Origin: Actinobaculum suis
Lineage (GTDB): Bacteria; Actinomycetota; Actinomycetes; Actinomycetales; Actinomycetaceae
DNA length: 64,000 nucleotides
NCBI RefSeq assembly: GCF_900102025.1
Contig: NZ_FNAU01000006.1
Span: 1 to 64,000 of the forward strand
Reading direction: 5' to 3'
Both the position numbers and the translations under genes were made by a program. The notes beneath the pieces were generated by a model, which ran no database searches, was not told the DNA's origin, and saw only the letters and a program-made list of their open reading frames with translations. Below are positions 1 through 64,000 of the stretch, in pieces (positions within the stretch are counted from its first letter, which is position 1; every line of letters begins with the position of its first letter).

Positions 1-107
1 TGCGCGGAATATGTTTTACGGGACATGGTAGAAGACTACCTTTCTCCGGCTGAACGCCGGGGCTAGCCTATGTCCACCAACAGGGGGTCAGGTCCGACGT
101 CACCAGC

Positions 108-147
108 GTGCCTGGCTACCAGCACACCGGTGTGCCTGGCTACCAGC
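108..147. repeat. Two-copy 24-bp-spaced direct repeat
   Basis: The 16-base word gtgcctggctaccagc occurs at 108-123 and again at 132-147, a 24-bp period. It lies just past the 3' end of the minus-strand aldo/keto reductase gene. The first 107 bases of the window show no gene or other element I can support. Confidence 0.6.
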
Positions 148-166
148 GTATTAAGAACCCAGCGTA

Positions 167-1099
167 TTACGACACGTCGTCAAGCGCGTCGATTACGATA
201 TCCGGCAACTCATCTACCGCATTGAGCGTGGCAATCAGTTGGGATGCCGTGCGGGCACCAATGATTGCCGCCGAAATCGGTTTGGCGAGTGCCCATCCGA
301 GAGCTACATCGGTAGTGGTGCGGCCCAGGCCGTCTGCGGCGCGGGCCAAAGCTTCCACAATCCGGCGGCAGCGTTCATCTAGATACGGGTCTACAAAAGC
401 GGCTAAGTGTTCCGAGGCAGCCCTTGAGGTCGGCGGAATGGAATGCCGATATTTGCCGGTCAAAACGCCGCGGCCGAGGGCTGAGGTAGCGAAAAATCCG
501 AGCCCTAAACCATTCGTCATCGCAAAAGTGTCGATTTCCGGATCGCGGTGTAGAAGCGAGTATTCGTCTTGCACTACGGAAAGTAGCGGCAGGCGTTGCT
601 GCTCCAAAATCGTGGCGATCGTAGCTGCCCGCCAGGCTGGATAACCGGAAAGGCCGATGTAGCGCACCATGCCGTTTTCCACCAGGGTGGCCAAAGCTCC
701 CGCTGTTTCTGCATCGGTAGTAGCCGGATCAGGCCCACCCACAATGAGCACGTCTAAATAGTCTGTGCCTAAGCGGCACAGGGTGCGGGCCGTAGATTCG
801 TAAAGCGGGCCGCGGCCCGCTCCGTAGATTTGCCTATCGCCCCGGGTTACAAAACCAGCCCGGCCGCAAATCACCAGTTGGTCACGCGAAACTTCAGAAG
901 TGAGTAACTGGCCGAGTAATTCTTCTGCTGCGCCCGCCCCAAAACCGGGCGAAACATCAATGAGGGAGCCGCCCGCATCAAGGAAGGCGAACAGTTGGCC
1001 GCGCGCCTCCGCGGCGTCGGTATCGCGCCCCCAAGTAAGAGTACCTAGACCAATCGAGGATACCGCGAGTCCCGAATTTCCGACGTAACGAAGCTCCAT
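167..1099 (-). CDS. Aldo/keto reductase family protein with degenerate active site
   Basis: A 310-residue TIM-barrel aldo/keto reductase homologue. The family fold is recognisable from the N-terminal GNSGLAVSSIGLGT strand, EELLGQLL and the C-terminal ALGWALAKPISAAIIGART segment. The usual catalytic tetrad is Asp-Tyr-Lys-His. Asp48 is kept (LIDVSPGFG), but the tyrosine position holds Phe53, the lysine position Arg80 (VICGRAGF) and the histidine position Gly121 (DYLDVLIVGGPD). Ordinary carbonyl reduction is therefore doubtful; a non-catalytic or altered role is an inference. I chose the ATG at 1099, preceded by gggag, over an upstream GTG at 1117, because the protein then begins directly with the conserved first strand. 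It is divergent from uppP, with 52 bp between start codons. Confidence 0.8.
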   Translation of the reverse strand: MELRYVGNSGLAVSSIGLGTLTWGRDTDAAEARGQLFAFLDAGGSLIDVSPGFGAGAAEELLGQLLTSEVSRDQLVICGRAGFVTRGDRQIYGAGRGPLYESTARTLCRLGTDYLDVLIVGGPDPATTDAETAGALATLVENGMVRYIGLSGYPAWRAATIATILEQQRLPLLSVVQDEYSLLHRDPEIDTFAMTNGLGLGFFATSALGRGVLTGKYRHSIPPTSRAASEHLAAFVDPYLDERCRRIVEALARAADGLGRTTTDVALGWALAKPISAAIIGARTASQLIATLNAVDELPDIVIDALDDVS

Positions 1100-1151
1100 G
1101 CTCCCAGAGTAATGCACGAAACCCCCGCTTGCGGGGAGGGCGGGCTATGCT

Positions 1152-1994
1152 GTGCCGGTGGAGTATTTCGAAGCGATAGTACTAGGCCTCGTGCAGGGCC
1201 TCACCGAATTTTTGCCCATCTCATCTTCTGCACATCTGCGGATCGTCGGTGATCTTTTTGGATGGGGTGATCCGGGCGCGGCTTTCACCGCCGTCGTGCA
1301 ACTGGGCACAGAAGCCGCTGTGATCATCTATTTCTTTAAAGACATTGTGCGAATTATCTCGAAGTGGTTCCGGGCGCTCCCAGTAAAAATCTGGAAAGAG
1401 CCCGTTTCCCAATCCGACCCGGACGTACGCATGGGTTGGGTAGTGATTATTGGAACCATCCCAATCGGCGTGTTGGGACTACTTTTCCAGGACACTATTG
1501 AAACTCACCTGCGGAATTTGTACATCACCGCCACGGTGCTTGGCGTATTTGCGATTCTCCTGGCGCTGGCAGACCATTACGGCAAGCGCTCGAAGGGCTT
1601 GCACAACATCACGCTCCGCGATGGCTTCCTGCTGGGCGTGGGGCAAGCAATGGCACTCATTCCGGGCGTTTCGCGTTCGGGCGGTACGATTACGGTCGGC
1701 CGGGCCCTGGGCTACACGCGGGAGGCAGCCGCGCGGGTATCTTTCCTGCTGGCTATTCCGGCCGTCGTCCTTTCCGGCTTCTTTGAGCTTTTCAAGCACA
1801 TTGGTACCGATGCGATCGCGTTAGGGCCCACGATCGTGGCGACCCTCGTGGCTTTCGTGGTCGGTTACGGGGTAATTGTGTGGTTCTTGCGCTTGATCTC
1901 GACGCACACCTACATGCCATTCGTGGTGTACCGCGTGATTATTTCCGTGCTCGTCTTTGCCGGCCTGGCCGGTGGAGTGCTGTCTGTGTACTAG
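1152..1994 (+). CDS. uppP: Undecaprenyl-diphosphatase
   Basis: A membrane phosphatase that dephosphorylates undecaprenyl pyrophosphate to recycle the lipid carrier for peptidoglycan and other surface polymers; family members also raise bacitracin resistance. At 280 residues it has the usual BacA/UppP length. Both signature motifs are present: QGLTEFLPISSSAH near residue 16 and PGVSRSGGTITVGR near residue 170. Hydrophobic segments run through most of the protein. The start is the GTG at 1152, with ggggaggg about 12 bases upstream. The last codons (reading GVLSVY, then TAG) are duplicated immediately downstream as part of a short repeat. Confidence 0.95.
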   Translation: MPVEYFEAIVLGLVQGLTEFLPISSSAHLRIVGDLFGWGDPGAAFTAVVQLGTEAAVIIYFFKDIVRIISKWFRALPVKIWKEPVSQSDPDVRMGWVVIIGTIPIGVLGLLFQDTIETHLRNLYITATVLGVFAILLALADHYGKRSKGLHNITLRDGFLLGVGQAMALIPGVSRSGGTITVGRALGYTREAAARVSFLLAIPAVVLSGFFELFKHIGTDAIALGPTIVATLVAFVVGYGVIVWFLRLISTHTYMPFVVYRVIISVLVFAGLAGGVLSVY

Positions 1995-2115
1995 TGGGGT
2001 GCTGTCTGTGCACTAAAACATTTCCCGAGGTGGGAGGAAGCCTTCCACCCCGGGGCCGATATTGTCCGGGTACTAGAGATCTAGACACTAAAAATCTGGG
2101 TACTAAAGATCTGAC
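1977..2115. repeat. Two short tandem arrays after uppP
   Basis: The word gtgctgtctgtg plus five further bases occurs at 1977 and 1999 (period 22), so the first copy contains the stop codon of uppP. Further on, three 15-bp units run without gaps at 2071-2085, 2086-2100 and 2101-2115, each built on actaRARatct. Neither unit is seen elsewhere in the window. Confidence 0.75.
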
Positions 2116-2193
2116 GCGAAAAAGAATCCCCAGCCTGCTAATCGTTGGCGTATGAACCGTCTGCGTAGAATCAAGTGAAGTACCTAGCTGTGT

Positions 2194-2236
2194 GCCACGG
2201 CGAAGTGGCCGCCTAGCGGCTATAGCTAATAGGCGG
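2194..2236 (+). promoter_or_regulatory. Mutually exclusive stems in the mshC leader
   Basis: Three overlapping pairings can form upstream of mshC: GCCAC with GTGGC (2194-2209), GCCGC with GCGGC (2208-2220), and CCGCCTA with TAGGCGG (2209-2236). They compete for the same bases, which resembles an attenuator or switching leader. There is no U-tract, so this is a weak structural inference. Confidence 0.3.
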
Positions 2237-2268
2237 AGCCCGTAGTTGAAGTAAGTGAGTGAGACCAA

Positions 2269-3657
2269 ATGGAAACCTGGACGGCCCCGGCAGTTCCGAA
2301 ACTCGGAGATTTGCCGGATTTGCAGTTATTCGATTCGGCTACCGGCCAGATCAAGCCGGTAACAGAAACGCAACCGCGGCTCTACACCTGCGGGATCACG
2401 CCCTACGATGCCACGCACCTCGGGCATGCTTTCACTTATGTGGCCGCCGACACCTTAGTGCGGTACTGGCTTGCCGGCGGAAAAACTCCGCGCTATGCAC
2501 AAAACATCACCGATATTGATGATCCACTGTTCGAACGGGCCGCGGCCACCGGCGTGGACTGGAGAGCTCTCGCGGATTCACAAATCGCGCTGTTCCGGGG
2601 CGATATGCACGCGTTGGAAGTGCAGGCCCCCGACCAATGGGTGGCGGTTTCCGAAATTTTGGATGAACTAGAAGCAGAAGTGCGCGGGTTAGAACAACAC
2701 GCGGCCACTTACCGTTTGGCCGATCCGGAAAACCCGGGCGCCGAAGATATCTATATCGATCTGTCTACCGATTCGCAGTTCGCGCAGGCACCTGTTTTCC
2801 GCGGCCTGGATTTGGTAACAGAGTTTGACGAACATGGCGGGGATTCGCAGCGGCCTGGCAAACACCACCCGCTTGATCCCATGTTATGGAAGGGCGTACG
2901 CGGCGATGAATACCGGCCGGTAGGTGGCAAACCGGGCGCTTGGCGGCCCGGGTGGCATATTGAATGTGCGGTGATTGCGCGTGACCATCTAGGTAGTGCG
3001 ATCACCGTGCAAGCAGGTGGGAAAGATTTGCTTTTCCCACACCACGAAATGAGCGAATCGCACCTGCGTGAACTTACCGGCGGGCAGTCCCATATCGACT
3101 TCCACTTCCATGTGGGAATGGTCGGCTACCAAGGGGAGAAGATGTCGAAATCCCTTGGCAACCTAGTGAAAGTTTCCGAACTTACCGCCTCCGGTGTAGA
3201 CCCGCGAGCAATCCGTTTAGTATTGCTAAATCACCATTACCGCACCGATTGGGAATACACGCCGGCCCAGCTCACACAAGCCGAAGCCCGCTTGCATAGC
3301 TGGCAGGCCGCCACCACCGGCACGCCCGCCAGTAACGATTCCGATGCGGGTGCCGAATCCTGTACCGGAACCGAATGTGGTGCGGGAAGCCTTTCGGATG
3401 CGGGCAGTGTTTCTAGTGCCGCCAGCGTTCCTGGTGCCATCAGCGTTTCCGCTGCCGCAAGCCGGCCAGACGCCGTGGCAGGTACCGTCTCCGCATCAGA
3501 AACCGCGGTGGAGCGGGCCGTTATTGCGGCGCTTTCGCAGGATTTAGATACTCCGCGAGCGCTGGCACGTGTTGATCAGCATGTGGCCGCTGGCGGCCGT
3601 ATTGGGCCGCGCCTGCAAGAAGTGATCGCGGCCTTGCTTGGAATCCGCCTCAGCTAA
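2269..3657 (+). CDS. mshC: Cysteine:GlcN-Ins ligase (mycothiol biosynthesis)
   Basis: MshC joins cysteine to glucosaminyl-inositol in an ATP-dependent step of mycothiol synthesis; mycothiol is the main low-molecular-weight thiol of actinobacteria. The protein is a cysteinyl-tRNA synthetase paralogue: Cys41 of LYTCGITPYDATHLGHA with the HLGH signature, the zinc-site region WHIECAVIARDHLG, and KMSKS near residue 291. The opening residues METWTAPAVP and the missing anticodon-binding domain fit MshC rather than CysS. The 462 residues exceed the usual roughly 410 because of an Ala/Ser/Gly-rich insertion at about residues 347-404 in the C-terminal helical region. The following RecB-like and trmI genes match the mycobacterial neighbourhood. 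Confidence 0.9.
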   Translation: METWTAPAVPKLGDLPDLQLFDSATGQIKPVTETQPRLYTCGITPYDATHLGHAFTYVAADTLVRYWLAGGKTPRYAQNITDIDDPLFERAAATGVDWRALADSQIALFRGDMHALEVQAPDQWVAVSEILDELEAEVRGLEQHAATYRLADPENPGAEDIYIDLSTDSQFAQAPVFRGLDLVTEFDEHGGDSQRPGKHHPLDPMLWKGVRGDEYRPVGGKPGAWRPGWHIECAVIARDHLGSAITVQAGGKDLLFPHHEMSESHLRELTGGQSHIDFHFHVGMVGYQGEKMSKSLGNLVKVSELTASGVDPRAIRLVLLNHHYRTDWEYTPAQLTQAEARLHSWQAATTGTPASNDSDAGAESCTGTECGAGSLSDAGSVSSAASVPGAISVSAAASRPDAVAGTVSASETAVERAVIAALSQDLDTPRALARVDQHVAAGGRIGPRLQEVIAALLGIRLS

Positions 3658-3744
3658 GCTACTGGCACTTGCTGTGGAAAGAATTTGCGGAGTTGTTGGG
3701 GAGGGAAGCGTTAGAGTGTCGGAGCGCTGGGATACGGTAGAAGT

Positions 3745-4743
3745 ATGACTCGACATGCTGCGCTTTCTCCTTCCCGCACGAAGGATTTTAAACAGTGTCC
3801 GCTTCTTTTCCGGTTCCGGAGCGTGGATCGCCTGCCCGAAGAACCGTCGACGGCGGCGCTACGCGGGACCCTCGTGCACTCGGTTCTGGAACATCTCTAC
3901 GATGTGCCGCCCGCGCAACGCACCGTCGAATATGCGGTTTCGCAGGTGCTCCCGGCATGGCACAAGCACTTGGAAAAAGATCCGGAGGCAGAAAAACTCT
4001 TCGCTGGTCCAGAAGAACTGCAAAACTGGCTTGAATCCGCTCAAACGCTAGTGAGCAACTATTTCCAGATGGAAAACCCGCAGTTTTTGCAGCCCCGCGG
4101 GCGCGAACTTTTCGTCAATGCCACTTTGCCTTCCGGCCTGGCGATCCGCGGGATTATTGACCGCTTAGATGAAGCCCCTTCCGGGGCCTTGCGCGTGGTT
4201 GATTACAAGACGGGTAAGTCACCGCACGTGCGCTACCAGGCGGAAGCCTTATTCCAAATGCGTTTCTATGCCACTGCTTTGGTGTATTCCGGTGCCGGGC
4301 TGCCGGCCCGTACGCAAATCATTTACCTGCGTGATGGGCGCACGCTTACTTACGATCCGACGCCGCTAGACGTAACCGAAATCGAGCAAGATCTCGATAG
4401 TACTTGGGAACAAATCGACCGCAAACTCGATACCGGTAACTTCGAACCAAAAACGTCGCGGCTGTGCGATTGGTGCTATTTTAAGTCAATCTGTCCGGCA
4501 TTCGGCGGTCAGGCTCCGGCTATGAGTGAATCCGGAGCTCAGTACCTGCGCACCGCGCACCGGCCCCGCGAGAATGCGGCAACGGATGCACAAAGTTCGC
4601 AAGCACCCGCGGCCTCGCCAGTACCGCAAGATCCCGGCACCCCTGGGGCCGCGCCTACACAAAAGACGCCCGATACTAATCCGGCGTCGTCCGCGGTGCA
4701 GGCACAAACCGATAGCGGTGCTAAAACAGACCCAAACGAGTAG
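3745..4743 (+). CDS. RecB-family PD-(D/E)XK nuclease with Fe-S cysteines
   Basis: A 332-residue stand-alone nuclease of the RecB/Cas4-like group. Conserved elements are GTLVHSVLEHLY near residue 46, GIIDRLD near 137 and VVDYKTGK near 150, supplying the metal-binding Asp and the catalytic Asp/Lys. Cys18 (DFKQCP) together with CDWC and the Cys of SICP near 242-251 forms the four-cysteine arrangement that binds a 4Fe-4S cluster in AddB-type nucleases. There is no helicase domain. The last 80 or so residues are low-complexity (Pro, Ala, Gln, Thr). An equivalent gene sits beside trmI in mycobacteria. The substrate is unknown. Confidence 0.85.
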   Translation: MTRHAALSPSRTKDFKQCPLLFRFRSVDRLPEEPSTAALRGTLVHSVLEHLYDVPPAQRTVEYAVSQVLPAWHKHLEKDPEAEKLFAGPEELQNWLESAQTLVSNYFQMENPQFLQPRGRELFVNATLPSGLAIRGIIDRLDEAPSGALRVVDYKTGKSPHVRYQAEALFQMRFYATALVYSGAGLPARTQIIYLRDGRTLTYDPTPLDVTEIEQDLDSTWEQIDRKLDTGNFEPKTSRLCDWCYFKSICPAFGGQAPAMSESGAQYLRTAHRPRENAATDAQSSQAPAASPVPQDPGTPGAAPTQKTPDTNPASSAVQAQTDSGAKTDPNE

Positions 4744-4785
4744 CCGACGCAGAGCTAATAACTACCGAAGAGACAAGAGGTAAGC

Positions 4786-5859
4786 GTGCAAGGAGAACAA
4801 AGGCGTGGAGTTTTCCGCGCGGGCGAACGCGTCCAGTTGACCGATAATAAAGGCCGGCACTACACGATTTCCCTGACCCGGGGAGGATATTTCCAGTCCA
4901 CACGCGGGAATCTGCGCCACGATGCGATTATTGGGCAGCCCGAAGGTAGCGTGCTCGAATCAGAATCGGGGCGCCGCTTCCTGGCCTTGCGGCCCCTTCT
5001 TTCGGACTATGTGCTTTCCATGCCGCGCGGGGCTACCGTGGTCTACCCGAAAGATTCCGGGCAGATTATTACCGAGGCTGATATTTTCCCGGGCGCCCGC
5101 GTTTTTGAAGCCGGTGCTGGTTCGGGTGCGCTTTCGATTACGCTCATCCAAGCGGCAGGAAGTACCGGCAGGGTGGTTTCTGCCGAACAACGTGAGGATT
5201 TTGCGGAAATCGCGGCTGGGAATGTGCGGTCCTGGTTGGGCACGGAACCTACCACCTGGGATTTGCGGGTCGGGGACGCAAGTGCGGTACTTGGCGAGTT
5301 CGAGCCCGGCTGGTTCGATATCGTCGTGCTCGATATGCTCGCCCCCTGGGAACATGTTCCCGCGATTACCCAAGCTCTGCGTCCCGGTGGGGTAGTGGTG
5401 GTTTATGTAACGACGACGACGCAACTTTCCCGCTTCGCGGAAACCGTGAAAACCACGGGGGCCTTCACCGAACCGATTAGCTCAGAAACCATGCGCCGCA
5501 CCTGGCATACCGAAGGATTAGCGGTACGGCCAGATCATCGCATGATTGGACACACCGGATTCTTGTGCCGGGCGCGCCGGCTCGCCGCCGACGCCCAGCC
5601 GCTCCGGGAAACCCGCCGACCCGCAAAAGGTGCCTATGCTGAACCTGTGCCCGGGGCAGAAGGGCCAAAGTGGACGGCAGAAGATTTTGGCGAACGAGAA
5701 ATCGCACCCAAAAAACTACGGAAAGTGCGCCGCGATGTGGCACACCGGGCAGACGTAGAATCCAGTGGCGAATCTAGCCCTGGCCCGCAAGGCGCCAAAA
5801 TTGCGGAAAAGCTCGCCGCGGAAGCTGCCGCGCGTACACAGCAACGTGCACACGACTAA
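4786..5859 (+). CDS. trmI: tRNA (adenine-58-N1)-methyltransferase
   Basis: Methylates N1 of A58 in the T-loop of tRNA using S-adenosylmethionine. The N-terminal FRAGERVQLTDNKGRHYTI domain and the SAM-binding VFEAGAGSGALS motif near residues 106-117 are typical of TrmI. The family core ends near residue 275; the remaining 80 residues are a charged, poorly conserved tail. The start is the GTG at 4786 behind aagaggtaagc. The gene lies 42 bp after the RecB-like gene and just upstream of arc, the same order as in mycobacteria. Confidence 0.92.
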   Translation: MQGEQRRGVFRAGERVQLTDNKGRHYTISLTRGGYFQSTRGNLRHDAIIGQPEGSVLESESGRRFLALRPLLSDYVLSMPRGATVVYPKDSGQIITEADIFPGARVFEAGAGSGALSITLIQAAGSTGRVVSAEQREDFAEIAAGNVRSWLGTEPTTWDLRVGDASAVLGEFEPGWFDIVVLDMLAPWEHVPAITQALRPGGVVVVYVTTTTQLSRFAETVKTTGAFTEPISSETMRRTWHTEGLAVRPDHRMIGHTGFLCRARRLAADAQPLRETRRPAKGAYAEPVPGAEGPKWTAEDFGEREIAPKKLRKVRRDVAHRADVESSGESSPGPQGAKIAEKLAAEAAARTQQRAHD

Positions 5860-5936
5860 TGACTAAATAGATACCGCCCGGCGGCAAGAGCACAGCGCAC
5901 TGGCTTAGAATAAACACAGTTACAGGGGAGGGACTA

Positions 5937-7562
5937 ATGGCTCTGGAAGAACCGAAAAACTATGCGGCGCTAGAAGCAGAGTTGGCGTCTTTGCGGGAGA
6001 AGAACGAACGGCTCTCGACGTCTTTACTGAGCGCCCGTAAACGCATCCAAGATTTGGGCGATCAGCTGGATTCGCTTTCCAAACCACCCGCCTATTTCGG
6101 TACCTTCCTGGCCGGGCACAGCGCGGACCATTCCATTGACGTGCTTACCGGCGGGCGGAAAATGAACGTGGCCGCCTCCCCATATGTGGCCATCGAACAA
6201 CTTCGGCCCGGCCAAGAAGTGCGGCTCAACCAAGAAATGGTTGTAGTAGGTATTGGCACCTACGAAAACGCGGGCCAAATCGTGCAAATTGAAATGGTAC
6301 TCGATCCACAGCGAGTGCTCGTGCGCGTGCACGCCGATGAAACCCGAGTGATGCGGATTGGCGGCAAACTCGTAGGCACTGACTTGCGGGTAGGCGATAC
6401 CTATCTGGCCGACACACGTTCCGGTTATATTCTCGAACGTATTGAACGGCCCGATGTGGAACACCTCCTGCTCGAAGAAATCCCGAATGTTTCCTATGCA
6501 GACATTGGCGGATTGGGCCAGCAAATCGAAGAAATTCGCGATTCGGTAGAACTGCCCTTCCAGCAACCCGATCTATACCGCGAACACGGCCTGAAACCCC
6601 CGAAGGGCATCTTGCTGTACGGTCCGCCCGGAAACGGAAAAACGCTGATTGCCAAAGCCGTGGCAACCTCCCTTTCGCGGCAAATCGCCGCCGGCCAAAG
6701 CAGCGCCCCCGCCCAAAGCAACACCATCTGGCAAAGTAGCGCCGCCGGGCAAAACGCTACCTCCGGGAAAGCTGCTTCCTATTTCCTGAATATTAAAGGC
6801 CCGCAACTGCTGGATAAGTATGTGGGTGAAACTGAACGCCAGATTCGTGAGATTTTCTCGCGCGCGCGGGACCGGGCCTCGCGGGGCATTCCCGTAATTA
6901 TTTTCTTTGACGAAATGGAAGCCCTCTTCCGGACGCGTGGATCCGGTATTTCTTCGGATGTGGAAACTACCGTGGTGCCGCAACTGTTAGCGGAGATAGA
7001 CGGTGTTGAACAACTCGATAATGTGATCGTGATTGGGGCTTCTAATCGGGAAGATATGATCGATCCGGCGCTGTTGCGGCCGGGCCGGCTGGACGTCAAA
7101 ATTCGCATTGGCCGGCCGGATCGGGAAGGGGCGCTCGATATTATTTCCAAATATCTCACGCCTAATTTACCGTATGCCGAAAGTGAGATCCAAGCGCATG
7201 GCAGTGCGCAAGCCGCTGCGCGCGCTCTGGGCGAAGAAATCGTGGCTGAACTTTTCACCTGCACACCCGAAATGGAATACGTGGAACTCACCTACGCCAG
7301 TGGTAAGAAAGAAACCCTCTACCTGAAAGATTTCGTTTCCGGAGCCATGCTGGCCGGAATCGTGGGCCGCGTCAAAAAGAACGCGATTAAAACTTTGTTG
7401 GAAACCGGGCAGAAGGGTATTACTTCCGCGCATGTACGCGCGGCCGTGGCCGCGGAGGCGAAAGAGAACTCCGAACTGGACCAAATTTCGGATCCCGAAG
7501 AATGGGCCAAAGTAAACGGGCGTACCCGCGGGGAACGTATTATCGCCATCCGCCCGCTGTAA
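5937..7562 (+). CDS. arc: AAA+ ATPase forming ring-shaped complex (ARC/Mpa), tail-less
   Basis: A hexameric AAA+ unfoldase that recognises pupylated proteins through its N-terminal coiled coil (about residues 7-45), followed by tandem OB folds and one AAA module. Walker A is GPPGNGKT at 228-235, Walker B is IIFFDEMEAL near 322, and ASNRED plus RPGRLD mark the sensor and arginine-finger region. Two things are odd. The protein stops at ERIIAIRPL, so the extension ending in GQYL that docks mycobacterial Mpa on the 20S proteasome is absent. A Ser/Gln/Ala-rich insertion at about residues 250-278 follows the Walker A helix. It heads the dop-pup-pafA group; a strong SD (ggggaggg) precedes the ATG. 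Confidence 0.93.
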   Translation: MALEEPKNYAALEAELASLREKNERLSTSLLSARKRIQDLGDQLDSLSKPPAYFGTFLAGHSADHSIDVLTGGRKMNVAASPYVAIEQLRPGQEVRLNQEMVVVGIGTYENAGQIVQIEMVLDPQRVLVRVHADETRVMRIGGKLVGTDLRVGDTYLADTRSGYILERIERPDVEHLLLEEIPNVSYADIGGLGQQIEEIRDSVELPFQQPDLYREHGLKPPKGILLYGPPGNGKTLIAKAVATSLSRQIAAGQSSAPAQSNTIWQSSAAGQNATSGKAASYFLNIKGPQLLDKYVGETERQIREIFSRARDRASRGIPVIIFFDEMEALFRTRGSGISSDVETTVVPQLLAEIDGVEQLDNVIVIGASNREDMIDPALLRPGRLDVKIRIGRPDREGALDIISKYLTPNLPYAESEIQAHGSAQAAARALGEEIVAELFTCTPEMEYVELTYASGKKETLYLKDFVSGAMLAGIVGRVKKNAIKTLLETGQKGITSAHVRAAVAAEAKENSELDQISDPEEWAKVNGRTRGERIIAIRPL

Positions 7563-7643
7563 TACCAAAGGTGTAAAATCACAGCCGGCATATACGTATT
7601 ACGTTGCCGCGCCAAAACACTCGAAAACACTGGGAGGTTCCGT

Positions 7644-9245
7644 ATGAGTGTCCGCAGAATCGTCGGTCTGGAAACCGAGTTTGGAGTATTGGATCCAGAT
7701 AATCCGCGCGCCAATCCGATCGAACTTTCGGATATCGTGGTCGATTCTTATGGGCGCCACGGAAGCGCTGCCGGTTGCACAGAACCCGTGCGGTGGGACT
7801 ACACCGGCGAAGATCCGCTCCACGATGCCCGCGGTTTCCGTTTGGAACGAGCCGCGGCCGATCCTTCCATGCTTACCGATGACCCCACCCGGCCCGCACC
7901 CAGCGGCGGAGCACATTTACAACACATAGCGCGGCCCTCCCGCGAAGAACTAGCTCTCCCGCACGCCACCAACACGGTGCTCACCAATGGTGCCCGGCTC
8001 TATGTAGACCACGCCCATCCCGAATATTCTTCCCCGGAAGTAACCAATCCGCGCGAAGCCGTGCTGTGGGACCGCGCCGGAGAAGCCATAGCCCGGGAAG
8101 CAATGCAAATCTTGCGAGACGGCGGGCGCAATGTAGTGCTCTACAAAAACAATATTGACGGGAAAGGTGCCGCATACGGTAGCCACGAAAACTATTTGGT
8201 GAGCCGTGAAGTCGAATTTTCGGAAATCGTCCGCTACGTCACCCCCTTCTTTGTTACCCGCCCGATCCTGTGCGGAACCGGCCGGGTAGGCCTGGGGCCA
8301 AGTTCGGAAGCTCCCGGTTTCCAAATCTCCCAGCGGGCAGATTATGTAGAGAACGACGTCGGCCTAGAAACCACTTTCAACCGGCCGATCATTAACACGC
8401 GCGATGAACCGCATGCGTGGTCCGACCAATACCGCCGTTTCCATGTGATTGGCGGCGATGCGAACCAGTTCGATGCCTCTATCTTGTTGAAGGTTGGCAC
8501 CACCGCATTGGTGTTGTGGATGCTCGAACAAGACGAAGTGCCCCTGGGCTTAGAAACCGCGCTGATTGACCAGCCGGTACCGGCCACGTGGATTGTTTCC
8601 CGCGATCTCACTTTGCAACAAAAACTAGAAATGTTCTCCGGTCCAGATCGCACGGCCCTCGATATCCAACAGCAATATTTAGATGTTGTGGGTGAGCTAG
8701 TAGAAACACATGGCGGGCCGGATTGGGATACCCGGGAAGTGCTCGACCTGTGGCAAAACACGCTCGATAAACTCCGCCACAACCTGTGGGATGCCGCACC
8801 CGAAGTGGAATGGGTGGCCAAATACCAGTTACTGGAAGGTATGCGGCAACGTTCCGGGTTGAGCTGGGATTCCGATAAATTGCGGGCAATCGACCTGCAA
8901 TGGCATGACTTACGTGCCGAACGATCCATCGTCAACAAACTGGCGCAGGCCGGCCGGGTCACGCGTTTCTTTACCGACGCCGAAGTGGCTTGGGCTGTTA
9001 CCAATCCACCTGCAGGCACCCGGGCCTATTTGCGCGGCGAACTGATCCGCCGGTACGGCAAGCAAGTCATTTCTGCCAGTTGGACTTCCGGCGTCGTCGA
9101 TGCGGGTGGGGAAGAACTAGTACGCATCCCACTCCTGGACCCGCTGGGTGGTACCCGCGAAAAAGTGGGGGAGGCGCTGGACGCTTCTCCCACTCCGGCC
9201 GATTTCATCGCCAAGCTCACAGCCGGCACCGCCGAAAACCAGTAG
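7644..9245 (+). CDS. dop: Deamidase/depupylase of Pup
   Basis: Dop converts the C-terminal glutamine of Pup to glutamate so that PafA can attach it, and also removes Pup from substrates. It belongs to the carboxylate-amine ligase (glutamine-synthetase-like) fold shared with PafA. The opening RRIVGLETEFGVLDPD carries the conserved metal-binding glutamates; NGARLYVDHAHPEY places the catalytic aspartate at residue 122. The motifs YKNNIDGKGAAYGSHENY and INTRDEPHA are typical. At 533 residues it is a normal Dop length and longer than PafA. The ATG at 7644 follows gggagg. It lies 81 bp after arc and 47 bp before pup. Confidence 0.94.
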   Translation: MSVRRIVGLETEFGVLDPDNPRANPIELSDIVVDSYGRHGSAAGCTEPVRWDYTGEDPLHDARGFRLERAAADPSMLTDDPTRPAPSGGAHLQHIARPSREELALPHATNTVLTNGARLYVDHAHPEYSSPEVTNPREAVLWDRAGEAIAREAMQILRDGGRNVVLYKNNIDGKGAAYGSHENYLVSREVEFSEIVRYVTPFFVTRPILCGTGRVGLGPSSEAPGFQISQRADYVENDVGLETTFNRPIINTRDEPHAWSDQYRRFHVIGGDANQFDASILLKVGTTALVLWMLEQDEVPLGLETALIDQPVPATWIVSRDLTLQQKLEMFSGPDRTALDIQQQYLDVVGELVETHGGPDWDTREVLDLWQNTLDKLRHNLWDAAPEVEWVAKYQLLEGMRQRSGLSWDSDKLRAIDLQWHDLRAERSIVNKLAQAGRVTRFFTDAEVAWAVTNPPAGTRAYLRGELIRRYGKQVISASWTSGVVDAGGEELVRIPLLDPLGGTREKVGEALDASPTPADFIAKLTAGTAENQ

Positions 9246-9292
9246 AAAAGAAAGCACAGTAGCACGATCCTAGTAGGGACTAAGGAGAAGTA

Positions 9293-9475
9293 ATGTCACA
9301 ACAAGAATTTGCCCAACCGCGGCGCCACAAAGAAGAAACCACTCAAGAAACGGTGGAAACTCCGGTCAAAAACCAGGATTTTGCGATCGACGCACTGCTA
9401 GACGATATTGATAGCGTGCTGGAAACCAATGCCTCGTCCTTCGTGCAAGGCTTCGTACAGAAGGGCGGCCAGTGA
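9293..9475 (+). CDS. pup: Prokaryotic ubiquitin-like protein Pup
   Basis: A 60-residue intrinsically disordered modifier that is linked through its C-terminus to lysines of target proteins. The sequence is rich in Gln, Glu and Asp, has the DIDSVLETNASSFVQGFVQ helix that binds the ARC coiled coil, and ends in Gly-Gly-Gln. The terminal glutamine means that Dop must deamidate it before ligation. A clear SD (aaggag) lies upstream. The stop codon overlaps the GTG start of pafA. In proteasome-bearing actinobacteria prcB and prcA normally follow; here they do not. Confidence 0.95.
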   Translation: MSQQEFAQPRRHKEETTQETVETPVKNQDFAIDALLDDIDSVLETNASSFVQGFVQKGGQ

Positions 9476-10857
9476 TACCGCGCCGCGTGATGGGGATCGA
9501 AACGGAATTCGGCCTAACTTGCGCCTCGACCACCGGGCAGACCCCACCACTAGACCCAGAAACGGCCGCGGATCTCCTTTTCGAACCGGTGGTACAAGAA
9601 AACCGTTCCACCAATACTTTCCTGGAGAACGGGGCCCGGCTCTACCTTGACGTAGGCGCACATCCCGAATATGCCACCGCCGAATGCGATTCGCTAACCG
9701 ACCTGCTTGCAAATGACCGGGCCGGGGATGAAATCTTCGCCGATCTAGCCCAACAAGCGAATACAAAACTTGCGGCGCAAGGCGTGGCCGGAGAAATCCA
9801 CTTGTTCAAAAACAATGTGGATGCAGCCGGTAATTCTTTCGGTTGCCACGAAAACTATATGTTGCACCGGCGCGCGGATTTCCGGAACCGGATTCAAAGG
9901 CTCGTACCCTTCTTCGTGACCCGGCAAATCATTACCGGCGCGGGCATGCTCTTCCGCGCGGAAAACGGCGAAGTCAGCTACGAATTCGCGCAGCGTAGCC
10001 ACAAAATGTGGGATGCGATTTCTTCCGCCTCAACGCGCGCCCGCCCCATGATTAACACGCGCGATGAACCGCATGGGAACGCCGAAGAATACCGGCGCAT
10101 GCACGTAATCGTCGGGGATTCGAATATCGCGCAAGCCACTACCGGTCTGAAAATCGCTACCACGGAAGCCCTTTTGATAATGCTGGAAGAAGGGGCGATC
10201 ATGCCGGATCTGGCGCTGGCTGATGATATGCACGCGATTCGGCTCACCGCGGCAAACCTGCGCGGGCAGGCGCGCCTCGAACTAGCCGCCGGTGGCACCA
10301 CGGACCCGATCTCCGTACAGGAACGTTTCCGGGATGCGGCGCTAGGCCATTTGGAACGAAAAGGTTACCTAGCCGAACTGGATCCGCTGCGCCGGTATTT
10401 GCTGGAGTTGTGGACGCGCGGCCTGGAAGCATTGAAAACCGGAAACCTGGAAAGCGTGGAAACGGAAATCGACTGGGTGGCAAAACTGCATTTGTTGCGC
10501 CGGTACATGGATCGTTCCGGGGCCACCCTTGCCGATCCGCGCGTAGCCCGCCTCGACCTGGCCTATCACGATATTGGTCCTGCGGGTTTGCGCCACCAGA
10601 TGGAGGAAACCGGGATGCTCCGGCAACTGATTTCTCCAGAAGAGGTGGCTCATGCCCGGCAGTACCCGCCGCAAACCACGCGGGCGAAGATTCGCGGAGA
10701 GTTTGTACGCCGCGGGAAAGCTGCCCGGCGTGATATTGCCGTGGATTGGACCAGTTTGCGCCTCATGGGGGCCGCCGGAAACTCCACGGTACTGTTGGAA
10801 GAACCGCTGGAAACCGAAAATGCGGCAGCCACCCAGCTCATGGCGGAGATCGCGTGA
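9472..10857 (+). CDS. pafA: Pup-protein ligase
   Basis: PafA forms an isopeptide bond between Pup glutamate and a substrate lysine, using ATP. The 461 residues match the family. RRVMGIETEFGLTC begins the fold; NGARLYLDVGAHPEY places the catalytic aspartate at residue 60; KNNVDAAGNSFGCHENYM and INTRDEPHG follow. The GTG start overlaps the pup stop (GTGA), implying translational coupling of modifier and ligase. The next gene begins inside its own stop in the same way. With no local proteasome, the likely role is Pup tagging for regulation, storage or unfoldase-driven release rather than proteasomal degradation; that is inference. Confidence 0.95.
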   Translation: MIPRRVMGIETEFGLTCASTTGQTPPLDPETAADLLFEPVVQENRSTNTFLENGARLYLDVGAHPEYATAECDSLTDLLANDRAGDEIFADLAQQANTKLAAQGVAGEIHLFKNNVDAAGNSFGCHENYMLHRRADFRNRIQRLVPFFVTRQIITGAGMLFRAENGEVSYEFAQRSHKMWDAISSASTRARPMINTRDEPHGNAEEYRRMHVIVGDSNIAQATTGLKIATTEALLIMLEEGAIMPDLALADDMHAIRLTAANLRGQARLELAAGGTTDPISVQERFRDAALGHLERKGYLAELDPLRRYLLELWTRGLEALKTGNLESVETEIDWVAKLHLLRRYMDRSGATLADPRVARLDLAYHDIGPAGLRHQMEETGMLRQLISPEEVAHARQYPPQTTRAKIRGEFVRRGKAARRDIAVDWTSLRLMGAAGNSTVLLEEPLETENAAATQLMAEIA

Positions 10858-11699
10858 CAAAAGCAGGCTTCCTTGTTTCCCTCACCGCCGCGCTCGCCCT
10901 GGTATTAGGTGGCTGCGGTAGCGAAAGCGGCGGGGAGTGGTCGGTAGACGTAACCGGTAGTTTTGGGGCCCCGGTCTCCGTGCAGATTACCGGTAAACCG
11001 CATTTGCAGGGCATGCGTGCCACCACTTTGAGCGCCGGGGAAGGCGTGATGATTCAAGAATCTTCCCCGGTGCTTTTCCGCGCTACCTCTTTCGATTCGC
11101 GCACCGGCAACCAAGTTAACGAATATGACACCGGGCGGGTCCGCCTTCAACATGCCACCGCAGACGAGCTCGGCGACCTCGCCCAATACGTGATCGGCCA
11201 AAAAGAAGGTTCGCGGTTGTTAATAGAACGGGGCGGGCTAGTACAAGGCGATAACAACACCGTAGAGATCGTAGTGATCGACCTGTTTTACACGAACGCC
11301 CGCGGAAACCCAGTTCCCACCCCCGAGCCACCACCGGCAGGCATGCCCGGTATCAACACCGCCGAAGATGCCGGCCCGGTAATAACTAGCGGAGGCGGCC
11401 CGATTTCGAAGCTTGCCATCGTGCCCTTAGTGGCGGGTACCGGCACCCAGGTAGGGGAAGACGACGCCGTTATCGCGCAATATGTACTCGCCAACACGGA
11501 AGGTGAAATCTTGGATTCCACGTGGGCGGGGCCCGGCCCGCAAACACTGCACGTCCAAGAAGTAATGACGGGGCTACGTACCGCAATCCAAGACCAAAAA
11601 ATTGGTAGCCGGATCGCCGTGCTCATCCCCGAGGAACAAGCCCATGGAGAAGGCGACCTGGTAGCAATCGTTGACCTACTGGCCATCCGCGAACCCTAG
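10854..11699 (+). CDS. FKBP-like peptidyl-prolyl isomerase lipoprotein
   Basis: The GTG at 10854 overlaps the pafA stop and gives a 281-residue protein with a lipoprotein signal peptide: positively charged start, hydrophobic stretch, then LVLGGC with Cys21 as the lipidation site. The exported part appears to hold two FKBP-like halves. The second (about residues 190-281) has VMTGLRTAIQDQKIGSRIAV followed by LIPEEQAHG, resembling the FKBP core but with substitutions; the first is more degenerate. An exported folding factor next to pafA recurs in some actinobacteria. Isomerase activity is uncertain given the divergence. Confidence 0.75.
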   Translation: MTKAGFLVSLTAALALVLGGCGSESGGEWSVDVTGSFGAPVSVQITGKPHLQGMRATTLSAGEGVMIQESSPVLFRATSFDSRTGNQVNEYDTGRVRLQHATADELGDLAQYVIGQKEGSRLLIERGGLVQGDNNTVEIVVIDLFYTNARGNPVPTPEPPPAGMPGINTAEDAGPVITSGGGPISKLAIVPLVAGTGTQVGEDDAVIAQYVLANTEGEILDSTWAGPGPQTLHVQEVMTGLRTAIQDQKIGSRIAVLIPEEQAHGEGDLVAIVDLLAIREP

Positions 11700-11720
11700 C
11701 CGCGTAAGAGCCGCTAGCAT

Positions 11721-11840
11721 TCTGGCCGTGCTACACGCATTCTGGCTGTGCTACAGGTTTTCTGGCCGCGCTACTAAGTTTCTGGCGGCGCTACTAAGTT
11801 TCTGGTGGCGCTACTAGCTTTCTGGTCGCACTACATAGGT
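11721..11840. repeat. Six-copy 20-bp tandem array
   Basis: Units begin exactly every 20 bp at 11721, 11741, 11761, 11781, 11801 and 11821. Each has a 14-base core tctggYSgYgctac (last copy tctggtcgcactac) followed by six variable bases. The array fills the gap between two convergent genes, and the last copy, with part of the fifth, encodes the C-terminus of the minus-strand gene. There is no dyad symmetry in the unit and no similar copy elsewhere in the window. Confidence 0.9.
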
Positions 11841-12584
11841 AGCAAAATCTGGGGAGTAACGGGCTTGCAAAAGCTCTGTTTCTTGCGCCGCCCAAATATC
11901 CCACCAGGAGCTCGGATCGCCTTCCCGCTGCGTCACGCGTGCCCGCCGCGTTGCTACCGGTTCGGTGACCCAAACACTTTCCGTCAAATACGGCGCACAA
12001 GCCTGACTGGTAGACCCGCACCCAATAAGGAGCAAGACATCTGCCGTACCTCGAACCGGCTTGCGCATAGCGCCCGTCGCCGCCCAATTTTGCAAGTGCC
12101 AATCCCAGGGCTGGAGCTCGAAAAAACCTTGCCGCAAAAAAGGATCCAACATGTGCGCGGCCACCCGTACAGTACCGGCAACTAAACCGTGCCAACCGGC
12201 GATATAGTTTTCGAGTTCCACCGCGAGCACCCGTAAACCCGGCCCCGGTTGCGCTCCTTCCTCAGCGGCCGGATGCGCTTCTTTCGTAGTAGCCGGTTGC
12301 GCTTCGCCGGTGGCGGTCGGTTGTGCTCCGCCCGTAGCGGTAGCGAGCGCCGGGCTCGCAAGTTTTTCCATTTCCCGCTGGATCCTCCCCGCCAAAGTGG
12401 TTTTGCCCGCACCGCTGCGGCCGTCAATACCAAAAATTAGCCTGCCGGGCGCATTTCTCGGCGCGCGGGCAGTATTACCGTTTGGCTGCGGCTGCCGGGC
12501 GGTTTGGGCGAGTCGTACCCAATGCCGGGCCAGGGCCTGAACAAACTTGGCATCGGCACGCATATCGTGGGCGGGGGTTATCAC
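11814..12584 (-). CDS. Uridine-kinase-like P-loop NTPase
   Basis: A P-loop protein with GIDGRSGAGKTTLA (Walker A near residues 52-62), resembling the uridine kinase/phosphoribulokinase superfamily. The middle (about 78-110) is a low-complexity stretch built from AQP/TATGEAQ/EAHPAAEEGAQ repeats. Downstream, the VELENYIAGWHGL region may be a nucleoside-binding segment, and RARVTQREGD may carry the lid arginines. The C-terminal residues come from a copy of the adjoining 20-bp repeat. The GTG start at 12584 is weakly supported; an in-frame ATG lies at 12563. The substrate cannot be named. Confidence 0.65.
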   Translation of the reverse strand: MITPAHDMRADAKFVQALARHWVRLAQTARQPQPNGNTARAPRNAPGRLIFGIDGRSGAGKTTLAGRIQREMEKLASPALATATGGAQPTATGEAQPATTKEAHPAAEEGAQPGPGLRVLAVELENYIAGWHGLVAGTVRVAAHMLDPFLRQGFFELQPWDWHLQNWAATGAMRKPVRGTADVLLLIGCGSTSQACAPYLTESVWVTEPVATRRARVTQREGDPSSWWDIWAAQETELLQARYSPDFATYVVRPES

Positions 12585-12717
12585 CGTTCTAGCTTACCGG
12601 GTATCCTTTCCTCGAAATAGAAAAACTAGGGGCGGCCGAAAACCGCACAGCGTACTTTTAGCGGCGTCGTACATACACATAAGGTAGGCCCGGGAAATCT
12701 ACGCAGAGGGGAGAGCG

Positions 12718-13833
12718 ATGATCCCGCAATCAATTCCGTCACCGAGTGGAAATACTTTTCTCACGCTCGGTCCGATAGAAATCAAGTGGTATGCGATCTG
12801 TATCGTGATCGGAATCATAGCCGCCTGGTTTATTGCGGATAAGCGCTATCGCGCAAAGGGCGGAGATTCCGATAAATTCACGACGATCGCGTTCTGGGCG
12901 GTAATTTTCGGAATTATCGGTGGCCGGCTCTACCACGTGATTACAGACTGGCAACTCTACTTCGCGCCGGGGAAAAACCCGTGGGCGGCCTTCGATATTC
13001 GCGCCGGCGGGCTAGGAATTTGGGGCGCGATCGCGCTGGGTGCCTGCGGTGCGTGGATTGGCGCCCGCCAAGAAAAAGTACGTTTGCTACCCGCTGGCGA
13101 TGCGCTCGCCCCGGGCCTGCTGATCGGCCAAGCCATTGGCCGGCTCGGTAACTGGTTCAACCAGGAGCTTTACGGGCGCCCCACCGATCTGCCCTGGGGT
13201 TTGGAGATCGACGCCGCACATATGCCCCCGGGTATGGCTCCCGGCACCACTTTCCATCCCACCTTCCTGTATGAACTGCTGTGGTGCCTGGTAGGAGCGG
13301 GCGTATTGGTGTGGCTGGAAAAGCGTTTCCACCTGGTAGCCGGTCAGTGCTTTGCTGCCTACATCATGGTGTATACCGCCGGGCGGCTGTGGATCGAAAC
13401 CTTGCGCATCGACCCGGCCAATACCATTTTGGGATTGCGGCTAAACGTGTGGACCGCTATCGGCGTCTTCCTCCTCGGGCTTTTCCTTCTCATTTACCTG
13501 CGCCGCCGCTACCAAAACGATCCGGCCGTAGATTCGATAAATCTTCCGGGAGTTACCGCCGCCACACAGCTGCAGCCGGAAGCAGCAGGTTTGGAAGCGG
13601 CCACCGATACAGATCCGGCCACCGATCCGGGTGCAGCCACCGATACAGATCCGGCTGCCGATCGGGGTGCAGCCACCGACACAGATCCGGCTGCCGATCG
13701 GGACGCCACCACTGGTCCGGACGCCACCACCGATCCGGAATCCACCACCGGTCCGGATACGACGACCGGTGAAGCGACCGTAACTAATACTGATACCGAA
13801 GTCACAGCGGCCCGGAATGAGACCCAAAAGTAA
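12718..13833 (+). CDS. lgt: Phosphatidylglycerol:prolipoprotein diacylglyceryl transferase
   Basis: Lgt is the membrane enzyme that adds diacylglycerol to the lipobox cysteine of prolipoproteins. The family signature GQAIGRLGNWFNQELYGRP lies near residues 137-155, and about seven hydrophobic segments span residues 15-265. The start is an ATG behind gaggggagagcg. The catalytic core ends near residue 280. The remaining 90 residues are a hydrophilic tail of Ala-Thr-Asp-Pro repeats made from a 36-bp DNA unit, probably cytoplasmic or surface-exposed and not needed for catalysis. Confidence 0.94.
   Translation: MIPQSIPSPSGNTFLTLGPIEIKWYAICIVIGIIAAWFIADKRYRAKGGDSDKFTTIAFWAVIFGIIGGRLYHVITDWQLYFAPGKNPWAAFDIRAGGLGIWGAIALGACGAWIGARQEKVRLLPAGDALAPGLLIGQAIGRLGNWFNQELYGRPTDLPWGLEIDAAHMPPGMAPGTTFHPTFLYELLWCLVGAGVLVWLEKRFHLVAGQCFAAYIMVYTAGRLWIETLRIDPANTILGLRLNVWTAIGVFLLGLFLLIYLRRRYQNDPAVDSINLPGVTAATQLQPEAAGLEAATDTDPATDPGAATDTDPAADRGAATDTDPAADRDATTGPDATTDPESTTGPDTTTGEATVTNTDTEVTAARNETQK
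13597..13790 (+). repeat. 36-bp in-frame coding repeats in the lgt tail
   Basis: A unit beginning gcagccaccgatacagat starts at 13633 and recurs at 13669, 36 bp on. Partial and diverged copies flank it, encoding AATDTDPAADRG-like peptides and then TTGPDATTDPE variants. The period is a multiple of three, so the frame is kept. Confidence 0.85.
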
Positions 13834-13850
13834 CCGGAAAATTCGCCGCG

Positions 13851-13861
13851 GTGATCATCAC
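13851..13861. promoter_or_regulatory. Short palindrome upstream of pyk
   Basis: gtgatcatcac is a perfect odd palindrome (GTGAT-C-ATCAC) 52 bases upstream of the pyk start. A TAGGAT sequence at 13897 could be a -10 element. An operator role is only a suggestion. Confidence 0.25.
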
Positions 13862-13912
13862 AAAGGCCTCCAGTCACCATTGGGCTCCTTTGGGCTTGGA
13901 TAGGATAAAAGC

Positions 13913-15340
13913 ATGCGTAGAGCGAAAATTGTGTGTACCCTCGGCCCCGCCACAGATTCGGCGGAGCGAATTCTCGAACTAGCTCAGGCCGGTATGAACG
14001 TGGCGCGGATCAACGCCTCGCACGGCGCTTACCCAGAGCATGAAAAACGTATTGATCGCGTGCGGGCAGCCGCGAAGCAATTGGACCACCCGATCGCCGT
14101 CCTAGTTGACCTCCAAGGTCCGAAGATCCGGCTGGAAACCTTCGAAGAAGGACCGGTGCAGCTTAACGTTGGCGATCGCTTTGTTATCACCACCCGGGAT
14201 GTTGCCGGGAACAAAGAAATCTGCGGAACTACCTATAAGGGCCTGGCCGGCGATTGTCACCCGGGCGATATTCTCCTCATCGACGACGGCAAGGTTTCTT
14301 TGCGCGTCGTAGAGGTTAAAGACGGCACCGATGTGGTGACCGAAGTTGTGGTTCCCGGCCCGGTTTCTGACCACAAGGGGATCAACCTGCCGGGCGTGGC
14401 AGTTTCTCTACCCGCAATGACGGAAAAGGATGAAGCTGATCTGCGCTGGGCCTTGCACTATGGAGCCGATCTGATCGCGCTCTCCTTCGTGCGGGATGCG
14501 AGTGATATTAATCGCGCCCACGAAATTATGGATGAAGAAGGTATTCACCTACCCGTAATCGCCAAAATTGAAAAGCCGCAAGCGATCGAACACTTAGATG
14601 CGATCGTGCAGGCCTTTGACGGCATTATGGTGGCCCGTGGCGACCTCGGCGTCGAATTGCCGCTCGAGCAGGTGCCCGTGGTGCAAAAGATGGCTATCTC
14701 CTTGGCCCGTAAGCGTGCCAAGCCGGTTATTTTGGCCACGCAGGTGCTCGAATCTATGATTCAGAACCCGCGGCCTACGCGTGCGGAGGCTTCCGACTGC
14801 GCTAACGCTGTTTTGGATGGTGCGGATGCGGTCATGCTTTCCGGAGAAACCTCGGTGGGGCTGTATCCGGTGGAATGCGTGCGGACCATGGCTTCCATCA
14901 TCTCCTTCACCGAAGAAAATGGTTTGGAGCAGATCCCGCAGCTTTCTTCCCTGCATCGCACCCGTAATGGTGTGATTACCCGGGCTGCCTTGGATATTGG
15001 GGAAGCCCTGGGTGTGCGGGCTGTGGTGGTGTTCACTGAGACCTCTCACACAGCTCGCCGGGTGACGCGGAATCGTTCTCGCCTCCCCGTTATCTGCTTT
15101 ACTCCGCGGGAAAAGGTGCGTAACCAAATGGCCTTGCTGTGGGGTGCTGATACTTACATTGCCGACACGGTCTACTCGACTGATGGTATGGTTCAGCAGG
15201 TTGAAGATCGACTCACCGAACTCGGGCTCGCAGAGCGTGGGGATCGCGTGGTTATCGTCGCCGGCATGCCAGCCGGTGTGGCGGGTTCAACAAACACGCT
15301 TCGCGTGCACAAAATAGGTGAAGCTACTGGCGTGAAGTGA
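13913..15340 (+). CDS. pyk: Pyruvate kinase
   Basis: Converts phosphoenolpyruvate and ADP to pyruvate and ATP, the last glycolytic step. At 475 residues it has normal length for the actinobacterial enzyme. RRAKIVCTLGPATDS opens the barrel, the active-site region IAKIEKPQAIEH (catalytic Lys) and MVARGDLGVELP follow, then ATQVLESMI and the C-terminal domain ending ...TNTLRVHKIGEATG. The start is the ATG at 13913 after an aggataaaagc stretch. It precedes tRNA-Leu and pdtaR, the mycobacterial-type order. Confidence 0.96.
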   Translation: MRRAKIVCTLGPATDSAERILELAQAGMNVARINASHGAYPEHEKRIDRVRAAAKQLDHPIAVLVDLQGPKIRLETFEEGPVQLNVGDRFVITTRDVAGNKEICGTTYKGLAGDCHPGDILLIDDGKVSLRVVEVKDGTDVVTEVVVPGPVSDHKGINLPGVAVSLPAMTEKDEADLRWALHYGADLIALSFVRDASDINRAHEIMDEEGIHLPVIAKIEKPQAIEHLDAIVQAFDGIMVARGDLGVELPLEQVPVVQKMAISLARKRAKPVILATQVLESMIQNPRPTRAEASDCANAVLDGADAVMLSGETSVGLYPVECVRTMASIISFTEENGLEQIPQLSSLHRTRNGVITRAALDIGEALGVRAVVVFTETSHTARRVTRNRSRLPVICFTPREKVRNQMALLWGADTYIADTVYSTDGMVQQVEDRLTELGLAERGDRVVIVAGMPAGVAGSTNTLRVHKIGEATGVK

Positions 15341-15375
15341 TAAGCTAACGTCTTGCCGGCCTGATGGTCGGTCTC

Positions 15376-15457
15376 GCTTCGGTGGTGGAATTGGCAGACA
15401 CACTGCACTCAAAATGCAGCGCCGAAAGGCATGAGGGTTCGAGTCCCTCCCGAAGCA
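15376..15457 (+). tRNA. tRNA-Leu (CAA)
   Basis: Acceptor arms GCTTCGG and CCGAAGC pair fully. The anticodon stem CTGCA/TGCAG encloses loop CTCAAAA, so the anticodon is CAA and it reads UUG. The TGGCAGACAC D-arm, a long class II variable arm (cgccgaaaggcat) and GGTTCGAGTCC T-arm are present. The 3' CCA is not encoded. Confidence 0.95.
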
Positions 15458-15550
15458 CGTAGGTTCCTCAGCAACCCGGGTTATACGCGGTGCGGCGCAA
15501 ATACAATCGGCGCTGGCGTAAAGCTGACGAAGCCGAAGGAGTGATTAGCG

Positions 15551-16174
15551 ATGGCGGGAAAAGCTAGTAAGTCTGCCGATTCTGCGGCACCTGCACAGAT
15601 CCTTGTAGTAGAAGACGAATCTCTCATCCGTCTGGACATCGTTGAAACTTTAGAAGACGCCGGATACGAAGTTATTGGCGAAGCTGGTACTGGCGATGAT
15701 GCGATTACCTTGGCGGCCGAACTCGAACCCGAAGTAGTGGTTATGGACGTGAAAATGCCCGGTAAAGATGGCATTACCGCGGCCAAGGAAATCATGGAAA
15801 ACCAAAACACCGCCGTGGTGATGCTCACCGCATTTTCCCAGCGTGATCTGGTGGAACGCGCGCGCGACGCCGGCGCTATGGCTTATGTGGTAAAGCCCTT
15901 CACGCCCGCGGATCTGATTCCCGCCGTCGAAATTGCGCTTTCGCGCCGCCGGGAAATTTCGGCCCTGGAAGACCAAGTGACAGATCTGGAAGATCAGTTT
16001 GAAACCCGCAAGCGGGTAGACCGCGCGAAGGGCCTCCTGGAATCTCATATGGGCCTTACCGAACCGGAAGCATTCCGGTGGATCCAGAAAACTTCTATGG
16101 ATCGGCGTTTGACCATGCGGGAAGTTGCCGACGCGGTGATTGAGCAAGTCGGGAAGGCAAATAAAAACAAGTAG
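15551..16174 (+). CDS. pdtaR: ANTAR-domain response regulator, PdtaR type
   Basis: A 207-residue two-component regulator with an N-terminal receiver domain and a C-terminal RNA-binding ANTAR domain that acts by antitermination. Acidic pocket residues E21-D22-E23, phospho-acceptor D66 in VVVMDVKMPG, a Thr/Ser switch in VMLTAFS, and the conserved Lys in YVVKPF are all present. A coiled linker precedes the ANTAR helices (RVDRAKGLLESHMGL). The matching histidine kinase PdtaS is not in this window. Its position between pyk and polA matches Mycobacterium. The SD aaggag lies about nine bases before the ATG, and TACAAT at 15503 is a possible -10. Confidence 0.9.
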   Translation: MAGKASKSADSAAPAQILVVEDESLIRLDIVETLEDAGYEVIGEAGTGDDAITLAAELEPEVVVMDVKMPGKDGITAAKEIMENQNTAVVMLTAFSQRDLVERARDAGAMAYVVKPFTPADLIPAVEIALSRRREISALEDQVTDLEDQFETRKRVDRAKGLLESHMGLTEPEAFRWIQKTSMDRRLTMREVADAVIEQVGKANKNK

Positions 16175-16212
16175 GCCTGCCCGAATCGCCGCGGTGCCGT
16201 AGGGTAGAGAAC

Positions 16213-19020
16213 GTGACTGATGAACGTTTTCTCCTGATCGATGGCCACTCGATGGCATTTCGTGCTTTTTATGCCCTGAAACCCGATGGTTTCTACACTA
16301 AGAATGGGCAATACACGAATGCCGTACACGGTTTTCTTTCCACTTTGCTGCGGCTAATAAACGAACGGCAGCCCACGCACATTGCGGTAGCTTTCGACCT
16401 TCCTGGTGGCACGTTCCGCACCCGCGAATATCACGAATATAAAGCCGGGCGTAAACCCACCCCGGAGCCTTTCAAAGGGCAAGTGGAAACCATCCAACAG
16501 GTACTTGACGTGCTTGGTATTGCCTGGCTCACCCAGGAGGATTACGAAGCCGACGATATCCTCGCCACTCTTTCCAAACGCGGCGAAGAAGCCGGTATGC
16601 ACAACTTCATTGCCTCCGGGGATAAAGATTCCTACCAGTTAGTCTCCGCCCAAACAACGGTGCTTTACGCGAATCCTCGCCTGGGCATGCAAGTGCTGGA
16701 TCCGGCCGGCGTCGAAGCTAAAACCGGGGTTAGCCCGCAACTCTACCCAGATATGGCGGCGCTCGTAGGCGAAGGTGCCGATAACATTCCGGGAGTACCT
16801 GGAGTAGGGCCGAAAACTGCGCAACGCTGGCTCGCCAAGTACGGCGATCTAGAAGGCATCCTCACGCATGCCGATGAAATTACCGGCAAAGTGGGCCAAT
16901 CCTTGCGCGACAATATCGAGCGAGTAAAACTCAACCGAGAAATCAACCAACTCGTTAGGGACCTGCCACTAGGCAGCGATTTGACGCAATTCCAGCCGCG
17001 CGGCGTAGACCAAGCCGCCATGCATGAACTCTTCGATACGCTCGAGTTCTCGCGGTTGCGCAGCCGCGTGCTCAAAGAAATCCCCATCCGCGAAGGTACC
17101 GCCGTCTCCGCTGCAACACCTAGCGCAAACGGTGCCGCGCAAGATGAGGGCACTAAACAAGGTAACGGCACCGAAAAGGGAACCGGTGCCGCGCACACCA
17201 AAAACGCCTTCGTGCCCGTGGATCTGCAAGCCCTAGAAGTGAGTGAAACTGCCGTGGCCCAGTGGCTGGAAAAGTACGCGGCCGCAGAGGCTTCTGCCGA
17301 GGCCCCATCCGTGCTCTACGGGGTATACGTACGAGGCACCACTGATCCGGCTCGTGGTGAGGCCACCGGCATTGCGATTGCGAGCGGCCAGCAGGTACTA
17401 CTTATCGATCCCAAAACTCTCGGGGAAGCCGATTCGCAGGCGCTAGCCGCGTGGTTGGGCAATGCGCAAATAGCGAAGGTTTTGCACGGAGCTAAAGAAG
17501 CTTGGCATGCGCTGCGCGGCTCGGGTTATGCGCTGGCTGGCGTGGCTGCCGATACCGTGCTTTCGGCCTATCTTTTGCATCCGTATCGGCGCCGCTATGA
17601 ACTTGGCGATTTGGTTTTGCAGTACTTGGGCGTGGATATGGAACGCAGTGCGCCGGAAGGCGTGCTCCCCGGCCTCAGCGATACTGCGGATCCGGACGCA
17701 GCGAAGGCTGCCGTGCTCTCCCCGCTTTCCCAGGTTTTGCGCCAAGAACTGCACCAGATTGGGGAAAACGGCGATCTGCTCGCGCTGGAACTAGCTGTTT
17801 CCACCACTTTGGAACGCATGGAAGACGTGGGGATAGCGGTAGATAGTGCCTATCTGGAAAACTTGCGGGAAAACTTTGATGCCCGCGTGGAGGCGGCCGC
17901 CCGTTCGGCTTATGCGGCGATCGGCCACGAGGTAAACCTATCCAGTCCCAAACAGCTGCAAGGCGTGCTTTTTGACGAACTCAACTTGCCAAAAACACGG
18001 CGTACCAAATCCGGGTACACCACTAATGCGGAGGCGCTGGCAGATCTAGCCGCAAAAATTGCGTATAAGGAAACTCCGGAAGCGATTGCCGGGCAGGTTT
18101 TCCTCAGCTCCCTGCTAGAACACCGGGACGCCATCAAACTGCGCCAGTCAGTGGAAGGTCTGCAACGTGCGGTGCAAGCTGATGGGCGTATCCACACCAC
18201 TTTCCAACAGGCGGTGGCCGCCACCGGGCGGCTTTCCTCCACCGATCCGAACCTGCAAAACATTCATGCCCGTACGGAAGAAGGTTTACAGATCCGGGAA
18301 GCATTTATTGCCGGGCGAGGCTACGAAGGCCTCATGACAGCCGATTATTCGCAAATCGAGATGCGCATCATGGCTTCTCTTTCCGGTGATGAAGGGCTGA
18401 TCGAAGCCTTTAACGAAGGGGAGGACCTACACAGCTACGTAGCCTCCCTGGTCTTTGAGATCCCTGAAGAACAAGTTTCTTCCCAGCAGCGTTCGCGTAT
18501 TAAAGCCATGAGTTACGGTCTGGCTTACGGCCTGTCTGCTTATGGCCTGGCCCGGCAACTACATATCGGGGCAGATGAAGCAAAATCACTCATGGATGCC
18601 TACAACGCCCGCTTCGGGAAGGTCCGCCAATATTTGAATTCCCTGGTGGAACGGGCACGCCGTGATGGCTACACGGAAACTATCCTGGGCCGGCGCCGTT
18701 ATCTACCCGAACTAGACTCTCCAAATCGGCAACTGCGGGAAGCTTCTGAACGGATGGCGCTCAACGCACCGATCCAGGGGAGTGCGGCGGACATCATCAA
18801 GATTGCCATGGTGCAGGTGGAAAGCGCTTTGCGTGAAGGTGGGTACCAAAGCCGGATCCTCTTGCAAGTGCATGATGAACTTGTTATTGAGATTGCTCAC
18901 GGAGAGCGTGAACCGGTCGAGGAAATTGTGCGCCGTGAAATGGGGAACGCCTACGAGCTGCGCGTGCCGCTTTCCGTGGGCGTGGGCTACGGCGATAACT
19001 GGCGCGCCGCGGCCCACTAA
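16213..19020 (+). CDS. polA: DNA polymerase I
   Basis: A 935-residue repair and Okazaki-fragment polymerase. Residues 1-290 form the 5' nuclease (LIDGHSMAFRAFYAL; EADDILAT; GDKDSYQLV; DNIPGVPGVGPKTA). The middle keeps the 3'-5' exonuclease fold region but not its metal-binding acidic residues, so proofreading is probably lost, as in mycobacterial PolA. The polymerase domain has motif A DYSQIEMR (near 710), motif B KAMSYGLAYG (near 765) and motif C VHDELVIE (near 886). Motif B carries Tyr where E. coli has Phe762, the residue that controls dideoxynucleotide discrimination. A Gly/Thr-rich insert lies near residue 310. The start is a GTG. Confidence 0.95.
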   Translation: MTDERFLLIDGHSMAFRAFYALKPDGFYTKNGQYTNAVHGFLSTLLRLINERQPTHIAVAFDLPGGTFRTREYHEYKAGRKPTPEPFKGQVETIQQVLDVLGIAWLTQEDYEADDILATLSKRGEEAGMHNFIASGDKDSYQLVSAQTTVLYANPRLGMQVLDPAGVEAKTGVSPQLYPDMAALVGEGADNIPGVPGVGPKTAQRWLAKYGDLEGILTHADEITGKVGQSLRDNIERVKLNREINQLVRDLPLGSDLTQFQPRGVDQAAMHELFDTLEFSRLRSRVLKEIPIREGTAVSAATPSANGAAQDEGTKQGNGTEKGTGAAHTKNAFVPVDLQALEVSETAVAQWLEKYAAAEASAEAPSVLYGVYVRGTTDPARGEATGIAIASGQQVLLIDPKTLGEADSQALAAWLGNAQIAKVLHGAKEAWHALRGSGYALAGVAADTVLSAYLLHPYRRRYELGDLVLQYLGVDMERSAPEGVLPGLSDTADPDAAKAAVLSPLSQVLRQELHQIGENGDLLALELAVSTTLERMEDVGIAVDSAYLENLRENFDARVEAAARSAYAAIGHEVNLSSPKQLQGVLFDELNLPKTRRTKSGYTTNAEALADLAAKIAYKETPEAIAGQVFLSSLLEHRDAIKLRQSVEGLQRAVQADGRIHTTFQQAVAATGRLSSTDPNLQNIHARTEEGLQIREAFIAGRGYEGLMTADYSQIEMRIMASLSGDEGLIEAFNEGEDLHSYVASLVFEIPEEQVSSQQRSRIKAMSYGLAYGLSAYGLARQLHIGADEAKSLMDAYNARFGKVRQYLNSLVERARRDGYTETILGRRRYLPELDSPNRQLREASERMALNAPIQGSAADIIKIAMVQVESALREGGYQSRILLQVHDELVIEIAHGEREPVEEIVRREMGNAYELRVPLSVGVGYGDNWRAAAH

Positions 19021-19170
19021 GAAATTGCCACAGCAGGGCGATAAACCGTGCCCGCGCCGGTGCTAAGCCACGAGGCTAACTTGCGGTGCCGGGCGCGGGC
19101 GCGAGTACCGGGCGACACGCCAGGACGTTTCTTTCGCGGCCGCGCACTGGCATTTAGCCACCGAACCCCG

Positions 19171-19266
19171 TAAGATATTGCGTTGGTGTGGACATCCGTT
19201 CACACTGCACCCAGCCTAGGTGGGTGCTAAGTCCAACTATTAACCATCCGGAAGTTTTCAATACAC
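19171..19266 (+). promoter_or_regulatory. Structured leader of rpsA
   Basis: A possible -10 (TAAGAT, 19171) is followed by two stem-loops: GTGTG with CACAC (19186-19205) and GCACCCA with TGGGTGC (19207-19227). The SD (ggaag) is weak and lies rather far from the ATG. A leader with stems and a poor SD fits S1 autoregulation, but this is inferred. Confidence 0.4.
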
Positions 19267-20760
19267 ATGACAACGAACACCCCCGAATCCTCGACTCTTC
19301 CCGAGGTCGCCATCAACGATATTGGTGATGAGGAAGCTCTGCTCGCCGCAGTCGATAAGACCATCAAGTACTTCAATGACGGCGACATCGTCGAAGGAAC
19401 AGTCGTCAAGGTCGATCACGATGAAGTTCTCCTTGACATTGGCTACAAAACCGAGGGTGTTATTCCCTCTAAAGAACTGTCTATCAAGCACGACGTCGAT
19501 CCTGATGACGTGGTTGAAGTAGGCGACACGATCGAAGCCCTCGTCCTGCAGAAGGAAGACAAAGAAGGCCGTCTCCTCCTTTCCAAGAAGCGTGCTCAGT
19601 ACGAGCGTGCCTGGAAGAAGATCGAAAAGATCAAGGAAGAAGATGGCGTGGTCAGCGGCTCGGTTATCGAAGTGGTCAAGGGTGGCTTGATCCTCGATAT
19701 CGGTCTGCGTGGCTTCCTGCCGGCTTCGCTGGTGGAAATGCGCCGCGTGCGTGACCTGCAGCCGTATGTGGGCCGCGAACTGGAAGCCAAGGTTATCGAG
19801 CTCGATAAGAACCGCAATAATGTGGTGCTTTCGCGCCGGGCTTGGCTGGAAGATACCCAGTCGCAGGTGCGTTCCGACTTCCTGGCTGGCCTGCAGAAGG
19901 GCCAGATCCGGGAAGGCGTGGTTTCCTCGATCGTCAACTTCGGTGCCTTCGTGGACCTGGGCGGCGTAGACGGCCTCGTACACGTCTCCGAACTGTCCTG
20001 GAAGCACATCGACCATCCGTCTGAAGTGGTTGCGGTGGGCCAGAAGGTCAACGTGGAAGTACTCGACGTCGATCTGGATCGCGAACGCGTTTCCCTCTCC
20101 TTGAAGGCAACGCAGGAAGATCCGTGGCAGTCCTTCGCTCGCACCCACGCCATTGGGCAGGTTGTGCCGGGCAAGGTCACCAAGATTGTGCCCTTCGGTG
20201 CGTTCGTGCGCGTCGAAGACGGTATCGAAGGTCTCGTCCACATTTCCGAACTTGCTTCGCACCACGTGGATACGCCGGATGAAGTGGTCAAGGTTGGCGA
20301 AGAAATCTTCGTCAAGGTAATCGACATTGATCTGGACCGCCGCCGCATCTCGCTCTCGCTCAAGCAGGCGAACGAAGGCGTGGATCCGAACTCCGAAGAT
20401 TTCGATCCCTCGCTGTACGGAATGGCCGCCGACTACGACGAAGAAGGCAACTACAAGTACCCCGAAGGTTTCGATCCGGAATCGAACGAATGGCTGGAAG
20501 GCTACGAAGTCCAGCGCGAAGAGTGGGAGAACGCTTACGCGCAGGCCCAGGCTCGCTGGGAGGCCCACAAGGCCCAGGCCGCCAAGGCTCAGGAACGCGA
20601 AGTCGAATACGCTGCCGCTCGGGGTGGCCACGCTCCGCGTACCGCCGCTGATGATGCCGCGCCTTCTTCCTACACTTCGACGACGGACGCTTCGAGCTCG
20701 CTCGATTCAGACGCCGATGAAGCTCTGGCCGCGCTGCGTGAAAAGCTCACGAACAACTAA
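19267..20760 (+). CDS. rpsA: 30S ribosomal protein S1
   Basis: Ribosomal protein S1, binding mRNA leaders through OB-fold S1 repeats. Four S1 domains are visible at about residues 35-105, 122-190, 208-280 and 293-365; the last two have the clearest GxVxxxxxFGAFV and GLVHxSEL signatures. An acidic, Gln/Ala-rich tail of about 120 residues follows, as in other actinobacterial S1 proteins. Codon use is strongly biased toward AAG and GAA, consistent with very high expression. It follows polA at 246 bp and is terminated by a strong stem-loop. Confidence 0.96.
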   Translation: MTTNTPESSTLPEVAINDIGDEEALLAAVDKTIKYFNDGDIVEGTVVKVDHDEVLLDIGYKTEGVIPSKELSIKHDVDPDDVVEVGDTIEALVLQKEDKEGRLLLSKKRAQYERAWKKIEKIKEEDGVVSGSVIEVVKGGLILDIGLRGFLPASLVEMRRVRDLQPYVGRELEAKVIELDKNRNNVVLSRRAWLEDTQSQVRSDFLAGLQKGQIREGVVSSIVNFGAFVDLGGVDGLVHVSELSWKHIDHPSEVVAVGQKVNVEVLDVDLDRERVSLSLKATQEDPWQSFARTHAIGQVVPGKVTKIVPFGAFVRVEDGIEGLVHISELASHHVDTPDEVVKVGEEIFVKVIDIDLDRRRISLSLKQANEGVDPNSEDFDPSLYGMAADYDEEGNYKYPEGFDPESNEWLEGYEVQREEWENAYAQAQARWEAHKAQAAKAQEREVEYAAARGGHAPRTAADDAAPSSYTSTTDASSSLDSDADEALAALREKLTNN

Positions 20761-20808
20761 GCGGCAAGCTACGGCAACCAGAAACTTAATATTGGCTTGC
20801 TAAGCTCC

Positions 20809-20856
20809 AGCGGGGCGGTAGGTGCTAAAACTTCTAGCACCTACCGCCCCGCTTTT
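20809..20856 (+). terminator. Terminator after rpsA
   Basis: A perfect 19-bp stem (20809-20827 with 20835-20853) encloses the loop aaacttc and is followed by a short T run. It lies 49 bases past the rpsA stop. Confidence 0.9.
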
Positions 20857-21039
20857 GCCTGCCATACCGAATTTTGCTTGCCACGCCCAGGGCCGCGCGC
20901 CGCGCGCCCGGGGCTCTGGCCCCTCGGTCCGAGAGCCCGGCTTCTCGTGCTTTACCCTTCGCACCTGGCCCTTAGCGCTTTGGTCCCTATCCTTTTGCCC
21001 TTCGCGCCTCGTACCAAGCTCGCGCGCTAATCTACAACT
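20857..21039. other. Gap before coaE with no gene seen
   Basis: About 180 bp with partial repeats of a cccttcgc/ccctt motif (for example near 20956 and 20998). No coding sequence or clear promoter can be supported. Confidence 0.4.
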
Positions 21040-21744
21040 ATGAGCGCTAAAGTTTTTACTGCCGGCCCAGCCCACGCCCGCAAACTCCGCGATATTGCCC
21101 ATCCTGCCGGCAGGGCTTTGCGGCTCGGCGTAACCGGCGGCATTGGTACCGGCAAATCCACGGTCACCCAGTTACTTGCCCAGCTCCACGGCAATACCAT
21201 CGTGGCCGATGCAGATGCTATCGCCCATGAGTTACAAGCACCCGGTTCACCACTTAGCGCGGAACTAGTGGCAACCTTCGGCCCCGAAATTAGTGGCCCC
21301 GGCGGGGAAATCAGCCGGCCGCAACTGGCCCAAATAGTGTTTTCCAATCCGCAGGCCCGCCACCAGCTCAATGCCATCATGCATCCGGCGATCCGCCGCC
21401 GTGCCCACGAGATTATGGACAGTGCCAGGCCGGAACAATTCGTGATATTCGACGTCGCCCTCTTATTCGAAGTGGGCTGGCAAAAGGACGTAGACGCCGT
21501 GCTCCTCGTTACCGCGCCACCCGCGGCGCGCATTACCCGGCTTGCCGGGAGGGGAGTAGCACCGGCAGAAGCACGGCGGCGCATAAAAACCCAAATGAGT
21601 GATACCGAGCGGCGTAATGACTCTCACATTGAGGTGAATAATGCCGGCACAGCGGTGCAGTTACGCGAAGTACTAGCCCAGTGCGGGCCCGCCTGGCTCT
21701 GGGAAGATCAAAACCACCCCCAAAGTCGCCCCCGTTTGACCTAA
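21040..21744 (+). CDS. coaE: Dephospho-CoA kinase
   Basis: Phosphorylates dephospho-CoA, the last step of coenzyme A synthesis. The P-loop GGIGTGKST lies near residues 33-41, VADADAIAHEL carries the substrate-binding region, and FDVALLFEVGW and the C-terminal NAGT segment are typical. A 27-residue N-terminal stretch precedes the P-loop strand, longer than in E. coli. It sits between rpsA and uvrB as in mycobacteria. A small hairpin (ACGTGCG, loop tttc, CGCACGT; 21749-21766) follows the stop and could end transcription. Confidence 0.93.
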   Translation: MSAKVFTAGPAHARKLRDIAHPAGRALRLGVTGGIGTGKSTVTQLLAQLHGNTIVADADAIAHELQAPGSPLSAELVATFGPEISGPGGEISRPQLAQIVFSNPQARHQLNAIMHPAIRRRAHEIMDSARPEQFVIFDVALLFEVGWQKDVDAVLLVTAPPAARITRLAGRGVAPAEARRRIKTQMSDTERRNDSHIEVNNAGTAVQLREVLAQCGPAWLWEDQNHPQSRPRLT

Positions 21745-21840
21745 GGAAACGTGCGTTTCCGCACGTAAACTGATCTGGTGGTGTGCCTCGCCCCGGCCGC
21801 GTTCTAACCAATTGCGGAGAAAGCTCTCGGCGGGCGTGGA

Positions 21841-21916
21841 AAATACTTTCCGCACGAAGCGCGGAAAATACTTTCCGCACGAAGCGCGGAGAATACTTTC
21901 CTCCGTGAAACGCGGA
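21841..21916. repeat. 25-bp tandem array of hairpin units
   Basis: Two identical 25-bp units occupy 21841-21865 and 21866-21890; a third, diverged by several bases and one insertion, runs to 21916, and weaker copies may lie on either side. Each unit begins aaatactttccgcacgaag. TTTCCGC in one unit pairs with GCGGAAA at its junction with the next, so the array can form hairpins. Confidence 0.85.
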
Positions 21917-21995
21917 GAGTGTGTTCCGCATGCAGAGAGCTCTATTTCGGCAGGCATGCACGCTCAGCTCTAATAGTGATTCAAAGGAGACCAAG

Positions 21996-22862
21996 ATGAG
22001 CGAAATTCCCTGGGCAGGATCCCCGGCCAACGGCGTCGAACTGGTGGAATACAACGGACTGCAGGCCATTAAAATCGCAACCCCAGCGGTTTCGGCACTC
22101 GTATACCGTATGGGCGCGCATATCGCGCAGTGGGCTCCGGCCGGTCAAAAGTCGGCAATTTTCCTTTCGGAAGCCTCGAACTTTGCGCTCGGCACGCCGA
22201 TTCGCGGCGGCATTCCGGTCATCACTCCGTGGTTCGGCCCGGCAGAGGCGGGTTTGCATGGCTGGGCTCGCACCCACGAATGGGAACTTGCGGAAGTCCA
22301 CGAAACCGGAGGGGAAGTCGAATTGGAACTGCGGCTGCCCGCGAGTGAAGCTTATGGCCCGCACGGCGCGGAGCTGGAATGCGCATTGCGGATCAAGTTG
22401 GGCGCGTCCCTCGAAGTCACTTTCACAGTCACGAATGTTTCCACGCGCGAGGTACAGCCGGAAATGGCTTTGCATGCTTATTGGGAAGTCGATGCGCAAG
22501 CGGTTACGGTCGCCGGTATTGAAGGGGGCGGCGTGGACCGCCTGCGCGATAACGCGGAGATTTCCGGGCCGCTAGAACCGCTCACCGGGCAAACCGTAGA
22601 CCGGTTCTACACCTTCCCGGCCGAAATTGTTATTCACGACGCCGGTAACAGCCGCGATATTGTGCTCAGCTCTCCCGAATCGGTGCAGGCAGTGGTGTGG
22701 AATCCGGGGGTTTCCGGAGCGCAGTCAAACGCCGATTTCAAAGACGATGATTGGCAGAAGTTCATCTGCGTAGAAGCCACGCGAGTGCGGGATTTCGCGC
22801 CGGTTATCAACCCGGGTGAGGCAGCCAGCCTGAGCTTGCGCGCCGAGGTTCGCGCGGCCTAA
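21996..22862 (+). CDS. Glucose-6-phosphate 1-epimerase-like protein (YeaD family)
   Basis: A 288-residue member of the aldose 1-epimerase superfamily, closest in motif to YeaD, which interconverts the anomers of glucose-6-phosphate. RGGIPVITPWFGP and HGWARTHEWEL supply the conserved arginine and histidine, and MALHAYW carries the second active-site histidine; a glutamate in KFICVEATR is the expected base. The ATG at 21996 follows aaaggag with good spacing; an upstream in-frame start at 21921 lies inside or next to the repeat array and is unlikely. The gene stands alone between coaE and uvrB. Confidence 0.8.
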   Translation: MSEIPWAGSPANGVELVEYNGLQAIKIATPAVSALVYRMGAHIAQWAPAGQKSAIFLSEASNFALGTPIRGGIPVITPWFGPAEAGLHGWARTHEWELAEVHETGGEVELELRLPASEAYGPHGAELECALRIKLGASLEVTFTVTNVSTREVQPEMALHAYWEVDAQAVTVAGIEGGGVDRLRDNAEISGPLEPLTGQTVDRFYTFPAEIVIHDAGNSRDIVLSSPESVQAVVWNPGVSGAQSNADFKDDDWQKFICVEATRVRDFAPVINPGEAASLSLRAEVRAA

Positions 22863-22989
22863 AACAACGGCGTCGTACGCGACTCACCGCGCTTGGCACA
22901 GCTCACCTGCTCCGCACCGCGCGCACTCGCATGTGTCTATCAAAATAAAGCGCCACACGCGCACGCCAAGATGAGGTTTTGCATCCGCA

Positions 22990-23100
22990 CCTTAAGCTGC
23001 GCGCTACTTGGCACTTTGCCTGACCAGCTTGATATCTGCGCGCTACCCGGCACTTTGCGCGCGACAAGGCACCTTGCACGCTACTTGGCGATCCTTGCCC
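22990..23100. repeat. Irregular short repeats upstream of uvrB
   Basis: Words such as gcgctacttggcactttgc (near 23001), cgctacccggcactttgcg (23041) and cacgctacttggcgat (near 23077) recur about every 18-39 bp. The array occupies most of the 319-bp gap between the YeaD-like gene and uvrB. Confidence 0.6.
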
Positions 23101-23157
23101 CGGGGGTTACTCACCGCTACTCTCGGGGCAGGGAATCGCGGGCCGTACCGGCATGCT

Positions 23158-23173
23158 TCGAACACGGGTACGA
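23158..23173. promoter_or_regulatory. LexA/SOS box at uvrB
   Basis: TCGAAC-ACGG-GTACGA matches the actinobacterial LexA consensus TCGAAC-N4-GTTCGA at 11 of 12 fixed positions. It lies eight bases upstream of the chosen uvrB start, so LexA binding would block transcription or initiation. Confidence 0.75.
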
Positions 23174-23181
23174 TGGTAGGC

Positions 23182-25260
23182 ATGGCAGTTGATACTCGTA
23201 TCGAACGCGCAGAAAAACCCTTCGAGGTTATCTCCGACTACACGCCTTCGGGCGATCAGCCCCACGCTATTGCGGAGCTGGCGGAGAGGATCAATAACGG
23301 AGAAAAGGACGTGGTGCTCCTTGGGGCTACCGGCACCGGTAAATCTGCGACTGCCGCTTGGCTAGTGGAAAAGTTACAGCGGCCCACGCTCATTATGGAG
23401 CCGAATAAGACTTTGGCGGCGCAAATGGCAGCCGAATTTCGGGAGCTACTGCCCAATAATGCCGTTGAATACTTTGTTTCCTACTATGACTATTACCAAC
23501 CTGAAGCCTACGTTCCGCAAACCGATACTTTTATCGAAAAGGATTCTTCGATTAACGATGAAGTGGAACGTCTGCGGCATTCGGCAACCAATTCGCTGCT
23601 CACGCGCCGCGATACGGTAGTAGTAGCTTCCGTTTCTTGTATTTATGGCTTGGGTACCCCGCAAGAATATGTAGACCGCATGGTGCAATTGCGTGTGGGG
23701 GATAGGATCGACCGCGATGAGTTGCTGAAGCTCTTCGTCGGCATGCAATATACGCGCAATGATATCGAGTTCACGCGCGGTACTTTCCGGGTGCGGGGCG
23801 ATACCGTGGAAATCATTCCCGTCTACGAAGAACTAGCAATTCGGATCGAGTTCTTTGGCGACGAAATCGACGCGATCTCCACTTTACATCCGCTCACCGG
23901 TAATAAGATCGCCGATACCGACACCGCCCATATTTTCCCCGCTTCGCACTATGTGGCCGGGCCGGAAAGAATGGAACGCGCTATCGCTTCCATAGAGGCG
24001 GAACTAGAGGAACGGCTCGCCGAGCTCAAGTCGCAAAATAAACTTCTAGAGGCGCAAAGGCTGGAGATGCGCACTACTTACGATCTCGAAATGATGCGCA
24101 ATATCGGCACCTGTTCTGGAATTGAGAACTATTCGCGGCATATTGATGGGCGCGGGCCGGGCACTCCTCCAAATACTTTGCTGGACTATTTCCCGGACGA
24201 TTTTCTGCTTATTATCGACGAATCGCATGTTACCGTCCCCCAAATTGGGGCGATGTATGAAGGGGATATGTCCCGTAAACGCACCCTGGTGGAATACGGT
24301 TTCCGCCTGCCTTCTGCCATGGATAACCGGCCGCTCAAGTGGGAGGAGTTCCAGGAACGCATCGGACAAACCGTCTATCTTTCTGCGACTCCTGGCAAAT
24401 ATGAACTGGAACGTTCCGATGGTTACGTGGAACAGATTATTCGCCCCACCGGTTTGGTAGATCCGCTCATCCGAGTCAAACCAACGGAAGGGCAAATCGA
24501 CGATTTGCTCGAAGAAATCCGCGTGCGGGCCGCGAAACAGGAACGCGTGCTGGTTACCACTTTGACCAAGAAAATGGCGGAAGACCTTACCGATTACCTG
24601 TCGGAACGGGATGTGCGGGTGGAGTATTTGCATTCTGATGTGGATACTTTGCGCCGCGTGGAGTTGCTGCGGCAGTTGCGGTTGGGCGAATTTGATGTAC
24701 TGGTAGGTATTAATCTTTTGCGTGAAGGTTTGGATTTGCCCGAAGTTTCCTTGGTTGCGATTCTCGACGCCGATAAACAGGGCTTCTTGCGGTCAACGAC
24801 GTCGTTGATTCAAACCATCGGCCGGGCGGCCCGCAATGTTTCGGGCGAGGTCCACATGTACGCCGATACGATCACGCCGAATATGCAAGAAGCGATCGAA
24901 GAAACTAACCGGCGCCGCGAAAAGCAAATCGCTTACAACAAAGAACACGGGATCGATCCGCAACCTTTGCGCAAGAAGATTTCCGATGTGACCGATATGC
25001 TCGCCCGCGAGGACGTAGATACCGAAACGCTCCTGGCCGGTGGATATCGCACCGAACCCGAATACGCGAAGGGGCGTGCCCCCGCCCGAGAAATCGCGCG
25101 GGCCGAGGGCGCGGGGCAGTTGCGGGAAATGATCAACGAACTGAGTTTGCAAATGCATGCGGCGGCTGAACAATTACAGTTCGAACTCGCCGCCCGCTAC
25201 CGGGACGAAATTAAAGATCTCAAATCAGAACTCTGGCACGCCGAACAGGCGCAAAAATAG
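23182..25260 (+). CDS. uvrB: Excinuclease ABC subunit B
   Basis: The damage-verifying helicase of nucleotide excision repair. GATGTGKS (Walker A) lies near residue 47, the beta-hairpin [14 protein letters not shown] near 97, IIDESHVT holds the DEAD-like motif, and QTIGRAARN is motif VI. The C-terminal UVR domain ([20 protein letters not shown]) contacts UvrC. Length with the ATG at 23182 is 692 residues, usual for the family. An ATG three codons upstream is also possible. An SOS box overlaps the start region. Confidence 0.96.
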
Positions 25261-25309
25261 AGAGCTAATTAGCATTTTCGGTGCGGGCATGTGTGTAGGC
25301 CTTTCGGGT

Positions 25310-25420
25310 AAGGTGGTGCGCCGGGAGGGGAGTACTTCCAGGAAATATCGGTTCGTCATCACGGCGCTAGCTAGATCATGCCGGATCACGCTTGCGCCCG
25401 GACCGAGACCGCACCGCACA
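25310..25420 (+). promoter_or_regulatory. Candidate yybP-ykoY manganese riboswitch
   Basis: Upstream of the TerC-family gene lies GGGGAGTA (25327-25334), CGTCA (25354-25358) and GAGACC (25405-25410). This ordered set resembles the conserved loops of the yybP-ykoY Mn2+ aptamer. GGTGCG near 25314 can pair with CGCACC at 25410-25415 to close a P1-like stem. TerC proteins are classic targets of this riboswitch. The match was made by eye, so confidence is moderate. Confidence 0.5.
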
Positions 25421-25523
25421 TTTCGCCAGGTGAGGCCCGGTAAGGGGCATACCCAAAGAAAGTCGGGATTGGTGGAAGGAGACCTTCGGTTCATTTAGCT
25501 CAAGCTCTACCGGAGGATTCATA

Positions 25524-26564
25524 GTGATCTCTCATATTGCTACGACCGTTGCTACCGAGGCCCCGGATATGGTGGTCCACCCGTGGGAATGGATCGTGCT
25601 CTCAGTGCTCGTGTGCGGTCTACTTGCCTTTGACCTGATGGGGCATATCCGCAAACCACATGAGCCGACGATGAAAGAATCGGCAAAGTGGTTCGCGTTC
25701 TACGTTTCCGTGGCCATACTGTTTGGCTTCTACGTGTGGTTGCAGCACGGAGGCGGCTTCGCGATGGAGTACTTCTCCGCCTACGCGCTCGAAGAATCTT
25801 TGTCCATGGACAATATTTTCGTCTTCATCATTATTATGGCGTCCTTTGCGGTGCCGCGTGTACTGCAACAAAAAGTACTGTTCTGGGGAATCATCATTGC
25901 CCTCGTGTTGCGGCTCGTCTTTATTTTGCTGGGAGCCGCTATCGTTTCCCGCTTCGCCTGGGTGTTCTTCTTGTTCGGAGCCTTCCTGATCTACACGGCT
26001 ATCGGGCAAGCCCGGCAGGGGATCGCCGGGGATGAAAACGAGGAATATAAAGAAAACGTGCTGGTGCGCATCACTCGCAAGATCTTCCCGGTTACCAATG
26101 AATACCACGGAGATCATGCCATCGTTCGCATTAATGGTAAGCGGCATCTAACGCCCTACCTGTTGTGCATCGTGGCGATTGGCGCCGCTGATTTCATGTT
26201 CGCTTTGGATTCCATTCCCGCTTCCTTCGGAGTAACCCAAGAGCCCTACATTATTTTCGCGGCTAACGCTTTTGCGCTAATGGGCCTGCGGCAACTCTTC
26301 TTCCTCATTGACGGCCTGCTGGAACGGCTCGTCTACCTGCATTATGGATTAGCCGCAATCCTCGGCTTTATTGGCTTGAAGCTCTTCCTGGAAGCTTTCC
26401 ATACGTATGGCATGTTGGAGTTTATTCCGGCCCCTTCGCCGGCTGGTTCGCTCATTTTGATCCTCGTGATCCTGCTTATTACCGTGGTGGCTTCGGTAGT
26501 CAGATCCCGAAAGCTAGCTCGCCAACAAGCAGCTGAAGAAGAAGACGAAGCTACGGAAAGCTAG
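25524..26564 (+). CDS. TerC/Alx-family integral membrane protein
   Basis: A 346-residue membrane protein of the TerC group, which contains likely Mn2+ exporters and partners of secreted metalloenzymes. About eight to nine hydrophobic segments alternate with short loops. Two acidic intramembrane signatures typical of the family are visible: EESLSMDNIFVF near residue 92 and DFMFALDSIPASFG near 218. The GTG start at 25524 follows ggagg at a seven-base distance. The C-terminus is an acidic tail (EEEDEATES). The upstream leader contains a candidate manganese riboswitch, which supports a metal-related role. Confidence 0.88.
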   Translation: MISHIATTVATEAPDMVVHPWEWIVLSVLVCGLLAFDLMGHIRKPHEPTMKESAKWFAFYVSVAILFGFYVWLQHGGGFAMEYFSAYALEESLSMDNIFVFIIIMASFAVPRVLQQKVLFWGIIIALVLRLVFILLGAAIVSRFAWVFFLFGAFLIYTAIGQARQGIAGDENEEYKENVLVRITRKIFPVTNEYHGDHAIVRINGKRHLTPYLLCIVAIGAADFMFALDSIPASFGVTQEPYIIFAANAFALMGLRQLFFLIDGLLERLVYLHYGLAAILGFIGLKLFLEAFHTYGMLEFIPAPSPAGSLILILVILLITVVASVVRSRKLARQQAAEEEDEATES

Positions 26565-26616
26565 CCGTGAGGTTTCGGGCTTTATGAGCCTCTAAACGCG
26601 ATGCTCTTTACGCGAG

Positions 26617-26651
26617 GCGCCGCCTGGGTTGCAAGGCCGAGGCGGCGCTTT
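26617..26651. terminator. Terminator between convergent terC and transporter
   Basis: GCGCCGCCT (26617-26625) pairs with AGGCGGCGC (26640-26648), followed by ttt. It lies between two convergent genes and may serve the plus-strand one. Confidence 0.7.
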
Positions 26652-26714
26652 CGTTGGCCGGGCAGCTGCAGTTTCTAGGAGGCGTGATGTGCCCGTTGCG
26701 TTTATATGGTGGTT

Positions 26715-27671
26715 TTATGGCCGTTTAGCGAGCCGGCGGGCAATGATTGCGCATACCAGGATTTGGAGCTGGTGGAAGACGACGACGGGTACCGTCAGCG
26801 GGGCAACGATGGGCCCGGGGAAAATAGCTTTGGCCATGGGTAGCCCGGTGGCCAAGGATTTTTTCGATCCGCACATGAGCACCACTATGCGATCTTCGGT
26901 CGATAGTTTTGCCAGGCCCGCAGTCCACCAGGTAAGGCCGAGCATGACCGCGAGCATCACGCAACACAGCAGGCTGAGTACCACGATCGTCCCCAGGGTG
27001 ACTCCCTTCCACGCGCCTTCTGCGGTGGCGTTGAGAACGGAAGAAAAGACGATGAGGATAATCGAGGTGTTATCTACCGTGCGTACTAGCTTGGGGTGGG
27101 CGCGCCAAAAATTACCGACGAATGGTTGTAGGCATTGCCCGAGTATGAACGGCAAAAGCAGCTTGAGGAGCACGGAGGTAAGACCGCCGCCGCTAGCCCC
27201 ACCCACATCCAGGAAGAGCATCACGAGCAGAGGCGTGAGGAACATGCCCAAAATATTTGAGATCGTGGCAGAGGTGACGGCTGCCGCCACATTTCCGCGG
27301 GCGATGGACACCATGGTTACGGAGGACTGGATCGTGGAAGGCAGAAGCGAAAGATAGAGAAAACCGAGCGCGAAACCTTCGCCCAAGAAAGGTGCGGTGA
27401 GGTGCCCCAACCCAAAACCGACGAGCGGAAAGAACACATAGGTCGAAATAAGCACCAAACCGTGTAGGCGTACATTGCGTAAACCGCGTAGCACATCGCT
27501 AGTTCGCAACCGCATTCCATACACGAAGAACACCGTGGCAACGGCCAGGTCGCCCACAATTTCCAAGACGTGGCGGGGCCCGGCAGGCGCATGAATAAGC
27601 AAGCCGGCTACCAAAGCTACCAAAATACCGGTTACTAGCGGATCTGGCCGCCACCTTAGAAGTCTCTTCAT
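26715..27671 (-). CDS. YfeH-like bile acid:sodium symporter family transporter
   Basis: A 318-residue protein with about ten hydrophobic segments, similar along its length to E. coli YfeH of the SBF-like group. Recognisable stretches are FVYGMRL, FLYLSLLPSTIQSSV (the family's crossover region), SATISNILG and FCGSKK-like VLMCGSKKSLATGLPMA. The ATG at 27671 gives the same N-terminus as YfeH (MKRLLRWRPDP); an in-frame ATG lies at 27686. Substrate is unknown. It is convergent with terC and divergent from uvrA. Confidence 0.82.
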   Translation of the reverse strand: MKRLLRWRPDPLVTGILVALVAGLLIHAPAGPRHVLEIVGDLAVATVFFVYGMRLRTSDVLRGLRNVRLHGLVLISTYVFFPLVGFGLGHLTAPFLGEGFALGFLYLSLLPSTIQSSVTMVSIARGNVAAAVTSATISNILGMFLTPLLVMLFLDVGGASGGGLTSVLLKLLLPFILGQCLQPFVGNFWRAHPKLVRTVDNTSIILIVFSSVLNATAEGAWKGVTLGTIVVLSLLCCVMLAVMLGLTWWTAGLAKLSTEDRIVVLMCGSKKSLATGLPMAKAIFPGPIVAPLTVPVVVFHQLQILVCAIIARRLAKRP

Positions 27672-27737
27672 AACGCTTAGCAACATTACCAGCGTGCAGC
27701 GCGGTTTCTTACCGTAACCGTTTGCCTCTCCGCCCAC

Positions 27738-27902
27738 ATCCGGGCGGTTAAGACATGCGGCCCTTCTAATTGCATGCCAAGCTGTGTCTCGGGTGCCAAA
27801 CCATGCCCGCAGGTTTCTGGAGGCAGTTGGTGCGCAGCGGCGGCAGGTTTCTGGCGAGGCCGGTTCCTAGCCGCCGCCGGTGAAACACTTCTCTCGCTAC
27901 TT
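27738..27902. other. Gap upstream of uvrA
   Basis: About 165 bp between the divergent transporter and uvrA. It includes two copies of gcaggtttctgg about 45 bp apart (near 27809 and 27853). No gene is seen. Confidence 0.4.
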
Positions 27903-27918
27903 TCGAACATTTGTTCCA
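27903..27918. promoter_or_regulatory. LexA/SOS box upstream of uvrA
   Basis: TCGAAC-ATTT-GTTCCA matches TCGAAC-N4-GTTCGA at 11 of 12 fixed positions. It ends 18 bases before the uvrA start and probably overlaps the promoter. Confidence 0.85.
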
Positions 27919-27936
27919 TACGGTAGGATTGGCCAG

Positions 27937-30783
27937 GTGAGTGACGTTATCCATGTACAGGGTGCCCGCGAAAATAATCTTCGCAATATCACGATTGATA
28001 TTCCACGCAATGGCCTCGTTGTCTGCACGGGCCTTTCCGGTTCCGGCAAATCTTCTCTCGCTTTTGACACGATTTTTGCGGAAGGTCAGCGCCGCTACGT
28101 GGAATCTTTGAGTTCCTATGCGCGCATGTTCCTCGGGCAAATGGATAAGCCGGATGTGGATCTTATTGAAGGGCTATCTCCGGCGGTTGCGATTGATCAG
28201 AAGTCCACGAACCGCAATCCGCGTTCCACGGTCGGTACCGTTACCGAAGTATATGACTATCTGCGTTTGCTTTTTGCGCGCGCGGGCGTGCAATACTGCC
28301 CGGAATGCGGGGAACGGATCCGGGCCCAATCGGCTGAACAAATCGTGAACTCCCTGCTTGAATACCCGGATGGGACCCGGTTTATGGTCCTCGCGCCGGT
28401 AGTGCGTGGGCGCAAGGGAGAATATGCGGACGTACTGGAAGAGCTCGCCCAGGCCGGCTATACGCGCGCCCGTATTGATTCGGAGGATGTCCGCCTTGAT
28501 AACCCGCCCAAGCTGGATAAAAAACTTCGCCATGATATCGACGTCGTCGTCGATCGCTTGGCGGTGCGGGAAGGTATTCGGACCCGGCTCACCGATTCCG
28601 TAGAACAAGCACTCGGATTATCCGGTGGAGTGATGTTCGTGGTGTTTGTGGACGTGGAAGAATCTGATCCGCGCCATATGCGCCGTTTTTCGGAGAAACG
28701 TTCCTGCCCCAACGGGCACGAACTCGTACTGGAAGAAATCGAACCCCGCACCTTCTCCTTCAACGCACCCTACGGTGCCTGCCCGGAATGCGACGGGATC
28801 GGAAGCAAACTGCAAGTCGCGGAAGACCTCGTAGTACCAGACGTCACCAAAACTTTACGGGAAGGCGCCATCGCTCCGTGGACGCCCCACCAAGATTTCT
28901 TCACCCGGCAAATGGAATCACTCGGAGAAGAACTCGGGTTCGACGTCGATACCCCCTGGCAAAAGCTACCCCGAAAAGCAAAAAATGCGCTCCTCGACGG
29001 TTCGAACTTTAAAGTCCAAGTGAAATACCGGAACCGCTGGGGGAGGATGCGCGAATACTCCACTGGCTTTGAAGGCGTACGCCGGTATGTGAAACGCAAG
29101 CACAGCGAAACCGAATCGGATTGGACTCGCAACCGCTACGAAGGATATATGCGGGAAGTGACCTGCGCCGTGTGTAAAGGTGCACGGCTCAAACCAGAAG
29201 TGCTGGCCGTGCGTATTGGTGAGCTCAATATTTACGAATTGTGTTCGCTTTCCATTGCGGATGCGAAAGACTATCTCGATAACGTCAAACTCGATGCTTT
29301 CCAAGCAAAAATTGCCGCGCAAGTGCTGCGTGAAGTGCAGGTTCGGCTGGGCTTTTTGGTAGATGTTGGCCTTTCCTATCTAACTTTGGCACGCGGTGCA
29401 GCCACGCTTTCTGGCGGGGAAGCACAACGTATTCGTCTCGCCACGCAAATCGGTTCCGGGCTGGTAGGTGTGCTCTACGTACTCGACGAACCCTCAATTG
29501 GTTTGCACCAAAAAGACAATGACCGTTTGCTCGCCACCTTGTGTAAGCTCCGCGATCTGGGAAACACCCTGCTCGTGGTAGAACACGATGAAGATACGAT
29601 CCGCAGTGCCGATTGGCTTATCGATATTGGCCCGGGAGCCGGGGAAAAGGGCGGCAACGTAGTCTATGCGGGGCCGGTAGCCGGAATTTTGGAAGCTCCG
29701 AATTCGATCACCGGGGACTATCTAGCCGGCCGGCGCCAGATCGCGGTACCCCAAAAACGGCGGCCCAGTGATCCGAAACGGCAAATTGTGGTGAAAGGGG
29801 CGCGGGAAAATAACCTACGCAATATCACCGTGAAATTCCCGATCGGCACTTTTATCGCGGTTACCGGAGTATCTGGTTCTGGTAAATCTACTCTCGTCAA
29901 CCAGATCCTTTACCAGTCTTTGGCGAACCAGTTGAATCGCGCGCATGGCGTGATCGGTAAACACACGTCTGTTACCGGGATAGATGAGCTCGAAAAAGTA
30001 GTGCATGTGGACCAGTCGCCAATCGGGCGCAGTCCGCGGTCGAACCCGGCCACCTATACCGGGGTGTGGGATCGGGTGCGGGAACTATTCGCGCAAACCC
30101 AGGAAGCGAAAGTTCGCGGCTATAAAGCCGGCCGGTTCTCCTTCAACGTGAAAGGGGGCCGGTGTGAGGCTTGCAAGGGCGATGGCACGATTAAAATCGA
30201 GATGAATTTCTTGCCGGATGTTTATGTGCCGTGCGAAGTGTGCCACGGGGCCCGCTACAACCGGGAAACCCTGGAAGTGCACTACAAGGGCAAAAATGTG
30301 GCAGAAGTTCTCGATATGACGATTAGTGAAGCCCTCGAGTTCTTCGACCCCATCCAGCGCATCACCCGCTATTTGGCGACCTTGGAACGAGTGGGTCTGG
30401 GATATGTGCGGCTCGGGCAAAGCGCCACCACGCTTTCTGGTGGCGAAGCTCAACGCGTGAAACTAGCTTCGGAACTGCACCGGCGCAATCGCGGAAAAAC
30501 CGTGTACATTTTGGACGAGCCGACCACCGGTTTGCATTTCGAAGACGTCCGCAAACTATTACTGGTATTGCAAGGCCTGGTGGACCAAGGTAATACCGTG
30601 ATTGTGATTGAACACAATCTGGACGTCATCAAATCCGCAGACTGGGTGATTGACCTCGGCCCCGACGGCGGAGCGGGTGGCGGAACCGTCGTCGCCACCG
30701 GCACCCCGGAACAGGTGGCGCAAGTTCCGGAATCTTATACCGGGCAATACTTGGCGAAACTGCTAGCTAATACGCCCCAGTAA
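27937..30783 (+). CDS. uvrA: Excinuclease ABC subunit A
   Basis: The damage-recognition ATPase of nucleotide excision repair, with two ABC modules. Walker A motifs GLSGSGKSS (near residue 36) and GVSGSGKST (near 648), ABC signatures LSGGEAQRI and LSGGEAQRV, and zinc modules beginning CPECGE, CAVCKG and CEACKG...CEVCHG are present. The GTG at 27937 gives 948 residues, the family length; the 19 codons upstream run into the LexA box and are rejected. uvrA and uvrB both carry SOS boxes, but uvrC does not show one. Confidence 0.96.
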
Positions 30784-30796
30784 GCCTCACCCGGGC

Positions 30797-30915
30797 GGAA
30801 GGCGCCTAGGCTAGGCAAAAAGGGCGTCTAAGCTGGGCGGAAGGACATCTAGGCTAAGCAAGGCTATCTGAGCTGGGCAAGGCTATCTGAGCTCGGCAAA
30901 CAGGAATCTGGCCAG
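30797..30915. repeat. 19-22-bp degenerate tandem array before uvrC
   Basis: The core tctRRGct (with variants) starts at 30805, 30827, 30848, 30867, 30886 and 30907, giving spacings of 22, 21, 19, 19 and 21. Units read like aggctatctgagctgggca. It fills the gap between uvrA and uvrC. Confidence 0.75.
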
Positions 30916-30939
30916 GTACGTACGGAGGAGAGGAGAAAA

Positions 30940-33126
30940 GTGGCTGATCCACAGAGCTATCGGCCCCGCACCGCGGACATTCCCACGGATCCGGGGGTTT
31001 ACCGGTTTCTCGACGGCGAAGGCCGCGTCCTCTACGTAGGCAAAGCCAAAAACCTGCGCAACCGCCTGCAAAACTATTTCCAACCGCCGGAAAACCTAAT
31101 TCCGCGCATCCGGAAAATGGTCTTTACCGCCACCCGCGTGGTGTGGGTGGTAGTCGGCTCGGAAGTGGAAGCCCTCACCCTCGAATATACGTGGATCAAA
31201 CAGTTCGAGCCGCCCTTCAACGTAATGTTTCGGGACAATAAGTCCTACCCATACGTGGCGGTTTCGATGGCGGATGAATATCCGCGTGCCTATATCACCC
31301 GGCAGAAACACAGAAAAGGAAACGTATATTTCGGGCCCTACACGAAAGTGTGGGCAATCCGAAAAACGCTGGATTCTCTGCTCCCAATTTTCCATATGCG
31401 TTCGTGTACAGACGCGGATTTTCGGCGGGGGCAACGCACCGGCCGGCCATGTTTTAACACCCATCTTGGCCTGTGTAACGGGGCGTGTGCCGGCCTGGTT
31501 TCGAAGGAAGAAAACCGGAAAGCTGCCGAAGCTTTTATTGCGTTTATGGATTCGGATGGGCAAGCCCTCATCCGCGAAAAAACACAGGAAATGCGAGAAG
31601 CTGCCGCGTCCCTCGAATATGAAAAGGCCGCCCGTTTGCGCGACGAAATTCAGGCTTTGCAGGCGGCTACCGAACGTAACGTAGTAGTTTTTAACGGCAA
31701 TCTGAATGCCGACGTTATCGGTTTGGAAGCGGATGAAATTGATGCTTCCGTACAGATTTTCTATATCCGGGGTGGGCGCATTCGCGGCCAACGCGGCTGG
31801 ATTACCGAAACGGACGGGACGGACCCCGCGGAAGTAATTAGCCAGTTACTGCTCCACGTATATGGGGATCCCGAATATGACCGGTACCGTGGGGTGGGAA
31901 CGCAAAGTAACCGCCGGGTAGAAGCACCGAAGGCGGTAGATGACCGCGACCATACTCCGGCCGGTGCGATACCTTCCGAAATTTGGGTGCCCGTGTTTCC
32001 GACCGATAAATCGGAAATCGAACGCTGGTTGGCCGAGCGCCGCGGTGGGCCAGTGCATTTGAAACGCCCTCAACGCGGTCAAAAAGCGCAGCTTGCCGCT
32101 ACCGTGCACGCCAATGCGAAGCAAGCTTTCGATCGCAATAAGCTCGCGCGCGCCGCCGATATTACGGTGCGTTCCCAAGCCTTGGAAGAACTGCGCGAAG
32201 GATTGGATCTGCCGCGCGCGCCCCTGCGGATCGAAGGTTACGACATTTCGCATACCCAGGGCCATCAACAGGTAGGTTCCATGGTCGTATTCGAAGACGG
32301 CTTGAAGAAAACCGCTGATTACCGGCACTTTATTGTGAAAGGCCCGGATGGTCAGGGCGTGCCCGATGATACCGCGGCGATGGATGAAGTTTTGCGACGC
32401 CGCCTCCGCCGCCTCCAAGAAGGTGCCTATGGTGACGATGCCGGTGGGGAAGAAGATGCCACGCCGGCCACCCTAGAGGCTACCCCCGCGGATGCTACCG
32501 GAGCCGCACCGGCCCGCCGTTTTGCCTATAAACCAGACCTCTTCGTAGTCGATGGCGGCCTGCCACAAGTCAATGCCGTGCAACGCGTAGTAGACGAATT
32601 CGACGCCGATGTAGCGGTGATCGGCCTGGCTAAACGCCTCGAAGAAGTATGGGTGCCAGGCGAGGAATACCCGGTGATTTTTCCGCGCAATTCCGCCGCT
32701 TTGCGGCTCTTGCAACAGGTGCGCGATGAATCGCACCGGTTTGCGATTACTTTCCACCGCAAGCGGCGCGGCCAAGCCATGACCCGTTCGGTACTCGACG
32801 AGATCCCCGGGCTCGGCCCCGCTAAACAAAAAGCGTTGCTCAAAAAACTCGGCTCGGTAAAACGTATCCGCGCCGCCTCCACAGAAGAACTACAGCAAGT
32901 TCCCGGCGTCGGCCCCAAACTTGCCCGCGAAATCACAGATTTCTTCGGCACCGCCGAAACGGCCGACGCCACAGGCAGCACTGCGCACGGCGCCACGAAG
33001 GGCGCTGCCGGAACGGAGGGCACTGCCGATGCGGACGGAACACCAGCCGGAACCACCACCGAAACGTCAGCGACCGCCACGGACGGCGCCACTATCTCCG
33101 CTAACTCGGAGTGCGCATCCGCGTAA
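30940..33126 (+). CDS. uvrC: Excinuclease ABC subunit C
   Basis: The nuclease that makes both incisions in excision repair. The GIY-YIG domain (DPGVYRFLDGEGRVLYVGKA) lies at residues 12-35, an NTHLGLCNGAC segment near 175, a UVR motif (SLEYEKAARLRDEI) near 225, and the RNase H-like nuclease domain (IEGYDISHTQG and DLFVVDGGLPQVNA) in the C-terminal half. Helix-hairpin-helix motifs (GLGPAKQKALLKKLG; VPGVGPKLAREI) follow. The last 60 residues are an Ala/Thr/Gly-rich tail beyond the normal end. The GTG start has ggagaggag upstream. The 3' end lies close to rapZ. Confidence 0.95.
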   Translation: MADPQSYRPRTADIPTDPGVYRFLDGEGRVLYVGKAKNLRNRLQNYFQPPENLIPRIRKMVFTATRVVWVVVGSEVEALTLEYTWIKQFEPPFNVMFRDNKSYPYVAVSMADEYPRAYITRQKHRKGNVYFGPYTKVWAIRKTLDSLLPIFHMRSCTDADFRRGQRTGRPCFNTHLGLCNGACAGLVSKEENRKAAEAFIAFMDSDGQALIREKTQEMREAAASLEYEKAARLRDEIQALQAATERNVVVFNGNLNADVIGLEADEIDASVQIFYIRGGRIRGQRGWITETDGTDPAEVISQLLLHVYGDPEYDRYRGVGTQSNRRVEAPKAVDDRDHTPAGAIPSEIWVPVFPTDKSEIERWLAERRGGPVHLKRPQRGQKAQLAATVHANAKQAFDRNKLARAADITVRSQALEELREGLDLPRAPLRIEGYDISHTQGHQQVGSMVVFEDGLKKTADYRHFIVKGPDGQGVPDDTAAMDEVLRRRLRRLQEGAYGDDAGGEEDATPATLEATPADATGAAPARRFAYKPDLFVVDGGLPQVNAVQRVVDEFDADVAVIGLAKRLEEVWVPGEEYPVIFPRNSAALRLLQQVRDESHRFAITFHRKRRGQAMTRSVLDEIPGLGPAKQKALLKKLGSVKRIRAASTEELQQVPGVGPKLAREITDFFGTAETADATGSTAHGATKGAAGTEGTADADGTPAGTTTETSATATDGATISANSECASA

Positions 33127-33155
33127 CCTCCCGCGACTATGGCATGATGGTGAAT

Positions 33156-34091
33156 ATGAGCGATATCAATGATACTTCGCGCATCCCGAAGGTGGTGCCG
33201 CAGGCAGATGCACAGGCCCATCTGCCACCCGCACAGGTGCCTGAAATTATTGTGGTTACCGGAATGTCCGGGGCCGGGCGTACCCGCGCTGCCAACACGC
33301 TGGAAGACTTGGGCTGGTACGTCGTCGATAATTTACCGCCGCGGCTCCTCAAAGCCATGGTGGGTTTGATGTCTCCAGATGGGGGAGTGCAGCGGCTTGC
33401 CGTCGTCGTCGATGTGCGTTCGCGCGAATTCTTCGCTGAACTAGTGGGCCAACTTGACGTTGTACGCAAATCCGGGGTGGACTACCGGATCATTTTCTTG
33501 GACGCCTCTAATGATGAACTTATCCAGCGTTTTGAGGCGGTGCGCCGCCCGCACCCACTCGAACCACACGGACGTTTGCTGGACGGTATTCGCAAGGAAC
33601 GCAAACTGCTTACAGACCTGCGTAACCGGGCCGATTCCGTAATTGATACCACCGGGCTTTCCGTCCACGATCTTGCCCGGAAAATCCGTTCCCTCGTGGG
33701 GGATGGAACGCAAGACAATGTGCGCATAACCGTGATGTCTTTCGGTTTCAAATACGGTCTGCCCATGGACGCCGATAATGTGGCAGACGTCCGTTTCCTC
33801 CCCAACCCGTACTGGGTTTCCGAGCTGCGGCACCTTACCGGGCACGATAAACCGGTAGCAGATTTCGTACTGGAACAGGCCGGCGCCCAAGAATTTGTGG
33901 ACAAGTATTCCGAACTCTTGATTGGCATTCTGGCCGGATACTCGCGCGAACTGAAACCGTATACCACGATCGCGATCGGGTGTACGGGCGGTAAACACCG
34001 TTCCGTAGCGATCGCCGGGGCAATTTCTGAAAAGCTGCGCCAAGCCGGGCAATCCGTACGTACCATCCACCGCGATTTAGGACGCGAATAA
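33156..34091 (+). CDS. rapZ: RapZ/YvcJ-family nucleotide-binding protein
   Basis: A 311-residue P-loop protein of the RapZ family; in E. coli RapZ is an RNA adaptor controlling glmS, while actinobacterial members are less defined. The Walker A variant GMSGAGRT has Arg where Lys is usual; I recall a similar change in mycobacterial homologues. VVDVRSREF, GFKYGLPMDADNVADVRFLPNP and IGCTGGKHRSV are strong family motifs. The ATG at 33156 is chosen; other in-frame starts lie at 33144-33150. The uvrC-rapZ-yvcK-whiA order is conserved in Gram-positive bacteria. Confidence 0.9.
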   Translation: MSDINDTSRIPKVVPQADAQAHLPPAQVPEIIVVTGMSGAGRTRAANTLEDLGWYVVDNLPPRLLKAMVGLMSPDGGVQRLAVVVDVRSREFFAELVGQLDVVRKSGVDYRIIFLDASNDELIQRFEAVRRPHPLEPHGRLLDGIRKERKLLTDLRNRADSVIDTTGLSVHDLARKIRSLVGDGTQDNVRITVMSFGFKYGLPMDADNVADVRFLPNPYWVSELRHLTGHDKPVADFVLEQAGAQEFVDKYSELLIGILAGYSRELKPYTTIAIGCTGGKHRSVAIAGAISEKLRQAGQSVRTIHRDLGRE

Positions 34092-34290
34092 CCAACTTCC
34101 ACCAAACTAAACCCACGCCGAAGTACTAAATCCACGGCCCTAAAGCCACACCCACTGCCCTAAACCCACGCGCTAAGTGCCACGCGCTAAGATCACGAAC
34201 TAGAAACGAAGCACACCGCTGTACAGTAGGACCACAATGCAGTCACACCCAGGTAGTCCGGAAACATCGGCGCGGTGGGAGTGCAGGAAC
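34092..34290. repeat. Degenerate repeats between rapZ and yvcK
   Basis: Words of the type ctaaacccacg / ctaaatccacgg / ctaaagccacac / ctaagtgccacg recur irregularly (about 17-22 bp) over 34100-34196. caccgctgtacag at 34214-34226 is repeated at 34383-34395, on the other side of the 22-bp array. Confidence 0.6.
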
Positions 34291-34378
34291 CTAGCAGGAA
34301 CGGAACCGGAACCTAGCAGGAACGGAACCGGAACCTAGCAGGAACGGAACCGGAACCTAGCAGGAACCAAACCAGGCA
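34291..34378. repeat. 22-bp tandem array upstream of yvcK
   Basis: Three identical 22-bp units lie at 34291-34312, 34313-34334 and 34335-34356, each starting ctagcaggaacggaaccgga; a diverged fourth unit follows. The array is flanked by the 13-base direct repeat caccgctgtacag. Confidence 0.95.
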
Positions 34379-34443
34379 GTAGCACCGCTGTACAGCATTA
34401 CAGAAGCCGCAGAGTACAGCATAAAAATGAGGGATCGAGGCGC

Positions 34444-35400
34444 ATGATGGAAAGGGGAAGTCGGGGGCCCAAAGTGGTGGCGCTTGGTGGCGGGCATGGG
34501 CTGGCCGCCACGCTTTCCGCATTACGGCTAATTACCAGACGGATTACCGCGGTAGTCACAGTTGCCGACGACGGCGGTAGCTCCGGCCGGTTGCGAAAAG
34601 AATTCGATGTGATCCCACCCGGGGATTTACGCCAAGCTCTTTCCGCACTGTGCGATGATGGCGAATGGGGCCAAACTTGGCGCGATGTGTTACAACACCG
34701 CTTCCAATCCGATGGGCCTTTGAGTGGTCACGCCCTCGGCAACCTACTCATTTTGGCCATGTGGGAACAACTCGGGGATACCATGCGCGGCCTGGACTGG
34801 GTAGGCCAGCTCCTACGGATTAAAGGCCGCGTGGTGCCGATGGCCCCCATCCCGCTCGATATTGAAGCGAAAGTGGAAGAAGATGGCGAAATTCGTCAAT
34901 ATCGCGGCCAGGTAGAGGTAGCTACGGCGCGCGGCCGGGTCAAACACGTAAATCTGATTCCGGAAAATCCGCCGGCCCAACCAGAAGCCCTAGAAGCAAT
35001 TGATGCGGCTGATTGGGTAGTATTTGGCCCCGGCTCTTGGTACACCTCGGTAATTCCCCACCTATTGGTGCCAGATCTGCACGAAGCGCTCGTCCGCACG
35101 AAAGCACGGCGGGTTATGGCACTCAACTTGGGTACGGAACGCGAAACCCTGGGGATGAGCCCGGCCGATCACGTGCGCTCATTCCACGAACACGCCCCCG
35201 ACTTGCGGCTGGACGTGATTATTGCCGACCCGCGGGCCATCGACGATCTGGATGCCGTGTATGAAGCGGCCAGCCTTACCGGAGCCACGCTCATGCTCCG
35301 CCAGGTGCGGATGCGCGAACATCCTTTCCGCCACGATTCTTTGCGCCTTGCTGCTGCTTACCGGGACGCTTTCGAAGGCCTCATGGGCGATATCGAATAG
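34444..35400 (+). CDS. yvcK: YvcK/CofD-like gluconeogenesis factor
   Basis: A 318-residue protein of the CofD-like YvcK family, which in Bacillus and mycobacteria supports growth on gluconeogenic carbon sources and correct cell-wall synthesis. VALGGGHGLAATLSAL is the nucleotide-binding start; TVADDGGSSGRLR and PPGDLRQALSAL are hallmark motifs, and HALGNLLI, FGPGSWYTSVIPHLLVP follow. Two adjacent ATG codons (34444, 34447) sit behind gaggcgc. A short copy of its last codons (gatattgagtaa) recurs about 110 bp downstream. Confidence 0.92.
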   Translation: MMERGSRGPKVVALGGGHGLAATLSALRLITRRITAVVTVADDGGSSGRLRKEFDVIPPGDLRQALSALCDDGEWGQTWRDVLQHRFQSDGPLSGHALGNLLILAMWEQLGDTMRGLDWVGQLLRIKGRVVPMAPIPLDIEAKVEEDGEIRQYRGQVEVATARGRVKHVNLIPENPPAQPEALEAIDAADWVVFGPGSWYTSVIPHLLVPDLHEALVRTKARRVMALNLGTERETLGMSPADHVRSFHEHAPDLRLDVIIADPRAIDDLDAVYEAASLTGATLMLRQVRMREHPFRHDSLRLAAAYRDAFEGLMGDIE

Positions 35401-35410
35401 GCTCATGCAG

Positions 35411-35484
35411 GCTTCGTTCGGGCTTCCAGCGGGCGCATACGCGCTTCCTGCGGGCGTATACGGGCTTCCTGCGGGCCGCAAGGG
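35411..35484. repeat. 21-bp tandem array after yvcK
   Basis: Units beginning gcttccagcgggcgcatac, gcttcctgcgggcgtatac and gcttcctgcgggccgcaag start at 35422, 35443 and 35464, a strict 21-bp period. A truncated copy precedes them at 35411. The rest of the gap to whiA is AT-richer and holds TATTAT near 35683 as a possible -10. Confidence 0.85.
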
Positions 35485-35720
35485 AATCATGAAGGCCGCA
35501 AGGGATATTGAGTAAGAGATGGCGAACCATTTTACTGCACGAAATGGCTTTCGCACGAGGCTGGAGGGCACAGACACGCCGCGCCACGATGCGCTAGGGT
35601 ATTTTTTCGTGCCCCGCCATTTCGCGGTGCGATAGTACCTGTTTTTAGGTAATCACTGCATTCACTGGGTGCACCGATTGTTTTATTATTGCCCGCAGTA
35701 GAGAAAGAGAAGGATACGCA

Positions 35721-36704
35721 TTGCCCGCTTTAACCGTGCCAGTCAAAGAGGAACTCGCGAAAGTGAAACCCACCTCGCGGGCCGCTGCGATCGCCGAAAT
35801 TTCGGCGATGTTCCGCTTCGGCGGGGGACTGGTGGTACGGGATTCCCGCCTGGCCCTGATGTGCGAACTTGGCCATGAACTCAGCGCGCGCCGCCTCTGC
35901 GCGCTCCTCGAACAGGTGCTCGGCGCAGATTCGGCGGTGGCGCAGGTATCCTCGCAAATGAAACAAGGGCTGCGCTACCGGATCTTGGTAGCCGACCCCC
36001 GCGAGAGGTTCGCCCACAAACTCGGGCTTTTGGATTCACGTGGCCGCCCCACCGCCGGTATTGCCACTTTTATCGTGGGCGGTACGAAAGCCGATGCGGC
36101 CGCGGCATGGCGGGGAGCTTTCCTGGCGCGCGGTTCACTCATGGAGCCGGGGCGCAATGCTTCCTTGGAAGTAGTATGCCCGCAACTGGAAGCCGCCTAC
36201 GGGCTAGGAGGGTTAGCCCGCCGGCTCGATATTCAGTACCGGGTACGTGAAGCACGCGGCGCCCAAAGGGTAGATATACGCGGTGGGGAAGCAATTTCTG
36301 ACATGCTGGCCCGCATGGGTGCCAACGATGCCGTTATCCACTGGGAAGAATTACGCGTCAAGAAGGAAGTACAAGGCACCGTGAATCGGCTCGCGAATTT
36401 CGACGACGCTAATATGCGCCGCAGCGCCAACGCGGCCGTGATTGCCGTACTGCGCGTGCAACGCGCCTTCGAAATCCTGGGCGATGATATTCCAGCAAAC
36501 CTGCGCGAAGCCGGGGAAGCCCGCGTGGCCTTCCCGAGTGATTCTTTGGCGATGCTCGGCGAACGCCTCGATCCGCCGGCCACCAAAGACGCCGTGGCCG
36601 GGCGGCTCCGGCGGCTCAACGCCCTGGCTGATAAACGGGCCGAAGAACTGAACGTACCCACTACGCTCGACCACGCGCGGGCGGCCGGGCATACGGATAT
36701 TTAA
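35721..36704 (+). CDS. whiA: WhiA sporulation/division regulator
   Basis: A 327-residue DNA-binding protein with an N-terminal LAGLIDADG-like domain and a C-terminal helix-turn-helix; in actinobacteria WhiA controls cell division and sporulation genes. The N-terminus PALTVPVKEELAKVKPTSR and EISAMFRFGGGL, and the NRLANFDDANMRRSANAA stretch, are family features. The start is the TTG at 35721 with aaggata upstream; no ATG or GTG gives a full N-terminus. It follows rapZ and yvcK, the universal order. Confidence 0.92.
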   Translation: MPALTVPVKEELAKVKPTSRAAAIAEISAMFRFGGGLVVRDSRLALMCELGHELSARRLCALLEQVLGADSAVAQVSSQMKQGLRYRILVADPRERFAHKLGLLDSRGRPTAGIATFIVGGTKADAAAAWRGAFLARGSLMEPGRNASLEVVCPQLEAAYGLGGLARRLDIQYRVREARGAQRVDIRGGEAISDMLARMGANDAVIHWEELRVKKEVQGTVNRLANFDDANMRRSANAAVIAVLRVQRAFEILGDDIPANLREAGEARVAFPSDSLAMLGERLDPPATKDAVAGRLRRLNALADKRAEELNVPTTLDHARAAGHTDI

Positions 36705-36993
36705 AATCCGGAAAGCCAGCCCTTTAAGCCCCTGGAAAACTGGCTATTTAAAGCTCCCAGAAAGCTGGCTTTACCTGCGCCTAAAGAACCTTGGGGAACC
36801 GCGGAAAACCCTGCTTCGCCGCCCGAAAAAACAGGACTTTAGGCGCTAAATAAGTATGTTCCAGTGGGCTTTGTGCCCAACGTCGCACGCCTTCTTTCCC
36901 GACTCCTGCGTTCTTCCCGCGCAAGCCTGTAAAATTACTAGTGGATACGGGAAATCTCCCGTCCCTACCCCGCAAATCCGCGGGAACCATAGA
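36705..36993. repeat. Gap whiA-gap with 24-25-bp repeats
   Basis: Three imperfect units starting gaaagcc, gaaaact and gaaagct lie at 36711, 36735 and 36760. Short stems TGGGC/GCCCA (near 36866) and ACGGGA/TCCCGT (near 36946) follow. No gene is seen; the gap promoter must lie here. Confidence 0.6.
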
Positions 36994-37010
36994 ACGCGCT
37001 AAAAGCGCGT
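36994..37010 (+). promoter_or_regulatory. Hairpin abutting the gap Shine-Dalgarno
   Basis: ACGCGC (36994-36999) pairs with GCGCGT (37005-37010) around loop taaaa, ending immediately before the SD gaggagg (37011-37017). It could stabilise the mRNA 5' end or expose the ribosome site. Confidence 0.45.
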
Positions 37011-37025
37011 GAGGAGGAAAACTAA

Positions 37026-38039
<1,014 letters not shown>

Positions 38040-38071
38040 TCAGATCGGCTAGTCCACGCAATGAATGAGGG

Positions 38072-38110
38072 AGGTGCCCGTGCGTATGATGTTCATGCGC
38101 ACGGGCACCT
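38072..38110 (+). terminator. Intercistronic stem-loop between gap and pgk
   Basis: AGGTGCCCGTGCG (38072-38084) pairs perfectly with CGCACGGGCACCT (38098-38110) around a 13-base loop; no T-run follows. It probably attenuates or processes the message, giving more gap than pgk, rather than ending it. Confidence 0.65.
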
Positions 38111-38130
38111 TGTGCTGAAAGGAAGATTTT

Positions 38131-39324
38131 ATGAGAACTATTGATTCGCTAGGCGATTTGGCCGGCAAGAAGGTCCTGGTACGGTCCGATTTTAACGTGC
38201 CGCTCGACGCGGAAAAGAATATTACGGATGATGGCCGTATTCGCGCTGCCCTTCCGACCCTCAACCGGTTGCTCGAAGCCGGTGCCAAGGTTATCGTGAT
38301 GGCTCACCTGGGGCGCCCGAAGGGCAAGGTCAACCCGGACTTTTCGCTAGCTCCGGTAGCTAAGCGCCTGGGCGAACTGCTCGGCAAGGAAGTCACGCTG
38401 GCCGCCGATACGGTGGGCGAAGATGCTCACGCCAAGGTGGATGCGATGGCCGCGGGCGATGTGGTCCTTCTCGAAAACGTACGTTTTGATCCGCGCGAAA
38501 CCTCGAAGGTCGAAGCTGAACGCGAAGAGCTTGCCAAGGAATACGCTTCTTTGGCCGATGTTTTCGTATCCGATGGGTTCGGCGTCGTACACCGTGCGCA
38601 AGCCTCGGACTACGATGTGGCCAAGCTGTTGCCCTCCGCAGCCGGGGAACTAGTGTTCAAGGAAATCGATTCGCTTTCCAAAGCCACCGATAATCCGGAA
38701 CGTCCCTACACCGTAGTGCTTGGCGGTTCGAAGGTTTCCGACAAGATTGGCGTTATCGAAAACCTGCTGCAGAAGGCAGACAAACTGCTCATCGGCGGCG
38801 GCATGGCCTTTACCTTCCTGCGTGCCAAGGGCCTGGAAATCGGTAGCTCGCTATGCGAAGACGACCAGCTGGAAACTGCGCGCAAGTACATCGAGGAAGC
38901 TTCAGCTAAGGGTGTGGAGCTGCTCTTGCCAGTCGATGTAGTAGTGGCAGAAAAGCCGGAAGCGGGAGTTCCTTCCTCGATTGTTTCCGCCAACGATATG
39001 CCCGCCACCGAAGCTGGCTTGGATATCGGGCCGGAAACTGCTGATCTGTTCGCGGAAGCCATTGCTGCTTCGAAGACAGTGGTTTGGAACGGGCCGATGG
39101 GCGTGTTCGAAGTAGAAGATTTCGCGGCGGGTACGCGCGCGGTTGCGCAAGCCATGCAGGATGCCGAAGGTTTCACTATCGTGGGTGGTGGCGATTCGGC
39201 CGCGGCCGTGCGTACGCTCGGCTTCGACGAATCCAAGTTTAACCACATCTCGACCGGCGGCGGCGCTTCTCTCGAATTCCTCGAGGGGAAGACCCTGCCC
39301 GGTATTGCTGTTCTGGAGGACTAA
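38131..39324 (+). CDS. pgk: Phosphoglycerate kinase
   Basis: Transfers phosphate from 1,3-bisphosphoglycerate to ADP. The 397 residues fit the bacterial enzyme. [12 protein letters not shown] is the N-terminal substrate motif, MAHLGRPKG the basic patch, [18 protein letters not shown] and the C-terminal GGGDSAAAV and [16 protein letters not shown] the nucleotide-binding region. An aaaggaag SD precedes the ATG. It ends two bases before tpiA. Confidence 0.97.
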
Positions 39325-39326
39325 AT

Positions 39327-40103
39327 ATGGCACGCACCCCAATTATGGCGGGGAACTGGAAGATGAACCTGGACCACTTGGAGGCAACTCATTTGGTCCA
39401 AAAGCTCGCCTGGACGCTGGAAGACGTTAAGCACGATTACTCCAAAGTGGAAGTGGTAGTGCTCCCGCCTTTCACCGATCTGCGGTCCGTACAAACCTTG
39501 TGCGAATCCGATGGCTTGCAGATTCGTTACGGCGCCCAAGACGTTTCGATCCACGACGAGGGTGCTTATACGGGTGAGATTTCTACTTCCATGCTCACCA
39601 AGCTCGGTTGCAACTACGTGGTAGTCGGCCATTCGGAACGCCGCGAATACCACGGGGAAACCAACGAATTCATCGGTCAGAAAGCCAAGAAGGCTCTGGA
39701 TGCCGGTTTGACTCCGATCATCTGCTGCGGGGAAGCCCTGCAGGTGCGGAAGGAAGGCAAGCAGGTGGAATACGTGGTAGGCCAGATCGATGCGATGCTC
39801 GCCGATCTGAGCGCTGCCGAAGTAGCGAAATCTGTAATCGCCTACGAACCGATCTGGGCTATTGGCACCGGTGAAGTGGCCACCCCGGCCGATGCGCAGG
39901 AAGTATGCGGAGCCATTCGGGCGCGCATTGCCGAACTCTTCGATGAGGCGACGGCGCAAGCCGTCCGCATCCAATACGGCGGTTCCGTAAAACCGGGCAA
40001 TGTGGTTGACATTATGGCGCAGCCTGATGTTGACGGCGCCCTCGTTGGGGGAGCCAGCCTGAAGGCGGAAGATTTCGCCCGTATCGTTACCTACCAACAG
40101 TAA
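39327..40103 (+). CDS. tpiA: Triose-phosphate isomerase
   Basis: Interconverts dihydroxyacetone phosphate and glyceraldehyde-3-phosphate. The 258-residue barrel shows AGNWKMN (catalytic Lys), VVGHSERR (catalytic His) and [11 protein letters not shown] (catalytic Glu), with loop 6 intact, and GGSVKPGN for phosphate binding. The ATG is two bases after pgk, so the two are co-translated. Confidence 0.97.
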
Positions 40104-40168
40104 AGCCGGATTAGCTGACGTGACGAAGAGCGCGAACGAGCATTCCACTCGTTCGCGCTCTTCCGGCT
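40104..40168 (+). terminator. Long stem-loop between tpiA and secG
   Basis: GAAGAGCGCGAACGAG (40125-40140) pairs perfectly with its complement at 40148-40163, and AGCCGGA at 40104-40110 can extend the stem with TCCGGCT at 40162-40168. There is no T-run; it separates glycolysis from secG expression. Confidence 0.65.
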
Positions 40169-40215
40169 AAGATGCATTATGTTGCAATAGTTTTCGTACC
40201 GAAAGGACGCCCCTG

Positions 40216-40458
40216 GTGACCGTTCTGCTCTACATCTGCGAGGCTTTTCTCCTCCTCACGAGTATCCTCCTTACCCTTTCTATCCTTTTGCATAAGGGCA
40301 AGGGAGGCGGTATTTCCGAAATGTTCGGAGGCGGAATTTCCACCTCCATGCGTTCTTCCGGCGTTGCCGAACGAAACCTGAACCGCATCACCGTGGGCTT
40401 GGCCCTCATCTGGTTCATCTCGGTGGTGCTAATCGGACTCATCGTCAAGTTCGGCTAA
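40216..40458 (+). CDS. secG: Preprotein translocase subunit SecG
   Basis: An 80-residue small subunit of the SecYEG channel. Two hydrophobic segments (about residues 3-24 and 55-77) flank the conserved KGKGGGISEMFGGG loop. The GTG start at 40216 is preceded by aaggacg. secG downstream of tpiA is a common actinobacterial arrangement. Confidence 0.95.
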   Translation: MTVLLYICEAFLLLTSILLTLSILLHKGKGGGISEMFGGGISTSMRSSGVAERNLNRITVGLALIWFISVVLIGLIVKFG

Positions 40459-40470
40459 AACAAACTACAA

Positions 40471-40506
40471 AAAATGGGCTACTCGCGCAGAGTAGCCCAT
40501 TTTTTT
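40471..40506. terminator. Rho-independent terminator after secG
   Basis: A 13-bp stem, AAAATGGGCTACT with its complement, surrounds loop cgcgc and runs into tttttt. The A-rich 5' side lets it work in both directions. Confidence 0.95.
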
Positions 40507-40561
40507 GTGCCTGTATGTGGCCTGCTTTGCCTAGTTAACGTCTTAGCTGGTGCAACTGGCT

Positions 40562-40699
40562 GGAGATCGTTCAGCTGGCTGGGGAGCTAGTTCAGCTTGC
40601 CGGAGCTAGCTCAGCTTGCCGGAGCTAGCTCAGCTTGCTGGAGATAGCTCTGTTGTTGGCTGGAGCTAGTTCTTTTGGCTGGAGCTAGCTCAGCTTGCT
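40562..40699. repeat. 19-bp tandem array ending inside opcA
   Basis: ggagctag-type words start at 40562, 40583, 40602, 40621, 40640, 40662 and 40681; five of the units are close to ggagctagctcagcttgcc. Spacings are mostly 19, with 21 or 22 at two or three junctions. The final copy contains the stop codon of the minus-strand opcA. Confidence 0.9.
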
Positions 40700-41781
40700 G
40701 CGGCCGCTGTTTCGTCTTCGGCGTGCAAAAGCACCAGCCCTTCGGTCAATACTTTGGCGTAGGCCGGATCCGGATTCAAATCACGCAGATCCTCGATCAG
40801 CATGGCCTCAATCGAACGGCGTGGCAAGGAGACCGCTTGGTCGTGCCGGCCCGGGCGGTGCATTACCGCATAATCGGTGCCGGGGGAGCGCTGCAAACTC
40901 ATTTCTTGGCCGTCAGTAAAACTGATCGCCACCGCATTCAGTGCGGTCCCGCGTTCCGAAACCAAGTGCACGCGCTTGCCGGTAAGCAAACGCAGCCAAG
41001 CCGCCATAAGTTGCGTAGAAGCATTCGAAAGGTTGCCTGCCACCCGGCAGGAAGCAATTTCCCGGTCTACGAATTCATCGAGCATGGCCGCAATATGGTT
41101 ACGCCACAGCGTCACGCCCGGCCACGCCAAATCCGTATCACCCGGTTCATAGCCTTCGCCCAAAGCGCGTAGCAAACCGATCGGATCGTCAACCGTCCGC
41201 GAGGTAGTAATCCGGCGCTGCGCCATCCGGCCCACATCGGTACGGGCCGGGCAGGCCGGCGAATCTTGGATCCACCAGGCCACAATCGGCGTATCCGGAA
41301 GCAAAAGCGGCGTAATCAGAGTTTCCATGTTCTCGCTTGCCGCACCGCGCGGCCGCAAAATCACGATCTCGGAGGCACCAGCCTCCGAACCGGTGCGAAT
41401 CTCCGCATCCAAACGCGATTCGCTCCCCGCCGGATCGTTCGCGGCAGCAGCGCCGGAGCCCGTCGTACCCGGTGCCGTCGTACCCGGTGTGCCCGCGCCC
41501 GTCGCGTCTGTGCCCGCTGCCGAACCACCAGCAGCCGGAGCCGCCGTACCAGCCGCAGGTGCGGCATTTTCTTGCGGATTGAGGACGACGATAACGCGGG
41601 AAGGATGAGCGCGCGAAGCGCCGGCCGCCGCGGAGAGTGCGTCACGCACGCCACCTTCGGTACGGGCCACAATAATCAGGGTGAGCACGCGTCCCAAAGC
41701 TCCGGAACCGGCGGTGCCGCGCAGCTCATCAATTTCCAAACCGACTCTCGCGGACGTCGTGTCCGTCATATGGCTAATCAT
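40690..41781 (-). CDS. opcA: Glucose-6-phosphate dehydrogenase assembly protein OpcA
   Basis: OpcA is needed for assembly or activity of G6PDH in cyanobacteria and actinobacteria. The 363 residues include VLTLIIVARTEGGV, ITPLLLPDTPIVAWW, RRITTSRTVDDP and the C-terminal HLVSERG region. About 40 residues of Ala/Gly/Thr-rich filler (from PAAGTAAPAAGGSAAG) interrupt the N-terminal third. The ATG at 41781 follows aggagg three bases away; another in-frame ATG is at 41769. It begins seven bases after zwf, so the enzyme and its assembly factor are co-expressed. Confidence 0.92.
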   Translation of the reverse strand: MISHMTDTTSARVGLEIDELRGTAGSGALGRVLTLIIVARTEGGVRDALSAAAGASRAHPSRVIVVLNPQENAAPAAGTAAPAAGGSAAGTDATGAGTPGTTAPGTTGSGAAAANDPAGSESRLDAEIRTGSEAGASEIVILRPRGAASENMETLITPLLLPDTPIVAWWIQDSPACPARTDVGRMAQRRITTSRTVDDPIGLLRALGEGYEPGDTDLAWPGVTLWRNHIAAMLDEFVDREIASCRVAGNLSNASTQLMAAWLRLLTGKRVHLVSERGTALNAVAISFTDGQEMSLQRSPGTDYAVMHRPGRHDQAVSLPRRSIEAMLIEDLRDLNPDPAYAKVLTEGLVLLHAEDETAAAAS

Positions 41782-41788
41782 GATCCTC

Positions 41789-43297
41789 CTAAGGCCTGCG
41801 CCAGGTATGGCCGTTGCGGGCAAGCATGGCATCAGCACCGGCGGGCCCCCATGTGCCCGGTGCGTAAGTTTCCAGCGTTTCGGGGGAGGAGGCCCAATAT
41901 TCCTCCACTTGGTCTACGATCCGCCAGGATTCTTCCACTTCCGTCCACTGCGGGAAGAGCGGCGGTTCGCCGAGCAGCACGTCTAGAATTAGCCGTTCAT
42001 AAGCTTCCGGCGTGTATTCGGTGAAAGCATGGCCATAAGCGAAGTCCATGGTCACATCGCGCAAGCGCATTTCCGAACCGGGCACCTTCGCACCCAACTT
42101 GAAGGTCACACCTTCATTTGGTTGTACCCGAATCACCAAAGTGTTTTGCCCCAACCCCGCCGCATCATGGAAGGGCAGGAAAGGTGGCCGTTTGAAAACC
42201 ACAGCGATTTCCGAAACCCGCCGGCCCAAACGTTTGCCAGAACGCAAATAGAAAGGCACCCCAGACCAGCGGCGAGTTTCAATCGCCAACGCCATGGCAC
42301 CATAAGTGTCCGTTTGCGAATCTTGCGGAATTCCTTCTTCATCCTTGTAGGAGCGCACGTACTCGCCGCCCTGCCAGCCGGCGTCGTACTGGGCCCGCAC
42401 CGAGTTGAGTTCCACCGGTCCGAAAAGGTGGGTAGCTTTCAACACTTTTTCTTTTTCGGCCCGCACGGCATCCGCATGGGAAGAAACCGGTTCTTCCATC
42501 GCGGTCAGAGCCAGCAACTGGAGCAGGTGGTTTTGGATTACATCGCGGGTAGCGCCAATACCGTCATAGTATGAAGCACGTGAACCGATACCAATATCTT
42601 CTGCCATGGTGATCTGCACGTGGTCCACATGTGCCGAGTTCCAGATCGGTTCATACAGTTCATTGGCGAACCGTAGCGCCATAATGTTCTGCACGGTTTC
42701 TTTGCCCAGGTAGTGGTCGATCCGGAACACCGAATCTTCCGGGAACACGGCCCGCACGGTGGCATTGAGTTCCCGCGCGGAAGCCGCATCGTGCCCGAAA
42801 GGCTTCTCGATAACCACGCGCCGCCAGTTCCCATTTTCGCACCGGTTCAGCCCTGCACCGGCCAGTCCTTCGGTAACCACCGGGAATAACTTGGGCGGAA
42901 TAGACAGGTAGAAAGCAAAATTCCCGCTGGTCCCGCGAGTTTCATCGAGTTCTTGCATGCGGGCCCCGATCGCCCGATACAGTTCGGGGGAGTCGTATTG
43001 GCCTTGCACGGTAGAAAGCCCGTTGAGGAGCTGGGCGAGCGCAGTGTCAGTAACCGGGGTTTTCGCGCCGGCGCGGATCGCTTTTTCTGCTTCCGCGTGC
43101 GCGTCGATCTCTCGGCGCACTACTCCAATGATTGAGAACGACGGCGGGAGCAAGCCCCGGTTAGTTAGGTCATAAAGTGCGGGCAGAATCTTCCGGCGGG
43201 CCAAATCGCCCGTAAATCCGAAAAGCACAATCCCGCACGGACCGGCAATTCTTTGCAAACGCCGATCTTTCAAAGCGCGTAGTGGGTTGAGAGACAT
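41789..43297 (-). CDS. zwf: Glucose-6-phosphate 1-dehydrogenase
   Basis: Catalyses the first, NADP-linked step of the oxidative pentose phosphate pathway. The 502 residues contain FGFTGDLARRK (the family's GxxGDLA nucleotide motif), the active-site RIDHYLGKE (catalytic His and Lys), and the KPP/RSGKRL substrate region. In mycobacteria tal lies between tkt and zwf and pgl beyond opcA; both are missing here. Confidence 0.96.
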   Translation of the reverse strand: MSLNPLRALKDRRLQRIAGPCGIVLFGFTGDLARRKILPALYDLTNRGLLPPSFSIIGVVRREIDAHAEAEKAIRAGAKTPVTDTALAQLLNGLSTVQGQYDSPELYRAIGARMQELDETRGTSGNFAFYLSIPPKLFPVVTEGLAGAGLNRCENGNWRRVVIEKPFGHDAASARELNATVRAVFPEDSVFRIDHYLGKETVQNIMALRFANELYEPIWNSAHVDHVQITMAEDIGIGSRASYYDGIGATRDVIQNHLLQLLALTAMEEPVSSHADAVRAEKEKVLKATHLFGPVELNSVRAQYDAGWQGGEYVRSYKDEEGIPQDSQTDTYGAMALAIETRRWSGVPFYLRSGKRLGRRVSEIAVVFKRPPFLPFHDAAGLGQNTLVIRVQPNEGVTFKLGAKVPGSEMRLRDVTMDFAYGHAFTEYTPEAYERLILDVLLGEPPLFPQWTEVEESWRIVDQVEEYWASSPETLETYAPGTWGPAGADAMLARNGHTWRRP

Positions 43298-43640
43298 CGA
43301 TTCCTTATTTCACAACTAGGTACAAAACGGGCCCGCGAGTTAAAGAGTCAAATCTAACTTGGCGAAGGCAAGCGAAATTATCGCTTACTCGCGGTTCCAG
43401 AGAACGGGCCGAGGCCGGAACGGCACGCTGGCCACTCCGGCCTCGGCCGAGAAAACACTTAGCCCCTGAGATGGTGCAAGCGTGCCGGTAGCTCCCGCGC
43501 ACGCGGATGGGCCTACCAGCAGATTGCCAGCGGATTGACGCTAGCAAGCGGTTTCCAGCCTGCTAGCGTCAATCCGCGCGATGCTTACAGCTACGCACGG
43601 CACTCAAGAGACCTTCTTGAACATTTTACCGGGTACTAGT
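43298..43640 (-). other. tkt-zwf gap with two large hairpins
   Basis: The 343-bp gap holds no gene. A 17-bp stem (43530-43546 with 43561-43577) close behind tkt is the likely tkt terminator or attenuator. A second, 13-bp stem (43407-43419 with 43436-43448, ggccgaggccgga) lies toward zwf. A zwf promoter is expected in between but none stands out. Confidence 0.6.
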
Positions 43641-45713
43641 TTAGCCTGCTTGTGCGATAGATTCACGAGCGGCCGCCACCACGTGCTCGGCGTCGATACC
43701 AAAGTGCTTCATCAGCTCCGCACCGGAAGCAGAATCACCGAAGCTATCAATACCGATAGCCTTACCAGCATCACCTACGTAATTGGCCCAGCCCAAGGTA
43801 GAACCAGCTTCGATCGCCACCCGGGCCTTTACCTGCGGCAAGATAACCGAATCGCGATATTCGGCAGGTTGCGCCTCGAACCACTCCAACGCGGGCAGGG
43901 AGATCACGCGTGCCCCGATACCCTCGCTAGCCAATTGCTTTTGCGCTTCTACCGCTACGGCAACTTCCGAACCGGTGGCCAGCAGCTGCACGTCTACCTT
44001 ACCGGTAGGCGAATCGGCGAGCACATACCCGCCCTTGGCTACCCCCTCCGCACTGGTACCTTCCAGGATCGGCAGGTTTTGCCGGGTGAGTACAAGCCCG
44101 ATCGGTCCGCTCTTATGCTCGAGCGCCGCCGCCCAAGCTGCGGCAGTCTCATTTGCGTCTGCCGGGCGTACTATCGTCAGGTTCGGCATGGCCCGCAAGG
44201 ACCACAGGTGTTCGATCGGCTGGTGGGTGGGGCCGTCTTCTCCCACGCCCACCGAATCATGCGTCCACACGTAAATCGTGGGGATCTCCATGAGCGCCGC
44301 CAAACGTACCGCGGAACGCATGTAGTCGGAGAACACGAAGAAGGTGCCGCCATACGGCCGGGTTAGCCCATCGAGCTGAATCCCGTTGAGGATCGCCCCC
44401 ATCGCAAATTCGCGAATACCAAAGTGCAGGGTACGGCCGTACTCATTACCGGGGAACATCTTCGAACCGCGATGTGCGGGCAAGAAGGAAGGCTCACCCT
44501 TCATCGTGGTCTTATTCGAACCGGCCAAATCGGCCGAACCGCCCCACAGTTCCGGCAAAGTTTGAGCCAGGGAGGTGAGGATCTCTCCGGAAGCATTCCG
44601 GGTAGCTACCGGCTTATCGCCCACCTGCCACGAGGGGAGGGAATCCTTCCAACCTTCGGGGAGTTTGCCGGCGAGCACGCGGTCTAGCAACTGGCGCTGT
44701 TCCGGGTTTTCTTCCTGCCAGGCAGCGAACTTCGGATCCCAGGCGGCGCGGGCTTCCCGGGCGCGGCGCGCCGCATTTTCCCGCGTGTGGGAAAGTACTT
44801 CGGGAGCAATATCGAAGCTCTTATCTGGATCGAGGCCCAAAATTTCCTTGGTAGCCCGGATTTCGGCTTCACCCAGGGCTGCCCCGTGGGAAGCACCCGT
44901 GCCCTGCAGGTTTGGTGCCGGCCACGCAATGATCGTGGAAAGCTTGATAATCGAGGGTTTGTCGGTAACCTTTTGGGCCGCCACAATTGCCTCGTACAAG
45001 GCTTGCGGATCTTCGCGGTAGTCGCCGCCGTTCAGCCAATCCACATGTTGGGTGTGCCAACCATAAGCTTCGTAACGAGCCAGTACATCTTCACCGAAGG
45101 CAATCGAAGTGTCATCTTCGATAGAAATCCGGTTATCGTCGTAAATGACGATGAGGTTGCCAAGTTCTTGGGTGCCGGCCAGGGAAGAAGCTTCCGCAGA
45201 AACTCCTTCTTGCAGATCGCCGTCTCCCGCGATCACGTACACAAAGTGATCGAAGGGGGATTCGCCCGGTGCCGTGTTGGGATCATACAAACCGTGGTTG
45301 CGGCGTGCTGCCATCGCAAAGCCGACGGCGCTGGCCAGGCCTTGGCCAAGCGGGCCGGTGCTCATTTCCACGCCCGCGGTACGGCCGTATTCGGGATGGC
45401 CCGGGGTCTTGGAACCGAAGGTGCGCAGCTGCTCGAGATCTTCCATTTCCAGGCCCGAACCGGCCAGGAATAGCTGTACGTACTGGGTGAGCGATGAGTG
45501 CCCAGCCGAAAGTATGAACCGGTCGCGGCCGAGCCAGTTTGGATCAGCCGGGTCAAAATTCATTACCCGCTGATATAGCACGTAGGCGGCCGGTGCCAGG
45601 GACATCGCCGTACCTGGGTGGCCGTTCCCGACCTTTTGGACGGCATCTGCGGCCAGTGCCCGCGCGGTATCAACCGCACGCTGATCGAGTTCCGACCACT
45701 CAAATTTCGCCAT
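43641..45713 (-). CDS. tkt: Transketolase
   Basis: Thiamine-diphosphate enzyme of the non-oxidative pentose phosphate pathway. The 690 residues show GNGHPGTAMSLAP, the ThDP/Mg motif GDGDLQEGVSAEASS, RPYGGTFFVFSDYMR and HDSVGVGEDGPTHQP. The ATG at 45713 follows gaggag at a six-base distance; ATG codons slightly upstream lie in the SD. An inverted repeat cgaac-N6-gttcg at 45738-45753 sits in the upstream region and could be an operator. Confidence 0.96.
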   Translation of the reverse strand: MAKFEWSELDQRAVDTARALAADAVQKVGNGHPGTAMSLAPAAYVLYQRVMNFDPADPNWLGRDRFILSAGHSSLTQYVQLFLAGSGLEMEDLEQLRTFGSKTPGHPEYGRTAGVEMSTGPLGQGLASAVGFAMAARRNHGLYDPNTAPGESPFDHFVYVIAGDGDLQEGVSAEASSLAGTQELGNLIVIYDDNRISIEDDTSIAFGEDVLARYEAYGWHTQHVDWLNGGDYREDPQALYEAIVAAQKVTDKPSIIKLSTIIAWPAPNLQGTGASHGAALGEAEIRATKEILGLDPDKSFDIAPEVLSHTRENAARRAREARAAWDPKFAAWQEENPEQRQLLDRVLAGKLPEGWKDSLPSWQVGDKPVATRNASGEILTSLAQTLPELWGGSADLAGSNKTTMKGEPSFLPAHRGSKMFPGNEYGRTLHFGIREFAMGAILNGIQLDGLTRPYGGTFFVFSDYMRSAVRLAALMEIPTIYVWTHDSVGVGEDGPTHQPIEHLWSLRAMPNLTIVRPADANETAAAWAAALEHKSGPIGLVLTRQNLPILEGTSAEGVAKGGYVLADSPTGKVDVQLLATGSEVAVAVEAQKQLASEGIGARVISLPALEWFEAQPAEYRDSVILPQVKARVAIEAGSTLGWANYVGDAGKAIGIDSFGDSASGAELMKHFGIDAEHVVAAARESIAQAG

Positions 45714-45891
45714 CTTCATCTCCTCTTTCAATCGGAACGAACTTCCACGTTCGCACTATTAGCAAAGTCTATTCTGTTCCCGGCCCGATGCGGGAGTATT
45801 CCACCGCACGCAAAGCACCACACCTGCAGTGCGGTTAGTGTTTACACGCCGTTGCGAGCGTGGCCGCGGCACAGTGCGTAAACTCAAAAGC

Positions 45892-46992
45892 GTGGAAAAG
45901 CTTAGGGGACCGCAGGCGCTCGTACGGGCGGGGCAGCAATATTTGGCACACCTCGAAGTGGAACGGGCTTTATCTAACAATACGATTGCCGCGTACCGGC
46001 GCGACCTGCAAAAATATTTTCAGCATTTGGAAGCGCGCGGGATTAGCCGCCCGGAAGAAATTCAGCAGGAAGATGTGGCGGCTTTTGCCGATACTTTGGC
46101 GGGGATGGCAAAAACTTCGATTGCCCGAGCTATAACTGCCGCCCGTTCTTTCCACGCTTTTCTTTTCGGGGAAGGAATTACCGCTACTAACCCGGCGCAA
46201 GATGTGCGCCCGCCCAAACTGCCCGGCCGCCTGCCGAAAACCCTGACGATTATGGAGATAGAACGGCTCTTGGAGGCCGCTTCGGCCGGGGAAGGAGAAA
46301 TCGGCCTGCGCGACCGCGCTTTGCTAGAAATCATGTATGGCACCGGGGCGCGTGTTTCGGAAGCAGTTGGCCTGGCCATTGACGATATCGACGCCGAAAC
46401 TCGCACGATTCGCCTTTTTGGTAAAGGCCGCAAAGAACGTGTTTTACCGCTGGGCAGCTACGCCATGGAAGCGGTAGAGGCATACCTGGTGCGGGCGCGC
46501 CCCGTATTGGCAGCCCGGGCCACCAAATCCACGCGGGCGAAATCCACGCGGGCCAAATCCGCGCCGGCAAAATCTGCAAAAACACAACCTGGATCTTCGG
46601 GGAACCTGGGCCCGGGCAGCGCGTTGTTTTTAAATAAGCGCGGCCAGCCACTTTCCCGGCAAAGCGCGTGGGGAATCATCCAGGAAGCAGCGGGCCGTGC
46701 CGGTTTGGCGAGCCACGTGAGCCCGCATTCCTTGCGGCATTCTTTTGCCACGCACCTTTTGCAAGGTGGGGCAGATGTGCGGGTAATCCAGGAAATGCTG
46801 GGGCATGCTTCGGTAACCACCACGCAGATCTACACCGCAGTATCGCGCGAACGGCTGCTGGAGGTTTATGCCACGGCCCATCCGCGCGCTTTGCGGAGTA
46901 CGACAGCCGAGCATCCGGGCAAGCCACCCGCGAAAACGGCGTTAGAGCGGGAAAGGAAATCCAAGCAGAAAAAGGAATCGGAGCAGAAATAG
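45892..46992 (+). CDS. xerD: Tyrosine recombinase XerD
   Basis: A site-specific recombinase that resolves chromosome dimers at dif. All catalytic residues are visible: Arg in GTGARVSEAV, Lys in GKGRKER, HSLRHSFATHLL, LGHASVTTTQ and the nucleophile Tyr in IYTAV. The N-terminal SAM-like domain starts YLAHLEVERALSNNTIAAY. An insertion of 15-bp repeats (TRAKS units) near residues 210-230 lengthens a loop in the catalytic domain, and the tail is Lys-rich. The GTG at 45892 is used; in-frame starts upstream lack conserved sequence. parA-scpAB-der downstream match mycobacteria. Confidence 0.93.
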   Translation: MEKLRGPQALVRAGQQYLAHLEVERALSNNTIAAYRRDLQKYFQHLEARGISRPEEIQQEDVAAFADTLAGMAKTSIARAITAARSFHAFLFGEGITATNPAQDVRPPKLPGRLPKTLTIMEIERLLEAASAGEGEIGLRDRALLEIMYGTGARVSEAVGLAIDDIDAETRTIRLFGKGRKERVLPLGSYAMEAVEAYLVRARPVLAARATKSTRAKSTRAKSAPAKSAKTQPGSSGNLGPGSALFLNKRGQPLSRQSAWGIIQEAAGRAGLASHVSPHSLRHSFATHLLQGGADVRVIQEMLGHASVTTTQIYTAVSRERLLEVYATAHPRALRSTTAEHPGKPPAKTALERERKSKQKKESEQK

Positions 46993-47059
46993 GAAAACAT
47001 CCGGGAAGATGTTCCGCGCCGTTACACGTCTTGCCGCAAACATTAGGTAACCTGGGAGT

Positions 47060-47911
47060 GTGACCGAACAAGACGCGCTTTTTGACCAGAGAGATTCCGT
47101 AGATTTCCCGGAGCCGCAGCCCTTAGAATCGCACGGGCCCGCCCGGATTATTGCGATGTCCAATCAAAAAGGCGGCGTCGGAAAAACTACTACTACGATC
47201 AATTTGGCTGCCGCGCTGGCCGGGTATGGGCGGCGCGTACTCGTGGTGGATTTTGATCCGCAAGGGGCCGCCTCGGCTGGTTTGGGAATCGATCCACGGT
47301 CCCTAGACCGCACGATTTATGACGAACTAATTGCCGATAAACCGGATGTGCGGCGCATTATTACGCCCACGAGCGTGGCGGGCTTAGATCTGGTGCCTTC
47401 CAATATTGATCTTTCCGCTGCCGAAATCGTGCTGATTAACGAAGTGGCGCGCGAACAAGCTTTGGCGCGTGTGCTCCGCCCGGTGTTAGACGAGTATGAC
47501 CTGATCATTGTGGACTGTCAGCCGTCGCTGGGCTTGCTCACGGTAAATGCGCTAACCGCCGCGCACGGCGTGATGATCCCTTTGGAAACCGAATATTTTG
47601 CCATGCGCGGGGTGGCTTTGCTCGTGCAGCAGATTGAACGCGTGCAAGACCGCCTCAATCCGCGGCTGGTTATTGACGGCGTGCTTCTTACCATGGTTGA
47701 TCGGCGCACTTTGCATGCGCGGGAAGTGGTCAATTCGGTGCGGGAAGGATTCGGGGACAAGGTGTATAACACCTATATTGCCCGCACGGTGAAGTTCCCG
47801 GATGCCACGATTGCCGGCCAGCCGATTACGGATTATGCGCCCGAACATCAAGGAGCGCAGGCTTACCGCCGCTTCGCACGGGAAGTTATAGCGCGAGGGC
47901 AGTGTGCATAA
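47060..47911 (+). CDS. ParA-family ATPase
   Basis: A 283-residue deviant-Walker ATPase of the ParA/Soj group. SNQKGGVGKTTTTINLAAALA carries both Walker lysines, VVDFDPQGAASAGLG and IIVDCQPSLGLLTVNAL follow. It is the paralogue linked to scpA and scpB, as in mycobacteria (Rv1708 position), rather than the ori-linked ParA, and no parB accompanies it. A role together with the SMC complex is inferred from context. The GTG start lies 67 bp after xerD; its end overlaps scpA by 8 bp. Confidence 0.9.
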   Translation: MTEQDALFDQRDSVDFPEPQPLESHGPARIIAMSNQKGGVGKTTTTINLAAALAGYGRRVLVVDFDPQGAASAGLGIDPRSLDRTIYDELIADKPDVRRIITPTSVAGLDLVPSNIDLSAAEIVLINEVAREQALARVLRPVLDEYDLIIVDCQPSLGLLTVNALTAAHGVMIPLETEYFAMRGVALLVQQIERVQDRLNPRLVIDGVLLTMVDRRTLHAREVVNSVREGFGDKVYNTYIARTVKFPDATIAGQPITDYAPEHQGAQAYRRFAREVIARGQCA

Positions 47912-48749
47912 CCCAGAACAATCCGGAGAATTTGAGGTAAACCTCGAGGTGTTTTCCGGGCCGTTTTCGGTGCTGCTAGATCTGATAGCGAAACGGAGCC
48001 TGGACCTTACGGAAGTGGCGCTCGGCGAAGTAACTGACGAATTTATCGCTTTTATCCGCGCCCAAAAAGAGTTCGATCTTTCCGCGGCCTCGGAGTTCCT
48101 CGTCGTCGCCACTACTTTATTGGCAATGAAAGTAACGCGGCTGCTCCCGCGTTCCGAAGACGAAGCAGAAGACCTCGAATTTTTGGAGCAACGCGACCTA
48201 CTTTTCGCCAAGCTTTTACAGTACAAAGCGTATAAAGAGGTAGCGGAAAGTTTTGGGGCTCGGCTCGCACGCGGAGCCGGCGCCGTTCCGCGCAATGTTG
48301 CCCCCGAACCCGAATATGCGAACGCGCTCCCGCCCGTGCGCATAACGCTGACGGTGGAGGAATTGGCGATGCTTGCCGTGCAGGCCTATACGCGCAGTCA
48401 CACCGAACCAGTTGTGGAAATCACGCATTTGCATGATCCGGTGGTTCCGGTTTCCACCCAGGTGGAGTACATCGAAACCCAGGTGGCCGGGGGAGCGGAT
48501 GTTACGTTTGCGCAGTTGTGTGCTGATGCGCCCAATGGGCAGACCGTGGTTTCCCGGTTTTTAGCCGTTTTGGAGCTGATTCGCCGGCGCGCGATCGCCG
48601 TGCACCAAGATGCTCCGCTCGCCCCGCTACATATTCGTGCCACTCCGGCAGAAGATACGGGCGCGCCCCTTACCGGTGAGTTCGACGACGCCGCCGCTGC
48701 GGAATCTGCCCGCCCGGAAGGCGCGGAGGAGGAAGAAAACTGTGGATGA
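47904..48749 (+). CDS. scpA: Segregation and condensation protein A
   Basis: The kleisin subunit of the bacterial SMC-ScpAB condensin. FEVNLEVFSGPFSVLLDLIAKRSLDL is the N-terminal SMC-neck-binding helix region; EFLVVATTLLAMKVTRLLP is typical, and a C-terminal winged-helix region follows near residue 190. The GTG start overlaps parA by 8 bp, and its stop overlaps scpB by 8 bp, indicating tight coupling. The C-terminal 40 residues are acidic. Confidence 0.93.
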   Translation: MHNPEQSGEFEVNLEVFSGPFSVLLDLIAKRSLDLTEVALGEVTDEFIAFIRAQKEFDLSAASEFLVVATTLLAMKVTRLLPRSEDEAEDLEFLEQRDLLFAKLLQYKAYKEVAESFGARLARGAGAVPRNVAPEPEYANALPPVRITLTVEELAMLAVQAYTRSHTEPVVEITHLHDPVVPVSTQVEYIETQVAGGADVTFAQLCADAPNGQTVVSRFLAVLELIRRRAIAVHQDAPLAPLHIRATPAEDTGAPLTGEFDDAAAAESARPEGAEEEENCG

Positions 48750-49293
48750 ACATAAAGGTGCCCTGGAAGCGCTCCTGTTTATTGCGGATAACCCCTTGCC
48801 GGTAACCCAGTTGGCGGCGGCAATCGGGCAAAACGAAGAGGTCACCACGTTACTTTTGGAAGAATTGCAAGAGGAGTACGCGCAGGGTCGGCCGCGCGGT
48901 TTCGTGTTGCGCAATGTGGGAGGCGGCTGGCGGTTTTACACCAATCCGCAATTCGGGGAGATTGTTACCGCACACCTCGTGGAGGGCCATTCGGGTAAAC
49001 TATCCACCGCTGCGCTCGAAACTCTGGCGGTGATTGCCTACCAGCAGCCCGTTACTCGCGCACAAATCGCGCAAGTGCGGGGAGTATCGGTAGATGGTGT
49101 GGTGAAAACTTTGGCGACCAGAGGGTTCATTGAGCCGTGCGGGGAAACGGAAGTTACGGGCGCAACGCTGTGGGGAACAACGAATTATTTTCTGGAAGCG
49201 ATGGGCATGAATTCCTTAGACGAATTGCCCCCGCTGGCGCCCTATTTACCCGCGCGCGGAGAACTTGATGAAGTGGAGAAGGAAATTCGATGA
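48742..49293 (+). CDS. scpB: Segregation and condensation protein B
   Basis: A 183-residue winged-helix dimer that binds ScpA in condensin. EALLFIADNPLPVTQLAAAIG and LETLAVIAYQQPVTRAQIAQ (the family signature), then VDGVVKTLATRGFIEP. The GTG at 48742 follows ggaggagg and overlaps the end of scpA; a longer in-frame reading from 48610 is discarded. Its stop overlaps the rluB start (ATGA). Confidence 0.94.
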   Translation: MDEHKGALEALLFIADNPLPVTQLAAAIGQNEEVTTLLLEELQEEYAQGRPRGFVLRNVGGGWRFYTNPQFGEIVTAHLVEGHSGKLSTAALETLAVIAYQQPVTRAQIAQVRGVSVDGVVKTLATRGFIEPCGETEVTGATLWGTTNYFLEAMGMNSLDELPPLAPYLPARGELDEVEKEIR

Positions 49294-50012
49294 GAGAACG
49301 CTTGCAAAAAGTAATGGCTAATGCGGGAGTGGCCTCCCGGCGCCATTCGGAAGCCATGATTGAACAGGGCCGGGTGGCCGTAAACGGGGAGATTGTTACT
49401 CGTTTGGGCACGAAGGTAGATCCGGATAAAGACGTTATCCATGTGGATGGGATGCCGGTTCCCACTCGCCAAGACGATATTACGATCGCCTTGTACAAGC
49501 CGCCGGGCGTGGTTTCCACGATGGAAGACGAGATGGGCCGGCCCTCCCTGGCTCAATATGTGGAAGATCGCCCGGAACGGCTCTACCATGTGGGGCGGCT
49601 CGACGAAGATACGGAAGGCATTATTCTGCTTTCCAATAATGGCGAGCTCACGCACCGGCTCACCCACCCGTCTTATGAAGTTCCCAAAACCTATGTGGCG
49701 CGAGTAAGCGGGCAGGTCACGCGCGGTTTGGGCCGCGTTTTGGAAAACGGCATCACTTTGAAAGACGGCCCGGCCAGCGTAGACAAGTTCATTTTGCGTG
49801 AATCTCAGCCGCGCAATTCGATTGTGGAACTAACTTTGCATGAAGGTCGTAACCGTTTGGTGCGGCGCATGATGGGCGAAGTGGGCCACCCGGTACTGGA
49901 ACTAGTACGCATCCAGTTCGGCAATATTAAGGCCGGCCGCTTGCGCCCGGGCCAATACCGGATTATTGGTGGTTCAGAACTTTCTACACTGATGCATATG
50001 GTAGGAATGTAA
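49290..50012 (+). CDS. rluB: Large-subunit rRNA pseudouridine synthase RluB-type
   Basis: A 240-residue RsuA/RluB-family enzyme that isomerises uridine in 23S rRNA. The S4 RNA-binding domain (RLQKVMANAGVASRRHSE) opens it, and the catalytic Asp lies in YHVGRLDEDTEGIILLSN. HEGRNRLVRRMMGEVGHPV is the closing family motif. The precise target uridine is inferred from family. It is translationally coupled to scpB and its stop overlaps the tyrA start. Confidence 0.92.
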   Translation: MRERLQKVMANAGVASRRHSEAMIEQGRVAVNGEIVTRLGTKVDPDKDVIHVDGMPVPTRQDDITIALYKPPGVVSTMEDEMGRPSLAQYVEDRPERLYHVGRLDEDTEGIILLSNNGELTHRLTHPSYEVPKTYVARVSGQVTRGLGRVLENGITLKDGPASVDKFILRESQPRNSIVELTLHEGRNRLVRRMMGEVGHPVLELVRIQFGNIKAGRLRPGQYRIIGGSELSTLMHMVGM

Positions 50013-51109
50013 TGTTTTCCACCGTGCGTATTATCGGGGCTGGTCTGCTTGGCGCTTCCCTCGGTTTACGTTTGCAACTAAGCGGTTCGCAGATAGACCT
50101 CGAGGATGCTTCGCCGGTGGCGGTGGCCCTGGCCCGCGATTTGGGGGCCGGGCAGGTTGCCGGCCCCGATTCCGCCACCCCGGAACTGGTAATTGTGGCC
50201 GTGCCGCCCGATGTGACCGCGCAGCTAGTGTGCCAAGCCCTGGACCGTTTCCCACAGGCCTTGGTGATAGACGTCGCCTCCGTGAAGGAAAAAATCGCGG
50301 AACAAGTAGCTGATCACCCGCACGCCGCACGCTACCTGGGTTGCCACCCGATGGCCGGGCGGGAAAGAAGCGGGGCGATTGCCGCTGACGCGGACCTGTT
50401 TGAAGGCCGGCCGTGGGTTATCTGCCCGCGCCCCGAAAACCGGAAAGAAGATATTTCGCGCATCCAGAACTTGGCGATTGAAGTGGGTTCGGTGCCGCGC
50501 ATTATGCCCGCTGCCGAACATGATGAAGCCGTGGCTTTGGTTTCGCATGTGCCGCAATTGGCTTCTTCTTTGGTGGCCGGAGCTTTGCGGGATGCATCCG
50601 AAGACCAGTTGGCGCTGGCCGGGCAGGGGTTGCGTGATACTACGCGGATTGCGCATTCGGATGCCTCGCTGTGGGCTTCAATCGCGGCCGGAAACTGCGC
50701 GCGCATAGCCCCGATTATGCGGCAGATTTCTGCGGAGGCAGCTACTTTGGCGCAGGCTATGGAAGCCAGCACGGATGATCCGGTTACCGGGCCGGCCGCT
50801 CTTGCGGTTGCCAAAGTGGTAGCTGCTGGTAATGAGGGCGTGAACAGGATTCCGGGTAAGCACGGTGGGGCACCGCGCCGCTACGCCACGGTCACGGTGT
50901 TGGTCCCCGATAAGCCTGGCCAACTTGGCAGGCTTTTTGGCGACGCCGGTGAAATTGGAGTAAATATCGAGGATTTGCGAATGGAGCATTCGCTAAATCA
51001 GAAAGTGGGGCGCGTGGATCTTTCGGTGGTCCCCGCCCGGGCGGACTTTTTGGCCCACGGCCTGGAAGCTCGCGGCTGGCAAGTAATCCTCGAAGAAGGG
51101 ACGCAGTAA
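50012..51109 (+). CDS. tyrA: Prephenate dehydrogenase with ACT domain
   Basis: Converts prephenate to 4-hydroxyphenylpyruvate in tyrosine synthesis. The NAD-binding start is VRIIGAGLLGASLGLRL; GCHPMAGRERSG is the catalytic region holding the conserved His. The C-terminal 80 residues (TVLVPDKPGQLGRLFGDAGEIG) form an ACT domain, suggesting feedback control by tyrosine. The start codon overlaps the rluB stop (TAATG). It is followed three bases later by cmk. Confidence 0.92.
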   Translation: MFSTVRIIGAGLLGASLGLRLQLSGSQIDLEDASPVAVALARDLGAGQVAGPDSATPELVIVAVPPDVTAQLVCQALDRFPQALVIDVASVKEKIAEQVADHPHAARYLGCHPMAGRERSGAIAADADLFEGRPWVICPRPENRKEDISRIQNLAIEVGSVPRIMPAAEHDEAVALVSHVPQLASSLVAGALRDASEDQLALAGQGLRDTTRIAHSDASLWASIAAGNCARIAPIMRQISAEAATLAQAMEASTDDPVTGPAALAVAKVVAAGNEGVNRIPGKHGGAPRRYATVTVLVPDKPGQLGRLFGDAGEIGVNIEDLRMEHSLNQKVGRVDLSVVPARADFLAHGLEARGWQVILEEGTQ

Positions 51110-51112
51110 ACG

Positions 51113-51904
51113 GTGAAAAGCGCGGACAATACGGAAACTGCTGCCAGCAACCCGCCGGTGGTGATTGCGATTGATGGGCCGAGTGGCGCCGGGAAATCTA
51201 CCGCCGCCAAAGCCGTGGCACGGCGCCTAGGTATTGGGTATCTGGACACGGGTGCCATGTACCGGGCTGCCACCTGGTGGGTTTTGCACAAAAATATTTC
51301 TTTAACGCCCGGCGAGATCGACGACGCCGCAGTAACCGCTGCCGTGCGCGAAATGGATCTGCAAATGCCGTTGGATCCGGACCAGCAAACAATCCGCCTG
51401 GCGGGGGAAGATATAACGCAGGCGATTCGCAGTTCGGAGATTGCTCGGAAGGTTTCGGCGCTGTCTACCAATTTGGAGGTGCGGGATATACTCGTGGCCC
51501 GGCAAAAAGCAATTATCGCCGGGGCGCGGCCGGGGATTGTGGCGGAAGGCCGCGATATTACTACCGTGGTGGCGCCCGAGGCCCAAGTCCGGATCTTATT
51601 GACGGCTTCCGCCCAAGCTCGTTTGGCCCGCCGCGCTGCCCAAACCCGAGGCAAAGTGGATGCGCAAGCCCTGGCACAAACCCGGCAAGAAGTAGTGGGC
51701 CGGGACGAAAAAGATTCCACCGTAGTGAATTTCACCGATCCAGAACCTGGTGTGGAATTGCTCGATACCAGCGATCTGAATATTGAGCAGGTTGTAGATA
51801 AAATAATGGCTTTGGTACCGCTGGACGGTTTGGTGCCGCTGGAAAAAACCGATACGAAGTACGCGGAACGTGCAGCGGCACAGCAGACGCACAAAGTACA
51901 GTGA
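51113..51904 (+). CDS. cmk: Cytidylate kinase
   Basis: Phosphorylates CMP and dCMP. The P-loop GPSGAGKSTAAKAVARRLG and YLDTGAMYRA are classic; GRDITTVVAPEA and RDEKDSTV follow near the lid. At 263 residues it is somewhat longer than the usual 225-235, with a charged C-terminal tail. The GTG start sits just after tyrA. The tyrA-cmk-der string is common in actinobacteria. Confidence 0.94.
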   Translation: MKSADNTETAASNPPVVIAIDGPSGAGKSTAAKAVARRLGIGYLDTGAMYRAATWWVLHKNISLTPGEIDDAAVTAAVREMDLQMPLDPDQQTIRLAGEDITQAIRSSEIARKVSALSTNLEVRDILVARQKAIIAGARPGIVAEGRDITTVVAPEAQVRILLTASAQARLARRAAQTRGKVDAQALAQTRQEVVGRDEKDSTVVNFTDPEPGVELLDTSDLNIEQVVDKIMALVPLDGLVPLEKTDTKYAERAAAQQTHKVQ

Positions 51905-51929
51905 CCGGCCGGAAGGATAGGCGATAGGC

Positions 51930-53462
51930 ATGAGTAAGCAAGAATTTGCGGGCGTGGAGTTCCCGGAAGGTATTGACCCGGCCGATTTCGTGCCCGCCGA
52001 CGGGGCGGCAGCGGAAGGTGCCTCCGAAAATGATGCGGCCCGGGAACGGGTGATGCGCGCCAGCCTGGATGCCTATGATCTTTCGGAAGAAGATCTGGCG
52101 ATGCTCGCGGGCGAGGATTCCGCCGCGGCACTCGGCGCCGAAGGTGGTTTACCCGTCGTCGCCGTGATTGGCCGGCCCAATGTAGGCAAATCTTCGCTCA
52201 TTAACCGAATCGTGGGGAGCCGGGTCGCGGTGGTGCAAGACGAACCTGGTGTCACCCGGGACCGGGTGTATTACGACGCCGAATGGCTAAACCGGAGATT
52301 TACGCTGGTCGATACTGGCGGGTGGGAAACCAATGCGCGCGGGATCCACGAATCAGTAGCAAACCAAGCGGAAATTGCGATGCACAGTGCGGACGCGATT
52401 ATTTTCGTGGTAGACGCCACCGTGGGGATTACGAATACGGATGAGGCTTTGGTACGTGTGGTCCGCCGCGCGAATGTGCCGGTAGTCCTGGCCGCGAATA
52501 AGGTTGATTCGCAAACGCAAGAGGCGGATGCGGCTTACCTGTGGAGTTTGGGGTTGGGCGAGCCGTATCCGATTTCGGCCCTGCACGGGCGCGGCACGGG
52601 TGACATGCTCGATGCCCTCATGGAGGTGCTGCCCGAAAAGTCACAGGTAGCAAATCCGCGGCCCAGCGGCGGGCCGCGCCGGATAGCCCTGGTAGGCCGG
52701 CCGAATGTGGGGAAGTCTTCCTTGCTCAACCAGCTGGCGGGGGAGAACCGGGTGGTTGTCAATGAACTCGCGGGTACCACGCGTGATCCGGTAGATGAAG
52801 TGGTAAACCTGGCGGGTAAGGACTGGATTTTCGTGGATACCGCGGGGATCCGGCGCCGCCTGCACCGCACCCGCGGCGCGGATTACTATTCTTCGCTCCG
52901 CACCCGCGGCGCGATCGCCCAAGCCGAACTTGGCTTGGTGCTCATTGATGCTTCCGAACCGCTTTCCGAACAGGATATTCGGGTGATTCAACAGGTGATT
53001 GACGCCGGTTTGGCACTCGTGATCGTCTGTAATAAGTGGGATGAAGTTGATGAGGAACGCCGCCACGAACTGGACCGCGAACTGGAAGAAGAGCTCGTGC
53101 AAATGCAGTGGGCTGAACGCGTGAACCTTTCGGCGAAAACCGGTTGGCACACCAATCGTTTAGCCGGGGCCATGGAACGTGCCCTGGCCTCTTGGGATAA
53201 ACGCATAACGACGGCGAAGCTCAACGCTTTCCTAGGGGAGACCGTAGCTGCCCACCCGCACCCGGTGCGGGGCGGAAAACAGCCCCGGATTTTGTTCGGC
53301 ACCCAAGTTTCGGCCCGTCCGCCACGGTTCGTCCTCTTCGCTTCAGGCTTTTTGGAACACGGCTATCGCCGGTTCCTCGAACACCGCCTACGCGAAGAAT
53401 TTGGCTTTGCGGGCACGCCAATCCAAATTTCGGTGCGCGTGCGTGAACGCCGCCGCAAATAG
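51930..53462 (+). CDS. der: Ribosome-assembly GTPase Der (EngA)
   Basis: A 510-residue double GTPase for 50S subunit maturation. Each G domain has its full set: GRPNVGKSS...DTGGWE...NKVD and, second, GRPNVGKSS...DTAGIRRR...NKWD. The C-terminal KH-like domain ([20 protein letters not shown]) completes it. The first 70 residues are an acidic actinobacterial-type extension. The TAG stop is the first copy of the downstream repeat. Confidence 0.95.
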
Positions 53463-53610
53463 CGGGCCCGTAACCGCGCCACGGCACAAGCAGCGGGCGC
53501 GCGCAAGGGCACAAACAGCGGGCCCGTAACCGTGCAGTCAGTGGGCGTTCAATCGCTCCACCGGTAGCGGGCCCGTTACGGTTCCAAACGGCCTGGCGTT
53601 ACGCTTCCAA
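53462..53610. repeat. About 25-bp degenerate array after der
   Basis: agcgggcccgtaaccg-type words start at 53462, 53493, 53518, 53541 (degenerate), 53567 and near 53591, at 23-31 bp spacing. The first copy includes the der stop codon. It ends close to the iclR stop. Confidence 0.75.
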
Positions 53611-53620
53611 TCGGGCTGGC

Positions 53621-54475
53621 CTAGTGCAGGGCGGCCGGGAGCACGATGTGCGCGGAAGCGGGGAGCTTTTCAAACTCTTCCACCATGCCGGAGGCGATCT
53701 TCCGGGCCCGCCCGAAAGGCAACCTTTCTACCGGTGCCGATACCGAAACGGCGATCTTACTGCCATCGGGAAGATTTAGCGGGACGGAAACACAGGCAAT
53801 CCCGGTCTCGTTTTCTTCGCACTCGTAGGCCCAGCCTTCGCGCCGCACGCGCTGCAGATTCTCCTTAAAGCTCTGCCGCAATTCCAGGGTGCGAGCCGAG
53901 CTGGGGACGCGCTCGTAATACCAATCAATTTCTGAGTCCGTCAGTTCGGCCTCACCGAGCAAAGCCCGGCCGAGCGCCGTCGTCGCCGCCGCAACCTCCC
54001 GGCCCACATACGAAACCACTCGGATAGCTCGCGCGGGCTCTACTTTATCGATATAGCGGACCTTGTCATTAACCAGAATCCCGGCATGCACCAGTTCGTT
54101 GTAGCGAATCGAAATACTGCGCAAGGCAGGGCGAATAGATTCCAACAAAGTTTCGGTGCGAGTGGCATATCTCACCAGGGGAGTGATGCCGTCACCCAGG
54201 TAATAATTCCCGGTAACGATGTCTTGATCTACCCATTCGCGCGCCTTCAAAGTAGAAAGCGTGTGATGCACCGTAGCTTTATTAGCTTCTATTGCAGCGG
54301 CAATTTCCCCCAAGCTTTCCCCTTGCGGGCCACATTCGGCAAGATACTCAATAATCGTTAGAGCACGGTCAATTGAGGACAGCCGCTTTACCGGTTCACG
54401 CCGTTTACTACGCGCCTCCCGTAAAGCGCGGGCATTAATAGGTTCTTGCCGTGCCTGCTGCTCTTCGCCGCTCAT
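53621..54475 (-). CDS. IclR-family transcriptional regulator
   Basis: A 284-residue regulator with an N-terminal winged helix (IDRALTIIEYLAECG, ANKATVHHTLSTLKARE) and a C-terminal effector-binding IclR domain (RYIDKVEPARAIRVV, ECEENETGIACVSVPL). A basic 30-residue extension precedes the DNA-binding domain. The ATG follows aaggag at seven bases. It is divergent from gntP across a 478-bp gap, so it probably controls the fructuronate genes in response to a sugar-acid intermediate; the ligand is inferred only. Confidence 0.88.
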   Translation of the reverse strand: MSGEEQQARQEPINARALREARSKRREPVKRLSSIDRALTIIEYLAECGPQGESLGEIAAAIEANKATVHHTLSTLKAREWVDQDIVTGNYYLGDGITPLVRYATRTETLLESIRPALRSISIRYNELVHAGILVNDKVRYIDKVEPARAIRVVSYVGREVAAATTALGRALLGEAELTDSEIDWYYERVPSSARTLELRQSFKENLQRVRREGWAYECEENETGIACVSVPLNLPDGSKIAVSVSAPVERLPFGRARKIASGMVEEFEKLPASAHIVLPAALH

Positions 54476-54940
54476 ACAAAACTCCTTACACGCCTCCGGT
54501 TACCGCTGCGAAAACGCACGGGCCGGTGGCTCCTGATGCACCCGAAATCCACCACAAATCATGTATAGCGCGCCGCAGCGCGCTACCTGTGGGCCAGCAC
54601 CTTGCGGCCAGCTTCATTGACTTTCAGCCCGGCGGGTGCGAGATATCCGCGCCACAGCCTGGGCTTTTATCGTGCGCGGAAAAGAAAACGATGTACGGCA
54701 TATTTTAGCGACAGCAACCCGGTTTGAGGAAATGAAGTATAAAGCGCAACAATTTAGGACCCTAAGCACGCCCAAAAATCAAAAAACCATGTAAACTGTT
54801 TCCATCCGCTAAACGTGCGTTTCGCATGGTGAAACAATGTCGGGCAAGACCCAGCCTGGCACCCACCCGGAAGAGCGCGCTGGCATGGCCGCCAGCCACC
54901 CTTTCGAGCGCGCTGCATTCGTTATAACCAGATTGTAACT
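54476..54940. promoter_or_regulatory. Divergent control region iclR-gntP
   Basis: The gap holds no gene. Three dyads stand out: TAGCGCGC with GCGCGCTA (54566-54585), AAACG-tg-CGTTT (54811-54822), and TGTTTCCAT (54797-54805) with ATGGTGAAACA (54826-54836). The last two nest, giving a compact 40-bp palindromic block suited to an IclR dimer or tetramer. TATAAC at 54923 may be the gntP -10. Confidence 0.5.
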
Positions 54941-54948
54941 GGGGGGGG
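54941..54948 (+). promoter_or_regulatory. Poly-G tract as gntP ribosome site
   Basis: Eight consecutive G residues lie five bases before the gntP ATG and form its only plausible Shine-Dalgarno element. Homopolymer tracts of this kind slip readily and could vary translation of the permease. Confidence 0.6.
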
Positions 54949-54953
54949 TACTC

Positions 54954-56303
54954 ATGCCAATACTCTGGCTCTGTGTGGGCATTGCGCTAATGCTCGTTTT
55001 AAACATCAAATTTAAGTGGAATTCCATGCTGGCGCTCCTCCTTGCCGCGGTCATAGTGGCTTTGGCGAACGGGCTCACCCCTTCCGCCGCCCTGGATTCG
55101 ATCACTAAAGGTTTTGGTTCCACGCTCGGCTCGCTGGCAATCATTGTGGTTTTTGGGGCCATCATCGGCAAACTCATGGTCGATTCGGGAGCTTCACATG
55201 TTTTAGCGAGCACGCTGATTGATAAATTCGGCGTGCGGTTTATTCGCGTGGCGGTAGCAATTATCGGCGTCATCTTCGGAATCGCCATGTTCTACGAAGT
55301 AGCTTTCCTCATGCTTGCCCCGCTCATTATTTCCATTGCCCGGGAAGCCAAGATTTCCTGGCTTAGTCTGGCCGTCACCGGGGTAGCGGCAGCAACCGTG
55401 GCGCATTCAATTTTCCCTCCGCAGCCCGGACCGGTAGCCCTGATCGAGGCCTACCATTCCGATTACGGCACGGTTTACCTGCTGGGGATTCCTATGGTGA
55501 TCTGCATGATCGCCGTGGGTGGCTTCCTTTATCCGCGCCTGTTGCACAAATGGTCGGGTATGACGGGCCGGCCGGTACCCAATTTCATGCGCAAGGATGA
55601 AGACGTAGTCATTGATAATCCGCCCTCATTTGCGGTTTCGCTATTCGTTCCGCTATCGCCGGCGCTCATTATGATCGCTGTCACCATCTGCAATATTTTT
55701 GTAGATAAGGAAAGCACGCTTGGGCAATGGCTGAACTTCTTCGGCTCCTCCCAAGTAGCTATGGCAATTGCTTTGCTCTTGGCCTTCGTACTCTTTGGTA
55801 CCCGCCAGGGCCACGATATGAACTGGAACATGGAGCGTTTCAATTCCGGTGTTTCTAGCATTGCCGGCGTCATTATGATCATCGGCGCGGGTGGGGCATT
55901 CAAGCAAGTGGTACTCGATTCGGGGGTGGGCGATTATATTGGCGGCCTAATGACGGCCGGCTCTGTTTCGCCGTACATCATGGCGTGGTTGATAGCCGTC
56001 ATTATCCGGCTCGCCACGGGCCAAGGTGTGGTGGCGGCAATGACGGCTGCTGGTATAATTGTGGGAGCTGTCACAGATCCGGCAACGGGGATGATTATCT
56101 CCACAATCAATCCCGCTTTGCTGACTTTGGCTACTGCCTGCGGGGCAAACTTCTTGACCCACATCAATGATGCGTCCTTCTGGCTCTTTAAAGAGTATTT
56201 TGATCTCTCGATCAAGGAAACGCTCATTACGTGGGGCGGGTTGCTTGCAACCGGGTCCATCACCGGTCTCGCCTATGTCATGGTCTGCTCGATCTTCATA
56301 TAA
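54954..56303 (+). CDS. GntP-family sugar-acid permease
   Basis: A 449-residue secondary transporter of the gluconate:H+ symporter family, with about twelve hydrophobic segments. MLVLNIKFKWNSMLALLL, GFGSTLGSLAIIVVFGAIIGKLM, AHSIFPPQPGPVA and the C-terminal HINDASFWLFKEYF are family hallmarks. E. coli GntP takes up fructuronate, and the neighbouring uxuB and uxuA make D-fructuronate the best guess, with gluconate or glucuronate as alternatives. Eight G bases form its ribosome site. Confidence 0.88.
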   Translation: MPILWLCVGIALMLVLNIKFKWNSMLALLLAAVIVALANGLTPSAALDSITKGFGSTLGSLAIIVVFGAIIGKLMVDSGASHVLASTLIDKFGVRFIRVAVAIIGVIFGIAMFYEVAFLMLAPLIISIAREAKISWLSLAVTGVAAATVAHSIFPPQPGPVALIEAYHSDYGTVYLLGIPMVICMIAVGGFLYPRLLHKWSGMTGRPVPNFMRKDEDVVIDNPPSFAVSLFVPLSPALIMIAVTICNIFVDKESTLGQWLNFFGSSQVAMAIALLLAFVLFGTRQGHDMNWNMERFNSGVSSIAGVIMIIGAGGAFKQVVLDSGVGDYIGGLMTAGSVSPYIMAWLIAVIIRLATGQGVVAAMTAAGIIVGAVTDPATGMIISTINPALLTLATACGANFLTHINDASFWLFKEYFDLSIKETLITWGGLLATGSITGLAYVMVCSIFI

Positions 56304-56387
56304 GCGAAGGCTGATAGCACACCGCAAAACGCGGGGTGTAAAGCCAGGCTCCTCGGGGAGCGAACTACAATCAAAGGTGATAAATCT

Positions 56388-57992
56388 ATGAAATTAAATA
56401 TTGAGTCTCTCAGTACCGATGCTGCCGCGTATGCCGAAGCCGGCGTGCGGGTTCCTCGCTTCGACGTGGCAAAGATGCAGGCCGAAGGCAAGAAATCGCC
56501 GCGTTGGGTACACCTGGGTGCGGGCAATATCTTCCGCGTTTTCCAAAACCGCATTGCCGATGACCTCCTTGCCGATGGCGAGTTCTGGCCGATTACCGCG
56601 GTGCAGCCGCGCGGCCCGGAATCTTTGGAACGTTCCTTGCGGGCATATGACGATCTCACCTTGGCCGTCACCCTTTCCAATGCGGCCACCGAATACCGCG
56701 TAATTGCCGGTATTTGCGAATCTCTAGCTTCGGAACGCGAAGAAGATTACGAACGCTTGCGGGAAATCTTTACCCAACCGCAGGTATCGATCGTCACCAT
56801 CACGATTACCGAAAAGGGCTATGTGATTACTGATTCCCATGGCAATCTGCGGGAAGACGTACTCACTGAACTCGCAAATGAGCCGGATTCGAACCACTTG
56901 CACACCATGGTGGAACTGGCGGGCTTGCTCTACGCCCGGTACCAAAACGGGGGAGCCCCAATCACCCTTATCTCCACCGATAACTTCTCCCACAATGGCG
57001 ATGTGCTGAAGACAGCGCTGACCACTATTGTGGAAGCTTGGGCGCAGCGCGGCGCGGTTCCGGCAGAGTTCGTTGCCTGGTTGGAAGACGAAAAGAACGT
57101 CACCTACCCGATCACGGTGATCGATAAGATCACCCCGCGTCCTTCCGAAAAGGTAGCGGCACAGATCGCTGAACTCGGGTTTACAAACCTCGGGATCGAA
57201 CTTGTAGGCCGCACCCCGATGGCTGGTTTCGTGAATGCGGAACCGGCAGAATACCTGCTCATTGAGGATAAGTTCGCGGGTGCTCGCCCGCCGCTTGAGA
57301 AGTACGGCGTGATCCTTACTGATCGCGAAACCTGCGATAAGTTCGAGCGGATGAAGGTTACTACCTGCCTCAACCCGCTCCACACTGCCCTTGCCATTAC
57401 GGGATGCCTCTTGCGCTTCCCGACCATTGACTCCGAGATGCGGGACGCAGATCTTTCGCGGCTCGTCCACATCCTCGGTTACCAAGAAGCGATGCCGGTG
57501 GTCACCGATCCCGGCGTCGTTTCTCCGGAGGAATTCCTCAAGGAAGTGCTGGAAGTTCGCTTCCCGAACCAAGCCCTGCCCGATTCCCCGCAGCGTATTG
57601 CGATGGATACTTCGCAAAAACTGCCGATCCGCTTCGGCGTCACTCTCACTGAGTACCAGAAGCGGGGGCTGGATATGGAGAGCTTGGTTGCGATCCCGGT
57701 GGTCTTTGCCGCTTGGTGCCGCTACCTGCTAGGAGTCGCCGACGACGGCGAGGCCTTCGAACCTTCCTCCGACCCGCTCCTGGAAGAACTCCAGGCGCTG
57801 CTTAAGGATGTCAAGCTGGGCCAGCCCGTGGATGCCCACGCGGTACTTCAGCCCATCCTCTCTAATGCCAATATCTTTGGCCTGGATCTCTACACCACTC
57901 CACTCGCGAGCAAGGTAGAGGCCCTGTTTACTCGCATGGTCGCCGGCCCCGGCGCTGTTCGCGCAACTATTCACGAGGAGATTAGCAAGTAA
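56388..57992 (+). CDS. uxuB: D-mannonate oxidoreductase (fructuronate reductase)
   Basis: A polyol-specific long-chain dehydrogenase that reduces fructuronate to D-mannonate with NADH. The 534 residues contain [17 protein letters not shown] in the nucleotide-binding N-terminus and the family signature K-x4-N-x2-H as [10 protein letters not shown] near residue 322. Mannitol or tagaturonate dehydrogenases are close relatives, but adjacency to uxuA decides the call. Its stop overlaps the uxuA start (TAATG). Codon use is the highly biased type seen in rpsA and gap. Confidence 0.9.
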
Positions 57993-59107
57993 TGAAAATG
58001 ACGTTCCGTTGGTACGGTGAAGGAAACGACCCGATTCCGCTCCAGTACATCAAGCAGATCCCCGGTGTTTCCGGCATTATGGGAACTCTCGCCTACAAAG
58101 AAGCAGGTGAGAACTGGGAAAAGGACGAAATCAAGAAGCTGGTAGACGGCGTCCATGCCGCGGGCCTGGAATGCGAAGTTATCGAATCCGTCAACGTTCA
58201 CGAAGATATTAAGCTCGGGCTTCCCAGCCGCGATGAATATATCGAGAACTATAAGACGACGATCGAAAATCTGGCCGAATTTGGCGTAAAGGTTATCGTC
58301 TACAACTTCATGCCCGTTTTCGACTGGCTGCGTACCGATCTGGCCCACGTGGATCCGGAAGATGGCTCCAATTCGCTCTTCTATGATGAAGACGAAATCC
58401 AGGGCATGACTCCGCATGACATTGTGGCCAAGACGGCGGAAGGCTCCGGCGGGCTCACCTTGCCGGGTTGGGAACCCGAACGTCTTTCCCACCTCGATGA
58501 GGTTATGGAAAAGTACCAGGGCATGACGGGGGAGAAGCTTCTAGAAAACTGGAAGTACTTCCTGGATGCCATTATTCCGACCTGTGAAAAGGTCGGTATC
58601 CGCATGGCTTGCCATCCTGACGATCCGGCATGGGATCTGTTTGGGATTCCGCGGGTGTACAAGAGCCTGGAAGATATTGATCGGATTCTCGATCTCAACG
58701 ATTCGCCGGCGCACGGCCTGTGCGTTTGCATTGGCTCGCTGGGTTCGAATGTAAATAACGATGTGGCTGCGATCCTGCGTCATGTGGGTAAGCGTGGCCG
58801 GCTCGTCGCTTCGCACTTGCGTAATGTGAAGCACTTCTCGGAGCGTACCTTCAAGGAAGCTCCGCACCTTTCGCGTACCGGTGACCTTCCGATGGAAGAA
58901 GCCGTGGAAGCGATTTACGACGTCGAGAAGGCTGCGGCCGACGCTGGGCAACCCTATGAGGTGTACGTGCGGCCCGACCACGGCCGCATGATCTGGGGCG
59001 AAGAAGGCCGTCCGGGCTACCCGCTCTACGATCGTGCGCTCGGCACCCAGTACCTACTCGGGCTCTGGGACGCCACCAAGAAGCAAAAGGAGAAGGCGAG
59101 CAACTAA
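57992..59107 (+). CDS. uxuA: Mannonate dehydratase
   Basis: Dehydrates D-mannonate to 2-keto-3-deoxygluconate. The 371-residue TIM barrel carries [44 protein letters not shown] (metal-binding His) and [12 protein letters not shown], all UxuA hallmarks. It is translationally coupled to uxuB and followed two bases later by eda. Confidence 0.95.
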
Positions 59108-59109
59108 TT

Positions 59110-59760
59110 ATGGCGAAAAAACAACTTCCTGACGTACTACCGTTCTTGGAGGCCAATCCGGTTATCCCCGTCGTCGTCATCGATAATGCGGACGACGCCG
59201 TCGCCACCGGTGAGGCACTAGTTGCTGGCGGTATTCACTGCGCCGAGGTCACTTTCCGGACCGAAGCTGGCCGCGAAGCCGTCCAGAAAATGTCTGAAGT
59301 TGCGGGCATGACGGTGGGAGCCGGCACGGTTCTCAACCGGGAATGGGCCGAGGAAGCGGCCGATCTGGGGGCGAAGTTCTTCGTTAGCCCAGGTTGGAGC
59401 GAAGCCGTGGCCGAGGTTGCCATCGAACGCAATATTCCCTATCTTCCGGGCTTGCAGACAGCCACGGAAATCATGGCGGCTCTGGAATACGGCACGCGTG
59501 CCGTCAAGTTCTTCCCCGGTGGGGAAGCTGGTGGCCTGAAGATGGTTCGGGCCTTGCGCGGACCGTTCCCTGAGCTTCTCTTCGTCCCTTCGGGCGGAGT
59601 GAATGCCAACAACATCACCGAGTGGATTTCGGATCCGGCCATCGCGTCCGTTTCCGGATCCTGGACGGTCAAGCGCGCCCTCATCAACGAACACAAATTT
59701 GAGGAGATCACGCGCCTTTCTAAAGAAGCAATTGATAAAGTCAAGGAGACTGCGCAGTGA
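59110..59760 (+). CDS. eda: KDPG aldolase
   Basis: Cleaves 2-keto-3-deoxy-6-phosphogluconate to pyruvate and glyceraldehyde-3-phosphate. The 216-residue barrel has CAEVTFRTEAG (catalytic Glu), VGAGTVLNREWAE and the Schiff-base lysine in AVKFFPGGEAGG. The order here is aldolase before kinase. Its stop overlaps the kdgK start (GTGA). An Entner-Doudoroff role would also need edd, which is not seen. Confidence 0.94.
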   Translation: MAKKQLPDVLPFLEANPVIPVVVIDNADDAVATGEALVAGGIHCAEVTFRTEAGREAVQKMSEVAGMTVGAGTVLNREWAEEAADLGAKFFVSPGWSEAVAEVAIERNIPYLPGLQTATEIMAALEYGTRAVKFFPGGEAGGLKMVRALRGPFPELLFVPSGGVNANNITEWISDPAIASVSGSWTVKRALINEHKFEEITRLSKEAIDKVKETAQ

Positions 59761-60863
59761 GCGAAGAACTTAAGGTTAAATCCGCTGAGGAGACGACTTA
59801 TGACGTCGTCTCGCTTGGCGAGGTGATGCTGCGGCTAGATCCGGGCGATTACCGGATTCGTACGGCTCGCACTTTTGCGGCCTCCGAAGGTGGCGGCGAG
59901 TACAACGTGGCTCGCGGCTTCCGCCGGGCATTCCGCAAACGGGGTGCGATCCTCACGGCACTGGTCCGCAACGAAGTGGGCCTGCTGCTCGAAGATCTCA
60001 TCCTGCAAGGTGGTCTGGATACCCAATTCATCCACTGGGTGGAAGACGATGGTATCGGCCAGGCCGCCCGTAATGGCCTGAACTTCACGGAACGTGGCTT
60101 CGGGGTCCGCGGGGCAGTGGGTTGCTCCGATCGCGGCCACACCGCGATTTCCCAGGCCAAGCCAGAAGATTTCGATCTGGATTACCTTTTCGGAGAACTG
60201 GGTGTACGGTGGCTACACACCGGCGGTATTTACACCGCTCTTTCGGAACAGACCGCCCAGACGGCCCGCGCTGTAATGGCCAAGGCGAAGGAATACGGAA
60301 CGGTGATCTCTTATGATCTGAACTTCCGTTCTTCCCTGTGGAAGGACCACGGTGGCAAGGCCCGTGCCCAAGAGGTAAACCGGGATCTGGCCCAGTACGT
60401 AGACGTCATGATCGGCAACGAGGAAGACTTCACGGCTTCCCTCGGCCTGGAGATCGAAGGCGCCAACGAAAACCTGGATAACCTGCAGGTGGAATCCTTC
60501 CGCAAGATGATCGAGAAGGCCACGCAAACCTTCCCGAACTTCAAGGCAATTGGGACCACCATGCGTCAGGTACGTACCGCCTCCATCAATGATTGGGGAG
60601 CGGTGGCCTGGATGCAGGGCCAAGGCTTCGTGCAGGCACGCCAGCGCGACGGCCTGGAAATCTTTGACCGGGTAGGCGGCGGTGATTCCTTCGCTTCCGG
60701 CCTTATCTACGGGATCATGGAAACCGGCGATATCGAAAAGGCAGTAAACCTGGGCGCGGCCCACGGTGCGCTGGCTATGACCACGCCGGGTGACACCACG
60801 ATGGCCTCCCTCGAGGAAATCGAAAACCTGGCAGCCGGTGGCTCGGCGCGCGTGAAGCGCTAG
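59757..60863 (+). CDS. kdgK: 2-keto-3-deoxygluconate kinase
   Basis: A PfkB-family kinase that phosphorylates 2-keto-3-deoxygluconate to KDPG. The second PfkB signature DRVGGGDSFASGLIYG, with its catalytic Asp, lies near residue 302; IGNEEDF is the anion-hole region, and GGGEYNVARGFRRA the substrate loop. The 368 residues include an insertion of about 30 around residue 230. The GTG overlaps eda. It ends the operon in a strong stem-loop. Confidence 0.9.
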   Translation: MSEELKVKSAEETTYDVVSLGEVMLRLDPGDYRIRTARTFAASEGGGEYNVARGFRRAFRKRGAILTALVRNEVGLLLEDLILQGGLDTQFIHWVEDDGIGQAARNGLNFTERGFGVRGAVGCSDRGHTAISQAKPEDFDLDYLFGELGVRWLHTGGIYTALSEQTAQTARAVMAKAKEYGTVISYDLNFRSSLWKDHGGKARAQEVNRDLAQYVDVMIGNEEDFTASLGLEIEGANENLDNLQVESFRKMIEKATQTFPNFKAIGTTMRQVRTASINDWGAVAWMQGQGFVQARQRDGLEIFDRVGGGDSFASGLIYGIMETGDIEKAVNLGAAHGALAMTTPGDTTMASLEEIENLAAGGSARVKR

Positions 60864-60885
60864 ACTGTAGCTACCATATTTCCCA

Positions 60886-60936
60886 GCGGTGGGGTGTGAG
60901 GGCTACCTGCCCTCACACCCCACCGCCTATACTTTT
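60886..60936 (+). terminator. Terminator after kdgK
   Basis: A perfect 17-bp stem (60886-60902 with 60910-60926) around loop ctacctg is followed eight bases later by a short T run. It closes the sugar-acid operon. Confidence 0.85.
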
Positions 60937-60979
60937 GCCATGTTCACGGAACTTCGTAAGTAGACATAAAGGAGTGGCG

Positions 60980-61291
60980 ATGACTTTTGTGAATATCTGT
61001 GCCCTGTCTTATCCGCAAGGTGCCGAGAAGATGATCGAGGAACGTTTCGCTCACCGGGCCGAAATGGTAGACACTATGGAAGGCTTCCGGGCGTTCAAGT
61101 TGTTGCGCCCGGTAGAAGGCGAAAACCGCTATTACGTGGTAACCGAATGGGAGAGCGAAGAGGCCTTCAATAAATACATGGAATGGCGCGATACTCGCCC
61201 AGATCCAGCAAAACAGCCGCAGAATACCGGCATGGAAATAACGCTCATGAATTTCGAGACCGTCGAAGATACGGAAGTGGCCGGCAAGTAA
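60980..61291 (+). CDS. ABM-domain protein resembling MhuD but without its heme ligand
   Basis: A 103-residue protein of the antibiotic-biosynthesis-monooxygenase fold. ERFAHRAEMVDTMEGFRAF and KLLRPVEGENRYYVVTEWES match the MhuD/IsdG heme-degrading group closely. However, the tryptophan of MhuD becomes Tyr (EAFNKY), and no histidine occurs in the following region where the proximal heme ligand should lie. Heme degradation is therefore doubtful; quinol or another small-molecule monooxygenase activity is possible. The ATG at 60980 is preceded by aaaggag. Confidence 0.8.
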   Translation: MTFVNICALSYPQGAEKMIEERFAHRAEMVDTMEGFRAFKLLRPVEGENRYYVVTEWESEEAFNKYMEWRDTRPDPAKQPQNTGMEITLMNFETVEDTEVAGK

Positions 61292-61310
61292 CCCTGCCGG
61301 CGCGCGCTTT

Positions 61311-61378
61311 TGTTAGCTGCGTGGTTTTGTTTGCCGTACGGTTTCGTTAGCCGCGTGGTTTAGCCAGCCGTGTGGTTT
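61311..61378. repeat. Short degenerate array after the ABM gene
   Basis: Words gttagctgcgtggttttg, gccgtacggtttc, gttagccgcgtggttt and agccgtgtggtttta follow one another with a period of about 15-18 bp. Confidence 0.6.
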
Positions 61379-61393
61379 TATCGGCAGAATAAA

Positions 61394-61508
61394 ACCGCCT
61401 GCTTTACCAAATCTTTTCTCCCACTTTGTACCGCCGCCCCGAATTTTCTCACCACTGAGAATTAATTCGGAGCGGGTACCAAGTGAGCTGATCTGCAAAG
61501 CAGGCGGT
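61394..61508. repeat. 115-bp near-palindromic element
   Basis: Terminal 12-bp inverted repeats ACCGCCTGCTTT (61394-61405) and AAAGCAGGCGGT (61497-61508) enclose an inner pair of about 30-bp arms (61422-61451 and 61456-61485) that pair with few mismatches around loop ccac. The element sits between convergent genes. It may be a bidirectional terminator or a small MITE-like insertion; no target-site duplication is obvious. Confidence 0.7.
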
Positions 61509-61629
61509 GCTGACTATATTTCTAGTTAGCGTTGTATTTATTTTTGCAAGGGATAGTCACACCGGGACCGGATCCTCGAAATCACGCAACTTTGCGTGCG
61601 CGCAATACCTCGGAGTACGGTGTTGTTAT

Positions 61630-62256
61630 TTATGCGTGCTCGTCAGCCCATTCCATAATGAGAGTGAGGAATCCGGGAGTTCCTTCCGGAGACTGCTGGG
61701 CAAGCTTCTCTACGTACGCCGCCGTGAGCGGAGTATCGCGTTCGAAGCGCGCCTGCGCATCCTCATCTACACTATCGGGAGCATTTGCCTGCAAGGCGTG
61801 GTACTGAGCGGTTTGGCCGGCAACCAGAGTGACCACGAAAGAGGCAACATCCTGGTCAAAACCATCATCCATCAAATTAGCGATGGCCGGTTCAATCGCA
61901 TTGCAAGACCAAACCACGAGGCGGGGATCACCCACTAGCTCGTCTGCCAAGCCTTCATATTCGTCGAAGAGCTTGGTGTATTCTTTACTCAGTTCAATCA
62001 GTGTGGTCTTGTAATCCAAACCGCTTTCTACCGGCTGTAGTTGCCGAAGTGCGTGCTGAATTGCCACTTCTACGACTTCCTGACGGCCGGAGAAAATACG
62101 GTAAACGGCAGGTGCTGCCACGCCGATCTTCCCTGCAATGTCATTCATCGTGAACTCATGTACGCCAATCTCAAGAGCAGCCTTGACGACGTCGTCCGCA
62201 TTAAAACGCTGCTTGCGGCCTACCTTTTTAGGTCTTGAATCTTTCACGCGTTCCAT
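61630..62256 (-). CDS. TetR-family transcriptional regulator
   Basis: A 208-residue regulator with an N-terminal helix-turn-helix (ADDVVKAALEIGVHEFTMNDIAGKI, VAAPAVYRIFSG) and a helical ligand domain of unknown specificity. The ATG at 62256 is used; a longer reading to 62334 would cover a palindrome that looks like the operator. The tail of the gene runs toward the near-palindrome. This region is AT-richer than the rest of the window, a possible sign of acquisition. The target genes are not evident: the ABM gene is convergent and ppc lies upstream on the same strand. Confidence 0.85.
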   Translation of the reverse strand: MERVKDSRPKKVGRKQRFNADDVVKAALEIGVHEFTMNDIAGKIGVAAPAVYRIFSGRQEVVEVAIQHALRQLQPVESGLDYKTTLIELSKEYTKLFDEYEGLADELVGDPRLVVWSCNAIEPAIANLMDDGFDQDVASFVVTLVAGQTAQYHALQANAPDSVDEDAQARFERDTPLTAAYVEKLAQQSPEGTPGFLTLIMEWADEHA

Positions 62257-62294
62257 CCTAGCTATTTTTTCGGTTTTATAAGGTCTAACCTGCG

Positions 62295-62311
62295 CTATTT
62301 GAGAAAAATAG
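62295..62311. promoter_or_regulatory. Candidate TetR autoregulatory operator
   Basis: CTATTT-gagaa-AAATAG is a perfect six-base dyad 39 bases upstream of the tetR start. A further CTATTTTT at 62262-62269 repeats the half-site. Palindromes of this kind next to a TetR gene usually serve autoregulation. Confidence 0.55.
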
Positions 62312-62445
62312 ACAATCTCTCTCAGCATCTTCACAGGAAAACGATCTCGCGTCTCTATTCCCTTCTTTCTGCAGATTTTAGCCGAAATCGTTTATGGAAG
62401 ATAGTTTTATTCAACCAGGAAAATAGATATCTTGATAGCGTAAAT

Positions 62446-62493
62446 ACCCCCGCAACGCTCGAAAAACTCTCCGTTTTGAAGCGTTGCGGGGGT
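62446..62493 (-). terminator. Terminator-like hairpin after ppc
   Basis: ACCCCCGCAACGCT (62446-62459) pairs perfectly with its complement at 62480-62493, and the loop has an inner AAAAC/GTTTT stem. It lies 32 bases past the ppc stop on the minus strand; there is no strong T-run. Confidence 0.75.
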
Positions 62494-62524
62494 GGCTACC
62501 GTATTCGCGGTAAGTGAAGGAGCT

Positions 62525-64000
62525 CTAGCCGGTATTGCGCATGCCAGCGGCAATACCGTTAATCGTGGTTAGGAGCGCCCGCGTATGGTACTGAACTTCT
62601 TCCGAATCCGGGTTTTCGTTGGCACGTACTCGCTTGAGCATTGCCACCTGCATGAAGTGGATCGGGTTGAGGTACCGATTTCGTACATCCAGGGTGCGCC
62701 GCAGCACGGGCTGGTTGCTCAGAAGCTTATTTTCGGATACGAGCCACTCGATTTGTTCCACGGTTAGCTCGTATTCCGCCCGAATCTTATCGAAGATATG
62801 GTGCAGTTTCGGATCGACCAAGGATTCTACGTAGTAACTCGTAATATCCAAATCGGTTTTCTTCAGCGTCATTTCGATATTCGAAATGGTGGCCGCGAAG
62901 AACACCCATTCGTCCTGCATTTTTCGCAGGGCGTCTCCATATCCGGCTTCTCGTGCGGCCTTGATACCAGATCCGGCCCCGTACCACCCGGGCACAATCT
63001 GCCGGGATTGCGTCCATCCGAATACCCAGGGGATAGCCCGCAGGCCATCCAGCCCTTTCTCCGACGTCGTCCGTTTGGAAGGTCGCGAACCGATCTTCAT
63101 ATCCCCGAGCTGTTCCACCGGGGTGGATTGCACGAAGTATTCCGGCAGGTCCGGATCTTGTGCCAGCTCCTGGTAGGCCTTGTATGCTTCATCGCTCACG
63201 TATTGCATGATTTCCGTATTGGAATCTTGCCGGGAGCGGGAGAGCCGGGCCGTCTTGTGAATGGTCGAACCTTCCATAACGGCGGCCACGGAAAGCGAAA
63301 GGTTTTCCAGTGCCAACTCGGGAAGCGTGTACTTATCCGAAATCACTTCACCTTGTTCGGTGAACTTGATCGTCCCGTCCAGTACACCCGCCGGTTCACC
63401 CAAGATGGATTCATATGTAGGCCCGCCACCGCGGCCCACGGAGCCACCGCGACCGTGGAAGAGGCGCAACTGGATTCCGTAACGCGCGGCAACATCACGC
63501 AGTTCGCGCTGCGCCCGGTGAATCTCCCATTGGGAGGTCACCACGCCGGCGTCCTTATTAGAATCCGAGTAGCCGAGCATGATTTCCTGCACGTCTCCGC
63601 GCATCCGCACAATCTCCCGATATTGCGGATTTTCTAGCAGTTCGGTGAGGATTTCTCCCGCGGCCTGCAGTTCCGGAATTTCTTCGAGGAGCGGCACGAA
63701 ACCAATATCGGCATGCTTGCGGTCACCTTCCAAGCTCACCAGCCCAGCTTCCCGGGCAAGCAGGGCGACGGCGAGGATATCGTCTGCGCCGTGCGTCATG
63801 GAAACGATGTAGCTTTCGATGCAGTCCTTACCGTAGATTTCCTGGGATTCCTTAATCACCTGGAAAACTTCGAAAGTCTTGCGTGCTTCGGCTGAAATCG
63901 GGCTGTCTTCGCGGCCGATAGTGGAAGGTACGAGCGGGCGGCAGGTTGCCAATTCGTTTGCCAGGAATTCTGTACGTTCCTTGCGGGTTAGCTTCCCGTA
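62525..64000 (-). CDS. ppc: Phosphoenolpyruvate carboxylase, C-terminal part
   Basis: Carboxylates phosphoenolpyruvate to oxaloacetate, replenishing the TCA cycle. The visible 491 residues are the C-terminal half; the reading frame is open to the window end, so the gene continues beyond it (the family is about 900 residues). [20 protein letters not shown] and [20 protein letters not shown] are the active-site motifs, followed by [16 protein letters not shown] and the conserved C-terminal GMRNTG. Confidence 0.96.

Follow-up and report, generated by a model that had tools for sequence, protein, structure and literature searches.

A probable alx-like yybP-ykoY riboswitch ahead of terC in Actinobaculum suis

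The DNA analysed here, positions 1 to 64,000 of contig NZ_FNAU01000006.1 from Actinobaculum suis (hereafter the window), carries upstream of a terC gene a leader that was described from its letters as a candidate manganese riboswitch; the question is whether this leader belongs to the yybP-ykoY class and, if it does, in which form and with what effect on the gene. The gene encodes a 346 aa TerC/Alx-family membrane protein with a GTG start, which scores 368.6 bits against NCBIfam TIGR03718 R_switched_Alx (cut-off 246.4) as well as 163.4 bits against Pfam TerC; a cation-homeostasis gene of the kind typically controlled by yybP-ykoY elements, as the preliminary description had proposed, does therefore lie directly 3′ of the leader. 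It is the single TerC of the 2.2 Mb source genome, in which GDT1 has no match. An SBF-like transporter gene on the − strand (26715–27737) is convergent to terC.

Conservation of the leader among relatives

TerC homologues were collected by protein from the family of the window, with a match in 145 of 151 genomes, and the 30 best-scoring TerC matches, chosen by protein alone and including the window and several near-duplicates, supplied the loci for comparison. The element is present upstream of terC in all 30 of these best-scoring family loci, as GGGGAGTA in 29 and as GGGAGTA in L006, and an AGACC or AGACT end follows further 3′ in all 30 leaders. A MAFFT alignment of 18 leaders (A1) was made with the window (L001) and L002 held out and 10 near-duplicate or odd leaders unused; from it RNAalifold returned a structure of 26 pairs, identical to the one drawn by hand, which runs in the order P1.1, L1, P1.2, an unpaired linker, P3.1, L3, P3.2, P4. 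Two covariance models were built: R1 comes from A1, while R2 comes from A3, whose rows were found and aligned using R1 but include no sequence from the window's family. Judged by these relatives, the RNA from 25320 to 25492 is very probably a yybP-ykoY riboswitch of the alx-like form that lacks P2, with the following parts and neighbours:

25309–25314, + strand: −10-like box TAAGGT, predicted transcript start ~25320–25322
25320–25492, + strand: putative aptamer as a whole (covariance-model match; R1 64.1 bits, R2 52.3 bits)
25323–25328, + strand: P1.1 5′ strand GGGAGG, the predicted switch helix, partner 25483–25488 (R1 alignment, covariation)
25329–25334, + strand: L1 5′ strand GGAGTA (identical in 119/119 aligned matches)
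25335–25339, + strand: P1.2 5′ strand CTTCC, partner GGAAG at 25474–25478 (R1 alignment)
25340–25347, + strand: junction linker AGGAAATA, where P2 would be (GGAGTA-to-L3 spacing)
25348–25355, + strand: P3.1 5′ strand TCGGTTCG, partner CGGACCGA at 25399–25406 (R1 alignment)
25356–25362, + strand: L3 loop TCATCAC (CA at positions 2–3 in 118/119 matches)
25363–25398, + strand: P3.2 hairpin, GGCGC 25363–25367 with GCGCC 25394–25398, insert of ~29 nt (R1 alignment)
25408–25473, + strand: P4 arm, base ACC/GGT, insert of ~58 nt (R1 alignment)
25474–25478, + strand: P1.2 3′ strand GGAAG (R1 alignment)
25479–25482, + strand: L1 3′ strand GAGA, which opens the true GAGACC (final AGA in 119/119 matches)
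25483–25490, + strand: CCTTCGGT, P1.1 3′ strand and predicted anti-Shine-Dalgarno strand (helix with 25509–25516)
25509–25516, + strand: ACCGGAGG, Shine-Dalgarno region, sequestered in the predicted OFF state (complementarity, folds)
25524–26564, + strand: TerC/Alx-family membrane protein gene (Pfam TerC)

All five helices (P1.1, P1.2, P3.1, P3.2 and P4) are found with covariation; the first pair of P1.2, for example, is U-A, C-G or G-C among relatives. Compensatory change affects 12 of the 26 pairs of A1, a number equalled by 1 of 500 shuffles; three further measures were reached by none of the 500, namely the pairing cells (95.9% against 87.1% in shuffles), the double-change cells (41 against 11.4) and the covariation score (0.338 against 0.170), and the further pair types (30 against 25.3) were reached by 3. 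With slid partners, pairing in A1 drops to 35–57%. Double-change cells are also in excess in the alignments fitted to the covariance model, at 336 against 80.7 in shuffles for A2 (73 rows, training rows included) and 268 against 86.9 for A3 (46 rows). At 173 nt the aptamer of the window exceeds in length every other one of the 30 from the family (89–146 nt); the extra length sits in the P3.2 loop and in P4.

The ordered motifs on which the candidate was based are present: GGGGAGTA at 25327–25334, CGTCA at 25354–25358 and then GAGACC. The pattern of GGGGAGTA followed by CGTCA within 12–40 nt occurs once in the window, where shuffles predict 0.04; the 2.2 Mb genome holds 2 occurrences, and 1 of a reversed control pattern. 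GAGACC occurs twice, at 25405–25410 and 25479–25484, and the preliminary description chose the wrong copy; it is the second that takes part in the conserved closing helix. The GGTGCG/CGCACC stem proposed to close the structure fares likewise: its arms do occur (25315–25320 and 25410–25415), but the closing helix is P1.1. That stem was rejected as P1 because the window is the only one among the 30 family leaders to have both arms, because it is missing from the conserved structure and from the fold starting at 25320, and because its 5′ arm comes after the −10-like box but before the probable start of the transcript. A free fold from 25275 pairs CGCACC with a different copy of GGTGCG (25280–25285). 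The TAAGGT box would place the transcript start near 25320, leaving most of the proposed 5′ arm outside the transcript; 73 of 118 leaders have a TANNNT box 5–22 nt ahead of the aptamer, while such a box occurs in 23 of 936 control segments taken 100–300 nt upstream, which are mostly neighbouring coding DNA. Single-sequence folding energy is unremarkable (z of −0.77 for the fold from 25275 and −1.62 for that from 25320); the case consequently rests on comparison.

Junction, metal pocket and downstream genes

Between GGAGUA and L3 the window has 21 nt and E. coli alx 20; in E. coli mntP, where P2 is present, the gap is 33 nt. The distance is 18–25 nt in 118 of 119 aligned matches, the exception, L112, being misaligned there. 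P1.2, the linker and P3.1 fill the short stretch and P2 no longer fits, so that the P2 hairpin and four-way junction of the crystal structures are absent and the junction is three-way. P2 is not treated as defining, since E. coli alx is equally short and a three-way member is in print: a yybP-ykoY member in Streptococcus is described with a three-way junction in PMC9495176, the only paper that a literature search for manganese riboswitches with a three-way junction found, and the lack of P2 is accordingly not new. Two relatives, L112 and L032, appear from their RF00080 alignments to keep a P2 hairpin.

Solved members recognise Mn2+ through the N7 of an invariant adenosine in L3 (A41 in the L. 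lactis loop UCAAUUC, A48 in the X. oryzae loop ACAUACU), and a conserved A10, extruded from L1, packs against P3.1 (PMC6754395). Both loops have counterparts in the window: L1 is formed by GGAGUA and GAGA between P1.1 and P1.2, and L3 is the 7-nt UCAUCAC between P3.1 and P3.2, with an A at position 3 (A25358) that by alignment would be the discriminating adenosine. Because the model selected the matches, the invariance of these letters is partly circular: GGAGUA and AGA of L1 are kept in 119 of 119 aligned matches, and CA at L3 positions 2–3 in 118 (L112 is gapped), with positions 4–6 variable. L3 had been called divergent in the preliminary description, which holds against the Rfam consensus ACAUACU but not against the L. 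lactis loop or that of E. coli alx, UCAUUAC; the latter differs from UCAUCAC by one letter and is itself present in 7 of the 119 matches.

The relatives' leaders mostly precede terC. Among the TerC matches listed, at least 130 of 138 R1 matches in the family lie within 400 nt 5′ of TerC, and 130 of 150 listed TerC matches have an R1 match upstream; of the 20 without one, 10 come second in a tandem pair. Such tandem terC pairs, with the leader before the first copy only, were seen in G009, G041, G065, G084, G101, G124, G145 and three more genomes. The gene downstream of the 119 aligned matches is TerC in 99, a GDT1 cation/proton antiporter in 10 (three by Pfam, seven by a shared AELGDKSQL-like stretch), an Na/Ca exchanger in 2 (both tested), a P-type ATPase in 2 (read so, one tested) and an unnamed protein of ~280–290 aa in 4 (L110, L135, L151 and L156), proportions that are not a census, as L112, L113, L114, L118 and L121 entered via RF00080 matches. 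For the two unnamed proteins tested, those of L110 and L135, neither Pfam nor NCBIfam gives a match; the next gene in L209, an extended stretch around L110, encodes a phosphoglucose isomerase. The P-type cation ATPase preceded by the leader at L134/L213 and, by likeness of its start, at L144 is very long (1586 aa); the genes after the L158 and L161 leaders encode a GreA-like protein and V-type ATPase subunit D (1 of 119 each).

L3 segregates with the gene: 95 of the 99 leaders before TerC carry UCAnnnC and 4 carry CCA, whereas all 10 before GDT1 carry ACAnnnY. It is conceivable, if rather doubtful, that the Actinomycete leaders form two L3 subtypes that track the gene (UCAnnnC/CCA with TerC, ACAnnnY with GDT1), perhaps as distinct lineages, each adjusted to its own Mn2+ range or metal, in which the P2-less three-way junction would serve as a compact aptamer.

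Detection by covariance models and the silence of Rfam

The resemblance to yybP-ykoY put forward in the preliminary description is upheld by the conservation of structure in relatives, which is strong and extends to all 30 of the best-scoring family TerC loci, and by models made without the window. R1 finds the held-out window at 25320–25492 with 64.1 bits (E 2.6e-14) and the held-out L002 with 83.1 bits; R2 gives the window 52.3 bits, and scores the E. coli alx leader, which belongs to an accepted member of the class, at 39.5 bits (E 2.5e-8). E-values from both models are rough owing to a short calibration. R2 does not find the E. coli mntP leader, and among 36 (of 38) named TerC loci it matches 8 from Actinomycetaceae and 1 from Acidimicrobiia, with no match in the other 27, mainly from other phyla. 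Whole-genome searches with R1 and RF00080 relied on a loose first look; at E up to 0.01 R1 matched 132 of 151 family genomes, leaving 19 without a match, and 151 of 296 class genomes, and after this first look the match in the window was only partial (35.4 and 25.2 bits) in comparison with the direct search. R1 has no match at two Actinomycete TerC loci from a plasmid collection, L123 (Nonomuraea) and L124 (Nocardia), and a search of the leader against plasmids gave no match. A weak second R1 match in the window (51476–51559, 15.3 bits, E 0.14) was discarded as sequence without GGGGAGTA. The search of the source genome with R1 listed two further weak places, at 16.4 and 15.1 bits.

Rfam 15 is silent on the leader: over the whole window one tRNA is the single family above threshold, and 25200–25600 gives nothing at E up to 10, which leaves no other Rfam family as a candidate. 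The covariance search with RF00080 that had been suggested as a check thus returned no match, and the window falls below the gathering threshold of that family, which is a limit of detection and not a biological feature; however, the same model is weak on E. coli, giving the mntP leader (L128) 41.6 bits where 45 are required and omitting the alx leader (L127) at E up to 1, so its negative result says little. As paired elements the RF00080 model has a short P2, P3 and an arm like P4; it leaves GGGGAGUA unpaired, and GAGACC is not part of it. RF00080 lists nothing at E up to 10 for 17 of the 30 loci from the family; on 20 class loci it matches L121 alone (19.2 bits), a locus itself picked for its RF00080 match. 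In the loose whole-genome look none of the 151 genomes from the family or the 296 from the class has a match above the RF00080 threshold; matches below it occur in 24 family genomes (E up to 10) and 11 class genomes (E up to 0.01). At six loci (L032, L112, L113, L114, L118 and L121) RF00080, below threshold, and R1 match the same place; R1 gives L032 a weak score (17.7 bits, E 0.017), and the RF00080 match of L118 is missing from one of the RF00080 tables. The alx-like form, and with it the E. coli alx leader, escapes the current Rfam model.

The closest known likeness is indeed E. coli alx, a TerC-family gene annotated as a Mn(2+) exporter. Its leader, which R2 matches, shares with the window GGGGAGUA, GAGACC, a TerC/Alx gene and the lack of room for P2, but differs in the sequences of its helices, in its long P4 hairpin and in having 77 nt between match end and start codon, where the window has 31 nt. 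Canonical RF00080 members (L. lactis, X. oryzae, E. coli mntP) have in common with the window the letters of L1, a 7-nt L3 with the invariant A, the P1 and P3 legs and P4; they form a four-way junction with P2, whereas the window has a three-way junction without P2, an L3 that departs from the Rfam consensus ACAUACU and a score below Rfam 15 detection. Two more systems are likened by description: the leader of C. glutamicum cg2157, as another Actinomycete terC leader (PMC3890552), and the yybP-ykoY element of Streptococcus mgtA, which shares the three-way junction but precedes a Firmicute gene and is reported to activate transcription (PMC9495176).

Predicted switch, ligand and significance

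Control of terC is likely to be translational, with the element acting as an ON switch, if the folding models are followed. CCUUCGGU (25483–25490) is complementary to ACCGGAGG (25509–25516) over a perfect 8-bp helix, with one G-U, around the Shine-Dalgarno sequence, and the minimum-energy fold from 25320 contains both P3 and this blocking helix; P1.1 and the anti-Shine-Dalgarno helix are predicted to be mutually exclusive. Calculated without ligand, the forced aptamer fold has −73.0 kcal/mol and the blocking fold −78.2, the OFF state being lower by 5.2. In the proposed mechanism the two strands would pair in the absence of Mn2+ and block the ribosome; Mn2+ would dock L1 onto L3 and stabilise P1.1, which would free the Shine-Dalgarno sequence and turn TerC translation on. 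Across the 119 matches the best helix between the strand and downstream sequence averages 7.38 bp, against 6.33 for swapped members and 5.89 for shuffled DNA, and for the 40 members with unusual P1.1 3′ strands their own helix averages 6.2 bp against 5.5, a value that 0 of 1000 swaps reach. An anti-Shine-Dalgarno helix of ≥6 bp with a Shine-Dalgarno-like motif is found in 89 of the 119 matches, not in all.

By likeness to solved members, Mn2+ is quite probably the cellular ligand of the terC leader. That the same fold answers in the cell to another effector, whether another divalent metal or alkaline pH, is improbable: L3 positions 4–6 do vary, the three-way-junction member from Streptococcus is described as binding Ca2+ besides Mn2+ (PMC9495176), and alkalinity is linked to the E. 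coli mntP riboswitch in PMC9603457, but the leader retains the discriminator A together with the L1 letters, and TerC/Alx, the family of the gene, is one of metal homeostasis. Less probable still is a leader that is bound by a protein or stabilises the mRNA, a non-riboswitch whose yybP-ykoY likeness would be convergent; strong conservation by itself would suit a protein site too, but R2, made from Actinomycetes only, finds the E. coli alx leader, both metal-pocket loops agree with solved members, and several cation-transporter families lie downstream. A chance set of motifs and a stem in GC-rich intergenic DNA, for which the lack of an Rfam match and the ordinary fold energy might speak, can be dismissed, as it is already contradicted by the held-out covariance-model scores and by covariation against shuffles and slid partners.

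A manganese-responsive yybP-ykoY leader here would fit what is recorded for the class: E. coli alx and mntP carry Mn-sensing riboswitches (PMC9603457), C. glutamicum cg2157 (terC) has a yybP-ykoY leader of 49.13 bits with an older RF00080 and RNA-seq support (PMC3890552), C. pseudotuberculosis has one of 49.16 bits (PMC3890534), and the motif is among those present in >75% of the taxonomic groups surveyed in PMC3766115. Given these corynebacterial and survey reports, Actinomycete terC leaders are not a new class; nor does the phrase for a separate "terC" RNA motif occur in the 20 papers listed, of 320, in the literature search, and no such family stands among the Rfam matches. The leader of the window would join an already known riboswitch class as an ordinary regulatory element that was correctly spotted; of wider interest is the gap that it points to in the annotation of Actinomycetes. 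The segregation of L3 type with gene family offers a simple testable idea on the tuning of metal or affinity. The broader use of the finding is practical and concerns annotation: since RF00080 overlooks the alx-like form, Mn2+ riboswitches are probably under-annotated across Actinomycetes.
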